64,000 nucleotides of DNA from Psychrobacillus sp. FSL K6-2836 (GTDB lineage: Bacteria > Bacillota > Bacilli > Bacillales_A > Planococcaceae). The stretch covers positions 1,736,001 through 1,800,000 of the forward strand of contig NZ_JBBOOM010000001.1 of assembly GCF_038003085.1 (NCBI RefSeq), given 5' to 3'. The stretch's first letter is position 1. Each line of letters opens with the position of its first letter. This document shows positions 1 to 64,000 of this stretch, in pieces. Made by a program: the position numbers and the translations under genes. Under the pieces are notes generated by a model. The model was not told where the DNA came from. It saw only the letters and a program-made list of their open reading frames with translations, and made no database searches.

Positions 1-1041
1 TGGATACCCTTTGCTCCCATCAGGCCTAGGTGCTTCCGTTTGCAGCCAATATAAAAGCGACAAGCTTAGTTGTTTAGCTTGATAGATATTTTTTTCTCTT
101 TCTTCTATTGATACGTTATAAATATTGCCTAAAAAGTAATCATTTTGAGGCCAATTCATTAAACTAACATCTTTTGAGTCATTACGCGTGTAAAACTGGT
201 TTTGATCATAAATTCGTCGATACTCCCAAAGTGGAAATCCATTTTCTTCACCGAAGAGAGTATATTTTCTTTTCTCTTTCGTTATAGGATGAGGTGCAAA
301 GAAACTTAAGTATTTGTCTGGCCAAATACTTGGTCGGAACTCCCTCCAAAATGAATACATTTCTGGTTTCTCGATCACATGATTTTCTCCATCTCGATTT
401 TCCATGGCAAGTACAAAGGTAAAAGCTTGAACATCACAAGGATCTGCTACATCTAAAGCATGTGGTTCATTGAAATCACTTTTTCCTTCTGCTCCAGTTA
501 CGTAGTCAAGATTTGCAAGTGGAAGTAAATCACCAGACTCTGTTGCATCTACAAAATATAAGGCTTTAAACGTTTCTAGTTTACCTGTTATCAAGTTCTC
601 CGCAGAAACATCAAATAGTTTTCTACCTTCTCTATTCACAGCTTTCACTACAGTATTTAACTTAATGGTTAGCAGATTAGTCAATACAAAAGGTAGAAGC
701 ATTTCATTTAGAACCTGCACGCTTACTCTTGGATCATGACAAAGGTTACTAACTAAACCATTCCCAGGGTTGAATCGATCACTTGCCTTTTTTATATCCA
801 TACTTTGCGCATAAAATTCTCGTACTTTTTTTCGATACGATTGGTATCTTCTTGTGGTACCAAACTCTTCTATCCAGGGATGCTCATCAGGAGGCACTCC
901 TTGTGAGGTTACTTGCCCTCCAATCCAATCTGTTTCTTCTGTTAATAGTACACGCAGTCCTTTTGCACATGCAGATAAAGCTGCTGCACAACCACCAAGA
1001 CCTCCACCTACAATGACTAGATCTATCTGATACATATTCAT
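1..1041 (-). CDS. FAD-dependent oxidoreductase, 3' end cut by window edge
   Basis: The minus strand is open from 1041 to the left edge (347 codons, no stop), so the C-terminus is missing. The start reads MNMYQIDLVIVGGG, a Rossmann GxGGxG dinucleotide-binding site at the extreme N-terminus. It is followed by an E-rich strand end and a WIGGQVTSQG motif typical of FAD-dependent oxidoreductases of the FAD_oxidored group (often annotated xanthan-lyase-like or FAD-dependent dehydrogenase). The ATG at 1041 directly abuts the TAA of the upstream Gfo/Idh gene, so the two are translationally linked in one operon with the MDR gene. An in-frame ATG two codons later (1035) is the alternative start. The substrate is unknown; the neighbours suggest oxidation of a sugar or polyol derivative in the cytoplasm. 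Family sure, substrate not. Confidence 0.85.
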   Translation of the reverse strand, partial: MNMYQIDLVIVGGGLGGCAAALSACAKGLRVLLTEETDWIGGQVTSQGVPPDEHPWIEEFGTTRRYQSYRKKVREFYAQSMDIKKASDRFNPGNGLVSNLCHDPRVSVQVLNEMLLPFVLTNLLTIKLNTVVKAVNREGRKLFDVSAENLITGKLETFKALYFVDATESGDLLPLANLDYVTGAEGKSDFNEPHALDVADPCDVQAFTFVLAMENRDGENHVIEKPEMYSFWREFRPSIWPDKYLSFFAPHPITKEKRKYTLFGEENGFPLWEYRRIYDQNQFYTRNDSKDVSLMNWPQNDYFLGNIYNVSIEEREKNIYQAKQLSLSLLYWLQTEAPRPDGSKGYP

Positions 1042-2094
1042 TTATAAATATATTTCTTTCCCTGTACTTGCGGATTCATATACTGCACTTAACATTTTCA
1101 TCACTTGGACGCCATCTTCAACTGGGGCAAGTGTTTCTTTTCCTTCTAAACAGCATTCAACGAAGTGATTAATTTCGTTTGTAAAGGCACCTACAAAATC
1201 AAAACTTAAATTATCAATTTGAGGAGTCATGTTTAATATAGTATTATTTTTCTCTGTCACCATTACTAACTCTGGTTCTATTTCAGCTCCACCCTTAACA
1301 CCGAACAACTTCACATAGAGCTCATCTTCTTGTGCATGCAGCGTGAAGCTGACATCTACGTATAGGGAAGCACCATTTTCAAATCGAATGAGCGCATTCG
1401 CTAAATCCTCTACATCATTTAACGTAGAATCATAATCAGCAGCCTTATAAAAAGATAAATTTTCTATATTGCTTCTGTTTCCTAACTTTGAATATGCATT
1501 CCCGCTTACTGACACTGGTCGTGGTTTCCCCATCAAATACCAACAGATGTCTATCATATGCACACCTAAATCTATTAGTGGCCCCCCTCCTGACTTAGAG
1601 CGATCGCTGAACCAACCTCCTGGATTCCCTAATCTTCTTATACAAGAGGCTTTTGCATAATATATTTCTCCAAGCTCATCTTGATCGATAAACTGTTTAA
1701 GAAGTTTTGTATTACTACCATGTCGTCTCACAAAGCCAACCTGTAATTGCTTACCGGATTTCTTTACAGCCTCTTCCACAGCCAAAGCCTGTTCCACTGT
1801 CGAACTTAATGGTTTTTCAACCAACACATGCTTCCCTGCTTCTAACGCTGCAATAGCCATTTCCGCATGAGTGTTGTTCCAAGTGCAGATACTTACAGCA
1901 TCTACATCTTTGTTTTGCAGTAAATCATTATAATTATTATATAAATTTGTAACTCCATATTTTTCACCTGCTAGAGTTAGACGTTGTTCATTACTATCAC
2001 ATAATGCTATCAATTCAGCATCCGGGTTTGAAATATATGAATTTATATGAAACTCTGATATAGAGCCTCCCCCAATTACTCCAACTTTTAACAT
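1042..2094 (-). CDS. Gfo/Idh/MocA family oxidoreductase
   Basis: This 350-aa protein starts LKVGVIGGGSISEFH, an N-terminal NAD(P) Rossmann motif. The EKPLS motif near residue 94 is the conserved EKP of the family; its lysine normally takes part in catalysis. GGGPLIDLGVHMID around residue 170 marks the second, C-terminal alpha/beta domain. The length is normal for a family that oxidises sugars, inositols and their derivatives with NAD(P). GAGGGAGG precedes the ATG. It lies 18 bp after the MDR gene and abuts the FAD oxidoreductase gene, so three different redox enzymes are co-transcribed. They are divergent from a regulator and next to a sugar-type ABC importer, which suggests conversion of an imported sugar or cyclitol. 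The exact substrate cannot be read from the sequence. Confidence 0.88.
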   Translation of the reverse strand: MLKVGVIGGGSISEFHINSYISNPDAELIALCDSNEQRLTLAGEKYGVTNLYNNYNDLLQNKDVDAVSICTWNNTHAEMAIAALEAGKHVLVEKPLSSTVEQALAVEEAVKKSGKQLQVGFVRRHGSNTKLLKQFIDQDELGEIYYAKASCIRRLGNPGGWFSDRSKSGGGPLIDLGVHMIDICWYLMGKPRPVSVSGNAYSKLGNRSNIENLSFYKAADYDSTLNDVEDLANALIRFENGASLYVDVSFTLHAQEDELYVKLFGVKGGAEIEPELVMVTEKNNTILNMTPQIDNLSFDFVGAFTNEINHFVECCLEGKETLAPVEDGVQVMKMLSAVYESASTGKEIYL

Positions 2095-2112
2095 ATTATT
2101 TTCCTCCCTCTC

Positions 2113-3108
2113 TTAATTGTTATAAGCAATGATTTTCGTTACTGCCTGTTTATTTATCAAATCCTCATATGCTTGAGGTGCACTATTAAAATCTACTATT
2201 TCTGTTATAAAGGTCTGAACATTTATCCGGTTTTCGTTTACTAAACGAAGATACTCAGCTACATTTCTACCTTCCGTCCAGCGCACATAACCATACGGGT
2301 AGTCCAAGGCTTGCAATTCATACCTCTTGTCATAGCGGCCTGGTCCACCAGCTCGAGAAATTAGGATTTGTGCTTCTTTAGCGAACATTGTTTCACGAGG
2401 GAAGTCTGGCTCTATATCTCCTACAATTACTACCTTCCCTTGGTTTTTAATCCAACTTAAGCTTTGATGAGTGAGTGTTGAACGTTTTCCACCCGCACAT
2501 AATAAAACTGCATCTGCCCCATTATTATGTGTGGCTTTCATCAGAGCATTTTCCATATTACTTACCGAAGAAAAAGAGCTTATTCCATCCGGTTGCAGCA
2601 TACTTACTCGCTCTTCTGAAATGTCTAGTGCAATAACATTAAAAGCAGCTGCATTGGCAATTTTAGCAATCATTTGTCCTAGTAATCCTAAGCCTACAAT
2701 AACTACTGTTTCTCCAAATTCAAGTTTTGCCACTCTTAAAGCATGAATGGCAATTGCACCAATCCCGGCTAAAGCGGCCTGTTTAGGTTCTACATTCTCC
2801 GGTACTTTAGCACATAATGTAGTGGGTACTAAGAGATATTCAGAATGCCCTACGTATGGTGCACCGTAACAAGCTACTGTATCTCCCACCTGATATTCTG
2901 TTATATCTTCTCCGCATTCCTCCACTATACCAACAGCACTATACCCTAAAGAGATTTCCTTATCCTTACTAAGACTCACTAATCCAATCTCGGTACCTGG
3001 AGAGACCGCGGAAAATAAAGTTCTTATTAGTAAAAAGGAAGGTTTGATTACCGGACTTTCCCTTTCTAAAATCTGTACTACACCATTACTTGCAACGATT
3101 GATTTCAT
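2113..3108 (-). CDS. Medium-chain (MDR) zinc-type alcohol dehydrogenase family protein
   Basis: I place the start at the ATG at 3108 (331 aa). An in-frame GTG at 3117 overlaps the AAGGAG ribosome site, which sits eight bases before this ATG. The protein has the SAVSPGTE motif near residue 35 seen in a branch of MDR enzymes (threonine-dehydrogenase/BchC-like) where the usual catalytic-zinc cysteine is replaced. It then has a GroES-like fold, and a Rossmann motif VIVGLGLLGQMIAKIA around residue 155. It is probably an NAD(P)-dependent dehydrogenase of a sugar or polyol and the first gene of the operon running left. The divergent intergenic space up to 3274 carries the promoters. Dehydrogenase family is clear, substrate unknown, and zinc independence is inferred from the motif. 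Confidence 0.83.
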   Translation of the reverse strand: MKSIVASNGVVQILERESPVIKPSFLLIRTLFSAVSPGTEIGLVSLSKDKEISLGYSAVGIVEECGEDITEYQVGDTVACYGAPYVGHSEYLLVPTTLCAKVPENVEPKQAALAGIGAIAIHALRVAKLEFGETVVIVGLGLLGQMIAKIANAAAFNVIALDISEERVSMLQPDGISSFSSVSNMENALMKATHNNGADAVLLCAGGKRSTLTHQSLSWIKNQGKVVIVGDIEPDFPRETMFAKEAQILISRAGGPGRYDKRYELQALDYPYGYVRWTEGRNVAEYLRLVNENRINVQTFITEIVDFNSAPQAYEDLINKQAVTKIIAYNN

Positions 3109-3194
3109 TTCGCTCACTCCTTAATGGGAGAATCGTTTTGTGATTTCCTTTTACAAAATAAACACACTATACACAAAATAACATTTATAATATT

Positions 3195-3223
3195 TTGACA
3201 ATTTAATACAGAAAACTTAAGAT
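3195..3223 (+). promoter_or_regulatory. Sigma-A type promoter of the GGDEF-like regulator
   Basis: TTGACA at 3195-3200 and TAAGAT at 3218-3223 are separated by 17 bp. It lies about 50 bp upstream of the GTG start at 3274, in the divergent region shared with the MDR operon. Confidence 0.65.
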
Positions 3224-3273
3224 AGATTAAATTACTACTCTCCCAAATTAGATTTCGAATAGGAGGAATAGGT

Positions 3274-4629
3274 GTGCCTAGTAAAAATACATTAAATAAT
3301 ACCTCCGACATTAAAATCGGAATTATTGGACCAAAAGATTTAGTGAATCAAACAAAAGAAACTTTAAAGTCTTTCCCAAATTTCACCCCCGTTTTCCGTT
3401 TGGTTGAACAGGATAGCCAAATTCATGAAATTACGAAAGAATTAATAAATGATGTTGAAGTTTTAATGTTCACTGAATATCATGCGTATAATATCGCCAA
3501 ACAACTTGTAGAATTTAAAATCCCAGTACATCATATGCCTTTAATGGGCACCGGACTTTATAGGTCTCTATTTCTTATTAAAATTGCATACCCTTTAACT
3601 TGCTTGTCTATCGATACTTTTGATAAGAAATATATTGAACAAATTTTGTTAGAACTTGAAGAAGTCAATTATGATTTACTCGTCTATAAAAATAATACTT
3701 CTAGCTCTGGAATTTACGAGATTATTAAATTCCACATAGAAAACTACCGAATACACAACTCTATTGTTCTGACGGGAATACAAGATGTCGCTAAACAGCT
3801 AGACAATCTTCAAATTCCGTATCAATGGGTAACACCCACACAACAGGATATGATTGTATCTTTTGAACGAGCTTTGTTAGCAACTGATACTAGAAGAAAT
3901 AAAGAATCCCAAATTGTATTTGGATTAATCAATATAGATAATTTTAAAAATATCACCGCAAAATATTCGTCTGAACATGATGTGCAATTATTAAAATTGA
4001 AGTTGCAGCAAATGCTACTTGAGTATATTAAGATGTTGGATGGACATCTCATCATCCTTGGGGGCGATGAGTATTCTTTTATCACTACTCGTGGTATTTT
4101 CGAGCGTGAGACAAGAGGATATAAGTTTATCCCTCTTCTACAAGATGTTAAAAATGAGCTTGGTGTTACTATAAGCCTTGGTGTAGGCTTCGGTCGAACC
4201 GCTACTGAGTCAGGAAACCATGCAAGATTGGCACTTCGACAATCGCTCGATTTAGGTGGAAACGTTTGTTACATCGTACGAGAAGACCAAAGTGTTTTGG
4301 GACCAGTAGATATAACAACCTATAAACAATATGAACGATATGATTTGGCGATTACCGACCCCCAATTACTTGATAAAGCCGAAAAAGCTGGAATGTCTGC
4401 TTCCTATATGACCAAGCTTATGGCTCGTGTTTCTAGGCATAAAAAAATTGAATATACCGCTCAAGAGTTAGCTTCCACACTTAATGTAACAATCAGAAGT
4501 GCAAACCGTATTCTCTTAAAGTGGACTGATGCGGAATTAGTCGATATTGTAGGTGAGGAAAAAGTCACTCATAAAGGAAGACCTCGCCGAATTTACCGTC
4601 TAAGTTTTATTGAAGAAGAACAACGATAA
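3274..4629 (+). CDS. Regulator with degenerate GGDEF-like domain and C-terminal winged helix
   Basis: The GTG start follows AGGAGGA (3261-3267) by seven bases; 451 aa. Three parts are visible. Residues 14-200 are an alpha/beta sensor-like region starting IKIGIIGP, loosely like PrpR_N/periplasmic-fold receivers. Residues 213-335 look like a GGDEF/GTP-cyclohydrolase-III fold: FGLINIDNFK, LGGDEYSF at 262-269 and a SLGVGFG strand. Residues about 365-446 form an HTH domain (YTAQELASTLNVTIRSANRILLKW) with a basic wing (KGRPRRIYRL). GGDEY instead of GGDEF, together with the DNA-binding end, suggests nucleotide or metabolite sensing by a transcription factor, not necessarily cyclic-di-GMP synthesis. 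It sits divergent to the redox operon and convergent with the ABC importer genes, the usual place for a local regulator. I do not recognise a characterised orthologue. Confidence 0.75.
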   Translation: MPSKNTLNNTSDIKIGIIGPKDLVNQTKETLKSFPNFTPVFRLVEQDSQIHEITKELINDVEVLMFTEYHAYNIAKQLVEFKIPVHHMPLMGTGLYRSLFLIKIAYPLTCLSIDTFDKKYIEQILLELEEVNYDLLVYKNNTSSSGIYEIIKFHIENYRIHNSIVLTGIQDVAKQLDNLQIPYQWVTPTQQDMIVSFERALLATDTRRNKESQIVFGLINIDNFKNITAKYSSEHDVQLLKLKLQQMLLEYIKMLDGHLIILGGDEYSFITTRGIFERETRGYKFIPLLQDVKNELGVTISLGVGFGRTATESGNHARLALRQSLDLGGNVCYIVREDQSVLGPVDITTYKQYERYDLAITDPQLLDKAEKAGMSASYMTKLMARVSRHKKIEYTAQELASTLNVTIRSANRILLKWTDAELVDIVGEEKVTHKGRPRRIYRLSFIEEEQR

Positions 4630-4826
4630 GCTTGCAGATTCCAATTGTGAGGTGTTTCATAACCCCTCTTCGGTTTAATATAAACTTTAAATAATATGAT
4701 TGCTTACGTTAGTGCAACTATAAAGCGTGTAATTTCTATTGTTTCATCTAAAAGAACTCTGGTATTTCTACCAATATTTTTTTAATGGTTACGCCACCTT
4801 AAATTCCAACATTCATTCGTTCGGGT

Positions 4827-5630
4827 TTATTTTAAGCCTGACATTTGAATTCCTTCTGTGAAAAATCTTTGGAAGAATAGGAATATAAGAAATGTCGGTA
4901 TGAAGGAGACAGCTGAACCAGCCATTTCAATACCAAAGTTTCCTTCTTTCCCTAAAATAGATGCCAGCCCTAGTGTCACAGGAAACATTGTTTCTTGGGT
5001 CAAATATATCAATGGTTGGAAAAGATCATTCCAGTTAGAAATAAACGAAAAGGTGCCGACCGTTGCAACAACAGGTATAGATAGAGGTAAAATTATTTTA
5101 AAGAATACTTGAAGATCATTAGCACCGTCTATATAGGCTGCTTCCTCTAAATCGTTTGGTATCCCTTGTAAAAATTGCCTTACTAGAAATACCCCCATGA
5201 TTCCCCAAATTTCTGGTACGATCAGTGCCCAATATGTATTGATCCAGCCAAAATCGGAGAACATAATGTACTTAGGGATGATTAATAGTTGCTGTGGAAT
5301 CATAATAACTCCCATGAATACCCAAAATATAAACTCTCTTCCTATAAAATGCTTCTTAGCGAAGATATAGCCCAATATTGCACAGAATAACATTTGGCTC
5401 AATACAGGGATTATCGTGATAACAACAGAGTTCCATATCCAGCGTAAGAACAGCCCATCACTCAAAATATATTTATAGTTTTTTAATGTAGGCTCATCAG
5501 GTATCCAAAATAACGGATCTAATTGCGCATATTCAACATCTTTTAAAGAACCTAAAACCATAATGATAAAAGGCATTAAAAAACAAAATCCTAAAACAGT
5601 TAAAGCAATATATGAAATTACTTTTTTCAT
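4827..5630 (-). CDS. Carbohydrate ABC transporter permease (MalG/UgpE type)
   Basis: This 267-aa membrane protein has about six hydrophobic segments, the first at residues 4-26. It contains the EAA loop (LEEAAYIDGANDLQVFFKIILPLSIP, about residues 161-186) that contacts the ATPase. AGGAGG precedes the ATG by about ten bases. It is the last gene of a three-gene minus-strand set (binding protein, MalF-type, MalG-type). No ATPase gene is present, as is usual for CUT1 importers of Firmicutes that share an MsmX-like ATPase (family knowledge). The likely cargo is an oligosaccharide or sugar derivative used by the redox genes on the left. Confidence 0.92.
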   Translation of the reverse strand: MKKVISYIALTVLGFCFLMPFIIMVLGSLKDVEYAQLDPLFWIPDEPTLKNYKYILSDGLFLRWIWNSVVITIIPVLSQMLFCAILGYIFAKKHFIGREFIFWVFMGVIMIPQQLLIIPKYIMFSDFGWINTYWALIVPEIWGIMGVFLVRQFLQGIPNDLEEAAYIDGANDLQVFFKIILPLSIPVVATVGTFSFISNWNDLFQPLIYLTQETMFPVTLGLASILGKEGNFGIEMAGSAVSFIPTFLIFLFFQRFFTEGIQMSGLK

Positions 5631-5657
5631 TATTTTTCATCCTCCTTTCCCAGAAAA

Positions 5658-6596
5658 TCAATAATGATTTGATTCCTTACCAAGATACCTTCTCTGTACA
5701 AGTGAAATTATTAAAATAATAAAGAATAAGACATATGACAGCACAGCTGCATAACTTAAGTTAAGACTTGTAAATCCTTGAGAATATAAATAATACACAA
5801 TAGTAGTTGTTGCATAATTCGGTCCTCCGCCAGTTAACAAATACGCAGAATCGAAAATTTGAAATGAACCAATTGTAGTAGTTATCGCTACATAAAAATG
5901 AATTGGTTTTAATAATGGGAAAGTGACATTCCAAAAAATCTTAATTGGTGATGCTCCGTCAATTCTCGCAGCCTCATATAATTGTCGATCAATGGATTGT
6001 AAGCCAGCAAAATAGTAAATCATTGTACTACCAGCTACTTTAAATACACTTAAGCCCGCTAATACAGCAAGAGCTTGGCTAGAATCAGAGAGAAATAGTT
6101 GTGGTTCAATACCAACAAATCCAATAATGTAGTTAATCATACCTTCTTCTGAACCTCTAAATAACCAACCCCAAATACCTGCAATGATTACAAATGAAGT
6201 GACGACTGGAAGGAAAAATACTCCTTTAAAAAATTTAGCACCCCTTACTCCTGAGTTAATAATAAGGGCCAGTATTAAGCCTAATGCCATGGTTGGAATT
6301 ATATAATAGAGAGAAAATTTTACCGTGTTCCATATAGCCTTCCACGCCAAAGTGTCACTAAATAAATATTTCCAATGTTTTAAACCTACAAATTCTGCAT
6401 CCCCTATTACTTTCCAATCCATAAAAGTAAGATAGAAACTCAATAAAAATGGATATACTTGAAAAATAACAAAATGGATTAAAATAGGTATTAATACAAT
6501 ATAAACAATCGCATTTTTCTTCCACTCCTTTTTCATCCTTACGAGAAGCGGCAACTTTTCTTTTTTAGAAGTCAGTGTATTACTCAGTGTAATCAC
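5658..6596 (-). CDS. Carbohydrate ABC transporter permease (MalF/UgpA type)
   Basis: The 312-aa protein has a charged N-terminus followed by about six membrane segments (first near residues 30-52). Its EAA loop is YEAARIDGASPIKIFWNVTFPLLKP (about residues 207-231). GGGPNYAT near residue 256 is typical of MalF-type CUT1 subunits. The called start is a GTG at 6596 very close to AGGAAAGG; a CTG three codons in would have better spacing, so the true start is uncertain by a few residues. It lies 27 bp upstream of the partner permease and 67 bp downstream of the binding protein gene. Confidence 0.9.
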   Translation of the reverse strand: MITLSNTLTSKKEKLPLLVRMKKEWKKNAIVYIVLIPILIHFVIFQVYPFLLSFYLTFMDWKVIGDAEFVGLKHWKYLFSDTLAWKAIWNTVKFSLYYIIPTMALGLILALIINSGVRGAKFFKGVFFLPVVTSFVIIAGIWGWLFRGSEEGMINYIIGFVGIEPQLFLSDSSQALAVLAGLSVFKVAGSTMIYYFAGLQSIDRQLYEAARIDGASPIKIFWNVTFPLLKPIHFYVAITTTIGSFQIFDSAYLLTGGGPNYATTTIVYYLYSQGFTSLNLSYAAVLSYVLFFIILIISLVQRRYLGKESNHY

Positions 6597-6663
6597 CCTT
6601 TCCTATGTAAGTTAATAAGAGAGAGCTTGATCTCACCTAGATCAACCTCTCTATTAACTGTTA

Positions 6664-7923
6664 TTAATTTACTTTGGCTTTTATAGCCTCCGCCGCAGCA
6701 TCTGCTGCTTCTTTAGGAGTTTTTTTCCCTTCCATCATCGTTTGCAACTCTGCTTGGATTAAAGGCATAATTGTACGACCTTCTGGATGAATAACTCCTG
6801 GCAACGCATATTCTGTATACGTTGCAAGCTGTGCCATATACTCTTGATCTCCAAAAATATCTTTTGCAGATTCTCTAGTAGGAATATACTGTGTCACGGT
6901 ATTAAATTTTCGTTGGTTTTCTGCGTTTGTCATCACTTTTATAAATTCAGCTGCTGCCTCTGGATTATCCGTATTAATTGGAGCTACAAACATCCCAGTA
7001 GTTCCATAAGTAACTTGCTCCTTGTTTTTCAAAGGTGGAGCAATGACAAATTCAAACGCATCTTGACCTAACATACGGCTAACAGATATACCTGAACCTT
7101 GTACAGAAAGCATTTTTCCGCCATCCCACAATGCATTATGTTCCATAGCTGTAATTGAATCTTTTGGAGTCCACTCTTCTTGGTACATTTTGTTAATAAA
7201 CTCAAATGCTTCTACTCCAGCATCGTTGTTAATCAATACTTCATTGTCTGCTGTCAAAACATCCCCACCAGCTTGCCATAAGAATGGATATAATGTTCCA
7301 TTCATAGATCCACCGCCTTGGAAACTCGTAGCATAGTAACCTTTTTCTTTTGCTTTAACTGCCCATTCTTCAAACTCTTCCCAAGTTGCAGGGAGTTTTG
7401 CTGGATCTTCCCCAATCGCTTTTACAATATCCACATTATATAAGTAAGTATATGCTTCTTGAAGAATCGGAAGTCCATACACCTTATCTTTCCAAGTCGT
7501 TGAAACTAACGCTGAATCCACAAAATCATCCATTTCGTTATCTTCAAGATATGGATCTAATTCTAATAGCATTCCTGCATCTGCGTATTGTGGCATTTGG
7601 TCTGGAATAGCATAAAATACGTCTGGTCCATTATTAGCAGCAAGAGCGGTTAGAACCTTTTGATCTCTATTTGCCCAAGGAATTTGTTCAAAGTTAACCT
7701 TAACGCCTGTTTCTTCTTCATAAGAGGCAATTATTTCATCCCACATAACGCCTTCCGTTTCCTGATCACCCGTAAAAGGATGAGCCCATACCGTAATTTC
7801 ACCAGACAGTCCTTCCGCATCAGAATCCCCTGCCGATGTATTCCCATCTGTTCCTTCATCGCTACAAGCAGCCATTAAAGCACCAAATAACAATAGTAAT
7901 AGAACTAAACTAAATTTTTTCAT
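6664..7923 (-). CDS. Extracellular sugar-binding lipoprotein of ABC importer
   Basis: The start is the ATG at 7923 (419 aa), preceded by AGAGGGG with eight-base spacing; an upstream in-frame start would lack a ribosome site. The N-terminus MKKFSLVLLLLLFGALMAAC is a lipoprotein signal peptide with the lipobox LMAAC at residues 16-20 and a Ser/Gly/Asp-rich linker. The mature part has the SBP_bac_1 pattern: EITVWAHPFTGD, a VKVNFEQIPWANRD strand, NNGPDVFYA, and WLWQAGG-like FLWQAGGDVL. It is anchored outside the membrane, captures a sugar and delivers it to the two permeases. The C-terminal KTPKEAADAAAEAIKAKV is typical of the family. The ligand is unknown. Confidence 0.93.
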   Translation of the reverse strand: MKKFSLVLLLLLFGALMAACSDEGTDGNTSAGDSDAEGLSGEITVWAHPFTGDQETEGVMWDEIIASYEEETGVKVNFEQIPWANRDQKVLTALAANNGPDVFYAIPDQMPQYADAGMLLELDPYLEDNEMDDFVDSALVSTTWKDKVYGLPILQEAYTYLYNVDIVKAIGEDPAKLPATWEEFEEWAVKAKEKGYYATSFQGGGSMNGTLYPFLWQAGGDVLTADNEVLINNDAGVEAFEFINKMYQEEWTPKDSITAMEHNALWDGGKMLSVQGSGISVSRMLGQDAFEFVIAPPLKNKEQVTYGTTGMFVAPINTDNPEAAAEFIKVMTNAENQRKFNTVTQYIPTRESAKDIFGDQEYMAQLATYTEYALPGVIHPEGRTIMPLIQAELQTMMEGKKTPKEAADAAAEAIKAKVN

Positions 7924-8322
7924 CTCATTGACCCCTCTCAGATTAGTTAAATAAGACACCCTCAATGCCGTTACACTATCACTATTTTATTTATACCTCC
8001 CTTCAGTCTGGAACTGTTTCTAGTAACTTATAATAATTAAAATGAATTAAGAGTATCAGTCTCCATATATGTGAGATTCACCTCTTAATCATCAAGTTCA
8101 CTAAAGAAACTATTTGTGTCACACCTTAATCTGGAATATACTGAAATTACTAAATTGTTTGTAAACTTTCGTTAAGCTTATATTATTTTTTATATGCAGA
8201 CAAGTCTATTAAGTGTCCTTAATAGACTTGCTAATAATATCTTTTCTTATTATTTTCTTGCTTTTTATATTGGCTTTTAAACCATTGCTACATATAGTAA
8301 ATTTCAAGAAAGGATTGATCTA
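7924..8322. other. Divergent intergenic region between the binding protein and DUF624 genes
   Basis: About 400 bp without a gene. It holds the control signals of both divergent units. The one structured element is a perfect 12-bp hairpin (arms AAGTCTATTAAG 8202-8213 and CTTAATAGACTT 8218-8229, loop TGTC) about 100 bp upstream of the DUF624 gene. It has no T-tract directly after it, so it is more likely a leader hairpin or operator than a terminator. I see no convincing LacI-type operator or cre here. Confidence 0.5.
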
Positions 8323-8943
8323 ATGAATTGGGAGAATTTTAATGCGATAGCATATAAGATACTAAGGTTGGCGTACATAAATATTTTATGGCTACTATTT
8401 TCCATTATAGGGTTGGGGATTTTTGGACTCTTTCCAGCTACTACTGCAATGTTTGCCGTCACAAGAAAGTTCATTATTGGAGAAAAGAATTTTAAGACAC
8501 TTCCTGCATTTTGGAAATATTTCAAACAAGATTTCATAAAAGCTAACGGTTTTGGCCTCATTATTTTAATCACTATTTATTTACTTTATTTCGATTTTAA
8601 ATTCGTAGAACAAAGCAATGGTTTTCAGTTTTTGGTACCTATATTATTACTTATTTTCATATCTTTTATAGTCACTTTAATATTCTTGTTTCCTGTTTAT
8701 TCACACTTTAAGCTCCGTTTCTTTCAATATATTAAACAGTCCTTTTTCATTGCAATCACATCACCTATTGAATTATTTGCAATTGGCGTATCAGCAGTAG
8801 TAATCTATTTTGCAATGACCCTTTTCCCTGGCGCTATTCCATTGTTTTCCGGTAGTGTTTTTGCATATATCTCCACCATTCTAAGTTTTAGAGCATTTAA
8901 TAGAATTGAGAAAAACCAGACAAAAAGACGCCCAGTCCTTTAA
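8323..8943 (+). CDS. DUF624 (YesL-like) membrane protein
   Basis: This 206-aa protein has five to six hydrophobic segments. It has the family pattern YKILRLAYINILWLLFSIIG with GLGIFGLFPATTAMFAVTRKF at residues 25-50, and KTLPAFWKYFKQDFIKAN. YesL-type DUF624 proteins are found next to CUT1 sugar importers and two-component systems in Bacillales; their function is not established. AAAGGA lies eight bases before the ATG. It is divergent from the binding-protein gene, and a paralogue in the same arrangement is found at 60451 beside the xylose importer. It is probably an accessory to sugar uptake, by association only. Confidence 0.88.
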   Translation: MNWENFNAIAYKILRLAYINILWLLFSIIGLGIFGLFPATTAMFAVTRKFIIGEKNFKTLPAFWKYFKQDFIKANGFGLIILITIYLLYFDFKFVEQSNGFQFLVPILLLIFISFIVTLIFLFPVYSHFKLRFFQYIKQSFFIAITSPIELFAIGVSAVVIYFAMTLFPGAIPLFSGSVFAYISTILSFRAFNRIEKNQTKRRPVL

Positions 8944-9020
8944 ATTCAAAACCTGTTTCTACCGTTTTCAGTAGGCTTTGGACAGACGAGTCGCTATATT
9001 ATTACCGATTGATTTTTAAA

Positions 9021-9061
9021 GAAGCTGGTCGTGACTGCGTCACGACCAGCTTCTCTTTTTC
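9021..9061 (+). terminator. Rho-independent terminator of the DUF624 gene
   Basis: A perfect 15-bp stem (GAAGCTGGTCGTGAC 9021-9035 with GTCACGACCAGCTTC 9039-9053) and a TGC loop, followed by TCTTTTT. Confidence 0.9.
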
Positions 9062-9406
9062 CGGTAATTTTATGGCGTTTGTCTATCCGTCGCCCTCCTA
9101 CAACGCTTAGAAATAGGTAAGTGCGTTTTTGGATAACTAAAAATAAGATACTTCCCTATCGATAGTATAAGCTCACGAAGATGCAATTTCGTTCGCTATT
9201 TCGCTTCTTTATGGGGCAAACACTTACTATTTCTTTTTATTTCCACTAGTATAAATGACAATCTGCTTTCTTCCTCTATCATTGGATAATCGTATTTCTA
9301 ATTCAAAAGCGATTACCAACAATTTGATCACTCGCTAAAGTTTGACCAATCTTATCATCTAAGCGATAAGCTATGCTAAATTTTCTAGTGGAGTACTAAA
9401 CACTAA

Positions 9407-9444
9407 TTGATTATAGTGGAAGGTGGCGACTCCAGCGGGATGAG
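9407..9444 (+). repeat. Left half of palindromic intergenic repeat, copy 1 (split by IS)
   Basis: The segment carries TTGATT..AG..GAAGG and GGCGACTCCAGCGGGATGAG. Joined to 10868-10960 after removing the IS and one GAG, it gives a continuous element ending AAAGCGTCCACCTGAAACGG. The related copy 2 is at 63018-63144. It belongs to a kind of dispersed non-coding repeat common in Bacillaceae genomes. Confidence 0.75.
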
Positions 9445-9498
9445 TGAGGTGCACCCAAAATGTTGAACTTTTCTTACTCAACATGGGAGGTGTAGGTT

Positions 9499-9987
9499 AT
9501 GGACGAACGAAAGAAAAAAGCAATTCAATCTTTCTTTGAAGAAGGTCAATCCCAACGTTCAATTGCCCGCGAGTTGGGTCTTGATCGAACGGTCATTTGT
9601 GGTTGGATTGAAGTCTATCGCTATCACGGATTGGAGGGGCTGATGGCTCCTGCTTGTTTAACGTATGATAAAACCTTTAAACTAAGGGTAATACAACACA
9701 TGATAGAGACGGTCGAACCATTTTCAGTTGTGGCAGGGCGCTTTCGAATCCCTAGTCGGGCAACGATTTGGAAATGGATGCATCAATACATGTCTACAGA
9801 AGATTGGGCGCTCTATCAATTAAAAAGGGAGCGTCGGGATATGAAAAAAAAGCAGCCAAATCGTGTGATAACAGATCTTGAAAAACTACAAGAAGAGAAT
9901 GAATTATTGCGTGCAGAGAACGCTTATTTAAAAAAGTTACAAGCCTTAGTTCAGGAAAAACAACAGATAAAACCAAAGAAAAAGTAA
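9499..9987 (+). CDS. IS3-family transposase OrfA (DNA-binding subunit)
   Basis: This 162-aa protein has two HTH segments: QSQRSIARELGLDRTVICGW near residues 18-37, and a second around residues 77-92 (VVAGRFRIPSRATIWKWM). A leucine-zipper-like coiled coil follows (LEKLQEENELLRAENAYLKK, about 130-149). It binds the IS ends and oligomerises. The ATG is preceded by GGGAGGTG. It stops at TAA 9985-9987 immediately after the AAA AAG codons, where the ribosome can slip into orfB. Confidence 0.95.
   Translation: MDERKKKAIQSFFEEGQSQRSIARELGLDRTVICGWIEVYRYHGLEGLMAPACLTYDKTFKLRVIQHMIETVEPFSVVAGRFRIPSRATIWKWMHQYMSTEDWALYQLKRERRDMKKKQPNRVITDLEKLQEENELLRAENAYLKKLQALVQEKQQIKPKKK
9978..9984 (+). promoter_or_regulatory. 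Probable programmed -1 frameshift site between orfA and orfB
   Basis: The heptamer G AAA AAG ends directly at the orfA stop. A -1 slip continues from the GTA at 9984 into the orfB frame with no stop, joining the coiled-coil end of OrfA to the OrfB catalytic part. Frameshifting on A-rich heptamers is the normal way IS3 elements make OrfAB. Confidence 0.7.
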
Positions 9988-10019
9988 GAGCTGTTTATGA
10001 GCTAAGGCATGAATTTTCA

Positions 10020-10838
10020 TTGAAAATTTTATGGACTGTCTCCAAACTGAACAAAAGTACTTATTACTATCATGTTCATACTTTTGAAAAAGTAGATAAG
10101 TATGAAGAAGTAAAAGAGGCGATTCAACGCATTTTTCACCAGCATAAAGGGTTGTATGGCTATCGTCGTATTACGTTAATATTACGTCGAGAGGGCTTTC
10201 CAATTAACCACAAAACGGTTTATCGTCTGATGCAAGAACTAAATTTAAAGGGCTTCCAAAAAGCAAAAAAATATCGTTCCTATAAAGGCGATGTCGGGCT
10301 TGTGGCAGAGAATGAAGTGAATCGCCAATTTGAAGCAAAGGCCCCAAACACCCTTTGGTTGACGGATGTCACCGAGTTCAAAGTACAAGGGGTAAAGCTC
10401 TATCTATCCGCCTTTTTAGATGTGTTTAATCGGGAGATTGTCGGGTACTCCGTTACACAAAACCCGAATTTCCATTTAGTTCAAGACTCGTTTGAAAAAG
10501 CTGTGAGTCAGGCAAAACTATCGCCAACTAGTCAGGCTATCATTCACTCTGATCAAGGCTGGCTCTATCAAATCCCGCGCTTTAAGAAACTGGTGGGACA
10601 ATATGAGATGAAACAAAGTATGTCGCGAAAAGGAAACTGCTTGGATAATGCACTAATGGAAGGTTTCTTCGGCATCTTAAAAAATGAATGTATTTATCGC
10701 GAAACGTTTGATTCGGTAAAAGACGCCGTTCAAAAAATAGAGGCTTTTATTCAGTACTATAATCACCATCGAATTAAACAAAAACTCAATGGCATGAGTC
10801 CCACTGAGTTTCGTTTAGCTTATGAAAAAGCAGCATAA
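10020..10838 (+). CDS. IS3-family transposase OrfB (DDE integrase domain)
   Basis: The frame is open from 9984. A TTG at 10020 is the first possible separate start (272 aa), but the protein is probably made mainly as an OrfAB fusion by -1 frameshifting. Residues 30-90 are an HTH_21 region (HKGLYGYRRITLILRREG). The rve core follows with its three acidic residues: D in WLTDVTEF (about 116), D in IHSDQGW (about 179), and E in DNALMEGFFGILKNE (about 215). All catalytic residues are present and the length is normal. The AAGCAGCATAA end lies about 30 bp from the right IS end. Confidence 0.94.
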   Translation: MKILWTVSKLNKSTYYYHVHTFEKVDKYEEVKEAIQRIFHQHKGLYGYRRITLILRREGFPINHKTVYRLMQELNLKGFQKAKKYRSYKGDVGLVAENEVNRQFEAKAPNTLWLTDVTEFKVQGVKLYLSAFLDVFNREIVGYSVTQNPNFHLVQDSFEKAVSQAKLSPTSQAIIHSDQGWLYQIPRFKKLVGQYEMKQSMSRKGNCLDNALMEGFFGILKNECIYRETFDSVKDAVQKIEAFIQYYNHHRIKQKLNGMSPTEFRLAYEKAA

Positions 10839-10867
10839 ATCGGGTACAACTTTTTGGGTTCATGTCA

Positions 10868-10960
10868 GAGTGAGACAGATGAGCCATCACATCGACGCGT
10901 GAGCGACGGTGATGGCTCATCGCTCACCCCGCGGAAAGCGTCCACCTGAAACGGAAATCA
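10868..10960 (+). repeat. Right half of palindromic intergenic repeat, copy 1
   Basis: After the GAG duplication this half contains a perfect inner palindrome, GATGAGCCATCAC and GTGATGGCTCATC around an 18-nt loop. The conserved end is CCCCGCGGAAAGCGTCC. It matches the end of copy 2 (63018-63144, opposite strand). Confidence 0.75.
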
Positions 10961-11286
10961 GTAGTATTATTCATTCTTTCAAGTTCCATGAACCCAGTAT
11001 TCACTGGACATTTTTATATACTTTCTCTTAATCTTCGAGAAAAAAAGCACACTTACTGAAGTCTATTAATCTAAATTGATCCAAACTAAAAAGCACTCCA
11101 GTTTACAGCTATTCTTCACTCAGGGATAGCTCTAGCTAGGGTGTTTTTTTAGATCCGTTTAATTATAGAAATTCATAATATTTTGTAATGCATTCAACTT
11201 TACAACAACTTGTGAGAACCTAAAATTTGTTGTAGGATTAATTGTTTGCTTTTAACAATAGTCATTAGAAAGTTTGGTGGAAGAAA
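10961..11286. other. Intergenic region after the IS, upstream of the EamA gene
   Basis: No gene is seen in about 325 bp. The only clear element is the terminator-like structure at 11088-11150. The 130 bp between it and the EamA start are AT-rich and probably hold its promoter. Confidence 0.45.
11088..11150 (+). terminator. Branched terminator or attenuator
   Basis: The outer stem pairs AAAAAGCACTC (11088-11098) with GGGTGTTTTTT (11139-11149) including G-T pairs. The inner stem pairs AGCTAT with ATAGCT. It ends in seven Ts. It lies 137 bp before the EamA start and could stop IS read-through or attenuate the exporter gene. Confidence 0.55.
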
Positions 11287-12219
11287 ATGAATACAAAAGC
11301 ATTAACACTTGCGTTATTCACCGTCGTTATTTGGGGTTCTTCTTTTGCGGCAATTAGCGCTAGTTTACAGGGGGGCTATTCTGCCGGGCATTTAATACTA
11401 GTTCGATTTCTAATTGCTTCTATTATATTTCTTGTTATCGCACTTTGGCCTGGAGTCAAATTTCAATTACCTCAAAAGGAAGACATATTTAAAATAGTCA
11501 TTCTCGGTTTTATCGGGATTAATATATACCATCTTTGCGTTACATTTGGACAACTATCGATATCTGCAGGAACAGCAGGTATGCTGATTGGTTCTGCCCC
11601 TATCTTCACGACTATTATTGCGATTATTGTATTGAAGGAACGCCTAGGAAGAATTGGTTGGCTTGGATTAGCATTTGGATTTGTCGGTATCCTTTTAATA
11701 GCTTTAGGGACAGGTGGAAGCTCCTTGGGTATTTCATCGGGTGTATTTTTTGTTCTTATTGCAGCCTTTTCAACTGCAATCTTTTTTGTTTACCAAAAGC
11801 CTTTATTTAAAAAGTATAGTGCCATTGAATTGACGGCTTATTTTACTTGGGTAGGCACCATTCCTTTTTTGTTCTTTGCACCTGGACTTTTCGAGGGAAT
11901 TCAGCACGCAACGTTAGAGGCTAATTTATCTGCCATTTATATAGGAATATTCCCAACTGCAATTGCGTATTTAATGTGGGCAATGGCATTGTCCCATAGT
12001 GAAGCCAGCTCTGTTTCAAATTCTTTGTACTTAGAGCCAGTTGTTGCGATTATCGTGACATGGATTTGGTTGCAGGAGCTTCCTTCGACCCTTTCTATTG
12101 TGGGAGGATTCATAGCTATCGCTAGTGTCATTATTGTCAATTTGTACGGCAAGAAGAATCAGCTAAAGATTTCACAACAAGCGCCTATTTCTACTTATGA
12201 TAAAATAGACATACTATAA
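11287..12219 (+). CDS. EamA-family (DMT superfamily) transporter
   Basis: The 310-aa protein has ten hydrophobic segments arranged as two EamA repeats, each of five helices. The first repeat starts ALTLALFTVVIWGSSFAA (residues 5-22) and the second begins near residue 150 (SSGVFFVLIAAFSTAIFFVY). PIFTTIIAIIVLKERLG and LEPVVAIIVTWIWLQE are the conserved ends of the repeats. Members export amino acids, nucleobases or other small metabolites across the cytoplasmic membrane. GTGGAAG precedes the ATG. It is followed 19 bp later by an esterase gene and they probably form one operon. The substrate is not predictable. Confidence 0.92.
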   Translation: MNTKALTLALFTVVIWGSSFAAISASLQGGYSAGHLILVRFLIASIIFLVIALWPGVKFQLPQKEDIFKIVILGFIGINIYHLCVTFGQLSISAGTAGMLIGSAPIFTTIIAIIVLKERLGRIGWLGLAFGFVGILLIALGTGGSSLGISSGVFFVLIAAFSTAIFFVYQKPLFKKYSAIELTAYFTWVGTIPFLFFAPGLFEGIQHATLEANLSAIYIGIFPTAIAYLMWAMALSHSEASSVSNSLYLEPVVAIIVTWIWLQELPSTLSIVGGFIAIASVIIVNLYGKKNQLKISQQAPISTYDKIDIL

Positions 12220-12238
12220 TTGAAGGGAAGTACGATAC

Positions 12239-12868
12239 ATGAAATCTCCTTTTACTTTTAACTATACAGCACCCAGTAACACTGACCAAAAACAACCTGC
12301 CATATTTTTACTACATGGTATGGGGAGTAATGAAGCAGATTTACCGCAGCTAGTGAAGGATTTCGAGAACACACATCATATTTTTAGCTTACGAGGTCCT
12401 ATCGTTCAGAAACCTGGCTACTCATTTTTCGAAATTGAAGAAATCGGTAAACCAATTAGAGATATATTCGATAAAATTGTAACGCATATTCAAGCTTTCA
12501 TTCGAGAAGCAATTGCCGAGTACAACTTAAATGCTGATGACATTACGATACTTGGATTTAGTCAAGGAGCTATTCTTGCGCAAACAACTGCGCTGACAAT
12601 GGGCAGCGAAATTAGCAAAGTAGTAGCACTAAGTGGATATATTCCCGAGTTTGTAAAGACGGAATATAGTAAGCGGTCCGTGGATCATTTATCCATTTTT
12701 ATCTCTCATGGCGATTATGACTACGTGATTCCTTCGCAATGGGGTATCGAAAGTAAAGATTATTTTGAAACCATGAAAGCTCGCGTCACTTTTAAAACAT
12801 ACAATGAAGGTCATGGGGTTACACCAGAGAATCATCGAGATTTAATTGGATTTTTAAAAGAGAACTAA
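12239..12868 (+). CDS. Carboxylesterase/phospholipase family alpha/beta hydrolase
   Basis: The 209-aa length is typical of small Abhydrolase_2 (YodD/EstB-like) esterases. The catalytic triad is visible: Ser in GFSQGA (near residue 110), Asp in HGDYDYVIP (near 160) and His in EGHGVTPE (near 191). The oxyanion segment is LLHGMGSNEADL near residues 24-35. It has no signal peptide, so it acts in the cytoplasm on small ester substrates. GAAGGGAAG precedes the ATG. It shares an operon with the EamA transporter and is closed by the terminator at 12876. Confidence 0.9.
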   Translation: MKSPFTFNYTAPSNTDQKQPAIFLLHGMGSNEADLPQLVKDFENTHHIFSLRGPIVQKPGYSFFEIEEIGKPIRDIFDKIVTHIQAFIREAIAEYNLNADDITILGFSQGAILAQTTALTMGSEISKVVALSGYIPEFVKTEYSKRSVDHLSIFISHGDYDYVIPSQWGIESKDYFETMKARVTFKTYNEGHGVTPENHRDLIGFLKEN

Positions 12869-12875
12869 CTATTAC

Positions 12876-12921
12876 AAGGCTGAAAATATGTTAACCATAC
12901 ATTTTTCAACCTTGTTTTTTT
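12876..12921 (+). terminator. Terminator after the esterase gene
   Basis: An imperfect stem formed by AAGGCTGAAAATATG and CATACATTTTTCAACCTT, followed by GTTTTTTT. Confidence 0.75.
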
Positions 12922-13032
12922 ATACTCACCTTCAAGAGGTTTTTCTCTACGTATTTGCTATTCAACTTAATAGCTAAAGCTGAAAAATTCTGATAAAATT
13001 AAACTATCCTTTGCAAAAGATGCTTTGGTTTT

Positions 13033-13059
13033 TGAAACTTATTACGTCGTTTCCTCGTA
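13033..13059 (+). promoter_or_regulatory. ECF sigma (sigma-W type) promoter of the Ter stress operon
   Basis: TGAAAC at 13033-13038 and CGTA at 13056-13059 are spaced by 17 bp, matching the cell-envelope-stress sigma-W consensus. The first ATG is 34 bp downstream. The B. subtilis homologue operon yceCDEFGH is controlled by ECF sigma factors and sigma-B (established), which supports the reading. Confidence 0.82.
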
Positions 13060-13092
13060 TATATGGTATGACTAAAATTTGGAGGTACAAGA

Positions 13093-13710
13093 ATGGGCAT
13101 TAATTTAGTTAAAGGTCAAAAAATTGATTTAACAAAGGGTAGATCTTCCCTATCTAGTGTTATGGTAGGACTAGGATGGGACCCTGTGGAAAAGAAAAAA
13201 AGCGGCGGGCTTTTTGGTGGACTATTAGGCGGAGGTAGTGGTGGCGGAGCAGCTGTTGATTGCGACGCATCTGTACTTCTTTTAGATGAAAAAGGCAAAT
13301 TAGTGTCTAAGCAACATGTTATTTATTTCGGAAATAAAACAAGTCAAGATGGTAGTGTTGTCCACTCTGGAGATAATTTGACTGGAGATGGCGATGGAGA
13401 CGACGAAGTGATCAACGTGAATCTAAGTGCTATTTCGCCATCTGTACATAGATTGGTGTTTGTAGTAAACATTTATCAAGCAAAACAAAGAAAACAAGAC
13501 TTCGGACTAATTCAAAATGCATTTATCCGTTTAGTGGATAATGGTACAAAAGAAGAATTAGTTCATTATAATTTAAGTGAAAGCTATGCCGGTAAAACAT
13601 CTCTTATTCCTGGAGAGCTATACCGTAACGGATCAGATTGGAAGTTCTCAGCAGTTGGAGAAGGCACATTAGATTTAGATATTGGCTCAATAGCAAACAA
13701 ATACTTATAA
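13093..13710 (+). CDS. TerD family protein (YceC-like), with glycine-rich insert
   Basis: The 205-aa protein starts [16 protein letters not shown], the TerD signature. The calcium-binding segment [13 protein letters not shown] is intact (about residues 97-109). Between the first strand and the acidic strand, residues 35-53 are an unusual KKKSGG...[11 protein letters not shown] stretch that replaces the [14 protein letters not shown] seen in the next paralogue. That makes it the divergent YceC-type member. TerD proteins are Ca2+-binding cytoplasmic/membrane-associated components of tellurium and stress resistance. GGAGGT lies seven bases before the ATG; this is the first gene behind the sigma-W-type promoter and 13 bp before the second terD. 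Confidence 0.93.
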
Positions 13711-13723
13711 GGAGTGGTTAAAA

Positions 13724-14299
13724 ATGGGCATTAACTTATCAAAAGGACAAAAGGTAGATTTAACAAAAACAAACCCTGGTTTAGTAAACGTAACTGTAGG
13801 TCTAGGCTGGGATACAAACAAATATGACGGAGGAAAGGACTTCGACTTAGACTCATCTGTGTTTCTTTTAGGTAGTAACAGTAAATGTTCTTCAGAAGGT
13901 GACTTCGTATTCTATAACAACACTACTGGTGGTAACGGCTCTGTTGTTCATACAGGAGATAATCGTACGGGTGATGGAGACGGAGATGACGAGTCAGTAA
14001 ACGTGAATCTATCTACTGTTCCTTCATCTATTGAAAAAATTGCTTTTTGTATCACAATTCATGATGCGGAAGACAGAGGTCAAAACTTTGGTCAAGTAAG
14101 CAATTCATATGTACGTATTTTAAATGCAGATACACAAGAAGAATTGATTCGCTATGATCTTGGTGAAGATTTCTCCATTGAAACTGCAGTCGTTGTTGGT
14201 GAACTATATCGCCATAATAACGAATGGAAATTCAATGCAATCGGAAGTGGATACCAAGGCGGTCTTGGAGCATTAGTTTCAGACTTCGGCTTGAATTAA
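13724..14299 (+). CDS. TerD family stress protein (YceD/YceE-like)
   Basis: A canonical 191-aa TerD protein: [53 protein letters not shown] and [19 protein letters not shown]. All acidic calcium ligands of the family are present. It binds Ca2+ and is thought to work with TerC at the membrane. GGAG precedes the ATG. It is about 80% like the third terD copy at 21535 by eye, much closer than to the first, so the duplication that made these two was more recent. A terminator-like hairpin follows, before the biosynthetic genes. Confidence 0.95.
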
Positions 14300-14310
14300 T
14301 AACTTCTCTC

Positions 14311-14345
14311 AAAAAGCAAGGGGATGCTTCCTTGCTTTTTGTTTT
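14311..14345 (+). terminator. Internal terminator-like hairpin between terD2 and the biosynthetic genes
   Basis: AAAAAGCAAGG (14311-14321) pairs with CCTTGCTTTTT (14330-14340), followed by GTTTT. It would reduce read-through so that the two TerD proteins are made in excess of the enzymes downstream. Confidence 0.75.
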
Positions 14346-14416
14346 AGTATCTGAAGAACGTAGAGGTATTTGGGTATACCTAATAACTCCCTTCTTCATT
14401 CTTAGGAGTGGATAAT

Positions 14417-15547
14417 ATGAGACAATTTAGAGGGGTTAGTGAGAAAGAGATACGTGAATTCTTTCATATACCACCTAGCGACTTTTCCAAAAACTTGGAA
14501 AGAAAAAAATTAGGGATGGCTATGGGAGCGGCTTTATACTTACCAGGTTCAATGCCCAATTTCTCCGTTAAATTAAATAACAAGAATTTAAAAAATCTAA
14601 CGAGCACAATTATTTGTTTAGAAGATGCTGTTTCCGATTCAGAACTTTTAGAAGCAGAACTAAACGTTGTAAATGAATTCAAATTTATCGAACAAAATGA
14701 TCAAAACGGCTTAATAGATACCAATGAAATCCCTCTTCTATTTGTCCGAATTAGAAACGTTCAACAATTAGAAAAGATCGCTACCTTATTAGGAAGTGCA
14801 ATTCGATATATTTCTGGTTTCGTTTTTCCAAAGTGTACCTCTTATAATGCAAAAAACTTTTTTTTATGTTTACAAAACCTAAACCTTCAGCACTCTATTC
14901 ACTTATATGCATTACCCATTTTGGAAACGAAAGAAATTATTTATACAGAAACTAGAGAGCAAGAACTTTCCAACCTATATACAGTTTTCAAACAGTTTGA
15001 AGACCTAGTACTCACTATACGAGTTGGCGCTACGGATTTCACCAGCCTCTTCAGTCAAAGACGTCCTGGTAATAGAACAATCTACGACTTACTGCTAATC
15101 ACCAACTGTTTAACTGATATATTAAACAAATTCAATCGTAAAGAGGATAACTTTGTTGTTTCCGGTCCTGTTTACGAGTATTTTGAATCTCAAGATTCTT
15201 TTCGTCTATTCACGGACGCAAATAGTATAGAATCTATTCTATGGAATGAGGTTCAGCTAGACGTTTTAAATGGCTTCTACGGGAAAACCTGTATTCACCC
15301 TTCTCAAATCGATATTGTTAATAGTGTATACGTAGTGCCCAAAGAGTTATTTGAAGATGCTTGTGTAATCGTAGAAAATAACGCTGAAACAAATGGAGTT
15401 TTGCGAAGTCCAGCTCGAAACAAAATGAATGAGGTAAAACCTCACTACAGCTGGGCTATGAAGATTATTGCTCAAGCAGAAATATATGGGGTGTTAAAAG
15501 AAAATGTTACATCACTCGACTTCCTTCAATACATCAAAAACCTATAA
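14417..15547 (+). CDS. HpcH/HpaI-type C-C bond lyase of the Ter biosynthetic module
   Basis: I choose the ATG at 14417 (376 aa), eight bases after AGGAG; an in-frame GTG at 14408 overlaps that ribosome site. The protein is a TIM-barrel of the citrate-lyase beta/HpcH type. It has LYLPGSMPNF near residue 38, the acidic ICLEDAVSDSE near residue 69, LFVRIRNVQQ near 111 and a GKTCIHPSQ motif near 294. In the comparative-genomic description of Ter systems (Anantharaman, Iyer and Aravind) this family (C-C_Bond_Lyase) is one enzyme of a pathway predicted to make a nucleoside-like metabolite. Its substrate is unknown. It overlaps the next gene by 44 bp. Confidence 0.87.
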   Translation: MRQFRGVSEKEIREFFHIPPSDFSKNLERKKLGMAMGAALYLPGSMPNFSVKLNNKNLKNLTSTIICLEDAVSDSELLEAELNVVNEFKFIEQNDQNGLIDTNEIPLLFVRIRNVQQLEKIATLLGSAIRYISGFVFPKCTSYNAKNFFLCLQNLNLQHSIHLYALPILETKEIIYTETREQELSNLYTVFKQFEDLVLTIRVGATDFTSLFSQRRPGNRTIYDLLLITNCLTDILNKFNRKEDNFVVSGPVYEYFESQDSFRLFTDANSIESILWNEVQLDVLNGFYGKTCIHPSQIDIVNSVYVVPKELFEDACVIVENNAETNGVLRSPARNKMNEVKPHYSWAMKIIAQAEIYGVLKENVTSLDFLQYIKNL

Positions 15548-16865
15548 TTTACATGGAGATTTAAAGCTAGAAATCGACATTAAAGACAATCCGTATAATT
15601 TCTCTCCGGAAGCACTTTTCCAGATGGCCGTGAGAATTAATAAAAAACGCCAATTTTTATTCGTCAGCCGACTTTTAGGCAAGCATTTAGCAGTAGACCC
15701 TGCAATTTCACTTGGAACAGGTACTATTTTAGCTTCAATGCTTATGGAGAATGAGAGCTTAGATAGTCATCCATTAGTAAATGAACTCGTTCAAATGATC
15801 AATTCTGGAATTCCCAATCGAAAACTTAGTCTGGACTCTTTAGCCTTCAAGTCTAACCTACCAACTAAGACCGTATTCATCGGTTTTGCTGAAACGGCAA
15901 CCGGTCTTGGCCATGCAGTGTTTCATCACTTTCAAAACGCACATTACATTCATACAACAAGAGAAGAAATCCTACATATGGAACCTTCCTTTTATTTTGA
16001 AGAAGAGCATTCACACGCAACCTCTCACAGAGTCTATGCTCCTGAACAAACATTAACGGATGCGAACACAATTGTGTTAATAGATGATGAAATAACGACT
16101 GGTCTTACACTGTCCAATTTAATCGTTGCTTTAAATAATTCTTTTCCTGGCAAACGATATAAAATTCTATCTATATTGGACTGGAGGACCGAAGCACATC
16201 AACATGATTTTAAGCAACTGATGAACACACACAATATTTCCGCAGAAATTATTACCATTATGGGTGGACAATTTACTCTATTAAACCAAGCATCAATCGA
16301 AGAAAAAGAAACTCCCTTATTAAGTAGAATGCAACCATTTGATGTGTTTGCTGACGAACAATTATCCCTAGAAATTACATCTAAGCATCGAAGTGAACAT
16401 GCTGCATATTGCCACTTCACAGGTAGATTCGGTTTAACAAGCAAACTTCACGAAGAAATGGACGTTTGGATAGAAAGGTTTATCACTAGGCTTCCTAAGC
16501 TGGATAGAGATAAACCCACTTTAATAATAGGCATTGGAGAAAACATCTATTTCCCGCTTAGATTAGCACTTTCCTTTGGTAATGACACAAAAGTCCAAAC
16601 TACCACAAGAAGCCCTATCTTAGCAAAAACAGATAAATCATATCCTATACAGCATAAATGTAAATTTGAGCTGCCGGATTCCAATGGAATTAACCAATAT
16701 TTATACAACCTCTCGGAAATAGATGCCGAACAAATCATCGTTATTTCTGAGTCAGTTCAAGATCGTGCTACTTGGTTCCCACTTCTTTCTTATTTAGAGA
16801 CGTTAGCACCAGTTTCATGGGTGTCTCTTACTCTACCAGATAGAGGTGAAAAAAATGAGCATTAA
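15504..16865 (+). CDS. Phosphoribosyltransferase with C-terminal TRSP-type domain (Ter module)
   Basis: A 453-aa protein whose first 250 residues form a type-I PRTase. The PRPP motif IVLIDDEITTGLTLS is near residues 190-204, and FIGFAETATGLGHAVFHHF near 125 is the family-specific loop. Residues about 290-450 match the TRSP-type domain that accompanies this PRTase (YCHFTGRFGL, LIIGIGENIYFPLRLA). It is predicted to join a base-like acceptor to PRPP in the Ter-linked nucleoside-like pathway. The start ATG at 15504 lies inside the preceding gene, with GGGGTG about ten bases upstream; translation coupling is likely. The acceptor is unknown. Confidence 0.85.
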   Translation: MLHHSTSFNTSKTYNLHGDLKLEIDIKDNPYNFSPEALFQMAVRINKKRQFLFVSRLLGKHLAVDPAISLGTGTILASMLMENESLDSHPLVNELVQMINSGIPNRKLSLDSLAFKSNLPTKTVFIGFAETATGLGHAVFHHFQNAHYIHTTREEILHMEPSFYFEEEHSHATSHRVYAPEQTLTDANTIVLIDDEITTGLTLSNLIVALNNSFPGKRYKILSILDWRTEAHQHDFKQLMNTHNISAEIITIMGGQFTLLNQASIEEKETPLLSRMQPFDVFADEQLSLEITSKHRSEHAAYCHFTGRFGLTSKLHEEMDVWIERFITRLPKLDRDKPTLIIGIGENIYFPLRLALSFGNDTKVQTTTRSPILAKTDKSYPIQHKCKFELPDSNGINQYLYNLSEIDAEQIIVISESVQDRATWFPLLSYLETLAPVSWVSLTLPDRGEKNEH

Positions 16866-17970
16866 TACATCGGGATTGGTTAAATCTAGCTACCCTTCGG
16901 AAGATATCACTTTTTTACTTAAGGATTTATCGGATGTTCAGATTGAGTCCTCTGTAGAGACTAGAGAACATCTATTTCAATCAGGTGGTCACTACTCCGA
17001 ATCTCTGCCAATTGAAAATCGACCAACGTCTGAATATACGGAGTTATATGAACAAGCTCTGGTTGACTCGGCAGATCATATAGCACAATTAGTTGGGGTA
17101 TTATGTAGAAGGGTTAGACGATTCTCAGATTCTGATGATGTCGTCCTGGTTTCTCTTGCACGAGCAGGAAGTCCAATTGGGATATTAATGAAACGATACG
17201 CGAAAAAATATCTGAAACTTAATTGGCCACACTTTAGTATATCTATACTAAGAGGAAAAGGAATCGACGAGAAGGCTGTTCGCACTATTAGAGAGCTGCA
17301 TCCAACAAGCCACCTTCAATTCGTTGATGGTTGGACAGGAAAAGGAGCTATACAAAACGAGCTTACTAAGTCCATTCAAAAGTTAAATGCAGCTTATGAG
17401 CTTAACTTAAATGATGACCTAGCCGTTTTAACCGATCCAGGCGAATGCGCCACATTATTTGCAACAAGAGAAGACTTTCTTATTCCAAACGCTTGCTTGA
17501 ACTCAACAGTGTCGGGATTAGTTAGTCGAACTGTACTAAATAATGACTTTCAAGATGCCGATGATTACCACGGGGCTAAGTATTACGCCAATCTTGAGGA
17601 AGTGGATGTATCCAACGAATTTATCGAAAATATATCCAGGAGATTTCAAGAGCAGGAGCCGGTTATAAAAAAACTTATAGAAAAGTTTCCAATCACAAAC
17701 GAACGAACTTGGAGAGGCATGCAGGAAGTGGAATCCATTGCCCGTAAGTTTTATAAAACTGCTGATATTAGTAAAGTAAAGCCAAGTGTTGGAGAAACGA
17801 CTAGAGTGCTATTAAGAAGAAAGCCTTTTAAAATATTACTTAGTGATGATAAACACCCATCCCTACGTCATATCCTTCTATTATGCAAAGAAAAAAATAT
17901 TCCTACCGAAATTGTGCCTGGGCTCTTTTACCTTGCCATCGGACTGATAGAATCGGAGGATCGATTATGA
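16855..17970 (+). CDS. Phosphoribosyltransferase with C-terminal PELOTA-like RNA-binding domain (Ter module)
   Basis: The preferred start is the ATG at 16855 (371 aa), eight bases after AGAGG. It overlaps the previous gene by 11 bp and the next by the four bases ATGA. The first 300 residues are the PRTase_1 family (VLVSLARAGSPIGILM near residue 97; ISILRGKGIDEKAVRTI near 130; VDGWTGKGAIQNEL near 156). The last 65 residues (KPFKILLSDDKHPSLRHILL, then IPTEIVPGLFYLAIGLIE) match the PELOTA_1 domain. This PRTase-PELOTA fusion is a hallmark of Ter biosynthetic modules. Whether it modifies RNA or makes a soluble nucleoside-like compound is not known. Confidence 0.86.
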   Translation: MSINTSGLVKSSYPSEDITFLLKDLSDVQIESSVETREHLFQSGGHYSESLPIENRPTSEYTELYEQALVDSADHIAQLVGVLCRRVRRFSDSDDVVLVSLARAGSPIGILMKRYAKKYLKLNWPHFSISILRGKGIDEKAVRTIRELHPTSHLQFVDGWTGKGAIQNELTKSIQKLNAAYELNLNDDLAVLTDPGECATLFATREDFLIPNACLNSTVSGLVSRTVLNNDFQDADDYHGAKYYANLEEVDVSNEFIENISRRFQEQEPVIKKLIEKFPITNERTWRGMQEVESIARKFYKTADISKVKPSVGETTRVLLRRKPFKILLSDDKHPSLRHILLLCKEKNIPTEIVPGLFYLAIGLIESEDRL

Positions 17971-18773
17971 CAATCCTATTTGCTAGTGATCTAGATCGAA
18001 CACTTATATATAGTAAAAATTCAAGAGGCAAGGAAGTTAGTGAACAGGATTTTGCAGCTGTAGAATGGATAAACGAAAAACCAACTGCATTTATGACCAA
18101 TAAAGGTCTTCAACTGTTTCAACATATCTCCCCCTCTATAACCTTTTTGCCAGTAACAACAAGAACAGCTGAGCAATACAATCGAATTACAGGGTTATTT
18201 CATATAGCAGAAAAACCCAAATATGCAATTGTATCAAACGGCGCAGTCATTTTGGAGGACGGCAAAGTACTTACAGAATGGTCAGATAAAGTGATCGCAC
18301 AGATGCAGCAGGATCGTACCTCTATAGAACATGTACTTCCTCAACTGGATGCATATACAAAAAACAAATTTGTCCTGAAAGTTATGCAAGCAGAATCATG
18401 GTTTGTATACTTAATCATTGATGAAGATGCATTTTCAGTCGAGGATTTTGAATATCTTTCTCAAATTTTTTATCAGCAAGGGTTCACTCTTTCCCACCAG
18501 GGGAGAAAAGTGTATATCATGCCTACCTGCATAAACAAATCGACTGCTCTTCAATTTGTTAAAGAGCGTGTTGCGGCAACTACAGTCATTGCCGCTGGGG
18601 ATTCCATGCTCGACTTCGATATGGTTTTAAATGCTAATCACGGCTTTATCCCTTCCCACGGCGAAGCGATTCATAAAGGCGGAAGTCTTCCCCCTCATGT
18701 CTCTATCACAAACCAAACTGGAGTATTAGCGGGAGAAGAAATATTAAAAAAGGTGAGCGATTATTTGTTATAA
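17967..18773 (+). CDS. HAD-superfamily phosphatase (Ter module)
   Basis: The start is the ATG at 17967 after CGGAGGA, overlapping the previous stop as ATGA; 268 aa. HAD motif I is FASDLDRTLIYS at residues 4-15. Motif II lies in FLPVTTRTAEQY, a lysine follows near residue 180, and motif IV is AAGDSMLDFDMV near residue 212. The cap resembles the Cof/sucrose-phosphate-phosphatase type. It is predicted to remove a phosphate from the product of the two PRTases. Cytoplasmic, co-translated with its neighbours. Confidence 0.9.
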   Translation: MTILFASDLDRTLIYSKNSRGKEVSEQDFAAVEWINEKPTAFMTNKGLQLFQHISPSITFLPVTTRTAEQYNRITGLFHIAEKPKYAIVSNGAVILEDGKVLTEWSDKVIAQMQQDRTSIEHVLPQLDAYTKNKFVLKVMQAESWFVYLIIDEDAFSVEDFEYLSQIFYQQGFTLSHQGRKVYIMPTCINKSTALQFVKERVAATTVIAAGDSMLDFDMVLNANHGFIPSHGEAIHKGGSLPPHVSITNQTGVLAGEEILKKVSDYLL

Positions 18774-18798
18774 TATGTATGAATAGGAGGGAAAGCCC

Positions 18799-20412
18799 AT
18801 GGTTAATTTAAATCCCATTAGGATGAAGTCGTGGGATTCATCTAATACAGGTATATGGTTGAAAGATTCTTTAGGAGACTCTTCGCAAGTAACAGTTGAC
18901 GGAGAGAACTTAACGTATCCTCAATTAGTTTGCCAGTATATTGGCATGTCCTTAGATGAAGATGAATATTTCTCGATTCTGCATACACAAGTCAATGATT
19001 CCTTAGGAAAGCTAAGCATCCTGACTGGTGCACTTAACAAAGAAATTTCTGCCGAGAAATTACGTGCCCTCAACCAACTCTTTGATTTGCATAGGAAAGA
19101 AAAAGGACTCTCTCCAAATCGGATGGTTGCCTTTCTTGATGGATATTCCTTACTGCCAAATATGAAAGATTTAGGTTTAAATAGACGAATTAGAACAGTC
19201 CTAATAGATTTACTAAAGAAGCTACAAAATAGCTACAAAGAAGGTACACTTCACCATGAATATCGTCGTATTACCACTGATCTTGTTAAGTGGATTTTCA
19301 ATCACGTAGAACCTGCACTAGAAAAAATAAATTTCGAACAAGGTCTTCCTGCATTTCTTTGGTACGGCAGTGCAACACCCAGCGAAAAATGGTTTCTAAC
19401 ATATCTAGCCGACATCGGACTCCATGTAGTTATTTTCAATCCAAGTGATGAACCATGGCCAAAAAGTCTACTGGCAATTACGGATGAGCTTAGTTTCCGT
19501 TTCCCAAAGGTATCCCAAGATATAAAACCATTGCCAGATGAGATGCCAAAAATTGCAGGGACTGTTGCATTTAAGGCAACCCAAGAAATTAACGAGCTTT
19601 TACACCATGAGGATTCAGGGCTTTACAAGCCATTTCAATTTAAATCTTATTCGATAAACTCTATCCGCTTGAAAACTACAGAGGATGAGGCATTCTTAAT
19701 TTCTAAAGAAAGAGCAATGATTCGTCCTCACTTCCAGGTTAGTAGCCAACAGGTAACAATTCCTGTAGTTTTCGCAAAACTGTTAGGTATAGACAAAAAC
19801 AGAAAGCGCTTCTGGAATAATGTCCATTCGTTAACAGAACGAGATGATACGCAGGTAATTCGCCAGTTCCCTTTCACAAAAGAACAAAAAACGAATCAGC
19901 TGTTTCATTATAGAGATGCTTTAAAAGCGGACGGAATGTTGGACCCAGAAAAAATGAAAGCTGCCAATTGGTGGACATATGATAAGCTTCCACTGGGGAC
20001 GCAAACTGTAATCGGTGAGACAATCGCCAAACATGTTAACGAACCGATACTCATTCGACAGTCCAACGAAACGATGGAAGATTTACAATTATACGCATTT
20101 GCACAATCTATGGTTTTACCTGATTTTGTTATACGGCTTTTACAAACATTCGATTATCCTCAATTTGTTCCAACTATATTTATTTATAACGAGGAGAAAG
20201 GTCCTGAACTATCAAGATCTGACGCCAACTCCTTATGTATGATGCATCATTTAGGATTAGATATCATTATAGTAAATCCTAAAGGCCATCTTGATATAGA
20301 AAAATGGGTACAAGAAGGCACTTTTGATATACACTGGATGGACGATCGAAGCTTCAATGACCCTTTTAAAGAACCTAGTGTAGTTCAGAAAATTTTCAAG
20401 AAATTTCTATAG
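18799..20412 (+). CDS. yceG: YceG-like component of the Ter biosynthetic module
   Basis: The protein has 537 aa, the same size class as B. subtilis YceG. It shows WDSSNTGIWLKDSL near residue 12 and FLWYGSATPSEKWFLTYLADIG near 190. FNPSDEPWPKSLLA and a C-terminal IIVNPKGHLDIEKW follow. YceG_bac proteins occur only with TerD/TelA genes and are listed as a putative component of the biosynthetic module; no activity is proven. GGAGGGAAAG precedes the ATG, with 25 bp from the HAD gene and 17 bp to telA. No membrane segment is seen. Confidence 0.85.
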   Translation: MVNLNPIRMKSWDSSNTGIWLKDSLGDSSQVTVDGENLTYPQLVCQYIGMSLDEDEYFSILHTQVNDSLGKLSILTGALNKEISAEKLRALNQLFDLHRKEKGLSPNRMVAFLDGYSLLPNMKDLGLNRRIRTVLIDLLKKLQNSYKEGTLHHEYRRITTDLVKWIFNHVEPALEKINFEQGLPAFLWYGSATPSEKWFLTYLADIGLHVVIFNPSDEPWPKSLLAITDELSFRFPKVSQDIKPLPDEMPKIAGTVAFKATQEINELLHHEDSGLYKPFQFKSYSINSIRLKTTEDEAFLISKERAMIRPHFQVSSQQVTIPVVFAKLLGIDKNRKRFWNNVHSLTERDDTQVIRQFPFTKEQKTNQLFHYRDALKADGMLDPEKMKAANWWTYDKLPLGTQTVIGETIAKHVNEPILIRQSNETMEDLQLYAFAQSMVLPDFVIRLLQTFDYPQFVPTIFIYNEEKGPELSRSDANSLCMMHHLGLDIIIVNPKGHLDIEKWVQEGTFDIHWMDDRSFNDPFKEPSVVQKIFKKFL

Positions 20413-20429
20413 AAATAGGGGGAGAAAAC

Positions 20430-21506
20430 ATGGAATTACAAAAGTTAGAAATCGAGCAGCAAGAACAAATGATGGAAGAAAGTAATGATTTAAAAGCACA
20501 GCTGAAACGTGATCCACAAGTATTGCAGTTAGTCGCAAAAATTGACCCCAAAAATCAGGTTGGGCTATTAGAATTTGGTCGTGAACCAGCAGATGAAATT
20601 TCCAAGTTTACAGGACAAATTTTAAGCACCATTAAGTCTAGTAGCATGGAAGAATCCAGCGAACTATTAAAACAACTAGGCAAGATTATGGATAAATTCG
20701 ATAAAAAAGACTTTGTTGCAAAGCCCTCTATCTTCGGTAAAATCTTTAAACAAGGTGAGAAATTAATCGAAAAGCTATTCAATAAATATCAAACAATGGG
20801 TGGCGAAATCGATAAGGTATTTGTTGAGATAACAAAGTACGAGACAGAAATGAAAAAATCTACTGTTACATTAGAGGATTTGTACGACAAAAACTTCAAC
20901 TACTTTATGGAATTAGAAAAGTATATTGTAGCTGGTGAGTTAAAGGTCAATCAGTTAAGACAACTCGTGCCTAACCTACAGCAAAAAGCTGAAAATGGTG
21001 ATCAATTAGTACTAATGGAACTAAACTCACTTCAAAATGCGATTGAGCTACTCGATCAACGTATTTATGATCTGGAAATGGCTAAACAGGTATCCTATCA
21101 ATCAGCACCACAAATTAGAATGCTGCAACGAGGTAATACAAAATTAATCGGTAAGATAAACTCAGCATTTGTAACAACTATCCCTATTTTTAAAACAGGA
21201 CTTATCAATGCAATATCCGCAAAAAGACAAAATCTTGTTGCACAATCTATGAGCGAGCTAGATCGTAGAACGAACGAGATGTTACTTCGTAATGCTAATG
21301 ATATATCGAAGCAAAGTGTGGATATCGCCAGAATGTCAGGTCAGCCTAGTATTAAAATCGAAACAATTGAGCAAACATGGGATACGATTATGCGTGGGAT
21401 GAACGAAACAAAAGCTATTGAAGAAGAAAATCGTAAAATGAGAGAACAAGGTCGTCTTCGTTTGGAAGAATTGCAAAAGAAATATGAGGATGGTCAAAGA
21501 AAGTAA
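20430..21506 (+). CDS. yceH: TelA/KlaA toxic-anion resistance protein (YceH-like)
   Basis: This 358-aa, almost wholly helical protein belongs to the TelA family (PF05816). Visible family blocks are VGLLEFGREPADEISKFTGQIL (residues 42-63), FVEITKYETEMKKSTVTLEDL (about 131), YIVAGELKVNQLRQLVPNL (about 165) and TTIPIFKTGLINAISAKRQ (about 250). TelA proteins confer tellurite and other toxic-anion resistance, and in Bacillus are tied to envelope stress and lantibiotic tolerance. The mechanism is unknown. GGGGGAG precedes the ATG. Coiled-coil propensity is high near both ends. Confidence 0.92.
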   Translation: MELQKLEIEQQEQMMEESNDLKAQLKRDPQVLQLVAKIDPKNQVGLLEFGREPADEISKFTGQILSTIKSSSMEESSELLKQLGKIMDKFDKKDFVAKPSIFGKIFKQGEKLIEKLFNKYQTMGGEIDKVFVEITKYETEMKKSTVTLEDLYDKNFNYFMELEKYIVAGELKVNQLRQLVPNLQQKAENGDQLVLMELNSLQNAIELLDQRIYDLEMAKQVSYQSAPQIRMLQRGNTKLIGKINSAFVTTIPIFKTGLINAISAKRQNLVAQSMSELDRRTNEMLLRNANDISKQSVDIARMSGQPSIKIETIEQTWDTIMRGMNETKAIEEENRKMREQGRLRLEELQKKYEDGQRK

Positions 21507-21534
21507 TTTTAAAAATGGATGAGGGGGAAACAAA

Positions 21535-22113
21535 ATGTCAGTTATTAACCTATCAAAAGGACAAAAGATTGATTTAACGAAAACGAATCCAGGATTAAAG
21601 AATGTCTTAGTTGGACTGGGCTGGGATACGAATAGATATAGCGGCGGAGAAGATTTCGATTTAGATGCTTCAGCTTTTATCGTAGATGGTAACGGAAAAG
21701 CCTTCAATGAAAAAAGCTTTATCTTTTATAATAACCTCCAAAGCGAGGAGGGTTCAGTTATCCACACTGGGGATAACCGTACTGGAGATGGTGACGGCGA
21801 TGACGAACAACTGCTCGTTAAGTTACCACTTGTTCCAAGCATTGTTCAAAAAGTTGTTTTTACTGTAACCATTCACGATGCAGACCAACGAAAACAAAAT
21901 TTCGGTCAAGTTTCAAACGCTTTTATACGAATAGTGAACGAAGATACAAATGAAGAAATTGTGCGATACGACTTAGGGGAAGACTTTTCAATAGAAACAG
22001 CACTTGTAGTAGGGGAAATTTATAGGCACAACAATGAATGGAAATTTAATGCAATTGGTAGTGGGTTCCAAGGCGGATTAGCATCACTAATTACTGAATT
22101 TGGATTGAGCTAA
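21535..22113 (+). CDS. TerD family stress protein, third copy
   Basis: A 192-aa canonical Ter[54 protein letters not shown], and the same C-terminal [20 protein letters not shown]. It is very close to the second copy. GAGGGGGAAAC lies before the ATG. It lies between telA and terC. In B. subtilis all three terD genes precede terC, so here one copy sits on the other side of the biosynthetic genes. Confidence 0.95.
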
Positions 22114-22145
22114 CCTGATTTTAACTGAGGGGAAATTGAAGATTA

Positions 22146-22901
22146 ATGGATATAATTAACGGTTTTATCGATACGTACGCAATGTTTTTTGATTGGGACA
22201 TGTGGGCCGAAGTTTTAACCGATCCAGTAAGTTGGGGGTTAATCGGTACGCTAGTTGTCTTAGAAGGACTTCTTTCAGCAGATAACGCGCTTGTTTTAGC
22301 TGTTATGGTAAAACACTTACCTGAAAAGCAACGTAAAAAGGCATTATTCTACGGATTACTAGGTGCTTACGTTTTTAGATTTATAGCAATTGGAATAGGT
22401 GTCTTCCTCATCAAACTTTGGTGGGTAAAAGTAATCGGTGCTCTTTATCTTGCATATTTGGCGATCAAATACTTCATGGATAAACGAGCTGGAACAGAGG
22501 AAGAAATCGTTGAAGGTGTAAATAAGACGGGATTACTTATTCGACTTTTCGGTACTTTCTGGGGTACAGTAGTGGCAGTTGAAATGATGGACATAGCATT
22601 CTCTGTTGATAGTGTATTGGCGGCTTTCGGCATTAGTGATCAAGTATGGGTATTATTGCTTGGTGGGATGCTTGGGGTTCTGATGATGCGTGGGATTGCA
22701 GGGATATTCATTAAACTAATTGACCGTATTCCTGAATTGGAAACTAGTGCGTACGTGTTAATATTAATCATTGCAGCGAAAATGATGTTAGGTGTATTTG
22801 GCATTCATATTAGCCATTATGTCTTCTTCACGATTCTGGTTGTTACGTTTGTAGCGACTTTCGTGATTCACTATATGCGTAAAAGCCAAACAGCAAAATA
22901 G
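22146..22901 (+). CDS. yceF: TerC family integral membrane protein (YceF-like)
   Basis: The 251-aa protein has seven to eight transmembrane segments. The two membrane-embedded acidic motifs of TerC are present: LEGLLSADNALVLAVM (about residues 38-53) and EMMDIAFSVDSVLAAFG (about 146-162). TerC proteins sit in the cytoplasmic membrane and take part in tellurite resistance and in metal (manganese) loading or efflux linked to exoenzyme folding. GAGGGGA precedes the ATG. It is the last gene of the stress operon, closed by the terminator at 22919. Confidence 0.94.
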   Translation: MDIINGFIDTYAMFFDWDMWAEVLTDPVSWGLIGTLVVLEGLLSADNALVLAVMVKHLPEKQRKKALFYGLLGAYVFRFIAIGIGVFLIKLWWVKVIGALYLAYLAIKYFMDKRAGTEEEIVEGVNKTGLLIRLFGTFWGTVVAVEMMDIAFSVDSVLAAFGISDQVWVLLLGGMLGVLMMRGIAGIFIKLIDRIPELETSAYVLILIIAAKMMLGVFGIHISHYVFFTILVVTFVATFVIHYMRKSQTAK

Positions 22902-22918
22902 TTTCTCCTAATTAGTGT

Positions 22919-22948
22919 CCGAGTGTGTAGCAACACTCGGGTTTTTTT
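22919..22948 (+). terminator. Terminator of the Ter stress operon
   Basis: An 8-bp stem CCGAGTGT / ACACTCGG (22919-22926 with 22933-22940), then GTTTTTTT. Confidence 0.9.
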
Positions 22949-23035
22949 CAAAAGACAGGAAAGTATTTGTAGAAGTGCGACAGAGCAGACAAAAGTACTT
23001 CGAAAACAATAGTAACAGTTTTCGAACTTAAAGTA

Positions 23036-23061
23036 CCGGGCATCATTTTGCCCGGTTTTTC
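23036..23061 (+). terminator. Second terminator-like hairpin after terC
   Basis: CCGGGCA and TGCCCGG form a stem followed by TTTTTC. Directly upstream (about 22995-23036) the sequence CGAAAAC...GTTTTCG flanked by GTACTT and AAAGTAC can make another long hairpin. Confidence 0.75.
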
Positions 23062-23135
23062 TTATATATTTTCAGGGTTCAGCTTCTATTCATATTCTTA
23101 TCGAAGAGGGTAACAGTTTTGTTAATTACTTAGAT

Positions 23136-24047
23136 CTACGATGAAGTAAATTGACCACCGTTTACATGAAGTGTCTGTCCAGTCACAAAACGGGAATCAT
23201 CTGAAGCTAGATACACAAACGTTGGAGCTACCTCAAAAGGTTGACCTTGACGTTGCATAGGATTGCCTGCTTGCGTAACTTCATCCGCTGAAAAACTTGC
23301 CGGTATTAGTGGTGTCCATATCCTTCCAGGTGCTATAGCATTTACCCGAATACCTTTACTAACCAAACTATTGGCAAGTGCACGTGTAAAACCGATAATT
23401 GCACCTTTTGTTGCAGTATAATCAATTAGTTGTTCATTGCCATCAAATGCAACAACGGAGGAGGTATTAATAATGGAACTACCAGCTTTTAAATGCGGTA
23501 GTGCAGCACGCGTTGTATAGAAATGAGAATAGATATTTACTTTAAACGTATCGTCGAATTGCTCATCAGTGATATCAAGTAAACTTAGTTGTTGAAACTG
23601 AATTCCAACGTGATTACAAAGAATATCAAGCTGCCCGAATACTTGGATTGTCGCTTCCACTATATCGGCACATTGCTTTTTTTCTCGCAAATCTCCAGCA
23701 AGTAATAAACAACGTTGCCCAAGTTCTTCTACTCTTTTCTTTGTACGGCTTGCATCATCATGTTCATCTAAGTAAGAAATTGCTATATTTGCCCCTTCTT
23801 TCGCAAAGGCAATAGCTGCTGCAGCTCCTATCCCACTATCACCACCTGTAATGAGTGCAACTTTTCCTTTTAGTTTGTTACTTCCTTCGTAATTCGGGTT
23901 TTCAATAATTGGACGTGGATTCATCAAACCTTCTACACCTGGTTGTCTTAGTTGACGTTGTTCTGGCACAGTGATCGGAACATCTTCATATCTCGTAATT
24001 TTCCCATAGTTCGGATACATTGGATAGATTTCATTATTGTAGGGCAT
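23136..24047 (-). CDS. SDR-family oxidoreductase (YdaD/YhxC-like)
   Basis: A 303-aa classical short-chain dehydrogenase with a 55-residue N-terminal extension. [10 protein letters not shown] at about residues 67-76 is the TGxxxGIG cofactor site; NTSSVVAF carries the catalytic serine; YTATK near 212 is the YxxxK motif. The APGRIWTPL segment follows. The extended N-terminus ([20 protein letters not shown]) is the form seen in Bacillus general-stress SDRs such as YdaD and YhxC. NAD(P)-dependent oxidation or reduction of an unknown substrate is likely. AGGAGG lies 12 bases before the ATG. No sigma-B match was found upstream, although related genes often have one. Confidence 0.9.
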
Positions 24048-24198
24048 CGTAATCGTAATCCTCCTAAATGTATTAGTCGAATTATCATATGTCCCTCTTA
24101 CAACTAAGGTGAATATTTATGAATGATCTTAGGACGTTCCCATTGTATAACATGCCGAATAGATTAAGTAAGCATTAAAATTACTGGGAGGTTACATC

Positions 24199-24372
24199 AT
24201 GCATAATTTAGCACTCAATAGACAAGTAGAAATACTATTAATCAATCATTCTAAGGAACAGGTTAAGGTTTTGTATAACTCCAATTCTAGCCCATTTTTG
24301 CTACCTAAAATTGGGATACGTCCCCCTTTTTTCTATAATCCAAGATATGAACAGTATTACCCTATTATCTAA
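24199..24372 (+). CDS. Small ORF, 57 aa, unknown
   Basis: ATG at 24199 follows GGGAGGT with good spacing and the frame stays open for 57 codons before TAA. The product starts MHNLALNRQVEILLINHSKE and ends in an aromatic/proline-rich tail (RPPFFYNPRYEQYYP). It is followed by a proper terminator at 24399, so it is a complete transcription unit between the SDR and P450 genes. I do not recognise it. It has no signal peptide and no cysteine. Confidence 0.6.
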   Translation: MHNLALNRQVEILLINHSKEQVKVLYNSNSSPFLLPKIGIRPPFFYNPRYEQYYPII

Positions 24373-24398
24373 CAGTGTATCATTATCGATTAACTTTT

Positions 24399-24442
24399 AG
24401 GCTGGTCGCAACAGATTTTACCGTTACATCCAGCCTTTTTTT
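24399..24442 (+). terminator. Terminator of the 57-aa ORF
   Basis: AGGCTGG at 24399-24405 pairs with CCAGCCT ending at 24436, followed by six Ts. The spacing also allows use by the convergent P450 gene. Confidence 0.75.
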
Positions 24443-24452
24443 ACCGTTTATA

Positions 24453-25712
24453 TTACATTATTTTTTTGATATCCGTTAAGATTATCCCACTCTTCGGGAT
24501 ACTTGGCATACTAACCAAACTATAACTCAAGTCTTGCTCTGGAAGCTGATATATTAGGTGATTTACTAAAAACTTGAGCGATACTTCCATTATTTCAATG
24601 GTCACAAATTCCCCTGCACAACGGTGACCCATCATATAATCTCCCCCACCCTGCGGGATGAAATCGAATGGACTATTATTCCACCCAGAGAACCTATATG
24701 GATTAAATAGATCTGGGTTATCCCACAATTCCGCATCATGATTTGTTCCATACAAATCAAGTAGCGTCAACGTTCCTTTCTTAAATGAATAACCCTCCCA
24801 AGTAAAATCTTTTCTTACTTTAGCTGCAGCCATTGGAAAGAAAGGATAGAAACGCCGTACTTCTTGAACAAACATTTGGAAATACTTCGCATCTGCAGTC
24901 TCGAGTTTTTCTTTTTGCTCAGGATAATGATGAATTGCTAATGCAGTAAAATTAATATAAATAGCAATCGCTACAATAGGCCTTATAATATTTACCACTT
25001 CAACAGCAGCTATTTCTTCCTCTAACCACTTACCTTCCAAATCTTTGTGCAAAGAGATTTCACGTAACGCAGTACCTTCAGGTGGGGTCAGATTCCCTTC
25101 CCTAACCTGATTAACCAAGCCCCCTATCCAATGCTCAACCTGCTTACGTGCATGTCTTCCTTTCCAATGCTGGGGTCCAAGAGCGGTTGGAGATTCAAAC
25201 AAAGCTGCTAGCTGCTCCGCTCGTTCTTTTACTTCCTCTTCCTTAATCGGAACTCCTCCCCACTCACATGCAATTCTACACATGATTTCTTTTGTCTCAT
25301 CATACAAAATGATCTGCTCCATCTGCTCCCACTTCTTTGCAGCAAATTGCCATTGCGTTTTTGTAATTTCATGTAAAGCTTCTAGGCTATTCTTCGTCAT
25401 TAATGACATAAACATCGACTTACGGTGGCGATGTGCCTCATCATCTAATGTTTGTACACCTTCCTCACCAAACAATGTCTTTTGCAAACGTTTAGGCGCT
25501 ACTCCATTTCGCATGAATTTCTCTTCATCATAAAACAATTCTGCTGCTTTTTCTCCACTCATACATATTGCGCTTTGTCCTAATAAACGAGTTTCGAATA
25601 CGTTGGAGGCAAAGCTCTTCTTTCTATTCGGAATGTACATATAACCTTCTCTTAACAAACTCAGACTATGGTCTAACCCTTCTTCACGAGGAATACTTTT
25701 AGTCATGTTCAT
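24453..25712 (-). CDS. Cytochrome P450 of the CYP152 (fatty-acid peroxygenase) type
   Basis: The protein is 419 aa, or 417 if the ATG at 25706 is used; AAAGG precedes both. The heme thiolate motif is [11 protein letters not shown] near residue 360. The ETR-like motif [12 protein letters not shown] is near 285. The I-helix has the Arg-Pro pair in [10 protein letters not shown] near 240 instead of an acid-alcohol pair, which is diagnostic of H2O2-using CYP152 peroxygenases such as P450-BSbeta (YbdT). It hydroxylates or decarboxylates free fatty acids with peroxide, needing no reductase partner, and none is nearby. A sigma-B-like promoter lies at 25746-25770, so it is probably a stress-induced enzyme. 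Confidence 0.92.
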
Positions 25713-25745
25713 ACATCCTTTCCCTCTAAAACTTTCCTCATCATC

Positions 25746-25770
25746 TTTTCCCTATTGCATCTTATTAAAA
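25746..25770 (-). promoter_or_regulatory. Sigma-B-like promoter of the P450 gene
   Basis: On the minus strand GTTTTA (25770-25765) and GGGAAA (25751-25746) are spaced by 13 bp, against consensus GTTTAA-N12-14-GGGWAW. It lies 34 bp upstream of the ATG. Confidence 0.72.
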
Positions 25771-25811
25771 CTTAGTAATACAAATAGTTGGAACAGACAG
25801 TACCAAAATAT

Positions 25812-25846
25812 ATAAAACCCCATCCACTCGAATTGGATGGGGTTTG
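25812..25846 (-). terminator. Terminator of the Cys-rich protein gene
   Basis: AAACCCCATCCA and TGGATGGGGTTT form a 12-bp stem, followed on the minus strand by TTATATATTTTGG. It lies directly downstream of the Cys-rich gene. Confidence 0.8.
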
Positions 25847-25858
25847 CTAATTATTTAG

Positions 25859-26188
25859 TTATGCATTCATTTGACGACAAGCTTCAGCACATTTACGGCA
25901 AGCCTCTGCACAGCGCTTACAATGTTCATGGTCGTGTTTTGCACATTCTTCTGCACAATCCTCACAGATTCTGGCACATAAATCACAAATCTCTTTAACG
26001 AATGGACTATTACGAGTCATCGCTTGTACAGCATAACTACAAATATCAGCACATTCTCGGTCTAGCCTAATACAGCCTGCCATCATTTTCACATGCTCTT
26101 CATTTAGACAGGCTTGGAAACAATTATTACATGCCTCCAAACACTCTTGGCACGCTTTAATACATTCTTCATAGGACGACATTTGCAA
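25859..26188 (-). CDS. Cys-rich four-helix copper-storage-like protein (Csp/DUF326, YhjQ-like)
   Basis: Nineteen cysteines in about 107 residues are arranged in CxxC and CxxxC steps along four predicted helices (CIKACQECLEACNNC at the N-terminus, CKRCAEACRKCAEAC at the C-terminus). This is the pattern of Csp copper-storage proteins, whose cysteines point into a four-helix bundle and bind many Cu(I) ions. There is no signal or Tat peptide, so it is the cytosolic Csp3 type. I prefer the TTG at 26188: it lies seven bases after AGGAG, while the ATG at 26209 is before that site and the ATG at 26182 is 13 bases away. A sigma-B-like promoter lies at 26228-26252. It probably buffers copper or other soft metals during stress; the metal is inferred. 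Confidence 0.85.
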   Translation of the reverse strand: MQMSSYEECIKACQECLEACNNCFQACLNEEHVKMMAGCIRLDRECADICSYAVQAMTRNSPFVKEICDLCARICEDCAEECAKHDHEHCKRCAEACRKCAEACRQMNA

Positions 26189-26227
26189 AATAGATCTCCT
26201 CACTTTCATAAACTCACTTAGTTATAG

Positions 26228-26252
26228 ATTCCCTAAAACTAAGCAATTAAAC
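26228..26252 (-). promoter_or_regulatory. Sigma-B promoter of the Cys-rich gene
   Basis: On the minus strand GTTTAA (26252-26247) and GGGAAT (26233-26228) are separated by 13 bp, an exact consensus match. It overlaps the space just downstream of the nupC remnant. Confidence 0.82.
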
Positions 26253-26280
26253 GCGATTATAGAAAGTGAAGAAGTTATCC

Positions 26281-26540
26281 CTATATGAACATTCCAGCTA
26301 TAGATTCTCTTAATAGTGAAGCAAGTGTTCCTGCTGCTACTGCACGAAGTCCTAAACGAGCAGTAACTGAACGACGGTTTGGCGCCACTGCCCCCAGACC
26401 ACCGAGTAAAATAGCCATAGAACTCAAATTGGCAAATCCACATAATGCAAAACAAACTACAATAACTGTTTTAGGTGATAAATCTGGAATATTATTGAAA
26501 ATGAAGAATAGGAAACAAATTCATTCATTACAATTTTAAA
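26281..26540 (-). pseudogene. Decayed 3' fragment of a NupC-type nucleoside transporter gene
   Basis: The minus strand encodes [41 protein letters not shown] and a final SIAGMFI stop (TAG 26283-26281). This is the conserved C-terminus of concentrative nucleoside transporters of the NupC/CNT family. Upstream in another frame is [13 protein letters not shown], the preceding block of the same family, so a frameshift near 26493 separates the two. Everything N-terminal (about 300 residues) is missing. It is a remnant, not an expressed gene. Confidence 0.82.
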
Positions 26541-26713
26541 TGAAAGGCTATTCGAACTTTTCAAGCTTAAATGATTACAATAGGTTTACCTTATTTCATC
26601 TAATTTACTAATGTTTTTCCGATTCCTTTATTAAACCTAATCTATCTCTTACTCCTCGGTCATTAATTATTGATATAATGAAGCCACTAAAAGATTCGAA
26701 AGGTGTGAATAAT

Positions 26714-27415
26714 TTGTCTAAAGAATCTATTCTAATTGTAGAAGATGAAGAAAAAATAGTAAGGCTACTTGAAATTGAATTAGAATATGAAGGATATGAA
26801 ACTGGCAAGGCATTAGATGGAATTGATGCTTTTGAAATGTTCCTTTCACAAAAATGGGATTTAATCTTACTAGATATAATGCTTCCAGGTATGAGTGGAA
26901 TTGAATTACTTCGACGCATTCGAGGGAAAAATTCTGCGGTTCCAATTATATTATTGACCGCCAAGGATTCTATTGAAGACAAAGTTTCCGGTCTTGACCT
27001 TGGTGCCAATGACTACATAACCAAACCTTTCAGAATGGAAGAATTGCTTGCTAGAATTCGTGCAGTGCTAAGGATGAGTCAAGCAACCATCCCTTCAAGT
27101 TCCATTGATGAGGAGTGGCTTCAGTTCAGTGACTTACGAGTGAATGACAAAACAAGAGAAGTTGTTAGAAGTGATCTAGATGTCAGTTTGACTCCGAAGG
27201 AATATGATTTACTTTTATATTTATTGAAAAACAAACGACAAGTTCTAGACCGTGGACAAATTCTGGAAGCTGTTTGGGGCTATGACTACTACGGAGATAC
27301 TAAAATCGTTGATGTATATATCAGGTATTTGCGCAAAAAAATTGACGCAGATTTTGATACTGCACTTATTCATACAGTGAGAGGCGTAGGATATGTCCTG
27401 AAGGATGCCACATGA
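26714..27415 (+). CDS. OmpR-family response regulator (YkoG/ArlR-like)
   Basis: The start is the TTG at 26714 (233 aa), ten bases after AAAGG; the ATG at 26678 has no ribosome site. The receiver domain starts ILIVEDEEKIV, with the phospho-Asp in LILLDIMLPG (about residue 54), the Thr in LLTAKD and the Lys in YITKPF. The C-terminal winged helix (LTPKEYDLLLYLLKNKRQVL ... VWGYDYYGDTKIVDVYIRYLRKKI) binds DNA. It overlaps the kinase gene by ATGA. Followed by PepSY genes, it matches the ykoG-ykoH-ykoI arrangement of B. subtilis. The signal is unknown. Confidence 0.93.
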   Translation: MSKESILIVEDEEKIVRLLEIELEYEGYETGKALDGIDAFEMFLSQKWDLILLDIMLPGMSGIELLRRIRGKNSAVPIILLTAKDSIEDKVSGLDLGANDYITKPFRMEELLARIRAVLRMSQATIPSSSIDEEWLQFSDLRVNDKTREVVRSDLDVSLTPKEYDLLLYLLKNKRQVLDRGQILEAVWGYDYYGDTKIVDVYIRYLRKKIDADFDTALIHTVRGVGYVLKDAT

Positions 27416-28761
27416 AGCTACGCAGTAAAATAAATTTATATACGTCTGTTTTATTTATCGTGCTGCTCATATGCATGAACGCCTCCATCTATTTTGTATT
27501 CAGTCATCTGATGAAAGAAAATGAGTTGGAGCGTGCACAGGCAGAGGCAGAAAAAGTTTCCATAGAAATAGGAAATGCCGTAGATGGTATTGCCCCTAAT
27601 GAGCTAATACTTGCTTTCGTCCCCGTGGACGGCATGATACAAATTTTGAAAGAGGATTTGACAAGTGATGGGAAAACCACTTCTACTTCGGCAGAAAAAC
27701 TACGAGCAAGGAAGAGTAGTTTTTATCCGGGTGAGTTTAGCGAATTGATATCGCATGATGGAACTCCCTATGTATTCGTATCCTTTCCTATTGTATGGAG
27801 TGATGGAACTGTCGTGAATTTACAGTTGACTACTAGCATTGAATCTACAACCGATATGATTCATTTATTAGCAATCGTTTTAATATTTATAACGGTGATT
27901 GCTATGATACCAACTTTTGTTTCTAGTCGAATTCTAAGCAATTTAATCATCCAACCAATTCGTACAATGATTAATACGATGAAGGATATTCAAAAAAGCG
28001 GTCATTTTAAACAATTGAAGTTAGAGGATACTACCGAAGGAGAGCTAGTCGAAATGGGCGAAACGTTCAATCATATGATGACGTTGCTTCAAACGAACTA
28101 TGAAAAGCAGGAGCAATTTGTCTCTAATGCATCACATGAGCTTCGAACTCCTCTAACTATTATTGAAAATTATGCAGATTTACTGAAGCGTCGAGGTCTC
28201 GAGCGACCCGACTTATTTGAGGAATCTATTGATGCAATCCACTCCGAAGCTATACGAATGCGAGAAATGACAGAGCAGTTATTGTCCATTGCAAGGCATG
28301 AGCAATGGAATATTCAAAAGGAGCAGGTTAATATTACCCGGCTTGTCCAGGAAACAGTAAACGCTTTTCAAACTACTTACCAACGAGATATAAATATCGA
28401 AGGTAGCTACCAAATAATTGGCTATACAGACATTCAAAAGCTAAAGCAATTACTTTTTATCTTTTTAGATAATGCACGTAAGTATAGTGAAGGTCCTATT
28501 ACTGTTCACGTTGGCCAGGTAGAAAAAGAATCGACTATCCAAATTGAGGATAGAGGAGTTGGCATTCCAAAAGAGGATTTGCCGAAAGTATTTGATCGAT
28601 TTTATCGAGTGGATCAGGCAAGAAGTCGTAAGCAAGGTGGATCAGGTCTCGGTTTAACTATGGCAAAAGATATTGCTGATGCACTCGGTGCACGAATTGA
28701 AATAAATAGTAAAGAAAACCAAGGAACAATTGTTACGCTTTTCATGCCAAAAGAAAAATAG
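27412..28761 (+). CDS. Sensor histidine kinase (YkoH/ArlS-like)
   Basis: This 449-aa protein has transmembrane segments at about residues 9-30 and 152-172, enclosing an extracellular sensor of about 120 residues. The HAMP domain follows (about 173-226). The phosphoacceptor is SHELRTPLTIIENYADLL with His near 243. N, G1 and G2 boxes are FLDNARKYSEG, IEDRGVGIPKEDL and GGSGLGLTMAKDI. It phosphorylates the regulator encoded upstream. The neighbouring PepSY genes suggest an envelope or protease-related stimulus, but this is only context. Confidence 0.94.
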   Translation: MKLRSKINLYTSVLFIVLLICMNASIYFVFSHLMKENELERAQAEAEKVSIEIGNAVDGIAPNELILAFVPVDGMIQILKEDLTSDGKTTSTSAEKLRARKSSFYPGEFSELISHDGTPYVFVSFPIVWSDGTVVNLQLTTSIESTTDMIHLLAIVLIFITVIAMIPTFVSSRILSNLIIQPIRTMINTMKDIQKSGHFKQLKLEDTTEGELVEMGETFNHMMTLLQTNYEKQEQFVSNASHELRTPLTIIENYADLLKRRGLERPDLFEESIDAIHSEAIRMREMTEQLLSIARHEQWNIQKEQVNITRLVQETVNAFQTTYQRDINIEGSYQIIGYTDIQKLKQLLFIFLDNARKYSEGPITVHVGQVEKESTIQIEDRGVGIPKEDLPKVFDRFYRVDQARSRKQGGSGLGLTMAKDIADALGARIEINSKENQGTIVTLFMPKEK

Positions 28762-28832
28762 TCGCTCTCCCCAAATTCTTACTTTCGCGTTATATACTAT
28801 AGCTAACAAACTGAACCATGAGGTGACATACG

Positions 28833-29543
28833 ATGAAGAAAAGTAAGGTCCTTTGGATAACCGGAGGAATTATACTATTGGTTTTGTTAGTATTTGGTGT
28901 GCTATCGCTATCTTCTTTTTCAACAAAGACTCTTACAGAGGAGGAGTTAAAGGCAACTGCACTTACAAAATACCCAGGTGAAATCATTCATACAGCTAAA
29001 ACCGATAACGAGTATGAGATAGAAATACAAATGGAGAGTGGAGTTTACGCTATTAGGATGGATACCAACAACGGAAATATTCTTTCCCTAAAACAAGTAA
29101 TGACTGAGGAATTGTCCCCTTCTGTTGACGTACTTACTGAAGCTCAGATAAAAAAAGAAATCGCTACACAAGGGGAGCTTCAATCCATTCATTTTGCAAA
29201 TGCAGACACCTCTTACTATGAAGCCGTTGTGCATAAGGAAAATGTAGAAATCACTTTAAAAGTAGACCCATATGATGGTTCTATAATAGACTCGACTCAA
29301 GCTCCAATAGAAACTCCTATATCACCAAAGAGCGTTCTTCTTTCAGAAGAAGAGGCACTCATTATTGCAGCAGAACATTTAAAAGGAGTTGCTGATGATG
29401 ATGCAGAACTTCATCAACCTTCTGGCCAAACACCATACTACTTGGTGGAGGTAGAGATTGAAAATGGAGAAGACGATCGTGAAGCCGTTGTCCAAGTTGA
29501 TGCATATACTGGTACGGTGAAATCGATAAATTGGGAAAACTAA
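28833..29543 (+). CDS. Membrane-anchored double-PepSY protein (YkoI-like)
   Basis: The 236-aa protein has one N-terminal membrane helix (residues 5-29). Its extracellular part has a short degenerate PepSY-like repeat near residues 35-90 (YPGEIIHTAKTDNEYEIEIQ) and a second near 165-235 (LSEEEALIIAAEHLKG ... YYLVEVEIENGEDDREAVVQVDAYTGTV). AGGTGA precedes the ATG. It lies 71 bp after the kinase gene and ends at the terminator at 29557. PepSY domains inhibit or modulate extracellular peptidases in some families; here the partner is unknown, perhaps the sensor kinase. Confidence 0.85.
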   Translation: MKKSKVLWITGGIILLVLLVFGVLSLSSFSTKTLTEEELKATALTKYPGEIIHTAKTDNEYEIEIQMESGVYAIRMDTNNGNILSLKQVMTEELSPSVDVLTEAQIKKEIATQGELQSIHFANADTSYYEAVVHKENVEITLKVDPYDGSIIDSTQAPIETPISPKSVLLSEEEALIIAAEHLKGVADDDAELHQPSGQTPYYLVEVEIENGEDDREAVVQVDAYTGTVKSINWEN

Positions 29544-29556
29544 GAAGTCCGAAATA

Positions 29557-29596
29557 AGGTTGGTAGTGGCTAAGGCCACACCAACCTTTCTTTTTT
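29557..29596 (+). terminator. Terminator of the two-component operon
   Basis: AAGGTTGGTAGTGGC and GCCACACCAACCTT form a stem with a TAAG loop followed by TCTTTTTT. Confidence 0.9.
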
Positions 29597-29671
29597 GGTT
29601 ATTGTACTGCTGAGGATAATTTTATAGCGACGAGCTTTGCGCAGGAGAAAATGAGGGTTCATTTTCTGATT

Positions 29672-29782
29672 ACTTGCGTTCATTTCTTGTATACTTGCTG
29701 CTTACTACTGGTTACTGGCGTTCAACTTATTTTACTTGTTCTCTAGCTTCATTTACTTGCTCTTAATTGGCGAATACTTGCG
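29672..29782 (+). repeat. Six-unit, 21-nt periodic degenerate repeat
   Basis: Units resembling ACTTGCG start at 29672, 29693, 29714, 29734, 29755 and 29776, that is every 20 or 21 nt (two helical turns). The intervening bases (often TTCATTT or similar) are only partly conserved. Confidence 0.7.
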
Positions 29783-29919
29783 GAAGGGGAATTTTATCCA
29801 ATATTTCTTTGGGTATAATTTTAAATTCTATCCAAATTTTAACCTTTCCCTCCCCGTCCTTTCTTTTTAGCAGTATATATTAATACATGTAAGGCAAACA
29901 AAACATAGGAGGAGAAAAA

Positions 29920-30492
29920 ATGAAAAAATTAGTAATTGGTACATTAGCAGCTGCACTTGTGATTAGCGGAGGAATTGGGATTAATGCTTTGGCAGATGAC
30001 AATGTTAACCTAAGTAAAACTCAAAGTGAAAAATTAATTGGTGTTGAAAAAGCTAAAGAAGTAGCATTGAAAGAAGCTAAAGGTACAATTGAAAGTATAG
30101 AACTTGAAAAAAATAACGGAAAAACATTTTATGAAGTAGATATAGACGGAGAGAAATTAAAAGAATATGAAGTACGAGTAGATGCCTATAATGCAAAAGT
30201 ATTGAATGTAAGAGAAGATAACGATAACCACGACGATGATGATGATCTTGATAAAGTAGTTTCAAATTCTAAACTTATTACAGAAGCAAAAGCAATTGAA
30301 ATTGCTCAAAAACAAATCCAAGGTACATTAGTAAAGATCGAATTAGATTCAGATGATGGCCGATATGAATATGAAATAGAGCTTCACACGGCAAAAGGAG
30401 AAGCAGAGTTCACAATCGATGCAAGCACAGGTAAAATCCTTGAGTATGAACTTGATAATGATGATGATGACGACGATCGTTATGACGATTAA
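29920..30492 (+). CDS. Secreted double-PepSY protein with acidic linker and tail
   Basis: The 190-aa protein has a signal peptide MKKLVIGTLAAALVISGGIG with likely cleavage after NALA (about residue 25). Two PepSY domains lie at about 42-93 (GVEKAKEVALKEAKGTIESI ... YEVRVDAYNAKVL) and 120-177 (ITEAKAIEIAQKQIQGTLVK ... FTIDASTGKIL). They are separated by a DNDNHDDDDDLD linker, and the protein ends in DNDDDDDDRYDD. The acid-rich runs suggest metal (calcium) or surface-charge binding outside the cell. AGGAGG precedes the ATG. It is a separate unit from the YkoI-like gene but probably in the same regulon as the adjacent two-component system. Confidence 0.88.
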   Translation: MKKLVIGTLAAALVISGGIGINALADDNVNLSKTQSEKLIGVEKAKEVALKEAKGTIESIELEKNNGKTFYEVDIDGEKLKEYEVRVDAYNAKVLNVREDNDNHDDDDDLDKVVSNSKLITEAKAIEIAQKQIQGTLVKIELDSDDGRYEYEIELHTAKGEAEFTIDASTGKILEYELDNDDDDDDRYDD

Positions 30493-30509
30493 TAAAATAA
30501 TACTAGCTT

Positions 30510-30541
30510 ACCGCTTGATGGGGAACCATCAAGCGGTTTTT
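30510..30541 (+). terminator. Terminator of the secreted PepSY gene
   Basis: A perfect 12-bp stem ACCGCTTGATGG / CCATCAAGCGGT with GGAA loop, then TTTTTC. The minus-strand operon ends just beyond. Confidence 0.92.
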
Positions 30542-30578
30542 CTATTAAACAGATAAATGTTGCACAGAATATCTTAAA

Positions 30579-32180
30579 TTATACTACTTTCTCTTTTAAC
30601 AGACGTCTTAACACTTTACCGGAACTTGTTTTAGGAAGTTCATCTAGGAACTCAATTTCACGGGGATATTTATAAGCAGACATTTTATCTCTTGCCCATT
30701 CAATAATTTCCAATTCTGATACTTTCATACCCTCTTCCAAGACAACAAAAGCCTTTACAGATTCTCCTCTTACTGGATCCGGTACGCCTATTACAGCTAC
30801 TTGGTTAATTTTCCCATGCTTTGATAGCATTTTTTCTACTTCTTCTGGATAAACACTATATCCCGAGCATTTAATCATTTCTTTAACCCTGCCTAAGAAA
30901 TATAAAAAACCATCTTCATCAAACATTCCTATATCACCAGTAATGAAATAATCACGATGAAATGATTCCTTTGTCTCTTCTACTCTTCCTTTGTAACCTT
31001 TAAATACACTCGGCCCTTTTACAAGAATCATTCCTTGCTCACCAACTGGCATTTCTTCATCATAATTATCAAATTGAACTATTTTGACCTCTGTATCAAA
31101 GGTTGGTTTACCAACACTTCCATATTTTATTTCCTTAGGTGGAGTCATAGCGTTTCCTGTATGGGTTTCACTCATCCCATAGGCAAACTCCATTAAAGGC
31201 TTCCCAGTTATTCGCTCCCAATCATCTGAAATCTCTTGTGATATTTGAATGCCAAAACTTGTTACAATATTAATCTTCAAATGACTAAAGTCAATTTGAT
31301 GAATCAACTCTTCTCTCATCATTTGTATATTCATTGGCGTGGTCGTGTATAAAACAGTTGCTTTGTAACGTTCAAATGCTTGGAGCATACCTTTTGACTC
31401 AAATCGAGTAAGTAACACTATATCAGCTCCAACAACCATTGCACTAAATAAGCTTACAAGTTTTCCAGCAATATGAAAGATTGGCATGGCTGCAATGTAT
31501 GTATCATCCTTTGTAAAACCAAAATTCTTTGCAACACAAGTTGCTTGAAACTCTGAGTTTGTAAAAGTGAGCATCGCCCCTTTTGGAGAACCAGTCGTAC
31601 CAGAAGTATAAATAATTAAGCTTACATCTTCATTCATATTAATATCTACGTTACTTTCATAATCATACTTATCATCTTTTAAAATTGAAGACCAATCCAG
31701 CACGTTATCAAATTGTTTTTCTATTATCTTCTCTGGAAAATCTGGATAAGGAGATTCAGGCAAATAATCACGATAACTAGTTGTTATTTCACTTTGTACA
31801 TTCGTTTCATCTTGGATTTTTTCATAAACTTCAAATAGATCAGGAGTTGTAATAAGGACTTTTGCATTTAAGTCATTTAATTGGTATTTTAGTTCCCATT
31901 CTTTGAACATCGGATTACATGGTCCAACAATTGCCCCTATTTTCTGTGTTGCAAAAAAGGCTATCACATATTGAGGACAGTTTTGAAGGAAAAGTGCCAC
32001 TGTATCACCTTTTTTCACCCCATGATCAACAAGAAAATTAGACATTCGATTTATCGAATCCCATAACTCTCCATACGAAATCTCTTGCCCATAGAAATTA
32101 ATAGCTGTTTTCTCGGAACTTAATTTTGCATGTTGTTCAATGTAAGAATGGATTGGTTGATTTTGTAATGTTAGTTGCAT
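30579..32180 (-). CDS. Acyl-CoA synthetase (AMP-forming ligase)
   Basis: The ATG at 32180 (533 aa) follows GAGG by eight bases; an ATG further upstream would overlap the preceding gene and has no ribosome site. ANL-superfamily motifs: SLIIYTSGTTGSPKGAMLTF near residue 182 (P-loop A3), AYGMSETHTG near 320, ITGDIGMFDEDGFLYFLGR near 405, and the catalytic lysine in PKTSSGKVLRR near 522. It activates a carboxylic acid to its CoA thioester at the cost of ATP. It is the last gene of the long minus-strand acyl-CoA operon and probably supplies or recaptures its substrate. Chain length cannot be read. Confidence 0.93.
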   Translation of the reverse strand: MQLTLQNQPIHSYIEQHAKLSSEKTAINFYGQEISYGELWDSINRMSNFLVDHGVKKGDTVALFLQNCPQYVIAFFATQKIGAIVGPCNPMFKEWELKYQLNDLNAKVLITTPDLFEVYEKIQDETNVQSEITTSYRDYLPESPYPDFPEKIIEKQFDNVLDWSSILKDDKYDYESNVDINMNEDVSLIIYTSGTTGSPKGAMLTFTNSEFQATCVAKNFGFTKDDTYIAAMPIFHIAGKLVSLFSAMVVGADIVLLTRFESKGMLQAFERYKATVLYTTTPMNIQMMREELIHQIDFSHLKINIVTSFGIQISQEISDDWERITGKPLMEFAYGMSETHTGNAMTPPKEIKYGSVGKPTFDTEVKIVQFDNYDEEMPVGEQGMILVKGPSVFKGYKGRVEETKESFHRDYFITGDIGMFDEDGFLYFLGRVKEMIKCSGYSVYPEEVEKMLSKHGKINQVAVIGVPDPVRGESVKAFVVLEEGMKVSELEIIEWARDKMSAYKYPREIEFLDELPKTSSGKVLRRLLKEKVV

Positions 32181-32190
32181 TCTGAATTCC

Positions 32191-32970
32191 TCACTTCCCT
32201 TTAAAATTAGACTCTCTTTTGTCGATAAAAGCTTGCTTCCCTTCTGCATAATCCTCTGTATAGAAGGAAGCTAAGGTCGAATACGTCTGTACTTGGAAGG
32301 CTTCTTCTATAGCCATACACTCACTAGTATGCATTGCTTTCTTCATTAAGCCTATGGCGCGGGTAGCACTCATTGATAAATGCCCTGCTAACTTTTCTAC
32401 TTCCTGATCTAATGCTTCCAGCTCTACTTGTTTATAAAGTAAGCCCCAATTAAACGCCTCTTCTGTTCCGAACATTTCTCCTAAGAACAGGTATCTTGCT
32501 GCACGGTGATATCCAATTCGTTTTTGAAGAAGATATGTACCTGCAGAAATTCCTCTTAGAACAAACGGGAGACCGAATTTAGTATCTGTTGATGCAATTA
32601 TGAAATCAGCTGCCAAGGCAATTTCAAAACCTGCTCCTAAAGCATACTTTTGCGCCTTTATAATAATTGGTTTTTCTAAATTTTTCATCGTTAGGACAAC
32701 TGCAGGATATCCATCTGAATACTCCGTTAACTTATCTGTGGGATTAGGATTATTCTCTGTACCCATGTCAACGAGATCATCACCCGCACAAAATGCCTTT
32801 CCATTTCCTTCTATTATGACAACTCGAATTTCGTCGTTTTTCTTACTTTCTATTAGATAGTCTATCAAATCTGCAATCATGTCATTATCTAATGCATTCA
32901 AGGCATTCGGACGATTTAACCTAATTCTAGCTATATGATTTTCTACTTGAAAAATTACTTTATTACTCAT
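32191..32970 (-). CDS. Crotonase-family protein (enoyl-CoA hydratase/isomerase), second catalytic Glu absent
   Basis: The 259-aa protein has the crotonase oxyanion-hole regions (IEGNGKAFCAGDDLVDMG near residue 52; ALGAGFEIALAADF near 105), with one Glu in GFEIALA. At the position of the second catalytic Glu, normally in a LPEI.LG motif, it has GLPFVLRGISAG. The classical hydratase pair is therefore incomplete, and isomerase, thioesterase-like or other crotonase activity is possible. It overlaps the thioesterase gene start region by eight bases (32963-32970) and lies ten bp before the ligase gene, so translation is coupled. Confidence 0.88.
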   Translation of the reverse strand: MSNKVIFQVENHIARIRLNRPNALNALDNDMIADLIDYLIESKKNDEIRVVIIEGNGKAFCAGDDLVDMGTENNPNPTDKLTEYSDGYPAVVLTMKNLEKPIIIKAQKYALGAGFEIALAADFIIASTDTKFGLPFVLRGISAGTYLLQKRIGYHRAARYLFLGEMFGTEEAFNWGLLYKQVELEALDQEVEKLAGHLSMSATRAIGLMKKAMHTSECMAIEEAFQVQTYSTLASFYTEDYAEGKQAFIDKRESNFKGK

Positions 32971-33370
32971 TTAACCCCTCCTCGTACAAATGTTTTTCTA
33001 ATTCTATTCGAATATCATCTGGTATTTTCTCGCTTTTGTTTTCATGCACATTATAGTTAACGTAAATAGTGTTTGCTTGAACAGTCATTCTATCTTGCTG
33101 CCAAATCTCCTCATACAGTTCTAAACTAGAGTTCCCAATTCGTTTCACCCAGCATTTAACAACTACATCTGTTCCAAAATATATTTGTTGTTTATATTCA
33201 ACGGTTGTTTTTAAAATAATCATTTTCCAGTTTTCAAAACTTAAATCCGGATTGAACAAGGAGAAGAGCTTATTTCTACCACCTTCTAACCATATCGGCA
33301 CCGTTGTGTTATTTATATGTCCTACCCCATCTGTTTCAGAAACACGTGGTTCAATTATTGTTTGATACAT
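32963..33370 (-). CDS. Acyl-CoA thioesterase (4HBT hotdog)
   Basis: The 135-aa protein has the 4-hydroxybenzoyl-CoA thioesterase signature VSETDGVGHINNTTVPIWLE near residues 10-29, in which the Asp and the GHINN segment form the active site. A TVEYKQQIYFGTDVVV strand and a C-terminal basic/acidic helix follow. It likely hydrolyses a pathway CoA ester to free CoA or to release a product. GGAAAGGAG lies upstream of the ATG. Overlap with the crotonase gene shows operon membership. Confidence 0.9.
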   Translation of the reverse strand: MYQTIIEPRVSETDGVGHINNTTVPIWLEGGRNKLFSLFNPDLSFENWKMIILKTTVEYKQQIYFGTDVVVKCWVKRIGNSSLELYEEIWQQDRMTVQANTIYVNYNVHENKSEKIPDDIRIELEKHLYEEGLNE

Positions 33371-33388
33371 CTTATTCTCTCCTTTCCT

Positions 33389-33769
33389 TTATAATTTACT
33401 GTTCAACATAATCTCCCAGATTCCTGCTGCGATCACTTCTTCACCTACAAATAGTTCCATCTTTATATCATATAAAAATCTTTTATTACTAAAGCTTTTA
33501 TTATCTAGAATTTGGTATGCTACTGAAAGGGACTCTCCAATCTTAACTTGCCTGTTAAATCTCCACTTTTGGCCTACAACTGCTACTAAAAACGTATCCA
33601 AGTCGAGTGTTCTATTTAGGATTCCAATAGCAACCATTACCACCTGACGATTATCTATCCAATCATTTTTTTGCGGAGTTTCATCATTTAAAAGTTTTTG
33701 AAAAAGAAATCTGTCGGTTTCATATAATGTTCTGCTGATTGGTGTATTTGGTTGCTTGATAAAGTTCAA
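33389..33769 (-). CDS. Short hotdog (MaoC-like) protein A
   Basis: A 126-aa protein with hotdog-like sequence: a long hydrophobic helix region MVAIGILNRTLDLDTFLVAVVG in the middle, and WRFNRQVKIGESLSVAYQIL strands after it. No catalytic Asp-His pair of (R)-hydratases is visible. It overlaps the second hotdog gene by four bases (ATGA). That arrangement and their equal length suggest a heteromeric pair, like the split MaoC hydratases of some steroid and acyl-CoA pathways (analogy). Specific function unknown. Confidence 0.62.
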   Translation of the reverse strand: MNFIKQPNTPISRTLYETDRFLFQKLLNDETPQKNDWIDNRQVVMVAIGILNRTLDLDTFLVAVVGQKWRFNRQVKIGESLSVAYQILDNKSFSNKRFLYDIKMELFVGEEVIAAGIWEIMLNSKL

Positions 33770-34146
33770 ATCTTTAGCACCTCATTGCCATAAGAGAACT
33801 GTAAAGAACCATCCATTACAAGCTCACTACCATTTTTATAAACGGAGAAATGTAGATTATTCACATCTGTTCGTGTAATCTTGTATTCAACAAAAATTTC
33901 ATCTCCAATAGTGACGCTTCTTTTATAGGAAGTCTCAAACTCATATATATACGTATATCTTGATTCCTGCTTCTCTACTAACCCAGTTGCTAAGGAAAAC
34001 ACTGTGTCCCCGTGCATAATGACATCTCCAAAACGAGACTGTTTCATCAACGGGCTGTTAGAGTGGATGTTTAAATCTCCTTCCCAAATAATGGGCAACA
34101 GCAAATGGCATTCTGTAATCAACAAATGATCTGTTTTGATAACCAT
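33766..34146 (-). CDS. Short hotdog (MaoC-like) protein B
   Basis: The 126-aa protein has NIHSNSPLMKQSRFGDVIMHG near residues 27-47. This resembles the D-x4-H...FG..I.HG motif of MaoC-type (R)-enoyl-CoA hydratases, with the His kept but the Asp position not obviously acidic. Beta strands with YIYEFETSYKRSVTIGDEIF follow. It starts three bases after the 3-hydroxyacyl-CoA dehydrogenase stop and overlaps protein A. It may form a hydratase or binding heterodimer with A. The activity is inferred from the fold only. Confidence 0.68.
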   Translation of the reverse strand: MVIKTDHLLITECHLLLPIIWEGDLNIHSNSPLMKQSRFGDVIMHGDTVFSLATGLVEKQESRYTYIYEFETSYKRSVTIGDEIFVEYKITRTDVNNLHFSVYKNGSELVMDGSLQFSYGNEVLKI

Positions 34147-34148
34147 AG

Positions 34149-34994
34149 CTAGTTATAATCATAAAAACCTTTGCCAGATTTTCTTCCCAATTTCCCTGCC
34201 TCAACCATTCTTTTCAGCAATGGACAGGGACGGTACTTGGAGTCTCCAAAACCTTCATATAAGCTTTCGAGTGCATAGAGGGTTGTGTCAAGGCCACATT
34301 CATCAGCAAGGCGTAGAGGACCGATTGGATGATTTGCTCCAAGCTTTACTCCTCTGTCAACTTCTTCAGGGTCCGTGCCTTCCATGACTAAAAATGCCGC
34401 CTCGTTCATCATTGGAAGCAGAATACGGTTTACGATAAAGCCAGGATAATCCTGTGCAGTAACCGTTTCTTTGTTAATTGCTTTTGCATATTCCTTCACT
34501 CGAGAAAGTGTTTCCTCAGAGGTCTCAATCGAAGTAATTATTTCCAATAGCTTCATAATTGGTACTGGACTAAAGAAATGCATTCCGATCACCTTATCTG
34601 GTCGCTTTGTTACTGAACCAATAGCTGCGATAGATAATGAAGAAGTGTTGCTCGCTAATATAGCATTTGATTGAACGAGTTCATCGAGTTGTTTAAACAC
34701 CTGTTGCTTTAAGTCTAATCTTTCAGGAACGGCTTCAATGACTAAATCTACATCTTTTCCATCCTGAATGTTTGTCGAATAATGTATAGAACTATGAATT
34801 CTCTGTTCATCATCAACTGTATATCTCTCTCTCTTTAACATCGATTGAATACTTTTAGTTATAAAATTTTTTCCTCTTGTTAAATCTTCCTCTGAACGAT
34901 CTGTTAAAATTACTGGAATTCCTGCTAAAGCAAATACCTGTGCTATTCCACTTCCCATAAGTCCTGCGCCAACTATCATTACTTTCTTTCCCAT
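34149..34994 (-). CDS. 3-hydroxyacyl-CoA (3-hydroxybutyryl-CoA) dehydrogenase
   Basis: The 281-aa length is that of the short monofunctional enzymes. The NAD site is MIVGAGLMGSGIAQVFA at residues 5-21, followed by the acid at the second strand (LTDRSEED). The catalytic His is in GMHFFSPVPIMKLLEII near residue 140, and the C-terminal domain has DYPGFIVNRILLPMMNEA near 181. It oxidises (S)-3-hydroxyacyl-CoA to 3-oxoacyl-CoA for the thiolase gene 35 bp upstream in the same operon. Short-chain preference is likely for this subgroup. Confidence 0.94.
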   Translation of the reverse strand: MGKKVMIVGAGLMGSGIAQVFALAGIPVILTDRSEEDLTRGKNFITKSIQSMLKRERYTVDDEQRIHSSIHYSTNIQDGKDVDLVIEAVPERLDLKQQVFKQLDELVQSNAILASNTSSLSIAAIGSVTKRPDKVIGMHFFSPVPIMKLLEIITSIETSEETLSRVKEYAKAINKETVTAQDYPGFIVNRILLPMMNEAAFLVMEGTDPEEVDRGVKLGANHPIGPLRLADECGLDTTLYALESLYEGFGDSKYRPCPLLKRMVEAGKLGRKSGKGFYDYN

Positions 34995-35028
34995 TTCATA
35001 ACCTCATTTCTATATACTAATCTTTGAT

Positions 35029-36192
35029 TTAAAATTTTCTTACAATTACAGTAGCTCCCTGTCCCCCACCAATACATAGGGTTGCAAGTCCATATTCTTT
35101 ATTTCTTCGAATCAATTCATGTACTAAAGAAACAATGATTCTGGAACCAGAACTTCCCACAGGGTGTCCAAGAGCGATAGCTCCCCCATTAACATTAACG
35201 ATTTCTTCATTTAGATTTAGCTCTTTTATTACTGCTAACGCTTGGGAAGCAAACGCCTCGTTTAGTTCTATCAAATCTATATCCTCTAAGCGTAGATTTG
35301 CTTTTTTTAGTGCGAGCTTGGTTGCTGGGACTGGTCCTATTCCCATTACACTTGGATCGACTCCAGCAGAGGCAACGGAAATAATTTCGGCTAGAGGGGT
35401 TAAATTATATTCTTTGACCATACTTTCGGAAGCAATAAGTAAAACCGAAGCTCCATCATTTAACCCTGAAGCACTTCCTGCTGAAACACTTCCCTTCTCT
35501 TTAAAGGCAGCAGGTAACTTTTCTAATGCCTCTAATGATGTAGCACGTGGATGTTCATCGGTGAGGAATACTTCTTTTATGGTCTCAATTGGCACAATTT
35601 CTTTTTCAAAAACACCATTTTGAATAGCTGCAGCGGCTTTTACTTGGCTATTTAAAGCAAATATATCTTGTTCTTTACGAGAAATATTATACTGTTCAGC
35701 AACATTCTCAGCTGTTACTCCCATATGATAATTTTCTATCGAGCATATTAACCCATCGTGAAGTATACTATCCTCCAATTGAATGGCACCTAGCTTTTTC
35801 CCCCAGCGACTATCCTTTGAAATATAAGGAACATTACTCATACTTTCTGTTCCACCAGCTACTATTAGATTTGCTTCTCCTGCCTTTATTTGCTGATAAG
35901 CTAATGAAACAGACCGCATACCAGAGGCACATTGTTTATTAATCGTCATAGCCGGTACGGAGTTGGGTATCCCCCCCATTAAGGCAGCTTGCCTCGCTGG
36001 GTTGGCTTTCCCTCCTGCTTGATAGACGTTCCCAATAATGACTTCATCTATTTTTTCAAGTGAAACTTTCAAATCTTTGACAGTTGCTTTTATAACTTCT
36101 GCACATAATTCAGCGGAGCTGAATTGCTTCAAGCTTCCTCCAAATCTTCCTACTGCTGTCCTTAGAGCAGATACAATATATACTTTTTCCAT
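35029..36192 (-). CDS. Acetyl-CoA acetyltransferase (thiolase)
   Basis: The 387-aa thiolase has all active-site elements: Cys in INKQCASGMRSVSLAYQ near residue 87, NEAFA near 312, His in NGGAIALGHPVGSSGSRI near 342, and the second Cys in CIGGGQGAT near 372. It cleaves 3-oxoacyl-CoA with CoA to acetyl-CoA plus a shorter acyl-CoA. GAGGTGAAAT precedes the ATG. It lies between the GntP permease and the 3-hydroxyacyl-CoA dehydrogenase genes, completing a beta-oxidation-type sequence. Confidence 0.95.
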   Translation of the reverse strand: MEKVYIVSALRTAVGRFGGSLKQFSSAELCAEVIKATVKDLKVSLEKIDEVIIGNVYQAGGKANPARQAALMGGIPNSVPAMTINKQCASGMRSVSLAYQQIKAGEANLIVAGGTESMSNVPYISKDSRWGKKLGAIQLEDSILHDGLICSIENYHMGVTAENVAEQYNISRKEQDIFALNSQVKAAAAIQNGVFEKEIVPIETIKEVFLTDEHPRATSLEALEKLPAAFKEKGSVSAGSASGLNDGASVLLIASESMVKEYNLTPLAEIISVASAGVDPSVMGIGPVPATKLALKKANLRLEDIDLIELNEAFASQALAVIKELNLNEEIVNVNGGAIALGHPVGSSGSRIIVSLVHELIRRNKEYGLATLCIGGGQGATVIVRKF

Positions 36193-36228
36193 AATTTCAC
36201 CTCATCTTGTTGTCTATCAAACTACTAA

Positions 36229-37527
36229 TTATGTGAAAATCGTAAATAAAACTACGGCCAAGGCAGTTGCACACATCGTGAGTACTACGGCCATCAAGGC
36301 AACAGCAGGATAAGCCCGCTTAAAGGTTTCATGACTGATGTTGCGAATCGTTGTAACGATGTAGCCATTGTGCGGCAAGGATGCCAAACCATCAGAAGAC
36401 ATTACAGATACACGGTGTAATGCACCTGGATCTACCCCCATGTTCAAATAAATTGGAGACAGGATTGGAAGAGAGATTCCTAATCCACCTGAAGCAGAAC
36501 CAGTTAAACCTGCAATTAAGTTAATACAAATTGCCATACTTAACAGTGGTGGTCCTGGAATTTCTAAGACTGTTTCAACGATTTGCGTAAAGCCAGTCGT
36601 TAAAGCAGCAACTTTACCAAAGGCAATAACAGCACTTGTATTACAAATTGCAACAATTGCATCGTTTGACCCTTTGCCTAACACATCCCAGAATCCATTG
36701 ATAAACTTAAACATTGTCAGACACGCTATCACAATAGCTCCCAATAGAGCTAAGATTGCTGCCGTATTGGCATTAAATAATTGTGAATACGTAACCATTC
36801 CTGCAACCACAACGATTACAGGGAAAAGTGCAAGATAGATATTTGGTAGTTTTCTTTTGTTTTCTTCATCAGTCTCTATGTCTGAATCATATTTTTCAAA
36901 TTTTTCTCCTCTTTTTACCGCATTTCTAATAAGTAAATGAAGGAAGAAAGTACCCAGTATAAAGTTGAATAGAGAAGCAATCATACCGATCCAAAACCCT
37001 GAATAAGGTGTGGTACCAAAAAACTCTGTCGGCATGATATTTTGTATTTCAGGAGATCCAGGTAAAAACATTGTAAAAGTAACAGATCCAAAAACTAATG
37101 CTGCCGGTATAAATCGACGTGGTAGATTTGCATTTCTAAATAAAGATACTGCAAGTGGATAAACAGCAAAACCTACAACGAATAATGAAACTCCACCATA
37201 AGTCATAATTGCACACGCTAATACAACCGCCATTACCGCTCCTTTAGGACCAATGATTTTCATAACCCACACTGCAATTGCTTCAGCAGCTCCAGTTTCA
37301 GCCATTACCTTACCGAAAATTGCTCCAAGCAAGAACAACAAGAAATACGTGGCAAAGTAACCGGTAAAACCTTGCATATACGTTCCCGTCATTGCTTCAA
37401 TGATGTCTTGACCAGAAGTTAATGCAACAAACGTACTTGCTACTACAGCACTGATAATAATATTAATACCTTTAACTGTCATATATATTAATATTGCCAA
37501 CCCAATTAACAACATAATAACACTCAT
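36229..37527 (-). CDS. GntP-family organic-acid permease
   Basis: The start is the ATG at 37527 (432 aa), after GGGGGATG. It is a membrane protein with about 12 segments. It carries GntP hallmarks: GAIFGKVMAETGAAEAIA near residue 66, a PLAVSLFRNANLPRRFIPAALV loop near 120, FLPGSPEIQNIMP near 150, and ASGGLGISLPILSPIY near 346. The family includes gluconate and 3-hydroxybutyrate permeases, driven by proton symport. Together with the acyl-CoA genes, a short hydroxy- or oxo-acid is the likely cargo. It is the second gene of the minus-strand operon. Confidence 0.9.
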   Translation of the reverse strand: MSVIMLLIGLAILIYMTVKGINIIISAVVASTFVALTSGQDIIEAMTGTYMQGFTGYFATYFLLFLLGAIFGKVMAETGAAEAIAVWVMKIIGPKGAVMAVVLACAIMTYGGVSLFVVGFAVYPLAVSLFRNANLPRRFIPAALVFGSVTFTMFLPGSPEIQNIMPTEFFGTTPYSGFWIGMIASLFNFILGTFFLHLLIRNAVKRGEKFEKYDSDIETDEENKRKLPNIYLALFPVIVVVAGMVTYSQLFNANTAAILALLGAIVIACLTMFKFINGFWDVLGKGSNDAIVAICNTSAVIAFGKVAALTTGFTQIVETVLEIPGPPLLSMAICINLIAGLTGSASGGLGISLPILSPIYLNMGVDPGALHRVSVMSSDGLASLPHNGYIVTTIRNISHETFKRAYPAVALMAVVLTMCATALAVVLFTIFT

Positions 37528-37724
37528 CTTACATCCCCCTAACAAAGTTTATATTTATTCATTCAATTCAATTTCATAATTACTTATGTCTATAAAAAAC
37601 ACGAACGTTTATGTGATTCTACACTCGGTTATTCGCTGATACAAAATGGATTTTGTTGATTGGAGCAAAAATCAATTTTGTTCGAATTTCATTACAAAAT
37701 ACTCATTGTGAAATTGATTTCAAT

Positions 37725-38510
37725 TTATTTATTACCTGTATTAAAATTCGGACTTCTCTTCTCAATAAACGCTTTAATCCCTTCAAATGCGTCTTCATGT
37801 TGAAATGTTTTACAGAATAGTTCTGTTTCCTTAGCTATACCTTCATCGAAGGAATGCTCAAATCCATATTCCATTGCTTCTTTTATATTTCTAATTGAGT
37901 TCAAAGATTTTTCAGAGAGATTTGTTGCCCACTCTTTAGCTGCATATAATCCTTCTCCTGTTTTTGTCACTTTGTTTACTAATCCAATATTGAGTGCTTC
38001 TTTGGCATTGATACTTCCCCCAAAAAACATCAATTCCTTTGCCTTAGGTATGCCAATTAGCTTTGGCAATCTTTGAGTTCCCCCTCCCCCTGGAAAAATG
38101 CCAAGATTAATCTCAGGCAAACCAATTTGCGTATTCTCTTCTGCAATCCTTAAATCACAACTAAGGGCAAGCTCACATCCACCACCAAGTGTAAGTCCAT
38201 TTAACATAGCAATAGTGGGTTTTCTCAATCTCTCAATATAGTTAAAAAGTAGATGATTTAGCTTCACGTGTTGCACCATATCCTCACGACCAAGCCAAGT
38301 GGGGAATTCCTTAATATCTGCACCTGCCATAAACGCCTTCTCTCCGGCGCCAGTTAAAACTACTGCTTTTACAAGTGAATCTGCTTCTACTTTTTTAAAC
38401 GCCTTCAATAAACCTTGAACAACGTTTCCACTCAGTACATTTACTGGAGGATTATCAATTGTTATAATTGCCACCCTATCCTCAATTTCAACTCGAATCA
38501 ATTCGTTCAT
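37725..38510 (-). CDS. Enoyl-CoA hydratase (crotonase)
   Basis: The start is the ATG at 38510 (261 aa), eight bases after AAGAAGG; a GTG at 38519 overlaps that site. Both catalytic glutamates of enoyl-CoA hydratases are present, in GGGCELALSCD (near residue 112) and GLPEINLGIFPGGGGTQRLP (near 134-153). The oxyanion loop is AFMAGADIKEF. It hydrates 2-enoyl-CoA to 3-hydroxyacyl-CoA. It is the first gene behind the promoter at 38652-38680, and the 5' leader contains the cre and the LacI operator. This is the complete hydratase of the pathway, in contrast to the crotonase at 32191. Confidence 0.94.
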   Translation of the reverse strand: MNELIRVEIEDRVAIITIDNPPVNVLSGNVVQGLLKAFKKVEADSLVKAVVLTGAGEKAFMAGADIKEFPTWLGREDMVQHVKLNHLLFNYIERLRKPTIAMLNGLTLGGGCELALSCDLRIAEENTQIGLPEINLGIFPGGGGTQRLPKLIGIPKAKELMFFGGSINAKEALNIGLVNKVTKTGEGLYAAKEWATNLSEKSLNSIRNIKEAMEYGFEHSFDEGIAKETELFCKTFQHEDAFEGIKAFIEKRSPNFNTGNK

Positions 38511-38610
38511 TTTAAACACCTTCTTTTCAAGTTTGAATATCCTTAACCAATTTTTCTAACTGATCAATAAAATGTACTTAATGTTTTTTAAAAATTCAAT
38601 AAGTCACTTT

Positions 38611-38629
38611 ATGAATACGTATACATTAA
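38611..38629. promoter_or_regulatory. LacI-type operator, copy 1
   Basis: The 19-mer ATGAATACGTATACATTAA contains the palindromic core AATACGTAT and lies about 16-34 bp downstream of the predicted start site of the minus-strand acyl-CoA operon. An identical 19-mer occurs at 39838-39856. LacI proteins bind such CG-centred palindromes. Confidence 0.82.
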
Positions 38630-38631
38630 TA

Positions 38632-38645
38632 TGATTGCGCTTTCA
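38632..38645 (-). promoter_or_regulatory. CcpA cre site
   Basis: On the minus strand TGAAAGCGCAATCA matches the consensus TGNAARCGNWWWCA at every position. It covers the predicted transcription start of the acyl-CoA operon, a position where CcpA represses. Confidence 0.85.
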
Positions 38646-38651
38646 AAAACT

Positions 38652-38680
38652 AATATACTTTTACATTAATAGGTTGTCAA
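38652..38680 (-). promoter_or_regulatory. Sigma-A promoter of the acyl-CoA operon
   Basis: TTGACA (38680-38675) and TATATT (38657-38652) are separated by 17 bp on the minus strand. The cre and operator 1 follow immediately. Confidence 0.8.
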
Positions 38681-38717
38681 TGTTTTCCGAATATTTATTT
38701 TTCAATATATATTTGGC

Positions 38718-38746
38718 TTGTATTGATAATATCAAATATATATACT
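38718..38746 (+). promoter_or_regulatory. Probable promoter of the LacI regulator gene
   Basis: TTGTAT (38718-38723) and TATACT (38741-38746) with a 17-bp spacer, about 60 bp before the TTG start. Confidence 0.55.
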
Positions 38747-38804
38747 TTAATCGTGTGGAAATACCGGTCAAAGAAATAAAAGTAAATTTTGGAGGTTGCT
38801 AAAC

Positions 38805-39797
38805 TTGGTATCATCAAAAGATGTTGCAAAACTTGCAGGGGTTTCACAAGCCACTGTTTCACGTGTATTAAATACTCCTGAACTGGTAAAAAAACTTACT
38901 ACAGAAAAAGTAATGAATGCAATTAACGATTTAAACTACATACCAAATGCCAATGCCCGCTCCCTTGTCCAAAATAAAACTGGAACAATTGCTCTTTTAT
39001 CTGGTCCTCTCCACAATCCATTTTTCGTAGATACAACTACTGCTATTGTTAACTATGCAAGTGAAATGGATTACAGAATTCAGGTACAATTTGTAAACGA
39101 TAAAAAATTGAGCGAAGCTTATACTACTGCATTCGAGCAGAAAGTTGATGGAATTATTTTATCTTGTATTCTAAATGACGATCCCATTTTCGAAAAACTC
39201 ACCAGAATGAATATCCCATTTATTACATATAATAGAAAACATCAAAATAATAAATACTTTGTTGAAATTGATAACTTTGAAGCTGGTTACCTATCAGCGA
39301 AACATATGATTGAACAGGGTCATAAATACATTGCTTGGGTTGGGGGACCTTTAAACGTTAGTACATTTAATAATAGATACCAGGGTTTTATGCAAGCAAT
39401 TCAAGATTTTCAAATTCATTTGCCAATAGAATATATAAACATCACTGATACAACTAAAGAAGATATTTCTAAATCTTTTGATAAACTTATACATTTAGAA
39501 CAACGACCAACTGCTATTTGCGCAGGATCTGATTCGCTTGCTTTAAACTTAATTGATGATGCAACACGTGGAAATTTATCAGTACCTAATGATTTAAGCA
39601 TTATAGGTATCGATAATGTGAATCTTAGTCAACACAGCTCGATAAACTTAACTACTATTGGCAGCATCTCTGGGGAAAATTTAGGCCATCTCGCGATTGA
39701 AAAATTAATTGAAATGATAAAAGGAAAAAATAATAGTTGCGTAAAAATTACAGAACCTGTTAGACTATTCGATAGAAGTACGACTCGAAAACTTTAA
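38805..39797 (+). CDS. LacI-family transcriptional regulator
   Basis: I use the TTG at 38805 (330 aa), nine bases after GGAGG; an earlier TTG at 38796 follows that site directly. The HTH is KDVAKLAGVSQATVSRVLN at residues 5-23, followed by the hinge YIPNANARSLVQNKTGTI and a periplasmic-binding-like effector domain (SLIGIDN-type strand near 267). It stands between the two arms of the acyl-CoA/aldehyde regulon, and an identical palindrome lies before each arm, so it is almost certainly their regulator. The effector is unknown; an acid or CoA ester of the pathway is a reasonable guess. Confidence 0.93.
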   Translation: MVSSKDVAKLAGVSQATVSRVLNTPELVKKLTTEKVMNAINDLNYIPNANARSLVQNKTGTIALLSGPLHNPFFVDTTTAIVNYASEMDYRIQVQFVNDKKLSEAYTTAFEQKVDGIILSCILNDDPIFEKLTRMNIPFITYNRKHQNNKYFVEIDNFEAGYLSAKHMIEQGHKYIAWVGGPLNVSTFNNRYQGFMQAIQDFQIHLPIEYINITDTTKEDISKSFDKLIHLEQRPTAICAGSDSLALNLIDDATRGNLSVPNDLSIIGIDNVNLSQHSSINLTTIGSISGENLGHLAIEKLIEMIKGKNNSCVKITEPVRLFDRSTTRKL

Positions 39798-39826
39798 ACC
39801 CAAACTAAATTTAGTTTGGGTTTAAA
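39793..39826. repeat. 34-bp perfect palindrome after the LacI gene
   Basis: TTTAAACCCAAACTAAA and its exact reverse complement lie back to back, starting just before the LacI stop. It can form a hairpin but has no clean T-tract. It may act as a terminator of the regulator gene. Confidence 0.7.
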
Positions 39827-39837
39827 TAAAAATCAAA

Positions 39838-39856
39838 ATGAATACGTATACATTAA
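39838..39856. promoter_or_regulatory. LacI-type operator, copy 2
   Basis: ATGAATACGTATACATTAA, identical to copy 1, lies 84 bp upstream of the aldehyde dehydrogenase start. It places the plus-strand arm under the same regulator. Confidence 0.82.
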
Positions 39857-39939
39857 GGTGAATTCAGTATTTTTTTTATCTTTACTGAACAATTTATCTA
39901 GTATGGGTATATATATTATTATTACGAAAGGATGATTCG

Positions 39940-41361
39940 ATGAAAAAAAAATATTACGTGAATGGTGAATGGAAATCTTCAAGCAAATATTCAGAGCTCT
40001 TTTCTCCTCATACAAAAGAGGTCATAGCACAAATTCCACAAGCATCTCATGAGGAAGTAGAAGCAACAATTAATGTCGCATATGAGGCTAGAAAACAGAT
40101 GGAAGCACTAACTGCTTATGAACGAGCTGCTATTTTAGAGCATATTACTCAGCTATTTATTGATAATCGCCAAAAGGCAGCTGAAATTATTTCTTTAGAG
40201 GCAGCAAAACCGATTAAATATGCGTTGGGTGAAATAGATAGGACGATTGAAACATATAAATTTGCTGCAGAGGAAGCCAAGCGTTTAACGGGTGAAATGA
40301 TACCAATGGATGCTGCAAAAAATGGAGCAAATCGTTTTGGATATACAATCGAGCAGCCAATCGGTGTTATTGGTGCCATTACACCTTTTAATTTCCCACA
40401 AAACTTAGTAGCACATAAAGTGGGACCTGCAATCGCTGCTGGTAACACAATTGTTTTGAAACCGGCATCACAGACTCCTCTTTCTGCACTATTTTTAGCA
40501 GAGTTAATCGACCAAACCGCTTTGCCTAAAGGGGTATTCAATGTCGTTACAGGTAGTGGTAAAACGGTTGGAGATGCACTTGTTGAAAGTGATAAAGTGA
40601 AAATGATTACCTTTACTGGAAGTCCAGTTGTCGGAAAAGGTATCCGGGATAAGGCTGGATTGAAAAAAGTAGCACTTGAATTAGGCTCCAATGCCGGATT
40701 GATAATCGACAAAAACGTAAATCTTTCTCAAATAATACCTAAATGTGTAATGGGTGCATTCTCCAACCAAGGACAGGTATGTATCTCTTTGCAACGCACT
40801 TATGTAATGAATGAAGTATATGATGAATTTCTTGAGCAATTTTCTACTTTAACAAAACAGCTAATTATTGGTAGTCCAACGGATGAGGCAACAGATATCT
40901 CCGCTATGATTAATCCTGGCGAACAAGATCGAGCGTTAAATTGGGTTCAGGAAGCAGTAGAACAAGGTTCAGAAATTATTTCTGGTGGAACAATAGAAAA
41001 TGGCGTTTTCTTGCCTACGATTTTAACAAATGTATCCGCTACTTCGAAAGTTTCATGTCAGGAAGTTTTTGCACCGATTGTTGTAGTCAACCGTATTTCT
41101 TCTATTGAAGAAGGTATTGATGCTATCAACAATTCCGATTTCGGTTTACAGGCAGGTATTTTCACGAACGATATACAAACTGCATTTAAAGCTTCCAAAG
41201 AATTAGAGGTTGGTGGGGTCATGATTAACGACATCCCTACCTATCGCATTGATCAAATGCCTTACGGCGGAGTAAAAGAGAGCGGTACTGGAAAAGAAGG
41301 ATTAAAATATGCGATTCATGAAATGACCGAGACTAAGCTTGTCGTTTGGAACCAGCAATAA
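39940..41361 (+). CDS. NAD(P)-dependent aldehyde dehydrogenase
   Basis: A 473-aa ALDH with the general base Glu in KVALELGSNAGLI near residue 250 and the nucleophilic Cys in SNQGQVCISLQRTYV near 280. PFNFPQNLVAHKVGPAIAAG near 150 and the C-terminal PYGGVKESGTGKEG are also present. The length is usual. It oxidises an aldehyde to its acid, which the acyl-CoA ligase could activate. AAAGGATG precedes the ATG, and operator copy 2 lies upstream. It shares an operon with the iron alcohol dehydrogenase 15 bp later. The similarity class is that of lactaldehyde/succinate-semialdehyde-type enzymes; the substrate is not certain. Confidence 0.93.
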   Translation: MKKKYYVNGEWKSSSKYSELFSPHTKEVIAQIPQASHEEVEATINVAYEARKQMEALTAYERAAILEHITQLFIDNRQKAAEIISLEAAKPIKYALGEIDRTIETYKFAAEEAKRLTGEMIPMDAAKNGANRFGYTIEQPIGVIGAITPFNFPQNLVAHKVGPAIAAGNTIVLKPASQTPLSALFLAELIDQTALPKGVFNVVTGSGKTVGDALVESDKVKMITFTGSPVVGKGIRDKAGLKKVALELGSNAGLIIDKNVNLSQIIPKCVMGAFSNQGQVCISLQRTYVMNEVYDEFLEQFSTLTKQLIIGSPTDEATDISAMINPGEQDRALNWVQEAVEQGSEIISGGTIENGVFLPTILTNVSATSKVSCQEVFAPIVVVNRISSIEEGIDAINNSDFGLQAGIFTNDIQTAFKASKELEVGGVMINDIPTYRIDQMPYGGVKESGTGKEGLKYAIHEMTETKLVVWNQQ

Positions 41362-41376
41362 TAAGGAGTGTCACAT

Positions 41377-42552
41377 ATGTCTGAAAAAATTACATTACCA
41401 CCGATTAGCTATACTGGTTGGGGTTCCCTTTCCCACTTATTAGAAGAAGTTGAACGCTTTAACGCGAAAAAAATTCTAGTTATTACGGATCCATTCTTAA
41501 AGGATATAGGTATAACCAATAAAGTAGTCGATCCACTGGAAGAAACAGGTTATTCAACAGAGATTTATACAGATGTTGTTCCAGAACCACCTTTAGCAAT
41601 CGGCGAAAAATTAGTCGCTTATACCCGTGAAAATGCATTCGATTTGGTTATTGGTGTAGGCGGTGGTAGCGCACTAGACCTATCTAAGCTTGCTGGAGTC
41701 ATCGCTTCGCATGAAGGAAAAGTTGCAGATTACTTAAATTTGACCGGCACAAAGAAAGTTACAAAAAAAGGTATTCCTACCATATTAATCCCAACAACTT
41801 CTGGAACTGGTTCGGAAGTGACAAATATCTCGGTTCTTTCACTTGAAACTACTAAAGACGTTATAACACATGATTATTTATTGGCAGATGTCGCAATAGT
41901 AGATCCTGCCTTAACCATTTCATTACCACCAAAAGTAACTGCTGCAACTGGAGTAGATGCACTTACTCATGCGGTAGAATCATATATATCTAAAAATGCT
42001 AGCCCCGTGTCTGATGCATTGGCGTTACAAGCAATTCGATTAATTAGTAATTCTATCCGTACTGCAGTTACCAATGGAGAAGATAAACAAGCGCGTACAG
42101 ATATGAGTTATGGTAGCTATTTAGCAGGTCTAGCCTTCTTCAATGCAGGCGTTGCTGGAGTTCATGCGTTAGCTTATCCAATTGGTGGACAATTCCATAT
42201 AGCGCATGGTGATTCCAATGCTGTTTTACTTCCATATGTAATGGGATATATTCGTCCAAGTTGCGAAAAACGAATGAAAGATATTTACGATGCGATGGGC
42301 TTTAGCTCTGCGAATCTTTCACAAGAAGAAGCATCATACAAATGCGTTGCTGAACTGAAACGTTTAGTAGAAGACGTAAATATCCCTTCGACGTTAAAAG
42401 GATTCAACATAACTGAGGATGCACTGGATAGCTTAACAATAGATGCTCTTAAGCAGAAACGAATTCTCGCTCGTAGTCCGATGCCATTATTAAAAGAGGA
42501 TATCTATATCATCTACAAAGCCGCATTTGATGGAGTTATTATAGAAAAATAA
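41377..42552 (+). CDS. Iron-containing alcohol dehydrogenase
   Basis: The start is the ATG at 41377 (391 aa), eight bases after AAGGAG; an in-frame GTG at 41368 overlaps that site. The NAD site has GGGSALDLSK near residue 94. PTTSGTGSEVTNISV is near 135. Metal ligands lie in GVDALTHAVESY (Asp, His near 190) and in HALAYPIGGQFHIAHGDSNAVLL (two His near 260-270). It interconverts an alcohol and an aldehyde, the substrate of the adjacent aldehyde dehydrogenase. The operon ends at the terminator at 42557. Confidence 0.94.
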   Translation: MSEKITLPPISYTGWGSLSHLLEEVERFNAKKILVITDPFLKDIGITNKVVDPLEETGYSTEIYTDVVPEPPLAIGEKLVAYTRENAFDLVIGVGGGSALDLSKLAGVIASHEGKVADYLNLTGTKKVTKKGIPTILIPTTSGTGSEVTNISVLSLETTKDVITHDYLLADVAIVDPALTISLPPKVTAATGVDALTHAVESYISKNASPVSDALALQAIRLISNSIRTAVTNGEDKQARTDMSYGSYLAGLAFFNAGVAGVHALAYPIGGQFHIAHGDSNAVLLPYVMGYIRPSCEKRMKDIYDAMGFSSANLSQEEASYKCVAELKRLVEDVNIPSTLKGFNITEDALDSLTIDALKQKRILARSPMPLLKEDIYIIYKAAFDGVIIEK

Positions 42553-42556
42553 GTGC

Positions 42557-42586
42557 GGGAGCCCATTAGAGGCTCCTTTTTCTTTG
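42557..42586 (+). terminator. Terminator of the ALDH-ADH operon
   Basis: GGAGCC (42558-42563) pairs with GGCTCC (42571-42576) and is followed by TTTTTCTTT. Confidence 0.85.
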
Positions 42587-42713
42587 CACATACATAGTTT
42601 GGGACAGTTCATCTTCTGATGCTGCTTCTGAAGAACAGCTAGCATCCGATTTTTTAGTTATGGGCTATTTGCTTTTATGACCTAACGCCTGGTTTAAGGA
42701 CTCATCAGCTATC

Positions 42714-43367
42714 TTAATACTGATATTTAACAGTAACAGTTGCAGTTACAGAAATTTCTCCTTGCTCAATCGGTGTTCCCGCCTGTGAACTAGCCATCGA
42801 TAACGTCTTATAAAGTACTGGTCCATTTTGTTGCTGCTCTTCCACGATGGAAATCGGTTGTGGATATAGTGTGAGCTTCATCGTCTGAGCAATTGTTTGT
42901 GCTTTCGTTTGGGTATTTTGGAGAGCTCGCTGAAGTGCCTGTTGATAAACAAGCTCTGGATTATCTAGACCAAATTGAATTGACGATACACTATTGGCTC
43001 CATTCGCCACCGCAGTGTCGATTACTATACCAGCTTTTTCAGTATCGTCTATTTTTACCGTAAGGGCATTCGTTACCTCATATCCTCTAAATAACTGTTT
43101 TCCCTCAATAAAATCATATTGAGGAAAAATATTAAAAGCTGCTGTTTGTATATTTTCCCTTGGAATATTCAAAGCCAACAAGGATTGAATAACACGGTTC
43201 ATGATTTCTGCATTTTCTACCTGCGTTTGTTGCACCTCTTCCCCTTCCGACCTAACTTCTACTTGGAGTTGAACATAGTTAGGCAATGCCTCTACCACCC
43301 CACTACCAGTTACCGTGATGACTCGCACCATAGGAACCGAAAGTGATGGAATACCTGAATACAACAT
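42714..43367 (-). CDS. SIMPL domain (DUF541) protein
   Basis: The 217-aa protein begins with a short tail and then VRVITVTGSGVVEALPNYVQLQVEV, the first strand of the SIMPL/DUF541 fold. LNIPRENIQTAAFNIFPQYD near residue 92 and GANSVSSIQFGLDNPE near 140 are typical. The family (BP26-like) forms oligomeric rings in some bacteria, and its role is poorly known. No signal peptide is visible, unlike many homologues, so it may be cytoplasmic. AGGAGG lies seven bases before the ATG. It is divergent from the coiled-coil gene with a 115-bp gap. Confidence 0.88.
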   Translation of the reverse strand: MLYSGIPSLSVPMVRVITVTGSGVVEALPNYVQLQVEVRSEGEEVQQTQVENAEIMNRVIQSLLALNIPRENIQTAAFNIFPQYDFIEGKQLFRGYEVTNALTVKIDDTEKAGIVIDTAVANGANSVSSIQFGLDNPELVYQQALQRALQNTQTKAQTIAQTMKLTLYPQPISIVEEQQQNGPVLYKTLSMASSQAGTPIEQGEISVTATVTVKYQY

Positions 43368-43482
43368 GGAATTACCTCCTTTTTTATATGTTTATTTTCA
43401 CAACAACCTAATTTATCACAAATAAATATAACGTTCATAAAATAAGGCATAATGACTTTCCGTGTAAAAGGAGTATGGAGAA

Positions 43483-44862
43483 TTGAAAAAATCGAAGGTC
43501 CATTTAGTTTCTGCTGCCTTGGCAAAGAATAATAACCAAGATCATTTCTATACCAATCAACATTTAGATTTTCTAGAAGAACAATCATCCGTAAATCACC
43601 ATTTAATGAATTCTATTTCTCAGCTGGACCAATCGTGTAAAACCATTTTAAGTGAAATACGTAACCAAAACCAATCACTGAACAAACTAAACAATAATCA
43701 TAAATACGATTATGTAAATTTAAAAAAGATATTGTTCAATCTTGCACAGACCACGAGGGGCTACGGATCACATTTACAGAAACAAACATACTCTCTGCAA
43801 AACATCAACGAACATCTTGATGAGCAATCTAAATTTAACGAGTTAAATAGTAAACGCACAACAAATCATGAAAAAGTGCTAAACCAGTTACAAGGAAGTA
43901 TAAATAGACAAAGAAATTTTCTGAATAACTTTGCTATCAAGCAAAGCAGTTCTTTCGATAACATTAAACACCAACTCGGTCATCAAGAGGAAGTAAATGT
44001 ACAGCTACAAAATCGATTAGATATACAAAATGATTCCATACAAAATGTGTTGGAAGAACAAAAGCGATTTTTTACTATAGTATCGAACTATTCGGAAGAA
44101 CAGAACCGTTTCCATGAAATAAAACAGGATCAGTTAATTCAAGAAAATAAAGAAACGTTTAATAATCTGCAATCCAAACTAGATCGCCAAGCAGAAGCAT
44201 TTCATCTGTTACACGAACAGTTTTATCGACAGAACGAAGCGATTAATAATTTATCTGAAAATCAAAACAGTCAATTTGATTTAGTCTTTAACCAATTAAA
44301 AGAACGAAACCACCTCAAAAAACAAGCTGGCGAGAAACAGCCGCTACCCGAGGAAATAGATGAATTAATATTAGAGGAAATCAAACTTCAAATTATCCAA
44401 CAGGATGATTTATACAATTATTTACAGGATAGTTTAAAAAGGCAGCAGGGCTTTCTACTCCAGCTCTCTGATAGTCTAAATAGACAGCTTGAAAAAATAA
44501 CAAATAATTTAGAAAGTCACTATTTACTCAATAAAAAATCAATGGATAGACAAGACTCACTAATTCGATTAAACGAAAAAATGCTAGACAATTTAAACAA
44601 ACAATACACACAACAAGAAAATTCACTAAAGGAAATAAAAGAATCAATAGAAAAAACGCTATATTCAAAAGGGAATATAGATAGATTTCTATCCAAACTT
44701 CCCCCAAACTATCCTATTACAGAAGTAACTGTAAGCGGATTAGCAATTGCTGTAGAAAAAATAATTCAAATCAATCAAAAAACGGGAATTGCGTTCTTTT
44801 CAAATGGCACGCAAACTATATCCGTGGATATCGAAAAAATTGAAGCTATTAAATGGGAATAA
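43483..44862 (+). CDS. Long coiled-coil protein with C-terminal LPPNY domain
   Basis: A TTG start follows AAAAGGAG by about ten bases; 459 aa. From about residue 25 to 395 the sequence is a Q/N/L-rich heptad pattern with recurring RQ..L and LD.Q motifs (NRQRNFLNNF, LDRQAEAFHLLHEQFYRQNE, LKRQQGFLLQLSDSLNRQLE), which predicts a long coiled coil made of degenerate repeats. The last 60 residues (FLSKLPPNYPITEVTVSGLA ... DIEKIEAIKW) are a small beta domain that also makes up nearly all of the 70-aa protein at 45119. It has no membrane segment or signal. The function is unknown; a structural or spore-associated role is a guess. Confidence 0.7.
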   Translation: MKKSKVHLVSAALAKNNNQDHFYTNQHLDFLEEQSSVNHHLMNSISQLDQSCKTILSEIRNQNQSLNKLNNNHKYDYVNLKKILFNLAQTTRGYGSHLQKQTYSLQNINEHLDEQSKFNELNSKRTTNHEKVLNQLQGSINRQRNFLNNFAIKQSSSFDNIKHQLGHQEEVNVQLQNRLDIQNDSIQNVLEEQKRFFTIVSNYSEEQNRFHEIKQDQLIQENKETFNNLQSKLDRQAEAFHLLHEQFYRQNEAINNLSENQNSQFDLVFNQLKERNHLKKQAGEKQPLPEEIDELILEEIKLQIIQQDDLYNYLQDSLKRQQGFLLQLSDSLNRQLEKITNNLESHYLLNKKSMDRQDSLIRLNEKMLDNLNKQYTQQENSLKEIKESIEKTLYSKGNIDRFLSKLPPNYPITEVTVSGLAIAVEKIIQINQKTGIAFFSNGTQTISVDIEKIEAIKWE

Positions 44863-44921
44863 AAAAGCGGGAGTAACGGTTGAAATCGCTTTTCATTTAC
44901 TTTTCCTTTTAGCTCGTTTTT

Positions 44922-44966
44922 AAAAATGGTTGGTCGTGACTTCCGTCATGTCCGACCTATTTTTCT
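44922..44966 (+). terminator. Terminator of the coiled-coil gene
   Basis: GGTTGGTCGTGAC and GTCATGTCCGACC form an imperfect stem with a TTCC loop, then TATTTTTCT. The arms resemble those of the terminator at 9021. Confidence 0.65.
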
Positions 44967-45118
44967 GTAAAATAGACTTCTTTTCCCACAAAGTTTCTCT
45001 TTCCAATAAATAAAACTATTTTAGTAAGATATAAACCTAGCGATAGATTATAACAATTAATATATTATAGTATTCCCTTTTTTAGAGGGGAAGTCTTTTA
45101 AGATGGAGGTGAATATAA

Positions 45119-45331
45119 TTGAACAATAGAAGAGATGGTATTTGTGGTTTATTAGAGAATCTACCGCCAAATTATCGCGTTGATGAGATTGTTGTAGATG
45201 GTCTTTCTACGACTGTATTTCGTTTTATAAGCTTTGACGAACGCACTGACCTTGCTTACTTTAGAGAAACAGGAGGCGAATTGGTTGTTGCAGATTGCCG
45301 TGAAATTTCCTTAATTGAATTCCCAGCCTAA
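45119..45331 (+). CDS. Small LPPNY-domain protein, 70 aa
   Basis: A TTG start lies seven bases after TGGAGGTGA. The product is nearly all one domain: LLENLPPNYRVDEIVVDGLS, a central RFISFDERTDLAYF strand and DCREISLIEF at the end. Position by position it matches the C-terminus of the 459-aa coiled-coil protein 250 bp upstream (LPPNY, V.GL, F.ID-type strands). The two genes therefore share one domain by duplication or fusion. No function is known to me. Confidence 0.78.
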   Translation: MNNRRDGICGLLENLPPNYRVDEIVVDGLSTTVFRFISFDERTDLAYFRETGGELVVADCREISLIEFPA

Positions 45332-45602
45332 ATTCAATGTTTTGCTGTAGTTCATAGTTATAAATTGTAACTTCATTAGTAAATTATTAGGACAGACCTT
45401 TTGCCTCAATATGTTTACTAATGGAGTCTACTTACTAGCAAGTGTGAGATTGTTCCAAATGATCTCTTACATATACTATGTATATTAATAAAAAAGAGAT
45501 CCAGCGAGTAGGTAGTGTCCCATTAAAGTTAGAGTAAAAAATCTAACTTTTGGCGTGCGGCACCGTTCTAACTTCGCTGAATCCCTTTATTTTTCATGGA
45601 GA
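45332..45602. other. Intergenic stretch with a hairpin of unclear origin
   Basis: No gene is seen. AAAGTTAGA (45526-45534) and TCTAACTTT (about 45542-45550) form a perfect hairpin inside a GTGTCCCATT...TTCTAACTTC context. It may be a MITE-like remnant or the terminator of one of the convergent genes. Confidence 0.45.
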
Positions 45603-46340
45603 TTAATCTAATATTTTTACTTTCACTTCTTTGCGTCCCCAATTGATCGCTGCTTGTTTTGATGGGATGAAAATATCTATTTTATTTCCTTTTATGGCAC
45701 CGCCTGTATCACCAGCAATTGCTTCTCCATAACCCTCTACCCATACTTTTGATCCTAAGGGAATTACATTTGGATCAACAGAAATAACTTTTTGGTTTGG
45801 ATTAGCTTTTAGATTAATGCCAGTCGCTGTGATTCCTGAGCATCCTGCGCATGACGCTGTATATGCTGTAGAGGTCATTGTTAACTCTTTCGCAGCAGTA
45901 GCAGCAGGTTTAGTCTCTGATGGTGTATTAGAAGTAACAGAAGTTTTCGTAGCTCCTTTTACCTCGGGCTGTGTAACCTTCGATCCTTTCAACACTAATT
46001 TGTCACCAGGTATGATTAAATCACTTGTTAGCTGATTGTTCGACATTAGTTGTTTTACAGTCACATTATGTTTTTCTGCAATAGTAGATAATGTATCTCC
46101 TGAAACAACGATATACGTTTCTAGAGCTCCCTCCACTCTTAACTGTTGAGATGGGTATATAACGGTTGAATTAAGATCGTTCCATTGTTGTAAGTCTTGC
46201 ACACTAACATTCTCTGCTTGAGAAATTGACCAAAGTGTATCTCCTTTTTCTACCGTATGAACGTTTGACGCAGACGCTTGTCCTGCCGCTCCTACTGATA
46301 GTGTTACAAATGCGGTTAGTGCAATAATGTGTTTTTTCAT
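45603..46340 (-). CDS. Secreted LysM/3D-domain cell-wall protein
   Basis: The start is the ATG at 46340 (245 aa) behind AAGGAGG; longer in-frame starts have no ribosome site. A signal peptide (residues 1-24, cleavage after ASA) leads to two LysM domains: VHTVEKGDTLWSISQAENVS near residue 26 and YIVVSGDTLSTIAEKHNVTV near 76. A Thr/Lys linker follows, then a 3D domain (about 160-245) with SVDPNVIPLGSKVWVEGYGE, AGDTGGAIKGNKIDIF and three conserved Asp residues. It resembles YocH/YabE-type muralytic or wall-associated enzymes that bind and probably cut peptidoglycan. Confidence 0.92.
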   Translation of the reverse strand: MKKHIIALTAFVTLSVGAAGQASASNVHTVEKGDTLWSISQAENVSVQDLQQWNDLNSTVIYPSQQLRVEGALETYIVVSGDTLSTIAEKHNVTVKQLMSNNQLTSDLIIPGDKLVLKGSKVTQPEVKGATKTSVTSNTPSETKPAATAAKELTMTSTAYTASCAGCSGITATGINLKANPNQKVISVDPNVIPLGSKVWVEGYGEAIAGDTGGAIKGNKIDIFIPSKQAAINWGRKEVKVKILD

Positions 46341-46469
46341 AAAATGAATTTCCTCCTTTTCACTAACGAGATTCATCATACCACCTACATATGACAGAAC
46401 CATTGCATTATCATTAGGTAAAAATATCATTTATATGACAAGATTCGACATAATGCAACATTTGTAATA

Positions 46470-47084
46470 TTACTTCTTCAGGAACTTATTATGCCATTTC
46501 GATAAGATAAGTAAGGCGATCACACAACCAATGAATGCCAAAGCCATATCCCATTGAGCATCCCACTGATCCCCTTGCATACCTACAAAGTCTTTAGAAG
46601 CCTTGCCACCTTTCGAAACTTTCGTACTTAACCATTCAATAATTTCATATAACGCTGCGATGGATAAGACGATGCTTGTCGTGATTCCAAACAGCCATGC
46701 CCCTTTTGATAATGGGGTAAGACGTAGCAGTGTTTCTCTTACTACAATCGCAGAGAAACCTTTAAAGAAATGTCCCATACGGTCATAATTATTTCGTTTT
46801 AAATCAAATTCATCTTTAATCCAATTAAACAACGGAACCTCGGAATATGTATAATGACCTCCTATAAATGTAAGAATACATAAAAAGGAAATAATTACAT
46901 ATGACAGCGTGGTGAATCGAAATTTCTTATAGGTTAAGACAAGTATGGTTATAATAACCACTCCAGGACTTACTTCTGCTAACCAATCGAGATAATCTAA
47001 TGGTTTGATCACTGACCATAATAAAACGAAGATAACGATAGCAAAAAGGATAATATGTATTTTAGAATTTTTTTTATACTTCAA
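46470..47084 (-). CDS. DUF2238 (YjdF-like) membrane protein
   Basis: The 204-aa protein has about six hydrophobic segments. The family motif FDLKRNNYDRMGHFFKGFSAIVVRE occurs near residue 92, then LYEIIEWLSTKVSK and GDQWDAQWDMALAFIGC. DUF2238 proteins are integral membrane proteins of unknown role. It is transcribed divergently from the YdaT-like gene with about 110 bp between starts. GAGGAGGGAG precedes the ATG. Confidence 0.88.
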   Translation of the reverse strand: MKYKKNSKIHIILFAIVIFVLLWSVIKPLDYLDWLAEVSPGVVIITILVLTYKKFRFTTLSYVIISFLCILTFIGGHYTYSEVPLFNWIKDEFDLKRNNYDRMGHFFKGFSAIVVRETLLRLTPLSKGAWLFGITTSIVLSIAALYEIIEWLSTKVSKGGKASKDFVGMQGDQWDAQWDMALAFIGCVIALLILSKWHNKFLKK

Positions 47085-47144
47085 CGGACTCCCTCCTCTT
47101 TATCATTTAGATTGTCCAAAATAGCATTTGATGATTCATAAAAC

Positions 47145-47169
47145 GTTTCAGACTCTAAGAAACGGGAAA
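47145..47169 (+). promoter_or_regulatory. Sigma-B promoter of the YdaT-like gene
   Basis: GTTTCA (47145-47150) and GGGAAA (47164-47169) with a 13-bp spacer match the sigma-B consensus. They lie 24 bp upstream of the start codon. B. subtilis ydaT is a known sigma-B general-stress gene, which agrees. Confidence 0.82.
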
Positions 47170-47193
47170 ACGAATGCTAAGGAGGCGTTAAAA

Positions 47194-47559
47194 ATGCCGT
47201 GGAATAAAAATGATTATCCAGATTCTATGAAAAACTTAGATGTAAGTGTACGAGAGAAAGCCATCGAAATTGCTAATGCATTATTAAGAGATAATTACGA
47301 GGAGGGACGAGCCATTTCCATTGCCACTTCTCAGGCACGAAAAGCGATACACGGGGATGAGGAGGATCGTGTTACATACGAAGTTATTTCTCGTGAAACT
47401 GACTGGATGCTCAGAAGGGTAGATGGCAAACGAGCCATTCTTGTAGAGGAAACGAAAGAGAACTTACTCCAAAAAGCAAAACCATATGTGAATGAACAAA
47501 ACGGAATACTAACGGTTTATGAGGAAGATGGCTCAGTCGAAGATACGTTATATGAATGA
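47194..47559 (+). CDS. General stress protein, DUF2188 family (YdaT-like)
   Basis: The start is the ATG at 47194 (121 aa), eight bases after AAGGAGG; an upstream ATG at 47128 precedes the predicted promoter and is not used. The N-terminal half (MPWNKNDYPDSMKNLDVSVREKA) is the ChaB/YdaT-like part. The C-terminal half (YEVISRETDWMLRRVDGKRA ... TVYEEDGSVEDTLYE) is a DUF2188 repeat. It is a small cytoplasmic protein of unknown mechanism made under general stress. Confidence 0.87.
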   Translation: MPWNKNDYPDSMKNLDVSVREKAIEIANALLRDNYEEGRAISIATSQARKAIHGDEEDRVTYEVISRETDWMLRRVDGKRAILVEETKENLLQKAKPYVNEQNGILTVYEEDGSVEDTLYE

Positions 47560-47624
47560 ATAAATGAACAGCAGCACAGAGTTGCTCCTCTGCTATTTAT
47601 TCGCCACACAAAACAACAAATAAT

Positions 47625-47657
47625 AGCCAACACCATATTATTAGTGTTGGCTTTTAT
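47625..47657 (+). terminator. Terminator after the YdaT-like gene
   Basis: AGCCAACAC (47625-47633) and GTGTTGGCT (47644-47652) with TTTTATAA after it. Confidence 0.75.
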
Positions 47658-47821
47658 AACGTTTAGCATTGTCTAAATGATTTACCACGATTCTTTAAAT
47701 CTTCTTCTATTCGTTGTTTTCATGTATGATTTATTTTTCACCTTCACGAAGTTCATTATTCACTACATTCACAATCACATCTACTAGAGCAGTAGCTCAA
47801 GGCGGGTTTTAATAAGTAGTT

Positions 47822-48601
47822 CTATTTTAAATAAAACAGACCACCATTTATAATTTCTATCTTTATTCTTGCTTCGTATTGTTGCTGTAATGCAGTTTTC
47901 TCCATCTCGTAGCATTCAGGTCTTTCCTCTACTCCCTCATAAAAGAATTCTAACACCCGTATATCTCGCTGCCATCTTTTTTTGGCTTGTTCGGCCCATG
48001 AATGATCATCCTGCTGAATAACGTTTTCAACCACTCCATCTAAACGCTCTAAACCCCGAACTGGTTTTATAACGTAAGGTAATAAAAAAGCATTTGGCTG
48101 CATTGTAGAAGCGATATTCTTCTCGATTAAAGAAGCATGAAAATCCGTTATTATATTGCCATTCATTAGATTAATACCTAAGGAATGGAGCATTTCTTTC
48201 GTTTGGTTACTGTAATAGGAAACTTTATAGTTCACCCCTAGCCAGGGAGTTAATATTGGACGTTTAATCGTCTCTTCCACCTGCTCAAACATTTGGATAA
48301 AAGCACCCATTTCATGTGTTGCTTTAAAGAGTTGGCCAAGTCGTGGTGATCCAAAGTGTACCAATTCCCCCTTGATATTATCTTTTAGCTTTCTTTGGTC
48401 CGTTATTAATGTGAGCTGTGACGGACAAGGTACTGCCCCTACACTTTCGACGTATTGCCAATAATAAGGTCTATTCATAATTCGTTTATCCATATCAATC
48501 GTCAGCTGAACGGTAAGATAGTGATCCGTGTCATTCACGAACTGACAATTATTTTCTGAGAAAAAAGTTCGTAAGTACTGTTGAACTTGTTGCGGATACA
48601 T
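47822..48601 (-). CDS. yqhG: YqhG family protein
   Basis: The 259-aa protein matches the Bacillus YqhG family: it starts YPQQVQQYLRTFFSENNCQF and contains LTVQLTIDMDKRIMNRPYYWQYVE near residue 27 and LTPWLGVNYKVSYYS near 118. The function is unknown. It lies 26 bp downstream of the SNF2 helicase gene in the same order as yqhH-yqhG of B. subtilis, so the pair is a conserved unit. AAAGGAGG precedes the ATG. No membrane segment. Confidence 0.88.
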   Translation of the reverse strand: MYPQQVQQYLRTFFSENNCQFVNDTDHYLTVQLTIDMDKRIMNRPYYWQYVESVGAVPCPSQLTLITDQRKLKDNIKGELVHFGSPRLGQLFKATHEMGAFIQMFEQVEETIKRPILTPWLGVNYKVSYYSNQTKEMLHSLGINLMNGNIITDFHASLIEKNIASTMQPNAFLLPYVIKPVRGLERLDGVVENVIQQDDHSWAEQAKKRWQRDIRVLEFFYEGVEERPECYEMEKTALQQQYEARIKIEIINGGLFYLK

Positions 48602-48627
48602 TTATATCCTCCTTTACATGTTCCAAT

Positions 48628-50160
48628 TTAAATTGTTTTTTGGAAAGCGGACAATATATCATCTAAATCACCTACAACCTTTTCAAAAACATCAATTTTT
48701 TTGTAGAGTAGCTGTAATATATCTATCTCAATCGTGTTATCAATTGCCAAATTATAAATATGAACGTCATGTTCTTGCCCTAACCGGTGCACACGTCCTA
48801 TTCGCTGTTCTAACTTCATCGGGTTCCATGGCAAATCATAATTGATCACATGATGACAGAATTGAAGGTTAATACCTTCCCCACCTGATTCAGTAGCTAT
48901 CAATACTTGAGCATGCTCTTTGAATAAATGCTTCATATAATCTCTCTTATTTTTATTGAATTTCCCATTAAAAAGCACACTCGTAATACCTTTTGTGTGT
49001 AAATACCACTGTAAGTATGCTTGGCTTGCTTTATATTCTGTAAAAATAATTACTTTATCCTTTGCTTGTGATATTATTTCGTATGCTTTCTCTGCTTTTG
49101 AATTTATTTCTAATGCCATTAATCTTTGCATAACATTTTCTATAGAAGCATTTTCCTCTGGATTTGTACAATTTTGCCGCATTTTATTTAATGTAAGGAA
49201 TGTAGCCTCCTTGCTACTACACATTTCCTTCTGCAGTGTAATCATCGAAAAGGCACCTGAGAATACAGGTGAGATATTTTTTAAATCCACTATCATTTCG
49301 TACACTTCTTTTTCTTCGTTTGTAAACTGTATTGGAATAATATTTACTTGGCGATTCGTCCACTCTATTCCCGTGTCCTGTCTACGATTTCGTACCATCA
49401 CCTGGTTTACTAATTCCTTCAAGTAGTCATCATGCTCTAAATCATGTTTGCTAGCAGAGAATGCCGATTGGAACGTTTCGTAATTTCCAAGATGACCTGG
49501 TTTTAGTAAAGAAATAAGGTTAAATAACTCAAACACATCATTTTGAACAGGAGTAGCAGTTAACAGTAAGCAAAACTTCTTCTTTAAGCTTTGCACAAAC
49601 TCGTAGATTTTGGTTTTGTGGTTTTTTAACTTATGTGCCTCATCAATAATAATCATGTCATAATCCTGCGCAAAGATAAGTTCTCTGTGAGGACTTTTTT
49701 TCGCTGTATCCATGCTTAGAACGATAACGTCACAATGTTCTAATGGAGTATTTTTCTTATAAGGCACTGCTGGTATATAAAATTTATAATGCAGCTCCTC
49801 CACCCATTGATTGATGAGTGAGGCAGGAGCCAGTATTAAAGCCTTCTTTACCAGTCCACGAACAAGATATTCTTTCAATATCAAACCTGCTTCAATTGTT
49901 TTACCAAGTCCCACCTCATCAGCCAATATTGCTTTTCCATTCATTCTTTCAATAACTGTTTCCGCAACCTTTAATTGATGTTCAAGCGGCTTTAAATTAG
50001 TCAAATACTTAGGAGATTGAAGACCTGTAAACTCTGTGATTAAACTATTTTTTGCAATATCATAGCTCATATTATAAAGAGTCCAATTATCCCATGGCTC
50101 AACATTTTCTAGCCGTTTAATAAATCCCTCTGCCCATTCCGATGACCTTTCGATAATCAT
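48628..50160 (-). CDS. yqhH: SNF2-family helicase-like ATPase (YqhH)
   Basis: Helicase motifs of the SNF2 type are complete: Walker A ILADEVGLGKTIEAG near residue 76, DEAH in MIIIDEAHKLKNHKTK near 171, LLTATPVQND near 196, and the C-terminal GGEGINLQFCHHVINYDLPW and RIGRVHRLGQEH near 460. The ATG at 50160 (510 aa) is six bases after AGGTG; ATG 50166 and GTG 50169 are alternatives. It is an ATP-driven nucleic-acid translocase of unknown target. The divergent region leads to the tRNA cluster. Confidence 0.93.
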   Translation of the reverse strand: MIIERSSEWAEGFIKRLENVEPWDNWTLYNMSYDIAKNSLITEFTGLQSPKYLTNLKPLEHQLKVAETVIERMNGKAILADEVGLGKTIEAGLILKEYLVRGLVKKALILAPASLINQWVEELHYKFYIPAVPYKKNTPLEHCDVIVLSMDTAKKSPHRELIFAQDYDMIIIDEAHKLKNHKTKIYEFVQSLKKKFCLLLTATPVQNDVFELFNLISLLKPGHLGNYETFQSAFSASKHDLEHDDYLKELVNQVMVRNRRQDTGIEWTNRQVNIIPIQFTNEEKEVYEMIVDLKNISPVFSGAFSMITLQKEMCSSKEATFLTLNKMRQNCTNPEENASIENVMQRLMALEINSKAEKAYEIISQAKDKVIIFTEYKASQAYLQWYLHTKGITSVLFNGKFNKNKRDYMKHLFKEHAQVLIATESGGEGINLQFCHHVINYDLPWNPMKLEQRIGRVHRLGQEHDVHIYNLAIDNTIEIDILQLLYKKIDVFEKVVGDLDDILSAFQKTI

Positions 50161-50347
50161 TTCCATCACCTCATATTACTTTTCCTTATGATGTCCCAAA
50201 AATAGAAGTGTATGTTTAAGGTTGTGAAATAAAGAGATAGTGAATTTACATAACTATAACTTTGCGACATTTTCGGAAATCAAAACACAAAGAATCTACC
50301 AAAATCCGCCGTTTTAGAAACTAATTTAAATTTTTCACAAAAAAACA

Positions 50348-50377
50348 TTGCCTTTCAGGACAATAATGTTATATAAT
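50348..50377 (+). promoter_or_regulatory. Promoter of the tRNA cluster
   Basis: TTGCCT (50348-50353) and TATAAT (50372-50377), spacer 18 bp, 51 bp before the first tRNA. Confidence 0.65.
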
Positions 50378-50428
50378 ATAAAAGTCGCAAATGATGTTTT
50401 GGAAAATATCCAATCTATTATTTTCTTT

Positions 50429-50521
50429 GGAGGAATACCCAAGTTCGGCTGAAGGGATCGGTCTTGAAAACCGACAGGCGGGTCATACCGCGCGGGGGTT
50501 CGAATCCCTCTTCCTCCTCCA
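50429..50521 (+). tRNA. tRNA-Ser (UGA)
   Basis: A 93-nt tRNA with acceptor stem GGAGGAA/TTCCTCC, anticodon TGA in CTTGAAA, a long variable arm (CAGGCGGGTCATACCGCGCG, class II), a GGTTCGAATCC T-arm and encoded CCA. Confidence 0.97.
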
Positions 50522-50554
50522 TTTTTATTTTTTGAAAGTTGTATATTTATTATT

Positions 50555-50569
50555 GTCGCGGGTGGAGCA
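50555..50569 (+). repeat. Fragment resembling the 5' end of tRNA-fMet
   Basis: GTCGCGGGTGGAGCA repeats the 5' flank and first 14 bases of the intact tRNA-fMet (GTCGCGGGGTGGAGCA at 50674-50689) with one G missing. A perfect hairpin, AATCGCTTT/AAAGCGATT, starts just after it. There is no matching 3' half. Confidence 0.65.
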
Positions 50570-50675
50570 AATCGCTTTACGAAGAAAGCGATTAACACCG
50601 ATGCAGGCGTCAGCCGAAACAGGTGTCCTACTTTTCTTGAGCGCAGTATCATTGTGTTTGTAAGTATATTAACGT

Positions 50676-50750
<75 letters not shown>

Positions 50751-50753
50751 AAT

Positions 50754-50829
50754 GGTCCCGTGGTGTAGCGGTTAACATGCCTGCCTGTCACGCAGGAGAT
50801 CGCCGGTTCGATCCCGGTCGGGACCGCCA
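50754..50829 (+). tRNA. tRNA-Asp (GUC)
   Basis: The acceptor stem is GGTCCCG/CGGGACC, the anticodon GTC in CTGTCAC, the T-arm GGTTCGATCC, and CCA is encoded. It starts three bases after tRNA-fMet. Confidence 0.97.
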
Positions 50830-50850
50830 TTTTTTAGATTGAGATTTAGG

Positions 50851-50955
50851 ATAAGCAAGCAGGTCGAGGAAGCAATCGAGCGAAAGAAGGAGCGTACTCA
50901 AGTACGTGACTGATAGAGCAAGTGAAGCTGACGAAGAGATGCGCAGCTTAGCACA
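50851..50955 (+). repeat. Direct repeat, unit 1, within the tRNA cluster
   Basis: A 105-bp unit starting ATAAGCAAGCAGGTC with the core GAAGGAGCGTACTCAAGTAC and ending GATGCGCAGCTTAGCACA. It is about 85% identical to unit 2. The core GTACTCAAGTAC is a small palindrome. Confidence 0.85.
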
Positions 50956-50974
50956 AATCGTATAGAAGTTTGGA

Positions 50975-51079
50975 ATAAGCAAGCAGGTCAAGGAAACGAA
51001 CGAGTGAAAGAAGGAGCGTACTCAAGTACGTGACTGATTGAACGACTGAAGTTGACGAAGAGATGCGTAGCTTAGTGTA
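50975..51079 (+). repeat. Direct repeat, unit 2, within the tRNA cluster
   Basis: The second copy of the 105-bp unit, offset by 124 bp, with the same core and ending GATGCGTAGCTTAGTGTA. It lies directly before tRNA-Phe. The two units fill nearly the whole Asp-Phe gap (50830-51088), which holds no gene. Confidence 0.85.
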
Positions 51080-51088
51080 AACTGACAT

Positions 51089-51164
51089 GGCTCAGTAGCT
51101 CAGTCGGTAGAGCAAAGGACTGAAAATCCTTGTGTCGGCGGTTCGATTCCGTCCTGAGCCACCA
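51089..51164 (+). tRNA. tRNA-Phe (GAA)
   Basis: The acceptor stem is GGCTCAG/CTGAGCC, the anticodon GAA in CTGAAAA, with a GGTTCGATTCC T-arm and encoded CCA. Confidence 0.97.
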
Positions 51165-51170
51165 TATTGT

Positions 51171-51241
51171 GCGGGTGTAGTTTAGTGGTAAAACCTCAGC
51201 CTTCCAAGCTGATGATGAGAGTTCGATTCTCTTCACCCGCT
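51171..51241 (+). tRNA. tRNA-Gly (UCC)
   Basis: The acceptor stem is GCGGGTG/CACCCGC, the anticodon TCC in CTTCCAA, and the T-arm GAGTTCGATTCTC. The 3' end reads TTCA, so CCA is not encoded, unlike the other four tRNAs here. Confidence 0.95.
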
Positions 51242-51253
51242 TCATAAAGTTAG

Positions 51254-51293
51254 AAGACCTATTGATGCAAAGATCAATAGGTCTTCTTTTTTG
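51254..51293 (+). terminator. Bidirectional terminator of the tRNA cluster and tlp
   Basis: AAGACCTATTGAT and ATCAATAGGTCTT form a perfect 13-bp stem followed by CTTTTTTG. The minus-strand tlp gene ends at the same place. Confidence 0.93.
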
Positions 51294-51521
51294 TTATTTT
51301 TTGCGAGCTTCTGCCTCGTCTAAAATTTCTCTTCGAAAACCTTCAATACTTTCTTTTCTACGTTTGTTTTTCTCTTGGATAGCTTCTCGATCATTACCAG
51401 TAGTGTGTTCCATCGTCTCTTCTGCGGCCTCCATATTCTCCTTCGTATTATTCACCATTTTCTTCAACTTTCTCACATTATCTGATCGATCATCTGGTTT
51501 TGGCTTATTGTTATCAGTCAC
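51294..51521 (-). CDS. tlp: Small acid-soluble spore protein Tlp
   Basis: The 75-aa protein matches Bacillus Tlp along its whole length: KPKPDDRSDNVRKLKKMVNN, ENMEAAEETMEH, IQEKNKRRKESIEGFRREI and DEAEARKK. The start is a GTG seven bases after AGGAGG. Tlp is a minor SASP made in the forespore under sigma-F/G and is degraded during germination. Upstream on the minus strand GAATA and CGATAAAA resemble a forespore-sigma promoter, but the -10 is imperfect. The gene shows the organism is a spore former. Confidence 0.93.
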   Translation of the reverse strand: MTDNNKPKPDDRSDNVRKLKKMVNNTKENMEAAEETMEHTTGNDREAIQEKNKRRKESIEGFRREILDEAEARKK

Positions 51522-51667
51522 TTCAATTCCTCCTTTTTTGTCATACGCATTTTATCGTCCCCTATCTCTTTAAAAATATTCGGATATTCTAAATTTCTTT
51601 TATTGGCTGGAATAATAATTTCCAATTGGGACAAGATAAGTAGGAGAAAAAATAATGAGGGGCGGTA

Positions 51668-52306
51668 ATGACTATTACTACGGAATGGTTTGACAGAGTG
51701 ACAGAGGAGCTACAGGATCATTTGAATTCGATTTGCGAGGAGTATGACCAAGTCGGCCATATGAATATTAATCGCGCTTCTAAACATCCAAGAATTGAAT
51801 TTTTTGTTAGTACGGAAGAGGAAGAACGAGACTACTTTTGTACCATTCTGTTTGATCCATATAACGAAGAATTCTATATAGAAAGCTTTGATGTCGAACT
51901 TCTCCAACCTACTAGAATAATATTGGATGATATTACCGATATTGTAGAAGCTGTTCATGAAAGCTTTCACGAGTTTCTTATGGAAGATAGTGATAGTGAA
52001 TTGGTTTATATGGAAGATGACGAAGACGACGAAATTACAGTCGAGGAAATTGATGTGGAATGGGAAACTCCTGAAGTCACTGCATTTCTAATAGAAGATG
52101 AAATTGAAGTAACTTATCAATTCGGTGTAGACAGTGCAAATGGCGATGGCGTTCTCCGTAGGGTGAATCGTATTTGGACAGATGACGAAGAGCTCGAAGA
52201 TGAAAGCACCTTTACTTTTAAAAAAGATGAAGCCAGCACTATTATTGCCATGATTGCTAGTCATATGGATAGAATGGTCGGTTATGATGAAATTATAGAT
52301 CTTTAA
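51668..52306 (+). CDS. Acidic conserved hypothetical protein, 212 aa
   Basis: The ATG follows AGGGGCGG. The protein is very rich in Asp and Glu, with a run MEDDEDDEITVEEIDVEWE near residues 115-133. It appears as two alpha/beta halves (residues 1-105 and 128-212), each with long helix and strand segments. I see no catalytic motif, signal peptide or membrane segment, and do not recognise the family. It stands alone between tlp (divergent) and a radical SAM gene. It is a real gene by its ribosome site, codon pattern and length. Confidence 0.75.
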   Translation: MTITTEWFDRVTEELQDHLNSICEEYDQVGHMNINRASKHPRIEFFVSTEEEERDYFCTILFDPYNEEFYIESFDVELLQPTRIILDDITDIVEAVHESFHEFLMEDSDSELVYMEDDEDDEITVEEIDVEWETPEVTAFLIEDEIEVTYQFGVDSANGDGVLRRVNRIWTDDEELEDESTFTFKKDEASTIIAMIASHMDRMVGYDEIIDL

Positions 52307-52433
52307 TTTTAATACCATCTCCAATTGGTTAAGTTGCCATTTGGGGATGTTTTATTATGTTCAAAACTAGTCAACTAAAGCAGAGATAATCTGATAAAAT
52401 GAATGTAATAAGAAATGAAATGGAGAACATACC

Positions 52434-53309
52434 TTGAAAACCTTTAAAAAAATGTATATTGAAATTACTAGCGTTTGTAACCTTGCTTGTAGCTTCTGTC
52501 CACCGACAAGTAGAGCAAAAGGTATCCTCAAACTGGATGCTTTTAATAAAACATTAGATCAGATTCGACCACATACAAAATATATTTACCTTCACGTAAA
52601 AGGTGAGCCACTTTTATATCCACGGGTTGACCAGTTATTGGATGCCAGTCATGCCAAGGATTTTAAAGTTAATATTACGACTAATGGTACCCTTATCAAT
52701 AAAAATAGACATAAATTATTAGGCAAACCAGCACTTCGTCAAATCAATTTTTCTTTACATAGTTTCGACGGTCATGAAGGTTCTGAAAATCGCGAGAAAT
52801 ATTTGGGAGATATACTGGATTTTGTACGAGAAGCCAAGGAACACAATATTATTATTTCCTACCGATTATGGAACTTACAGAAGGATCAAGTTTCAGAAGT
52901 TGCACAACGGAGAAATCGAGAGACATTGGAAATGCTTGAAAAAGAATATAATCTAGATTTTAAAATTGAAGAAAAAGTACAACCTGGTAAAGGGATTAAA
53001 ATCGCTCATAATATCTATTTGAACCAGGATCATGAGTTTCAATGGCCAAGTTTACTTGCACCAGAGGATGATGGAAAAGGCTTTTGCCATGCTCTTCGCA
53101 ACCAAGCAGCTATTCTCGTAGATGGAACCGTCGTACCATGTTGTCTAGATGGTGAAGGCGTTATTAACTTAGGTAATATCCATAATAATTCTTTCTCAGA
53201 CATTATTGAGAGTGAACGAGCAAATAATTTGTATGATGGATTTACAAGAAGAGAAGCAGTCGAAGAAATGTGCAGAAAATGTGGATATAGACAGAGGTTT
53301 GGAGTTTGA
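52434..53309 (+). CDS. Radical SAM/SPASM domain protein
   Basis: The TTG start (291 aa) is eight bases after GGAG. The SAM [4Fe-4S] site is CNLACSFCPP (CxxxCxxC) at residues 15-24. VKGEPLLYPRVDQLLD and NITTNGTLI are radical-SAM core motifs. The C-terminal SPASM-type cluster site has GTVVPCCLDGEGVINLGNI near 227 and MCRKCGY at the end. Such enzymes modify peptides or act as maturases. No precursor-peptide ORF is obvious beside it. The substrate is unknown. Confidence 0.9.
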   Translation: MKTFKKMYIEITSVCNLACSFCPPTSRAKGILKLDAFNKTLDQIRPHTKYIYLHVKGEPLLYPRVDQLLDASHAKDFKVNITTNGTLINKNRHKLLGKPALRQINFSLHSFDGHEGSENREKYLGDILDFVREAKEHNIIISYRLWNLQKDQVSEVAQRRNRETLEMLEKEYNLDFKIEEKVQPGKGIKIAHNIYLNQDHEFQWPSLLAPEDDGKGFCHALRNQAAILVDGTVVPCCLDGEGVINLGNIHNNSFSDIIESERANNLYDGFTRREAVEEMCRKCGYRQRFGV

Positions 53310-53374
53310 AGCACTTCTAATGGCAACTAAGTGGTGCAAATGGTAATATTAGATTTTCGAGAGGAGAGATAAAT

Positions 53375-54187
53375 ATGGAATTTATTACACTTAGCAATGG
53401 TTTGAAAATCCCTCAAATTGGTTTTGGGGTGTGGCAAGTTGACAACGAAACAGAAGCTCCCGCTGCTGTAGAAGAAGCTTTGCGAGTGGGTTATCGTCAT
53501 ATTGATACCGCTGCTACTTATGGAAACGAAGAAGGAGTCGCAAAAGGAATTATTGCTTCAGGTGTTGCACGTGAGGACATCTTCCTAACTTCAAAAATCT
53601 GGAACGATGATATTCGTGCCGGCCGTACAAAAGAGGCATTCCAAGAATCTCTTAACCGCTTAAAAACTGATTATTTGGATTTATGTTTAATCCATTGGCC
53701 AGTTGATGGTATTGTAGAAGCGTGGCGTGCACTTATTGAGCTGTACAATGAAGGAAAGATAAAAGCAATCGGCGTGTCCAATTTTAAAGAACATCACTTG
53801 GAACAATTAGAAGCAGCTGGATTGATGACTCCTATGGTCAATCAGATTGAGCTACACCCGCAATTACCACAGCACGAATATGTGAATTATTTATCAAAAA
53901 AAGGTATTCATGTAGAGGCTTGGAGCCCACTAATGCAAGGGAAGTTCTTGGATTTTGATTTATTCCATCAGTTAGCTGAAAAGTACAGGAAGTCTCCATC
54001 ACAAATAGTACTTCGTTGGCATTTACAATTAGGTAGAGTTGCTTTGCCAAAATCGATTACTCCTACTCGCATTAAAGAAAATTTTGATGTCTTTGACTTC
54101 GAGTTATCCTCTGAGGATATGGACGCAATTGCCACTTTAGCTACTAACGTTCGTATGGGTCCTGACCCAGATGAAATTCAATTTTAA
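53375..54187 (+). CDS. Aldo/keto reductase (YtbE/YvgN-like)
   Basis: The 270-aa AKR has the catalytic tetrad: Asp and Tyr in GYRHIDTAATYGNEEGV near residues 41-57, Lys in FLTSKIWND near 74 and His in LCLIHWPVDG near 104. The NADPH site is at LPKSITPTRIKENFDVF near 227. It reduces aldehydes such as methylglyoxal in related Bacillus enzymes. GAGGAGAG precedes the ATG. A shared terminator separates it from galM. Confidence 0.93.
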   Translation: MEFITLSNGLKIPQIGFGVWQVDNETEAPAAVEEALRVGYRHIDTAATYGNEEGVAKGIIASGVAREDIFLTSKIWNDDIRAGRTKEAFQESLNRLKTDYLDLCLIHWPVDGIVEAWRALIELYNEGKIKAIGVSNFKEHHLEQLEAAGLMTPMVNQIELHPQLPQHEYVNYLSKKGIHVEAWSPLMQGKFLDFDLFHQLAEKYRKSPSQIVLRWHLQLGRVALPKSITPTRIKENFDVFDFELSSEDMDAIATLATNVRMGPDPDEIQF

Positions 54188-54190
54188 TAG

Positions 54191-54237
54191 AAAAAAATGC
54201 CGGAAGAAGTGTCTTTAAACTTCTCTCGGCATTTTTA
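54191..54237. terminator. Bidirectional terminator between the AKR and galM genes
   Basis: AAATGCCGGAAGAAGT and ACTTCTCTCGGCATTT form a long stem with A-runs on one side and T-runs on the other. Confidence 0.88.
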
Positions 54238-54240
54238 TTA

Positions 54241-55311
54241 TCATTCAATCATGGTAACCCCAAAAGAATAAGTAGTTGTTGATTTATACTCCTTCCTTGC
54301 TTGTAGGATGGACGAAGGAAAATGAGGATGATGGATGGAATCAGGTGGACCTTGTGTTTCTAAGCATATACCTAAATAATCCCTTAGTTGTTCTCCTCTC
54401 ATTATTTCAGAGTTGCCCAAGTTATTACCTGTATAGAGAACGACGGCAGATTCTGTCGTTTCTACTACCAGTTGCCGACCACTTGTCTCATCCGTTAATA
54501 CCATTATACTAGATTCGTTTTCTTTCAATATAAATGGATGATCATAACCGTTTCCTACTAATACATTTTGGGGATGAACAGACGTTGCTCCATCAGCAAT
54601 TTTACGACTCTCTCGAAAATCGAATACAGAACCCTCTACTGGAACTAAACTTCCAGTTGGAATAAACTCCTCATTCAACTCCAAATAAGCAGGACTATCA
54701 ATCATTAGTTCATGATCTAATACATCCCTTTTCAGATTTCCACTAAGATTAAAATATGAATGGTTTGTTATATTTACTAATGTATCCTTATCAGAGATGC
54801 CATTGTATGTAATAGAAAGCGTATCTTCATCGTGTTGAATCGTATAAGCTACCTTCATTTCTAGATTTCCAGGGTAACCCTCTTCTCCATCTTTGCTTAA
54901 ATAAGTAAACTCAACCGTTGTTTCCATGTCACCTTCTAACACGGTAGTATTCCATAATCTATGGCTAAATCCATTCGGACCGCCATGTATGTGATTGTTT
55001 TTCTCATTCACTGGAATGTTATAGACATCGTCTCCTAAACGAAACGATGCGCCTTTAATGCGACCTGCAACTCTACCTACAACAGCTCCTAGATACTTAG
55101 GATTTTGACCGTATTCCTCAAACGTATCGTATCCGAGAACAACATTTTCGTATTGACCCTTTCTGTCAGAAGCTAAAATCTCGGTAATTACGCATCCATA
55201 ATTCATGCAGGATACTTCAAAACCATTTTTATTTCTTACTGTAAATAACGTAACCGGAAGATTATCTATAAATCCAAATAGCTTCTCTTGCACTACCACT
55301 AAGCAATTCAA
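54241..55311 (-). CDS. galM: Aldose 1-epimerase (mutarotase)
   Basis: About 356 aa with GalM features: NNHIHGGPNGFSHRLWN near residue 101 (substrate His), ITNHSYFNLSG near 183 (catalytic His), and the catalytic Glu in LGICLETQGPPDSIHHP near 318. It interconverts alpha and beta anomers of sugars entering the pathway, here probably xylose or xylo-oligosaccharide products. The called start is a TTG almost touching the AGGAAAGGG site; a GTG at 55299 is an alternative, so the first residues are uncertain. It is the last gene of the xyl operon, 12 bp after the Gfo/Idh gene. Confidence 0.92.
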   Translation of the reverse strand: MNCLVVVQEKLFGFIDNLPVTLFTVRNKNGFEVSCMNYGCVITEILASDRKGQYENVVLGYDTFEEYGQNPKYLGAVVGRVAGRIKGASFRLGDDVYNIPVNEKNNHIHGGPNGFSHRLWNTTVLEGDMETTVEFTYLSKDGEEGYPGNLEMKVAYTIQHDEDTLSITYNGISDKDTLVNITNHSYFNLSGNLKRDVLDHELMIDSPAYLELNEEFIPTGSLVPVEGSVFDFRESRKIADGATSVHPQNVLVGNGYDHPFILKENESSIMVLTDETSGRQLVVETTESAVVLYTGNNLGNSEIMRGEQLRDYLGICLETQGPPDSIHHPHFPSSILQARKEYKSTTTYSFGVTMIE

Positions 55312-55323
55312 CCCTTTCCTAAA

Positions 55324-56316
55324 TTACATCATCTTTACGAGTTCACCGGTTTGTATAGATTGATAACAAGCTTCTATTACTCGCATATTATTAATAGTAG
55401 AATTTCCTGTAATTTCTGGATCACCATTTGTTTGTATGACATCTGAAAAATGCTCCACTTCTAGTCGGTATAAATCCCCGTATACACTCTCTTCACGAAC
55501 CATATTTGCTACTTGTGTAATAACTTTTCCTATTCCTCCATTGTTATCTGGTCGGAAGGCAAAAGGTACTTTGATCGTGCCTTTTGTACCTATTACTTCA
55601 TACTCATTCCTTCCAGTCATATCAAAGCTACAGTCAAATATAGCTTGCACGTTTCTACCCATGTTTAAATATCCAAATGTACTAGTATCTACACCTGTTT
55701 CAGGGTCTAGTTCTGCAAAACATTGCACGGAAACCGGCTCTGAATCTAACAAATAGCGAATTACATGAATGCTATAACAACCAACGTCATAAAGAGCCCC
55801 ACCACCCATCGCTTTGTCCATTCTAAATTTATCAACACGTGATTGTAAGTAAAAGGAATGACTCGATTTGATAAGCTTAATGTCCCCAATTTCGCCTGAG
55901 GAAATAATTTCTTTCACTCGCTGATGCTGTGGGTGTAACTGATACATGAAGGCTTCCATGAACTTAACGTTGTTTTCACGACATACTTCTACCATTTCTT
56001 CAGCTTCTCGGGCTGTTAACGCAACTGGCTTTTCACAGAGTATGTGCTTTCCTTGCTTAGCCGCTTTAAATACCCATTCTTTATGTAAATGATTAGGAAG
56101 CGGAATGTAGACAGCTTCTATTTCTGAATCGTTTAGAAGCTCTTCATAGCTTTCATAGGCTTTAGTAATACCTAATTTAGAGGCTACTGGATGCACTTGG
56201 CTTCCACGACTCGAAATAGCTACTAGCTCCGCATTACTCGCTCTTGTAATCGCAGGTATTAGTTGTTGCTGTGCGATATTTGCCGTACTTAATACTCCCC
56301 AACGAATGTTCTTCAT
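55324..56316 (-). CDS. Gfo/Idh/MocA family dehydrogenase of the xylose locus
   Basis: The ATG at 56316 (330 aa) is eight bases after AAAGGTGG; an ATG at 56355 has no site. The Rossmann start is IRWGVLSTANIAQQQLIPAI, with CEKPVAL near residue 93 carrying the catalytic Lys and GGGALYDVGCYSIHVIRYLL near 160. This subgroup includes glucose-fructose oxidoreductase-like and D-xylose 1-dehydrogenase (NADP)-like enzymes. Lying beside xylA and xylB, it could oxidise xylose as a side branch, which remains an inference. Confidence 0.9.
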   Translation of the reverse strand: MKNIRWGVLSTANIAQQQLIPAITRASNAELVAISSRGSQVHPVASKLGITKAYESYEELLNDSEIEAVYIPLPNHLHKEWVFKAAKQGKHILCEKPVALTAREAEEMVEVCRENNVKFMEAFMYQLHPQHQRVKEIISSGEIGDIKLIKSSHSFYLQSRVDKFRMDKAMGGGALYDVGCYSIHVIRYLLDSEPVSVQCFAELDPETGVDTSTFGYLNMGRNVQAIFDCSFDMTGRNEYEVIGTKGTIKVPFAFRPDNNGGIGKVITQVANMVREESVYGDLYRLEVEHFSDVIQTNGDPEITGNSTINNMRVIEACYQSIQTGELVKMM

Positions 56317-56374
56317 CCAATCATCCACCTTTACTTTTAAATTCAATAACCCCATTTATTCACACAGAAAGTTA

Positions 56375-57358
56375 CTAGTAAACTCCTTTAATTTCCCTGT
56401 GGACTTTTTCTTTATAAAATTTAGCTAGTTTCTGCATTTCTTCTGCTGTATATGCACTTACATTCACTGCTTGCAAGTTATCCTTTACTTGAGCAACTGT
56501 TTTAAAGCCTGGTATGACACATGAAATTTCATCATGCTCCAATATCCACTTCAATGCAGCGCGGGTCATATTATCTCTACCTTCCGCGATCCATTTTAGC
56601 TTGCCTGCTAATTCAACACCTTTTTCTAATCCTAGCCCAGCAAAGGTTTCACCAACATTAAATGCTTCTCCACTTTGGTTAAAGTTACGATGATCGTCTG
56701 ATTCAAACTTGCTATCAACATTAAATTTTCCAGTCAGCAGTCCACTAGCAAGTGGAACTCGCGCAAGAATCCCAACACCCTTTTCCTTTGCTTTAGGAAA
56801 TAACTCATCCAACGGCTTTTGTCGGAAGATGTTGAAAATTACTTGAAGGCTACGAACATTAGGCTGCTCCAAACATAGTAATCCTTCCTCAACTGTTTCT
56901 ACACTGACACCGTAATAGCGAATTTTCCCTTGCTCCTTTAAACGATCAAGTACATCAAATACTTGACCATTCTTTAAAATTTCTAGAGGTGGACAGTGAA
57001 TTTGAAACAAATCAATTTGCTCTCTCCCAAGTCGTCTTAAGCTATCCTCACAGTATTTAGTTACACTTTCCATGGAATATGTATGAGGATCATGCACATC
57101 AGCTGCTCTACAAAATTTCGTAGCAATATGGATATCTGCATGCTTTCCTTGTGTTGCTTTAGCTAAAAGCTCTTCGCTATGCCCATCACCATATACATCC
57201 GCAGTATCGAAAAAGTTTACCCCGTTACCAATTGCATAATCTAGTGCTTTTAATGATTCCTCGTCATTTGTTTTTCCCCATGCTCCACCTATTGCCCAAG
57301 TACCAAAGCTTAGCTCACTTACCTGTAAATCCGTACTACCAATTTGACGATAATTCAT
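56375..57358 (-). CDS. Aldo/keto reductase of the xylose locus
   Basis: The ATG at 57358 (327 aa) is seven bases after GGGAGGAG. AKR residues: NFFDTADVYGDGHSEELLA near residue 40 (Asp, Tyr), IATKFCR near 70 (Lys) and FQIHCPP near 109 (His). RAALKWILEHDEISCVIPGFK near 258 is the cofactor loop. It is of the AKR11/12 type seen in Bacillus. It is co-oriented with xylA and xylB and may reduce xylose or a derived aldehyde; function by context only. Confidence 0.9.
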   Translation of the reverse strand: MNYRQIGSTDLQVSELSFGTWAIGGAWGKTNDEESLKALDYAIGNGVNFFDTADVYGDGHSEELLAKATQGKHADIHIATKFCRAADVHDPHTYSMESVTKYCEDSLRRLGREQIDLFQIHCPPLEILKNGQVFDVLDRLKEQGKIRYYGVSVETVEEGLLCLEQPNVRSLQVIFNIFRQKPLDELFPKAKEKGVGILARVPLASGLLTGKFNVDSKFESDDHRNFNQSGEAFNVGETFAGLGLEKGVELAGKLKWIAEGRDNMTRAALKWILEHDEISCVIPGFKTVAQVKDNLQAVNVSAYTAEEMQKLAKFYKEKVHREIKGVY

Positions 57359-57385
57359 CTTACTACTCCTCCCTTTTGTAAATAA

Positions 57386-57413
57386 GAGCCTCAACTATAT
57401 AGTTGAGACTCTT
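57386..57413 (-). other. Intercistronic hairpin between xylB and the AKR gene
   Basis: AAGAGTCTCAACTA and TAGTTGAGGCTCTT form a 13-14-bp stem-loop with one mismatch but only a weak T-tract. It may act as a partial terminator or mRNA stability element that sets xylAB above the downstream genes. Confidence 0.6.
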
Positions 57414-57421
57414 CATCATCC

Positions 57422-58921
57422 TTACTTACGGAATTCCAAAAGTACTTTATTTAGATTCTTCGTTTGACTGTAGACTTCTTGATAAATAGGAAATAACTTC
57501 TTATACTTTTCCACATTTGCTTCAATAGGATTAAACTGTTTATCTTCCTTTAAAAACTCATCTGCACAACCTTTTAATGACTCAAACCACTGACATCCAT
57601 AAGCCGCCAGCATCGCTGCTCCCATTCCTGGTCCCTGTTCGCTAGTTAATCGAACAATTTTTGCATCGAAAATATCTGCTTGCATTTGAAGCCAATCATC
57701 ATTTTGTGCACCGCCGCCAATAGATACAATTGTATCTATCAACTTTCCATTTTTCCGAAAAATTTCAATAGATTCATGCAAGGAGAATGTTATTCCTTCT
57801 AAAACAGCACGAACAAAGTCTTTACGCTGATGCGAACTATCCATTCCGATGAAACTAGCACGAATGTTTGCATCCGCATGCGGGGTTCTTTCCCCAACTA
57901 GATAAGGGGTAAATAGCAACCCATGTGACCCTATCGGAACATTCTCTACCTCAGATAATAATTCCTGGAACGACTCTTCACTTGCAAAAACCTCTTTAAA
58001 CCAAGTCAAGCTATGGCCTGCAGCAAGTGTTACACCCATTGTGTAAAAGGCTTCTGATGCTCCGTGATTAAAATAATGAACCTTCCCCTCAAAATCCTTA
58101 TCCGAGTTCGCTTCATAGGATAGGACAACACCAGATGTTCCTATGCTACAAAGCGTTTTTCCATCTTCTAAAATTCCTGAGCCAATTGCACCACAAGCAT
58201 TATCCGCACCACCTGCAAACACACGAGTTGTTGCTGAAAGACCGGTAGCTTGTGCAACATCTAAAGTAATAGTACCAACTTCGTCATGCGAATCTAACAA
58301 TGGTGGACACAGACTAGTTTCGATATCTAATGACGCACATATAGTTGTGCTCCATTCTTTCCTACTAACATCCAATAGAAGTGTTCCTGCAGCATCCGAA
58401 TACTCCATATGAAGCTGGCCAGTTAGTCTATATCGTAAATAGTCTTTCGGGAGTACAAATGTCTTTGCCTGCTCAAATATTTGTGGTTCATGTTCTTTGA
58501 CCCATAATATTTTTGGCAATGTAAAACCCTCTAAAGCAGGGTTTTTTGTTATTTCAAGCAGTCTATCCTCACCTATCACATCATAAATTTGCTGACACTG
58601 AGCTGTAGTGCGTGTGTCATTCCAGAGAATTGCAGGACGCAAAACATCATTTTTCTTATCTAATAGAACAAGGCCATGCATTTGTCCTGAAAAACTCATC
58701 CCTTCAATATTCGCTACATCGCCTGTAAAATCCTTCAACAGTTCTTTTAATCCCAGCAGCGTTTGGTCCACCCAGTGCTCGGGGTTTTGTTCACTATAGC
58801 CCGTTTTTTCCTGTATTAAAGGATAGGCTTTCGATACACTTCGAACAACTTCCCCATTTTTATTAACTAGCAATATTTTCACAGCGCTCGTTCCTAAATC
58901 TACACCAATAACATATTTCAT
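57422..58921 (-). CDS. xylB: Xylulokinase
   Basis: A 499-aa FGGY kinase: YVIGVDLGTSAVKILLVN at residues 3-20, MSFSGQMHGLVLLD near 76 and WNDTRT near 99. GGADNACGAIGSGILEDGKTL is near 237, and the ATP region GGGAQNDDWLQMQADIF is near 402. It phosphorylates D-xylulose at O5 with ATP, after xylose isomerase. It lies 30 bp after xylA in the usual Bacillus order. Confidence 0.96.
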   Translation of the reverse strand: MKYVIGVDLGTSAVKILLVNKNGEVVRSVSKAYPLIQEKTGYSEQNPEHWVDQTLLGLKELLKDFTGDVANIEGMSFSGQMHGLVLLDKKNDVLRPAILWNDTRTTAQCQQIYDVIGEDRLLEITKNPALEGFTLPKILWVKEHEPQIFEQAKTFVLPKDYLRYRLTGQLHMEYSDAAGTLLLDVSRKEWSTTICASLDIETSLCPPLLDSHDEVGTITLDVAQATGLSATTRVFAGGADNACGAIGSGILEDGKTLCSIGTSGVVLSYEANSDKDFEGKVHYFNHGASEAFYTMGVTLAAGHSLTWFKEVFASEESFQELLSEVENVPIGSHGLLFTPYLVGERTPHADANIRASFIGMDSSHQRKDFVRAVLEGITFSLHESIEIFRKNGKLIDTIVSIGGGAQNDDWLQMQADIFDAKIVRLTSEQGPGMGAAMLAAYGCQWFESLKGCADEFLKEDKQFNPIEANVEKYKKLFPIYQEVYSQTKNLNKVLLEFRK

Positions 58922-58951
58922 AGCTCAGCTCTCCTACCAAATGCATTCAAA

Positions 58952-60274
58952 TTATTTATTAAATGATTGCAATAAATACTGATTAATTGTCGCCTTGATT
59001 TGCTCCAAACGTCCAGAAGTCTGTTTAATATCTTGAAGTCCCAAAGCATACGCTTCTAGCTTATGGAAATCTGTTTTGCCTTCTACAATATCTAGTCCGA
59101 TACCTTCTTTATACGTTTTGTAGCGTTCATCCACAACATTTTCAAGCACTTTATCATCTATCAAGTTTTGTGCAACTCTCAAACCTACTGCAAAAGCATC
59201 CATCCCAGCAATATGTGCATGGAATAGATCCTCTGGTTCAAATGACGCTCTTCTAACTTTCGCATCAAAGTTTAAACCTCCCCTGCCTAGTCCACCGTTT
59301 TGCAAAATTTCATACATTGCAAGAGTTGTTGTCCATAGATCTGTTGGGAACTCATCTGTATCCCAGCCTAGAAGTGGGTTACCTTGGTTCGCATCAACGG
59401 AACCTAACATATTATTAATACGAGCGTAATGAAGCTCGTGCTCAAATGTGTGACCAGCAAGTGTTGCATGGTTTGCTTCGATATTAAATTTAAATGAATT
59501 TTCCAGACCGTAGCTTTGTAAAAATGCATGGGCAGTTGCAACATCATAATCATATTGGTGAGTAGAAGGCTCTTTTGGTTTTGGTTCGATTAAGAATTGT
59601 GCATCAAATTCAATTTCTTTAGCATAGTCTACAGCCATATGATAAAAGCGAGATAAGTTATCCAACTCTAGTTTCATATTTGTATTTAGTAAAGTATCAT
59701 AGCCTTCGCGTCCACCCCAGAACACGTAATTTTGTGCGCCAAGCTCCTTACCAATTTCTAAACCTTTTTTCACTTTAGCAGCAGAGTATGCAAAAACATC
59801 TGCATTACTTGAAGTTGCTGCGCCATGAACAAAGCGAGGGTGCGTAAAGTTATTTGCCGTATTCCAAAGCAATTTTGCTTTACTATTTTTCATATAATCC
59901 TTTATCATGCTAACAATAACATCTAAGTTATGATTACTTTCCTTAAGATTACTTCCTTCCGGTGCAATATCGATATCATGGAAGCAGAAGAACGGGACAT
60001 CCATTTTTTCATAAAACTCAAACGATGCCTCTACTCGTGCTTTTGCTAAATCCAACCCACTAAATTTATCCCAAGGGCGGTTCATACTTCCTGCTCCGAA
60101 AGGGTCCGATCCATCCATCGTAAACGTATGCCAGTAAGAAACAGCGTACCTTAATATTTCTTCCATCGTTTTACCGCCAATTTTCTCTTCTGGATTATAA
60201 AATTTAAACGCATAAGGATTTTTTGAAGTTGCACCTTCAAATTTAACTTTCTCGACATTTTGGAAATAGACCAT
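58952..60274 (-). CDS. xylA: Xylose isomerase
   Basis: The start is the ATG at 60274 (440 aa), eight bases after AGGAGG; an upstream in-frame ATG at 60358 lies in the promoter. Class II xylose isomerase features: [18 protein letters not shown] near residue 97 (catalytic His and Asp), [13 protein letters not shown] near 185, [17 protein letters not shown] near 230 (metal Glu and Lys), [18 protein letters not shown] near 264, and the Asp ligands in [19 protein letters not shown] near 292. It converts D-xylose to D-xylulose with divalent metal. It heads the operon xylA-xylB-AKR-Gfo-galM. Confidence 0.97.
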
Positions 60275-60342
60275 TATTTTTACCTCCTGAATTTTATCTA
60301 CACTATTCACCAACGGTTTTTGTGTGAAATTGAATTGTTTAA

Positions 60343-60383
60343 TTAGTTTGTTAATCATACGAACAAAGTTGTATTATTGTAAA
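60343..60383 (-). promoter_or_regulatory. xylA promoter with a XylR-like operator
   Basis: Minus-strand TTTACA (60383-60378) and TATGAT (60359-60354) are 18 bp apart. An imperfect inverted repeat, TTAGTTTGTT (60343-60352) against AACAAAGTTG (60362-60371), overlaps the -10. Its half-site matches the Bacillus XylR operator half (TTAGTTTGTT), but the gap is nine bases, wider than the usual five. No xylR gene is in this window. Confidence 0.6.
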
Positions 60384-60450
60384 TAAAAAGTGTATGCTAT
60401 TAATAATTATTAAACTCTTGCAAATAAATTGAAAAAAAGGACGGTTCTCT

Positions 60451-61089
60451 ATGAATGCAACAAGTAGTTTTATATATAATATAGCCGAATGGATCACAAA
60501 ATTTGCCTATTTAAACTTGCTATGGATTCTATTTACATTGCTAGGCGGCGTGATTTTCGGGTTTTTCCCATCCACTATATCGATGTTTGCCATAGTGAGA
60601 GAATGGTCGAAAGGTGAAACAGATATACCATTATTTAATACCTTTTGGAAACATTTTCGTGATGAATTCGTTAAAAGCAACTTGTTAGGAGTCCTTGTTA
60701 CCCTAATTGGAGCTATTATTGTATTAGATATTTTTTACATACAATCTACCGATAGTAATTTGTTAACTTGGACATACCTGCCATTGTTTGCTTTTATATT
60801 ACTGTTCATCATGTTCCTATTTTATCTTTTTCCGTCTTTTGTACACTTCAACTTAAAATTAGGACAAGTTATCAAAAATTCATTTTTTATCATGCTTATT
60901 AATCCAATTACAACTCTACTAATTTTCCTAAGCCTATTACCATTTTTCTACTTAGTAAGTCTTCTCCCAGCAATTGGATTCATATTTGGCGGAAGTGTTT
61001 ACGCTTTTATATCGATGAGATTTAGCTTACACGCATTTCAGAAAGTGAGCAAAAAGCAAGAATCATTAAAAGTGAGTAATGAATTATAG
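60451..61089 (+). CDS. DUF624 (YesL-like) membrane protein of the xylose locus
   Basis: The 212-aa protein has about six hydrophobic segments. It shares ITKFAYLNLLWILFTLLGG, GFFPSTISMFAIVREW and FNTFWKHFRDEFVKSNLLG with the DUF624 protein at 8323. It is divergent from xylA and directly before a CUT1 importer set on the other strand, the same arrangement as at the left locus. AAAGGACGG precedes the ATG. An accessory role in sugar transport is likely but unproven. Confidence 0.88.
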   Translation: MNATSSFIYNIAEWITKFAYLNLLWILFTLLGGVIFGFFPSTISMFAIVREWSKGETDIPLFNTFWKHFRDEFVKSNLLGVLVTLIGAIIVLDIFYIQSTDSNLLTWTYLPLFAFILLFIMFLFYLFPSFVHFNLKLGQVIKNSFFIMLINPITTLLIFLSLLPFFYLVSLLPAIGFIFGGSVYAFISMRFSLHAFQKVSKKQESLKVSNEL

Positions 61090-61116
61090 CTTCCCATTGC
61101 GTGAAGCTATTTTTTG
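61086..61116 (+). terminator. Terminator of the DUF624 gene
   Basis: ATAGCTTC (61086-61093) and GAAGCTAT (61103-61110), then TTTTTTG. Confidence 0.85.
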
Positions 61117-61120
61117 TTGT

Positions 61121-61159
61121 CTAGCTCCAGCGCCTAACACTAACACGCGCTGGAGCTAG
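61121..61159. repeat. Perfect inverted repeat (CTAGCTCCAGCGC)
   Basis: CTAGCTCCAGCGC (61121-61133) and its exact complement (61147-61159) flank a 13-nt loop. The arm resembles a dispersed GTCTAGCTCCAGCGCC repeat common in Bacillaceae intergenic DNA (recalled, not searched). Confidence 0.75.
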
Positions 61160-61176
61160 CACTCGCACTTTTCTTC

Positions 61177-61998
61177 TTACCCTTTTACTGCACTTGCAGA
61201 GATTCCTTCCACTACTTTATTACTAAAGAAGATAAAAGCAATAATGATTGGTAGTACACTTATGATAAGAGTTGCCCCTATTGCCCCCCAATCCGTCATA
61301 TATTGACCGATAAAGTTTTGGATACCGACTGTTAATGTTTTATATTTCTCAGAGCTTATAAACGTATTAACGAAAACAAACTCATTCCAGTTATAAATCA
61401 TATTAATCACAACAGTAGTAGACATTACTGGTACTGTCATAGGGAGAATAACTTGGAAAAACATTCGATTCACTGAGCAACCATCTATTACGGCTGCTTC
61501 CTCTATTTCCCTTGGCAGCGTGTAATAGAAACCAAGCAAAATCATCATCGTAATTGGTAGATTATAGGCTGTATATGTAATAACAACTCCCAGCGGATTA
61601 TCTATTAAATTTACACTTAAAAACATACTGTATAGAGGGATTAGTGCTGAATGGATAGGAATCATAAGCCCTATGATGAACAGGCTAAGAACTGCCCCAC
61701 TTAACTTCCATCTCATTCGAGTTATCGCAAAAGTTGCCATACTTGCAAAAAGTACGGTTAACAATATAGCTAGTGCGGTGATCCAAACACTATTAAAGAA
61801 GTAAACTCCTATACCTCCATCCCATACTTTTAGATAGTTTTCCCATCTAAACTCAGAGGGTAATGCAAATGGTGAACCCGCAAATATTTCTCGATTATCT
61901 TTTAATGAGAAGATGAATAACCATATTAGCGGGACGATTTGAAACAATGCTACAACCAATAGACTAAAATATAAAAAAAAGTAGCCTACACGCTTCAT
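61177..61998 (-). CDS. Carbohydrate ABC transporter permease (MalG type), xylose locus
   Basis: The ATG at 61998 (273 aa) is seven bases after GGAGG. It has six membrane segments, and an EAA loop LPREIEEAAVIDGCSVNRMF ... ILPMTVPV near residues 180-207. NREIFAGSPFALPSEFRWENY near 35 is typical of the extracellular loop. It pairs with the permease at 62012 and lies 14 bp after it. It is the inner-membrane half of a CUT1 importer, probably for xylosides or xylo-oligosaccharides. Confidence 0.92.
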   Translation of the reverse strand: MKRVGYFFLYFSLLVVALFQIVPLIWLFIFSLKDNREIFAGSPFALPSEFRWENYLKVWDGGIGVYFFNSVWITALAILLTVLFASMATFAITRMRWKLSGAVLSLFIIGLMIPIHSALIPLYSMFLSVNLIDNPLGVVITYTAYNLPITMMILLGFYYTLPREIEEAAVIDGCSVNRMFFQVILPMTVPVMSTTVVINMIYNWNEFVFVNTFISSEKYKTLTVGIQNFIGQYMTDWGAIGATLIISVLPIIIAFIFFSNKVVEGISASAVKG

Positions 61999-62011
61999 AT
62001 ACAAACCTCCT

Positions 62012-62890
62012 TTAATATTCTATTCTCTCTTTTGGTGTAGTTAATTTACGAATGATAAAGGTTACGATTAATGTAATTATTAGTAGAAGGAATCCAATCG
62101 CACTTCCATACCCGAAGTTATAACTTGAAAATGCTAACTTATACATATAGGAAGCCATTACTTCACTTGCACCATTCGGTCCACCAGAAGTCATCACATA
62201 TATTAAATCAAAATATTTTAACGACCCAACTATTGCTAGTACGACCGTCACACTGACTACTTCCTTGATCAAAGGCAACTTAATCTTCGTAGCAATTTGA
62301 AATGCAGAAGCACCATCGATTCTCGCCGCTTCGATTAATGACTCCGGAATATTCTTTAATGCAGCATAGTAAATCAAAATATAAAAGCCCGCATATTGCC
62401 ACAAAATTGGGATGAAAATTGCAAATAAAACTAAAGATGGATCCGCTAGCCAAGCAGGTGGATTTTCCACTCCTATTTGTTTAAGAAACACATTTAAAAT
62501 ACCATTCGAAGGATTATATACTTTGATCCAAAGCTGAGCAATCGCAACAGAGGACAATAGCATCGGTATTAAATATATCTTTCTCAATAAATCCGATCCT
62601 TTTATCTTGGATGCCAATATAAAGGATATTGTTAAATAAATGCCTAAACTCAGTGTGGAGAATATCGCCAGTAAAAACGAATGATAGGCACTACTCCAAA
62701 ACTTCATATCTTGCAGACCATTTATATAATTCTCTAATCCAATGAATGTTTTATCACCTATTCCATCCCACTCCATTAAGCCATAATACCCTGATAGAAT
62801 TAGCGGAATGAATACTAACACCAGAACTAGCAACAATGCAGGAGAAATATATAAAGCTATTAACAGTTTGTTAGACATTACCTTGTTCAA
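62012..62890 (-). CDS. Carbohydrate ABC transporter permease (MalF type), xylose locus
   Basis: I use the TTG at 62890 (292 aa), eight bases after AAGGAAGGAG; an ATG at 62914 lies before that site and an ATG at 62878 is the alternative. It has about six membrane helices, starting LLIALYISPALLLVLVLVFI. The EAA loop is ESLIEAARIDGASAFQIATK near residue 188, and TSGGPNGASEVM is near 234. It works with the downstream permease and the binding protein upstream. The family is certain, the cargo inferred from the xyl genes. Confidence 0.9.
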   Translation of the reverse strand: MNKVMSNKLLIALYISPALLLVLVLVFIPLILSGYYGLMEWDGIGDKTFIGLENYINGLQDMKFWSSAYHSFLLAIFSTLSLGIYLTISFILASKIKGSDLLRKIYLIPMLLSSVAIAQLWIKVYNPSNGILNVFLKQIGVENPPAWLADPSLVLFAIFIPILWQYAGFYILIYYAALKNIPESLIEAARIDGASAFQIATKIKLPLIKEVVSVTVVLAIVGSLKYFDLIYVMTSGGPNGASEVMASYMYKLAFSSYNFGYGSAIGFLLLIITLIVTFIIRKLTTPKERIEY

Positions 62891-63193
62891 AACAGTCAAC
62901 TCCTTCCTTACCATGTAGAGAAGGGTTATCCAACCGAAAAGGATAACCCTCTTTTTTAGAAATTTTCTTTTTAATCCAATTTATTAAAGAACTGATTAGT
63001 AGTAAAGTCTGATTAATGTTGATATCCACTTTAGGCGGACGCTTTTCGTGGGCACGACTTCAATCTCCTCATCACTGCGAAAACATATGCTCCTGCGGTT
63101 ACTCGTCGCAAAGACATTGGAGTCGCCGCCTTTCGCTCCAATCAACGAAGTCTACTTTATAATAAGTTAATTATGAAATTGACTCGTTCATTT
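62891..63193. other. Intergenic region between the binding protein and permease genes
   Basis: About 300 bp. Most of it is copy 2 of the palindromic repeat (63018-63144). AAGGGTTATC and GATAACCCTC with TTTTTT near 62923-62956 form a minus-strand hairpin that could attenuate transcription into the permease genes. That would leave more binding protein than permease. Confidence 0.6.
63018..63144 (-). repeat. Palindromic intergenic repeat, copy 2
   Basis: Read on the minus strand, it starts TTGATTGGAGCGAAAGGCGG, continues GGCGACTCCA and ends AAAGCGTCCGCCTAAAGTGG. Both ends match copy 1 (9407-9444 plus 10868-10960), while the middle differs. Confidence 0.75.
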
Positions 63194-64000
63194 CTATTTT
63201 GAAAGTGCTTCCTCATGTGCTTTTGCAAATTCTTCAGGAGTCATTTCTTTTCCAAATAGAGCTTGAATCGAGTCTAAATGTACTTGTGCTACATCTGGAC
63301 TCATTTGAACATCCGCAAATAGCGTAATATTACTTGCTTCATTTAATTCATTTAAAATATCAATATACATTTCCGGAAGATCTAATGAATCAGCATCCAC
63401 TTTAGTAGCAGGGATTACGCCAGCTTGTGTAACAGCTTTTTCTCCCCATTTCTTAACAAAGTACGCTGCAAAATCTTTCGCTTCTTCTTTTACTTTAGAA
63501 TCCTCTGCTACGAATAGTCCAACTCCAGGACCACCAACAAAACTATTCATATCCCCGTTACCATCTACTGTAGGGAACTTCAGGTATTCAACGGAATCTC
63601 TAAATTCCTGTGGTACAGTTTCGTTCGTTGTATAGTTTGGCAAATCCCAAGTTGCGATTAAATACATTGGCACTTGCTCACTCATGAACATACTTTTTGC
63701 TTCCTCATCTGCTAATCCGTTAAATCCATTAACAAATGCACCCATATCTACAAGGTCTTGAACCTTTTGCGCTGCCTCTACTAATGCAGGATCTTCGAAA
63801 GAACCTGAGCGATCAATTGCCTTATTTAGGACATCGGCCCCACCAAGGCGATCCGCTAAATACATATACCAAAGTGATCCTGTCCAAGCATCTTTATTTC
63901 CTAAAGCAATTGGGTCAATTCCATCTTCTTTAAACGCTTTTACAACATTCTCTAATTCTTCAAAAGTTTTTGGTGCATCTAAGCCTTGTTCATCAAACAT
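63194..64000 (-). CDS. Sugar-binding protein of ABC importer, N-terminus beyond the window
   Basis: The frame is open to the right edge; the 268 residues seen are the C-terminal two thirds of an SBP_bac_1 protein. GLDAPKTFEELENVVKAFKEDGIDPIA is the usual hinge region, followed by WTGSLWYMYLADRLGG, MFMSEQVPMYLIATWDLPNY, and the end EMTPEEFAKAHEEALS. The Met at the edge is internal, not the start. It is the first gene of the second CUT1 importer and would be a surface lipoprotein, though the signal peptide is not in view. Xylose or xylo-oligosaccharide is the likely ligand, by context. Confidence 0.9.
   Translation of the reverse strand: MFDEQGLDAPKTFEELENVVKAFKEDGIDPIALGNKDAWTGSLWYMYLADRLGGADVLNKAIDRSGSFEDPALVEAAQKVQDLVDMGAFVNGFNGLADEEAKSMFMSEQVPMYLIATWDLPNYTTNETVPQEFRDSVEYLKFPTVDGNGDMNSFVGGPGVGLFVAEDSKVKEEAKDFAAYFVKKWGEKAVTQAGVIPATKVDADSLDLPEMYIDILNELNEASNITLFADVQMSPDVAQVHLDSIQALFGKEMTPEEFAKAHEEALSK

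Follow-up and report, generated by a model that had tools for sequence, protein, structure and literature searches.

The operon at positions 13033-22942 of the DNA stretch analysed here (64,000 nucleotides of Psychrobacillus sp. FSL K6-2836; hereafter, the window) raises the question of which compound is made by the enzymes encoded in its middle, and how their expression might be tied to stress. Ter genes are widespread, and a nucleoside-like product of such systems was predicted in 2012 (Anantharaman, Iyer and Aravind, as cited in the excerpted texts of PMC7824862, PMC8115787, and PMC12054061), so that the sequence-only reading was right in referring to a published prediction. In the literature searched, which was available in part, no name given since then to the product of the adjoining enzymes was found.

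A Pfam profile search of the encoded proteins revealed a ten-gene Ter operon with the order terD, terD, C-C lyase, PRTase_2-TRSP, StiP-PELOTA, HAD phosphatase, yceG, telA, terD, and terC (Table 1). TerD, TerC, and TelA, the proteins by which a Ter system is recognized, were encoded together, each above the cut-off, and the four enzymes forming the biosynthetic module were found in one operon, their order being kept in the relatives. The six Pfam families named in the sequence-only reading (PF15617, PF15609, PF12500, PF11202, PF15608, and PF14266) all scored far over their cut-offs, and the identities of the three TerD proteins (236-280 bits), TelA, and TerC were likewise borne out, with the Pfam matches of the HAD protein being weaker than those of the other operon proteins. 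The description of the operon as "complete" holds for the Bacillota-type layout and not beyond it, since no match to the TerA, TerB, vWA, or ATP-grasp families was found among the ten proteins (Pfam). Judged by sequence, this is a Ter operon of the Bacillota type with an optional four-enzyme biosynthetic cassette, a kind of system that is already known. It should be noted that terC was the gene directly after the third terD-type position, the last one of the operon, in no more than 2 of the 14 genus relatives (L026 and L031; tblastn). Concerning gene starts, 17967 was preferred for the HAD gene (ATGA overlap), and ATG 14417 was preferred for the lyase over GTG 14408 of the longest ORF, which gives 376 aa, as in P0241; the 5' end of the PRTase_2-TRSP gene overlaps the lyase stop, and its start is therefore provisional. 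A search with the structure model of the yceG product, in which a P-loop fold was likewise looked for, found no reliable fold match.

Table 1. Features of the Ter operon in the window (positions are those of the window)
Feature	Positions	Strand	Basis
ECF (sigma-W-type) promoter, TGAAAC-N17-CGTA	13033..13059	+	sequence; conserved in genus; same form before sigW
terD 1	13093..13710	+	PF02342 236.1 bits
terD 2	13724..14299	+	PF02342 279.2 bits
Terminator-like intra-operon hairpin, 14 pairs then TTTTAGT, at entrance of enzyme cassette	14310..14341	+	recurs across loci
CitE/HpcH-like C-C lyase	14417..15547	+	PF15617 351.7 bits (cut-off 28.4); catalytic residues invariant
PRTase_2 + TRSP protein	15504..16865	+	PF15609 213.6 (cut-off 28.8), PF12500 98.7 (25); PRTase fold
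StiP (PRTase-like loops) + PELOTA/L7Ae-type domain	16846..17970	+	PF11202 324.2 (cut-off 28.7), PF15608 87.4 (25); L7Ae matches
HAD-IIB phosphatase	17967..18773	+	PF08282 30.3 (cut-off 20.9), PF05116 / S6PP 27.6 (20.3); catalytic residues
yceG, internally repeated protein	18799..20412	+	PF14266 248 bits (cut-off 25), two stretches
telA	20430..21506	+	PF05816 344.4 bits
terD 3	21535..22113	+	PF02342 280.4 bits
terC, YkoY/MeeY-type subfamily	22146..22901	+	PF03741 180.6 bits; TIGR03716 263.9 bits
Operon-end terminator-like hairpin plus T-run	22917..22942	+	sequence

The link to stress was sought in the promoter, whose boxes TGAAAC (13033-13038) and CGTA (13056-13059), separated by N17, have the sigma-W form TGAAAC-N16/17-CGTA. 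Taken by itself, the match is weak (with spacers of 15-18, the pattern occurs 74 times genome-wide vs. 46 times for the reversed control); it is convincing because it is conserved across the genus loci. The promoter was present 59-67 bases upstream of the first terD in 14 of the 15 Psychrobacillus loci (the window and L021-L034, the exception being L022), vs. a mean of 0.01 and a maximum of one locus in 1000 composition shuffles, a comparison that is not a probability, the loci being related by descent. The SigW gene (G000:C1:2428645) has its own TGAAAC-N17-CGTA just upstream, at 2428578-2428604. The genus conservation and the same form before sigW bear out the ECF-type promoter proposed from the sequence; since the SigW model has 33 matches in the genome, one of them over the cut-off, another ECF factor may read it.

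Of 81 gaps upstream of the enzyme cassette, 38 had a terminator-like hairpin, vs. 1.1 in shuffles, as did 9 of 164 other operon gaps, vs. 0.95 in their shuffles; because the latter gaps also exceed the shuffles, such hairpins are not exclusive to the cassette entrance. A strict hairpin test was failed by 36 of the 67 loci, and terminator-like sites in the window region were not above shuffles (8 vs. 6.5). A hairpin recurring at this place would predict a fixed ratio of enzymes to binding proteins. The internal hairpin was not part of the sequence-only reading.

Catalytic residues were retained in the lyase, PRTase_2, and the phosphatase. In the lyase, E72, D73, R114, K142, E173, R205, D210, and H297, which we take to be catalytic and metal-site residues, were invariant in 112 alignment rows. 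The lyase profile matched malyl-CoA lyase 5ugr (1.1e-6) and human-type citrate lyase beta-like 5vxc (1.3e-6) and kept the E, D, R, K, and H residues of CitE/HpcH-type lyases, whereas its scores against the named lyase models were only 27-29 bits; a CoA ligase was not found among the ten operon proteins. The PRTase_2 protein contained both the PRPP motif and the fold of type I phosphoribosyltransferases, and the HAD-IIB protein contained the DxD motif, presumably the nucleophile, together with Lys and GD..D in their presumed roles. The PELOTA domain aligned with the archaeal ribosomal protein L7Ae at 2.2e-5, where the segment GETTR, kept at 97-100%, corresponded to NETTK of L7Ae, presumably an RNA-contact motif; StiP-PELOTA differs from L7Ae in its fusion to an enzyme. 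This motif, which is absent from the earlier description, offers a concrete and testable role for the least understood of the enzymes.

TerD, YceG, and the enzymes were near all-or-none across the genomes of the host family. The module was missing from 4 of 19 Psychrobacillus genomes (G003, G010, G015, and G017), and because TerD and YceG were missing there too, the comparison with module-free strains proposed in the sequence-only reading is confounded within the genus. In Bacillus, where StiP was found in 29 of 44 species, terC and yceG are intact and the cassette either lies between them or is missing there, and by these gene maps the genus provides a cleaner presence/absence comparison than Psychrobacillus. 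In a class sample of 299 genomes, 6 of the 25 with YceG were without the cassette, and 26 of the 45 with StiP were without YceG. Since B. subtilis and these six genomes have TerD, YceG, and TelA without the cassette, a ligand made by it is not essential to these proteins everywhere.

The cassette probably makes a small nucleoside-like molecule. In the mechanism that we propose, envelope stress would free a sigma-W-type ECF factor, and transcription would start from 13033-13059; the TerD proteins would be made in excess, while the hairpin would pass only part of the RNA polymerases and keep the enzymes scarcer than the binding proteins. The C-C lyase would make or trim a small carbon skeleton, the PRTase would join phosphoribosyl from PRPP to the lyase product or to a base, StiP-PELOTA would perform a second, PRTase-like step, possibly controlled by a structured RNA, and the HAD enzyme would take off a phosphate. 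The resulting nucleoside-like compound may serve as a ligand or cofactor of a membrane TerD-TelA-YceG-TerC assembly. To this stress-induced operon with an attenuated cassette, taken as a whole, we assign a probability of about 0.5.

There are competing explanations. A stable fold was computed for the gap with the 14310-14341 hairpin (-33.4 kcal/mol, z -2.55, reached by 3 of 200 shuffles), which would also suit a 3' stabiliser or processing site guarding an abundant terD messenger instead of an attenuator, and it is general knowledge that hairpins of this sort can play both roles. However, the T-run 3' of the hairpin lay on the sense strand (31 forward vs. 6 reverse among 67 loci), as needed by a terminator and not by a stabiliser, and the latter role is considered possible but rather unlikely. 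The enzyme had been called "PRTase-PELOTA", of which the PELOTA part was borne out and the PRTase part stays putative: Pfam names PF11202 a cysteine protease, and hhalign of StiP against the PRTase_2 profile gave a probability of 0.6%, no better than the 0.4% obtained with each of two unrelated profiles, HAD and lyase. In 97 rows, C201 and C217 were conserved at 98% and 97%, and H129 and H242 were invariant. StiP could then be a protease, with one PRTase, the lyase, and the phosphatase making the compound and StiP-PELOTA processing a protein or ribosome-bound substrate. Such an activity is doubtful, given the StiP-PRTase_2 fusion in one genome (G053) and the two StiP loops, S-L-A-R-A-G-x-P-x-G and F-x-D-G-W-T-G-K-G (97-100%), which follow the order in which type I PRTases have what we take to be their pyrophosphate and PRPP loops.

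Even less probable, in our estimate, is a direct action of StiP-PELOTA on RNA, whereby the L7Ae-like domain would bind kink-turn-type RNA and the PRTase-like domain would install or exchange a base or ribosyl there, with the unusual base coming from the lyase-PRTase_2 pathway. An RNA modification would in that case record the stress alongside a free nucleoside, at a level set by attenuated enzyme expression. As for the purpose of the whole operon, a Ter system with a nucleotide signal could be an anti-phage or anti-toxin signalling device and not a metal or envelope stress system, as proposed in the available part of a jumbo-phage survey that reports a phage-encoded Ter system including PRTases and HAD (PMC7824862). 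The larger Klebsiella plaques upon terC loss described in an excerpt of PMC12054061 and the patchy presence of the operon between close species point the same way. Against this, the promoter has the form associated with envelope stress, the same upstream flank (esterase, mostly with EamA) was shared by 6 of 14 genus loci, and the PADLOC models gave only one weak match (PRTase_III-A to PRTase_2, 8.2e-5). A defence function is considered improbable.

The operon of the window can be set beside three known systems. The Ter systems with a biosynthetic module from 2012 combine TerD, TerC, and TelA with PRTases and HAD and were predicted to make a nucleoside-like metabolite (excerpts of PMC7824862 and PMC8115787). 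The operon of the window differs from them in its Bacillota layout with YceG and in the absence of the TerB, vWA, and ATP-grasp families from its ten proteins. The C-C lyase is said to have been included in the Ter biosynthetic module by Anantharaman, Iyer and Aravind in 2012. The yceCDEFGH operon of B. subtilis (yceF = meeF), described together with its sigma control in PMC3498285, has TerD, YceG, and TelA in common with the operon of the window, which instead has telA and terD after yceG and terC last; control searches found no StiP, PRTase_2, or lyase in B. subtilis. The present analysis describes the hairpin upstream of the cassette as well as the cassette polymorphism, and since the same operon occurs in Bacillus species both with the cassette and without it, the cassette product can be searched for directly in laboratory strains. 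Meanwhile, the ter operon of B. halotolerans (L071) begins with three terD genes and terC, and its lyase is 39% identical to that of the window, whereas the same four enzymes follow in the same order, with a hairpin before the lyase and with YceG and TelA after them.

The window is from a Psychrobacillus; at protein level, its closest named relatives were 94-96% identical. The ten genes of the operon scored, in order, as TerD, TerD, C-C lyase, PRTase_2-TRSP, StiP-PELOTA, HAD phosphatase, YceG, TelA, TerD and TerC, and every family named in the sequence-only reading was matched far above the cut-off.

Features of the operon and its surroundings (window numbering)
Feature	Position	Strand	Basis or remark
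Ten-gene operon	13093-22901	+	family scores
Promoter element TGAAAC-N17-CGTA	starts 13033	+	sequence pattern
Intra-operon hairpin, 14 pairs then TTTTAGT	14310-14341	+	between terD2 and lyase
PRTase_2-TRSP	15504-16865	+	family score
Hairpin with T-run at operon end	22917-22942	+	terminator-like site scan
IS3-type transposase-like pair, two neighbouring ORFs	9499-10838		by eye, upstream of operon
Cytochrome-P450-like ORF	24453-25712	-	named by eye, near operon

A cytochrome-P450-like ORF was likewise found near the operon in loci L023, L027, L031 and L032. Elsewhere in the same genome (locus L145, G000:C1:2852807), an additional 387-aa TerD-type protein with two TerD-like halves by eye (4808-5971) was followed by a repeat-rich ORF (6050-6736).

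The Ter set was largely inherited together. In 101 genomes (this one and 100 relatives), the lyase was found in 34 (strong matches), StiP, PRTase_2 (over the cut-off) and YceG in 35 each, and TerD in 37. Among the 35 StiP genomes, TerD was present in all and YceG in 34, G062 being the only one in which YceG was not found; in five genomes, yceG was still present, though on another contig than the enzymes. G044 was an additional YceG and TerD genome with partial matches only, and G085 an additional TerD genome with a weak, interrupted match. Within the genus, 15 of 19 genomes carried the full set and four lacked TerD, YceG, StiP and PRTase_2. At least seven genera (g1, g6, g9, g12, g13, g18 and g19) included genomes both with and without the set, a distribution that suggests several gains or losses. 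At the wider scale of the class (299 genomes), the YceG–StiP link loosened (YceG in 25 and StiP in 45; both in 19, YceG alone in 6, StiP alone in 26).

As a bare pattern, TGAAAC/CGTA proves little about a promoter, because it occurred at 74 sites in the genome versus 46 for the reversed pattern. Of the 15 Psychrobacillus loci (L021-L034 plus the window), all except L022 kept the element, 59-67 bases upstream of the first terD and with a 16-17-base spacer of variable sequence; these 14 compare with a mean of 0.01 loci in shuffles. Of 33 SigW matches in the genome, one exceeded the family cut-off (324.4 versus 243.1 bits; start 2428645), with an N17 element of the same form upstream of it (2428578-2428604). 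For the homologous B. subtilis operon, control by sigma-W, sigma-B and sigma-M is listed in PMC3498285. Of four Bacillus-group loci viewed, L140 and L142 had the pattern, and L141 and L071 had CGAAAC in place of TGAAAC.

Terminator-like sites in the window region numbered 8 versus 6.5 in shuffles, and the hairpin before the lyase was, taken alone, not significant. In relatives, a hairpin occurred in 38/81 gaps directly before the lyase (shuffles 1.1; looser count 52/97); the remaining gaps of the same operons were somewhat above chance, since 9/164 had one versus 0.95 in shuffles. For gap lengths of 35-60, 60-90, 90-130 and 130-400 bases, hairpins were found in 4/11, 16/30, 10/21 and 8/19 pre-lyase gaps versus 1/75, 4/37, 0/16 and 4/36 other gaps, respectively. 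Among 67 loci (66 of the 80 named ones plus the window), 31 had it on the sense strand and 6 on the reverse strand, across 16 of 29 genus labels. Stems differed in sequence from genus to genus. Under the strict test, 36 of the 67 loci lacked the hairpin, which is thus recurrent, not universal. A similar hairpin, judged by eye, stood between terC and yceG in the three cassette-less Bacillus loci, so that the hairpin appears to sit where the terD/terC block ends. The B. subtilis operon has been written in two forms, yceC-yceH (PMC3498285) and yceCDE-meeF (PMC10550928), and the hairpin is consistent with both.

Bacillus allows loci with and without the enzyme cassette to be compared, which Psychrobacillus cannot. 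In the B. halotolerans operon (L071), the four enzyme genes lay between terC and yceG; L140, L141 and L142 (genomes G210, G282 and G124) had the same three terD-terC and yceG-telA genes, 75-98% identical to L071, and there the terC and yceG alignments ended only 72-81 bases apart. The genus of these genomes (that of G073), taken as Bacillus from this identity, had StiP in 29 of 44 species, and loci were inspected in three of the 15 StiP-less species.

Over 14 genus loci, mean identity to the window proteins was 94.5, 94.4, 91.6, 87.0 and 84.4% for terD3, TelA, terD2, terD1 and YceG, and 78.8, 77.4, 74.2 and 73.3% for StiP, HAD, PRTase and lyase; the enzymes diverge faster than the putative binders of their product, with active sites fixed. 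Residues 165-172 of PRTase_2 formed a near-invariant F-x-E-x-H-S-H-A run, which may be an extra metal site and is not known to belong to the usual PRTase motifs.

Several natural variants were observed. L045 (genome G048) kept PRTase_2, StiP, HAD, YceG and three TerD beside a short lyase remnant with a stop (G048:C1:3468357-3468437) and is a possible lyase-less variant. PRTase_2-TRSP and StiP-PELOTA shared a single 808-residue frame in L049 (3724-6132; G053), StiP lay inside an 846-residue frame in G169, and yceG of G016 was broken into two overlapping frames (L033, 9026-10632). Lyase, StiP and HAD were present in all five Streptomyces loci (L098, L104, L121, L127 and L131), in which PRTase_2-TRSP was not detected by profile.

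The favoured reading is a stress-induced Ter system: stress would induce the operon, and its enzymes, at low level, would make a nucleoside-like ligand, by chemistry that we infer, to serve the TerD-TelA-YceG-TerC proteins. Such a product, also proposed in the sequence-only reading, was already predicted in 2012 by Anantharaman, Iyer and Aravind, as cited in PMC7824862, PMC8115787 and PMC12054061, so the locus belongs to a known kind of system; no later identification of the product was found in the accessible open-access literature. Relative to the 2012 paper as its citing papers present it, the additions here are the pre-lyase hairpin, the RNA-contact motif and the comparison of Bacillus loci with and without the cassette.
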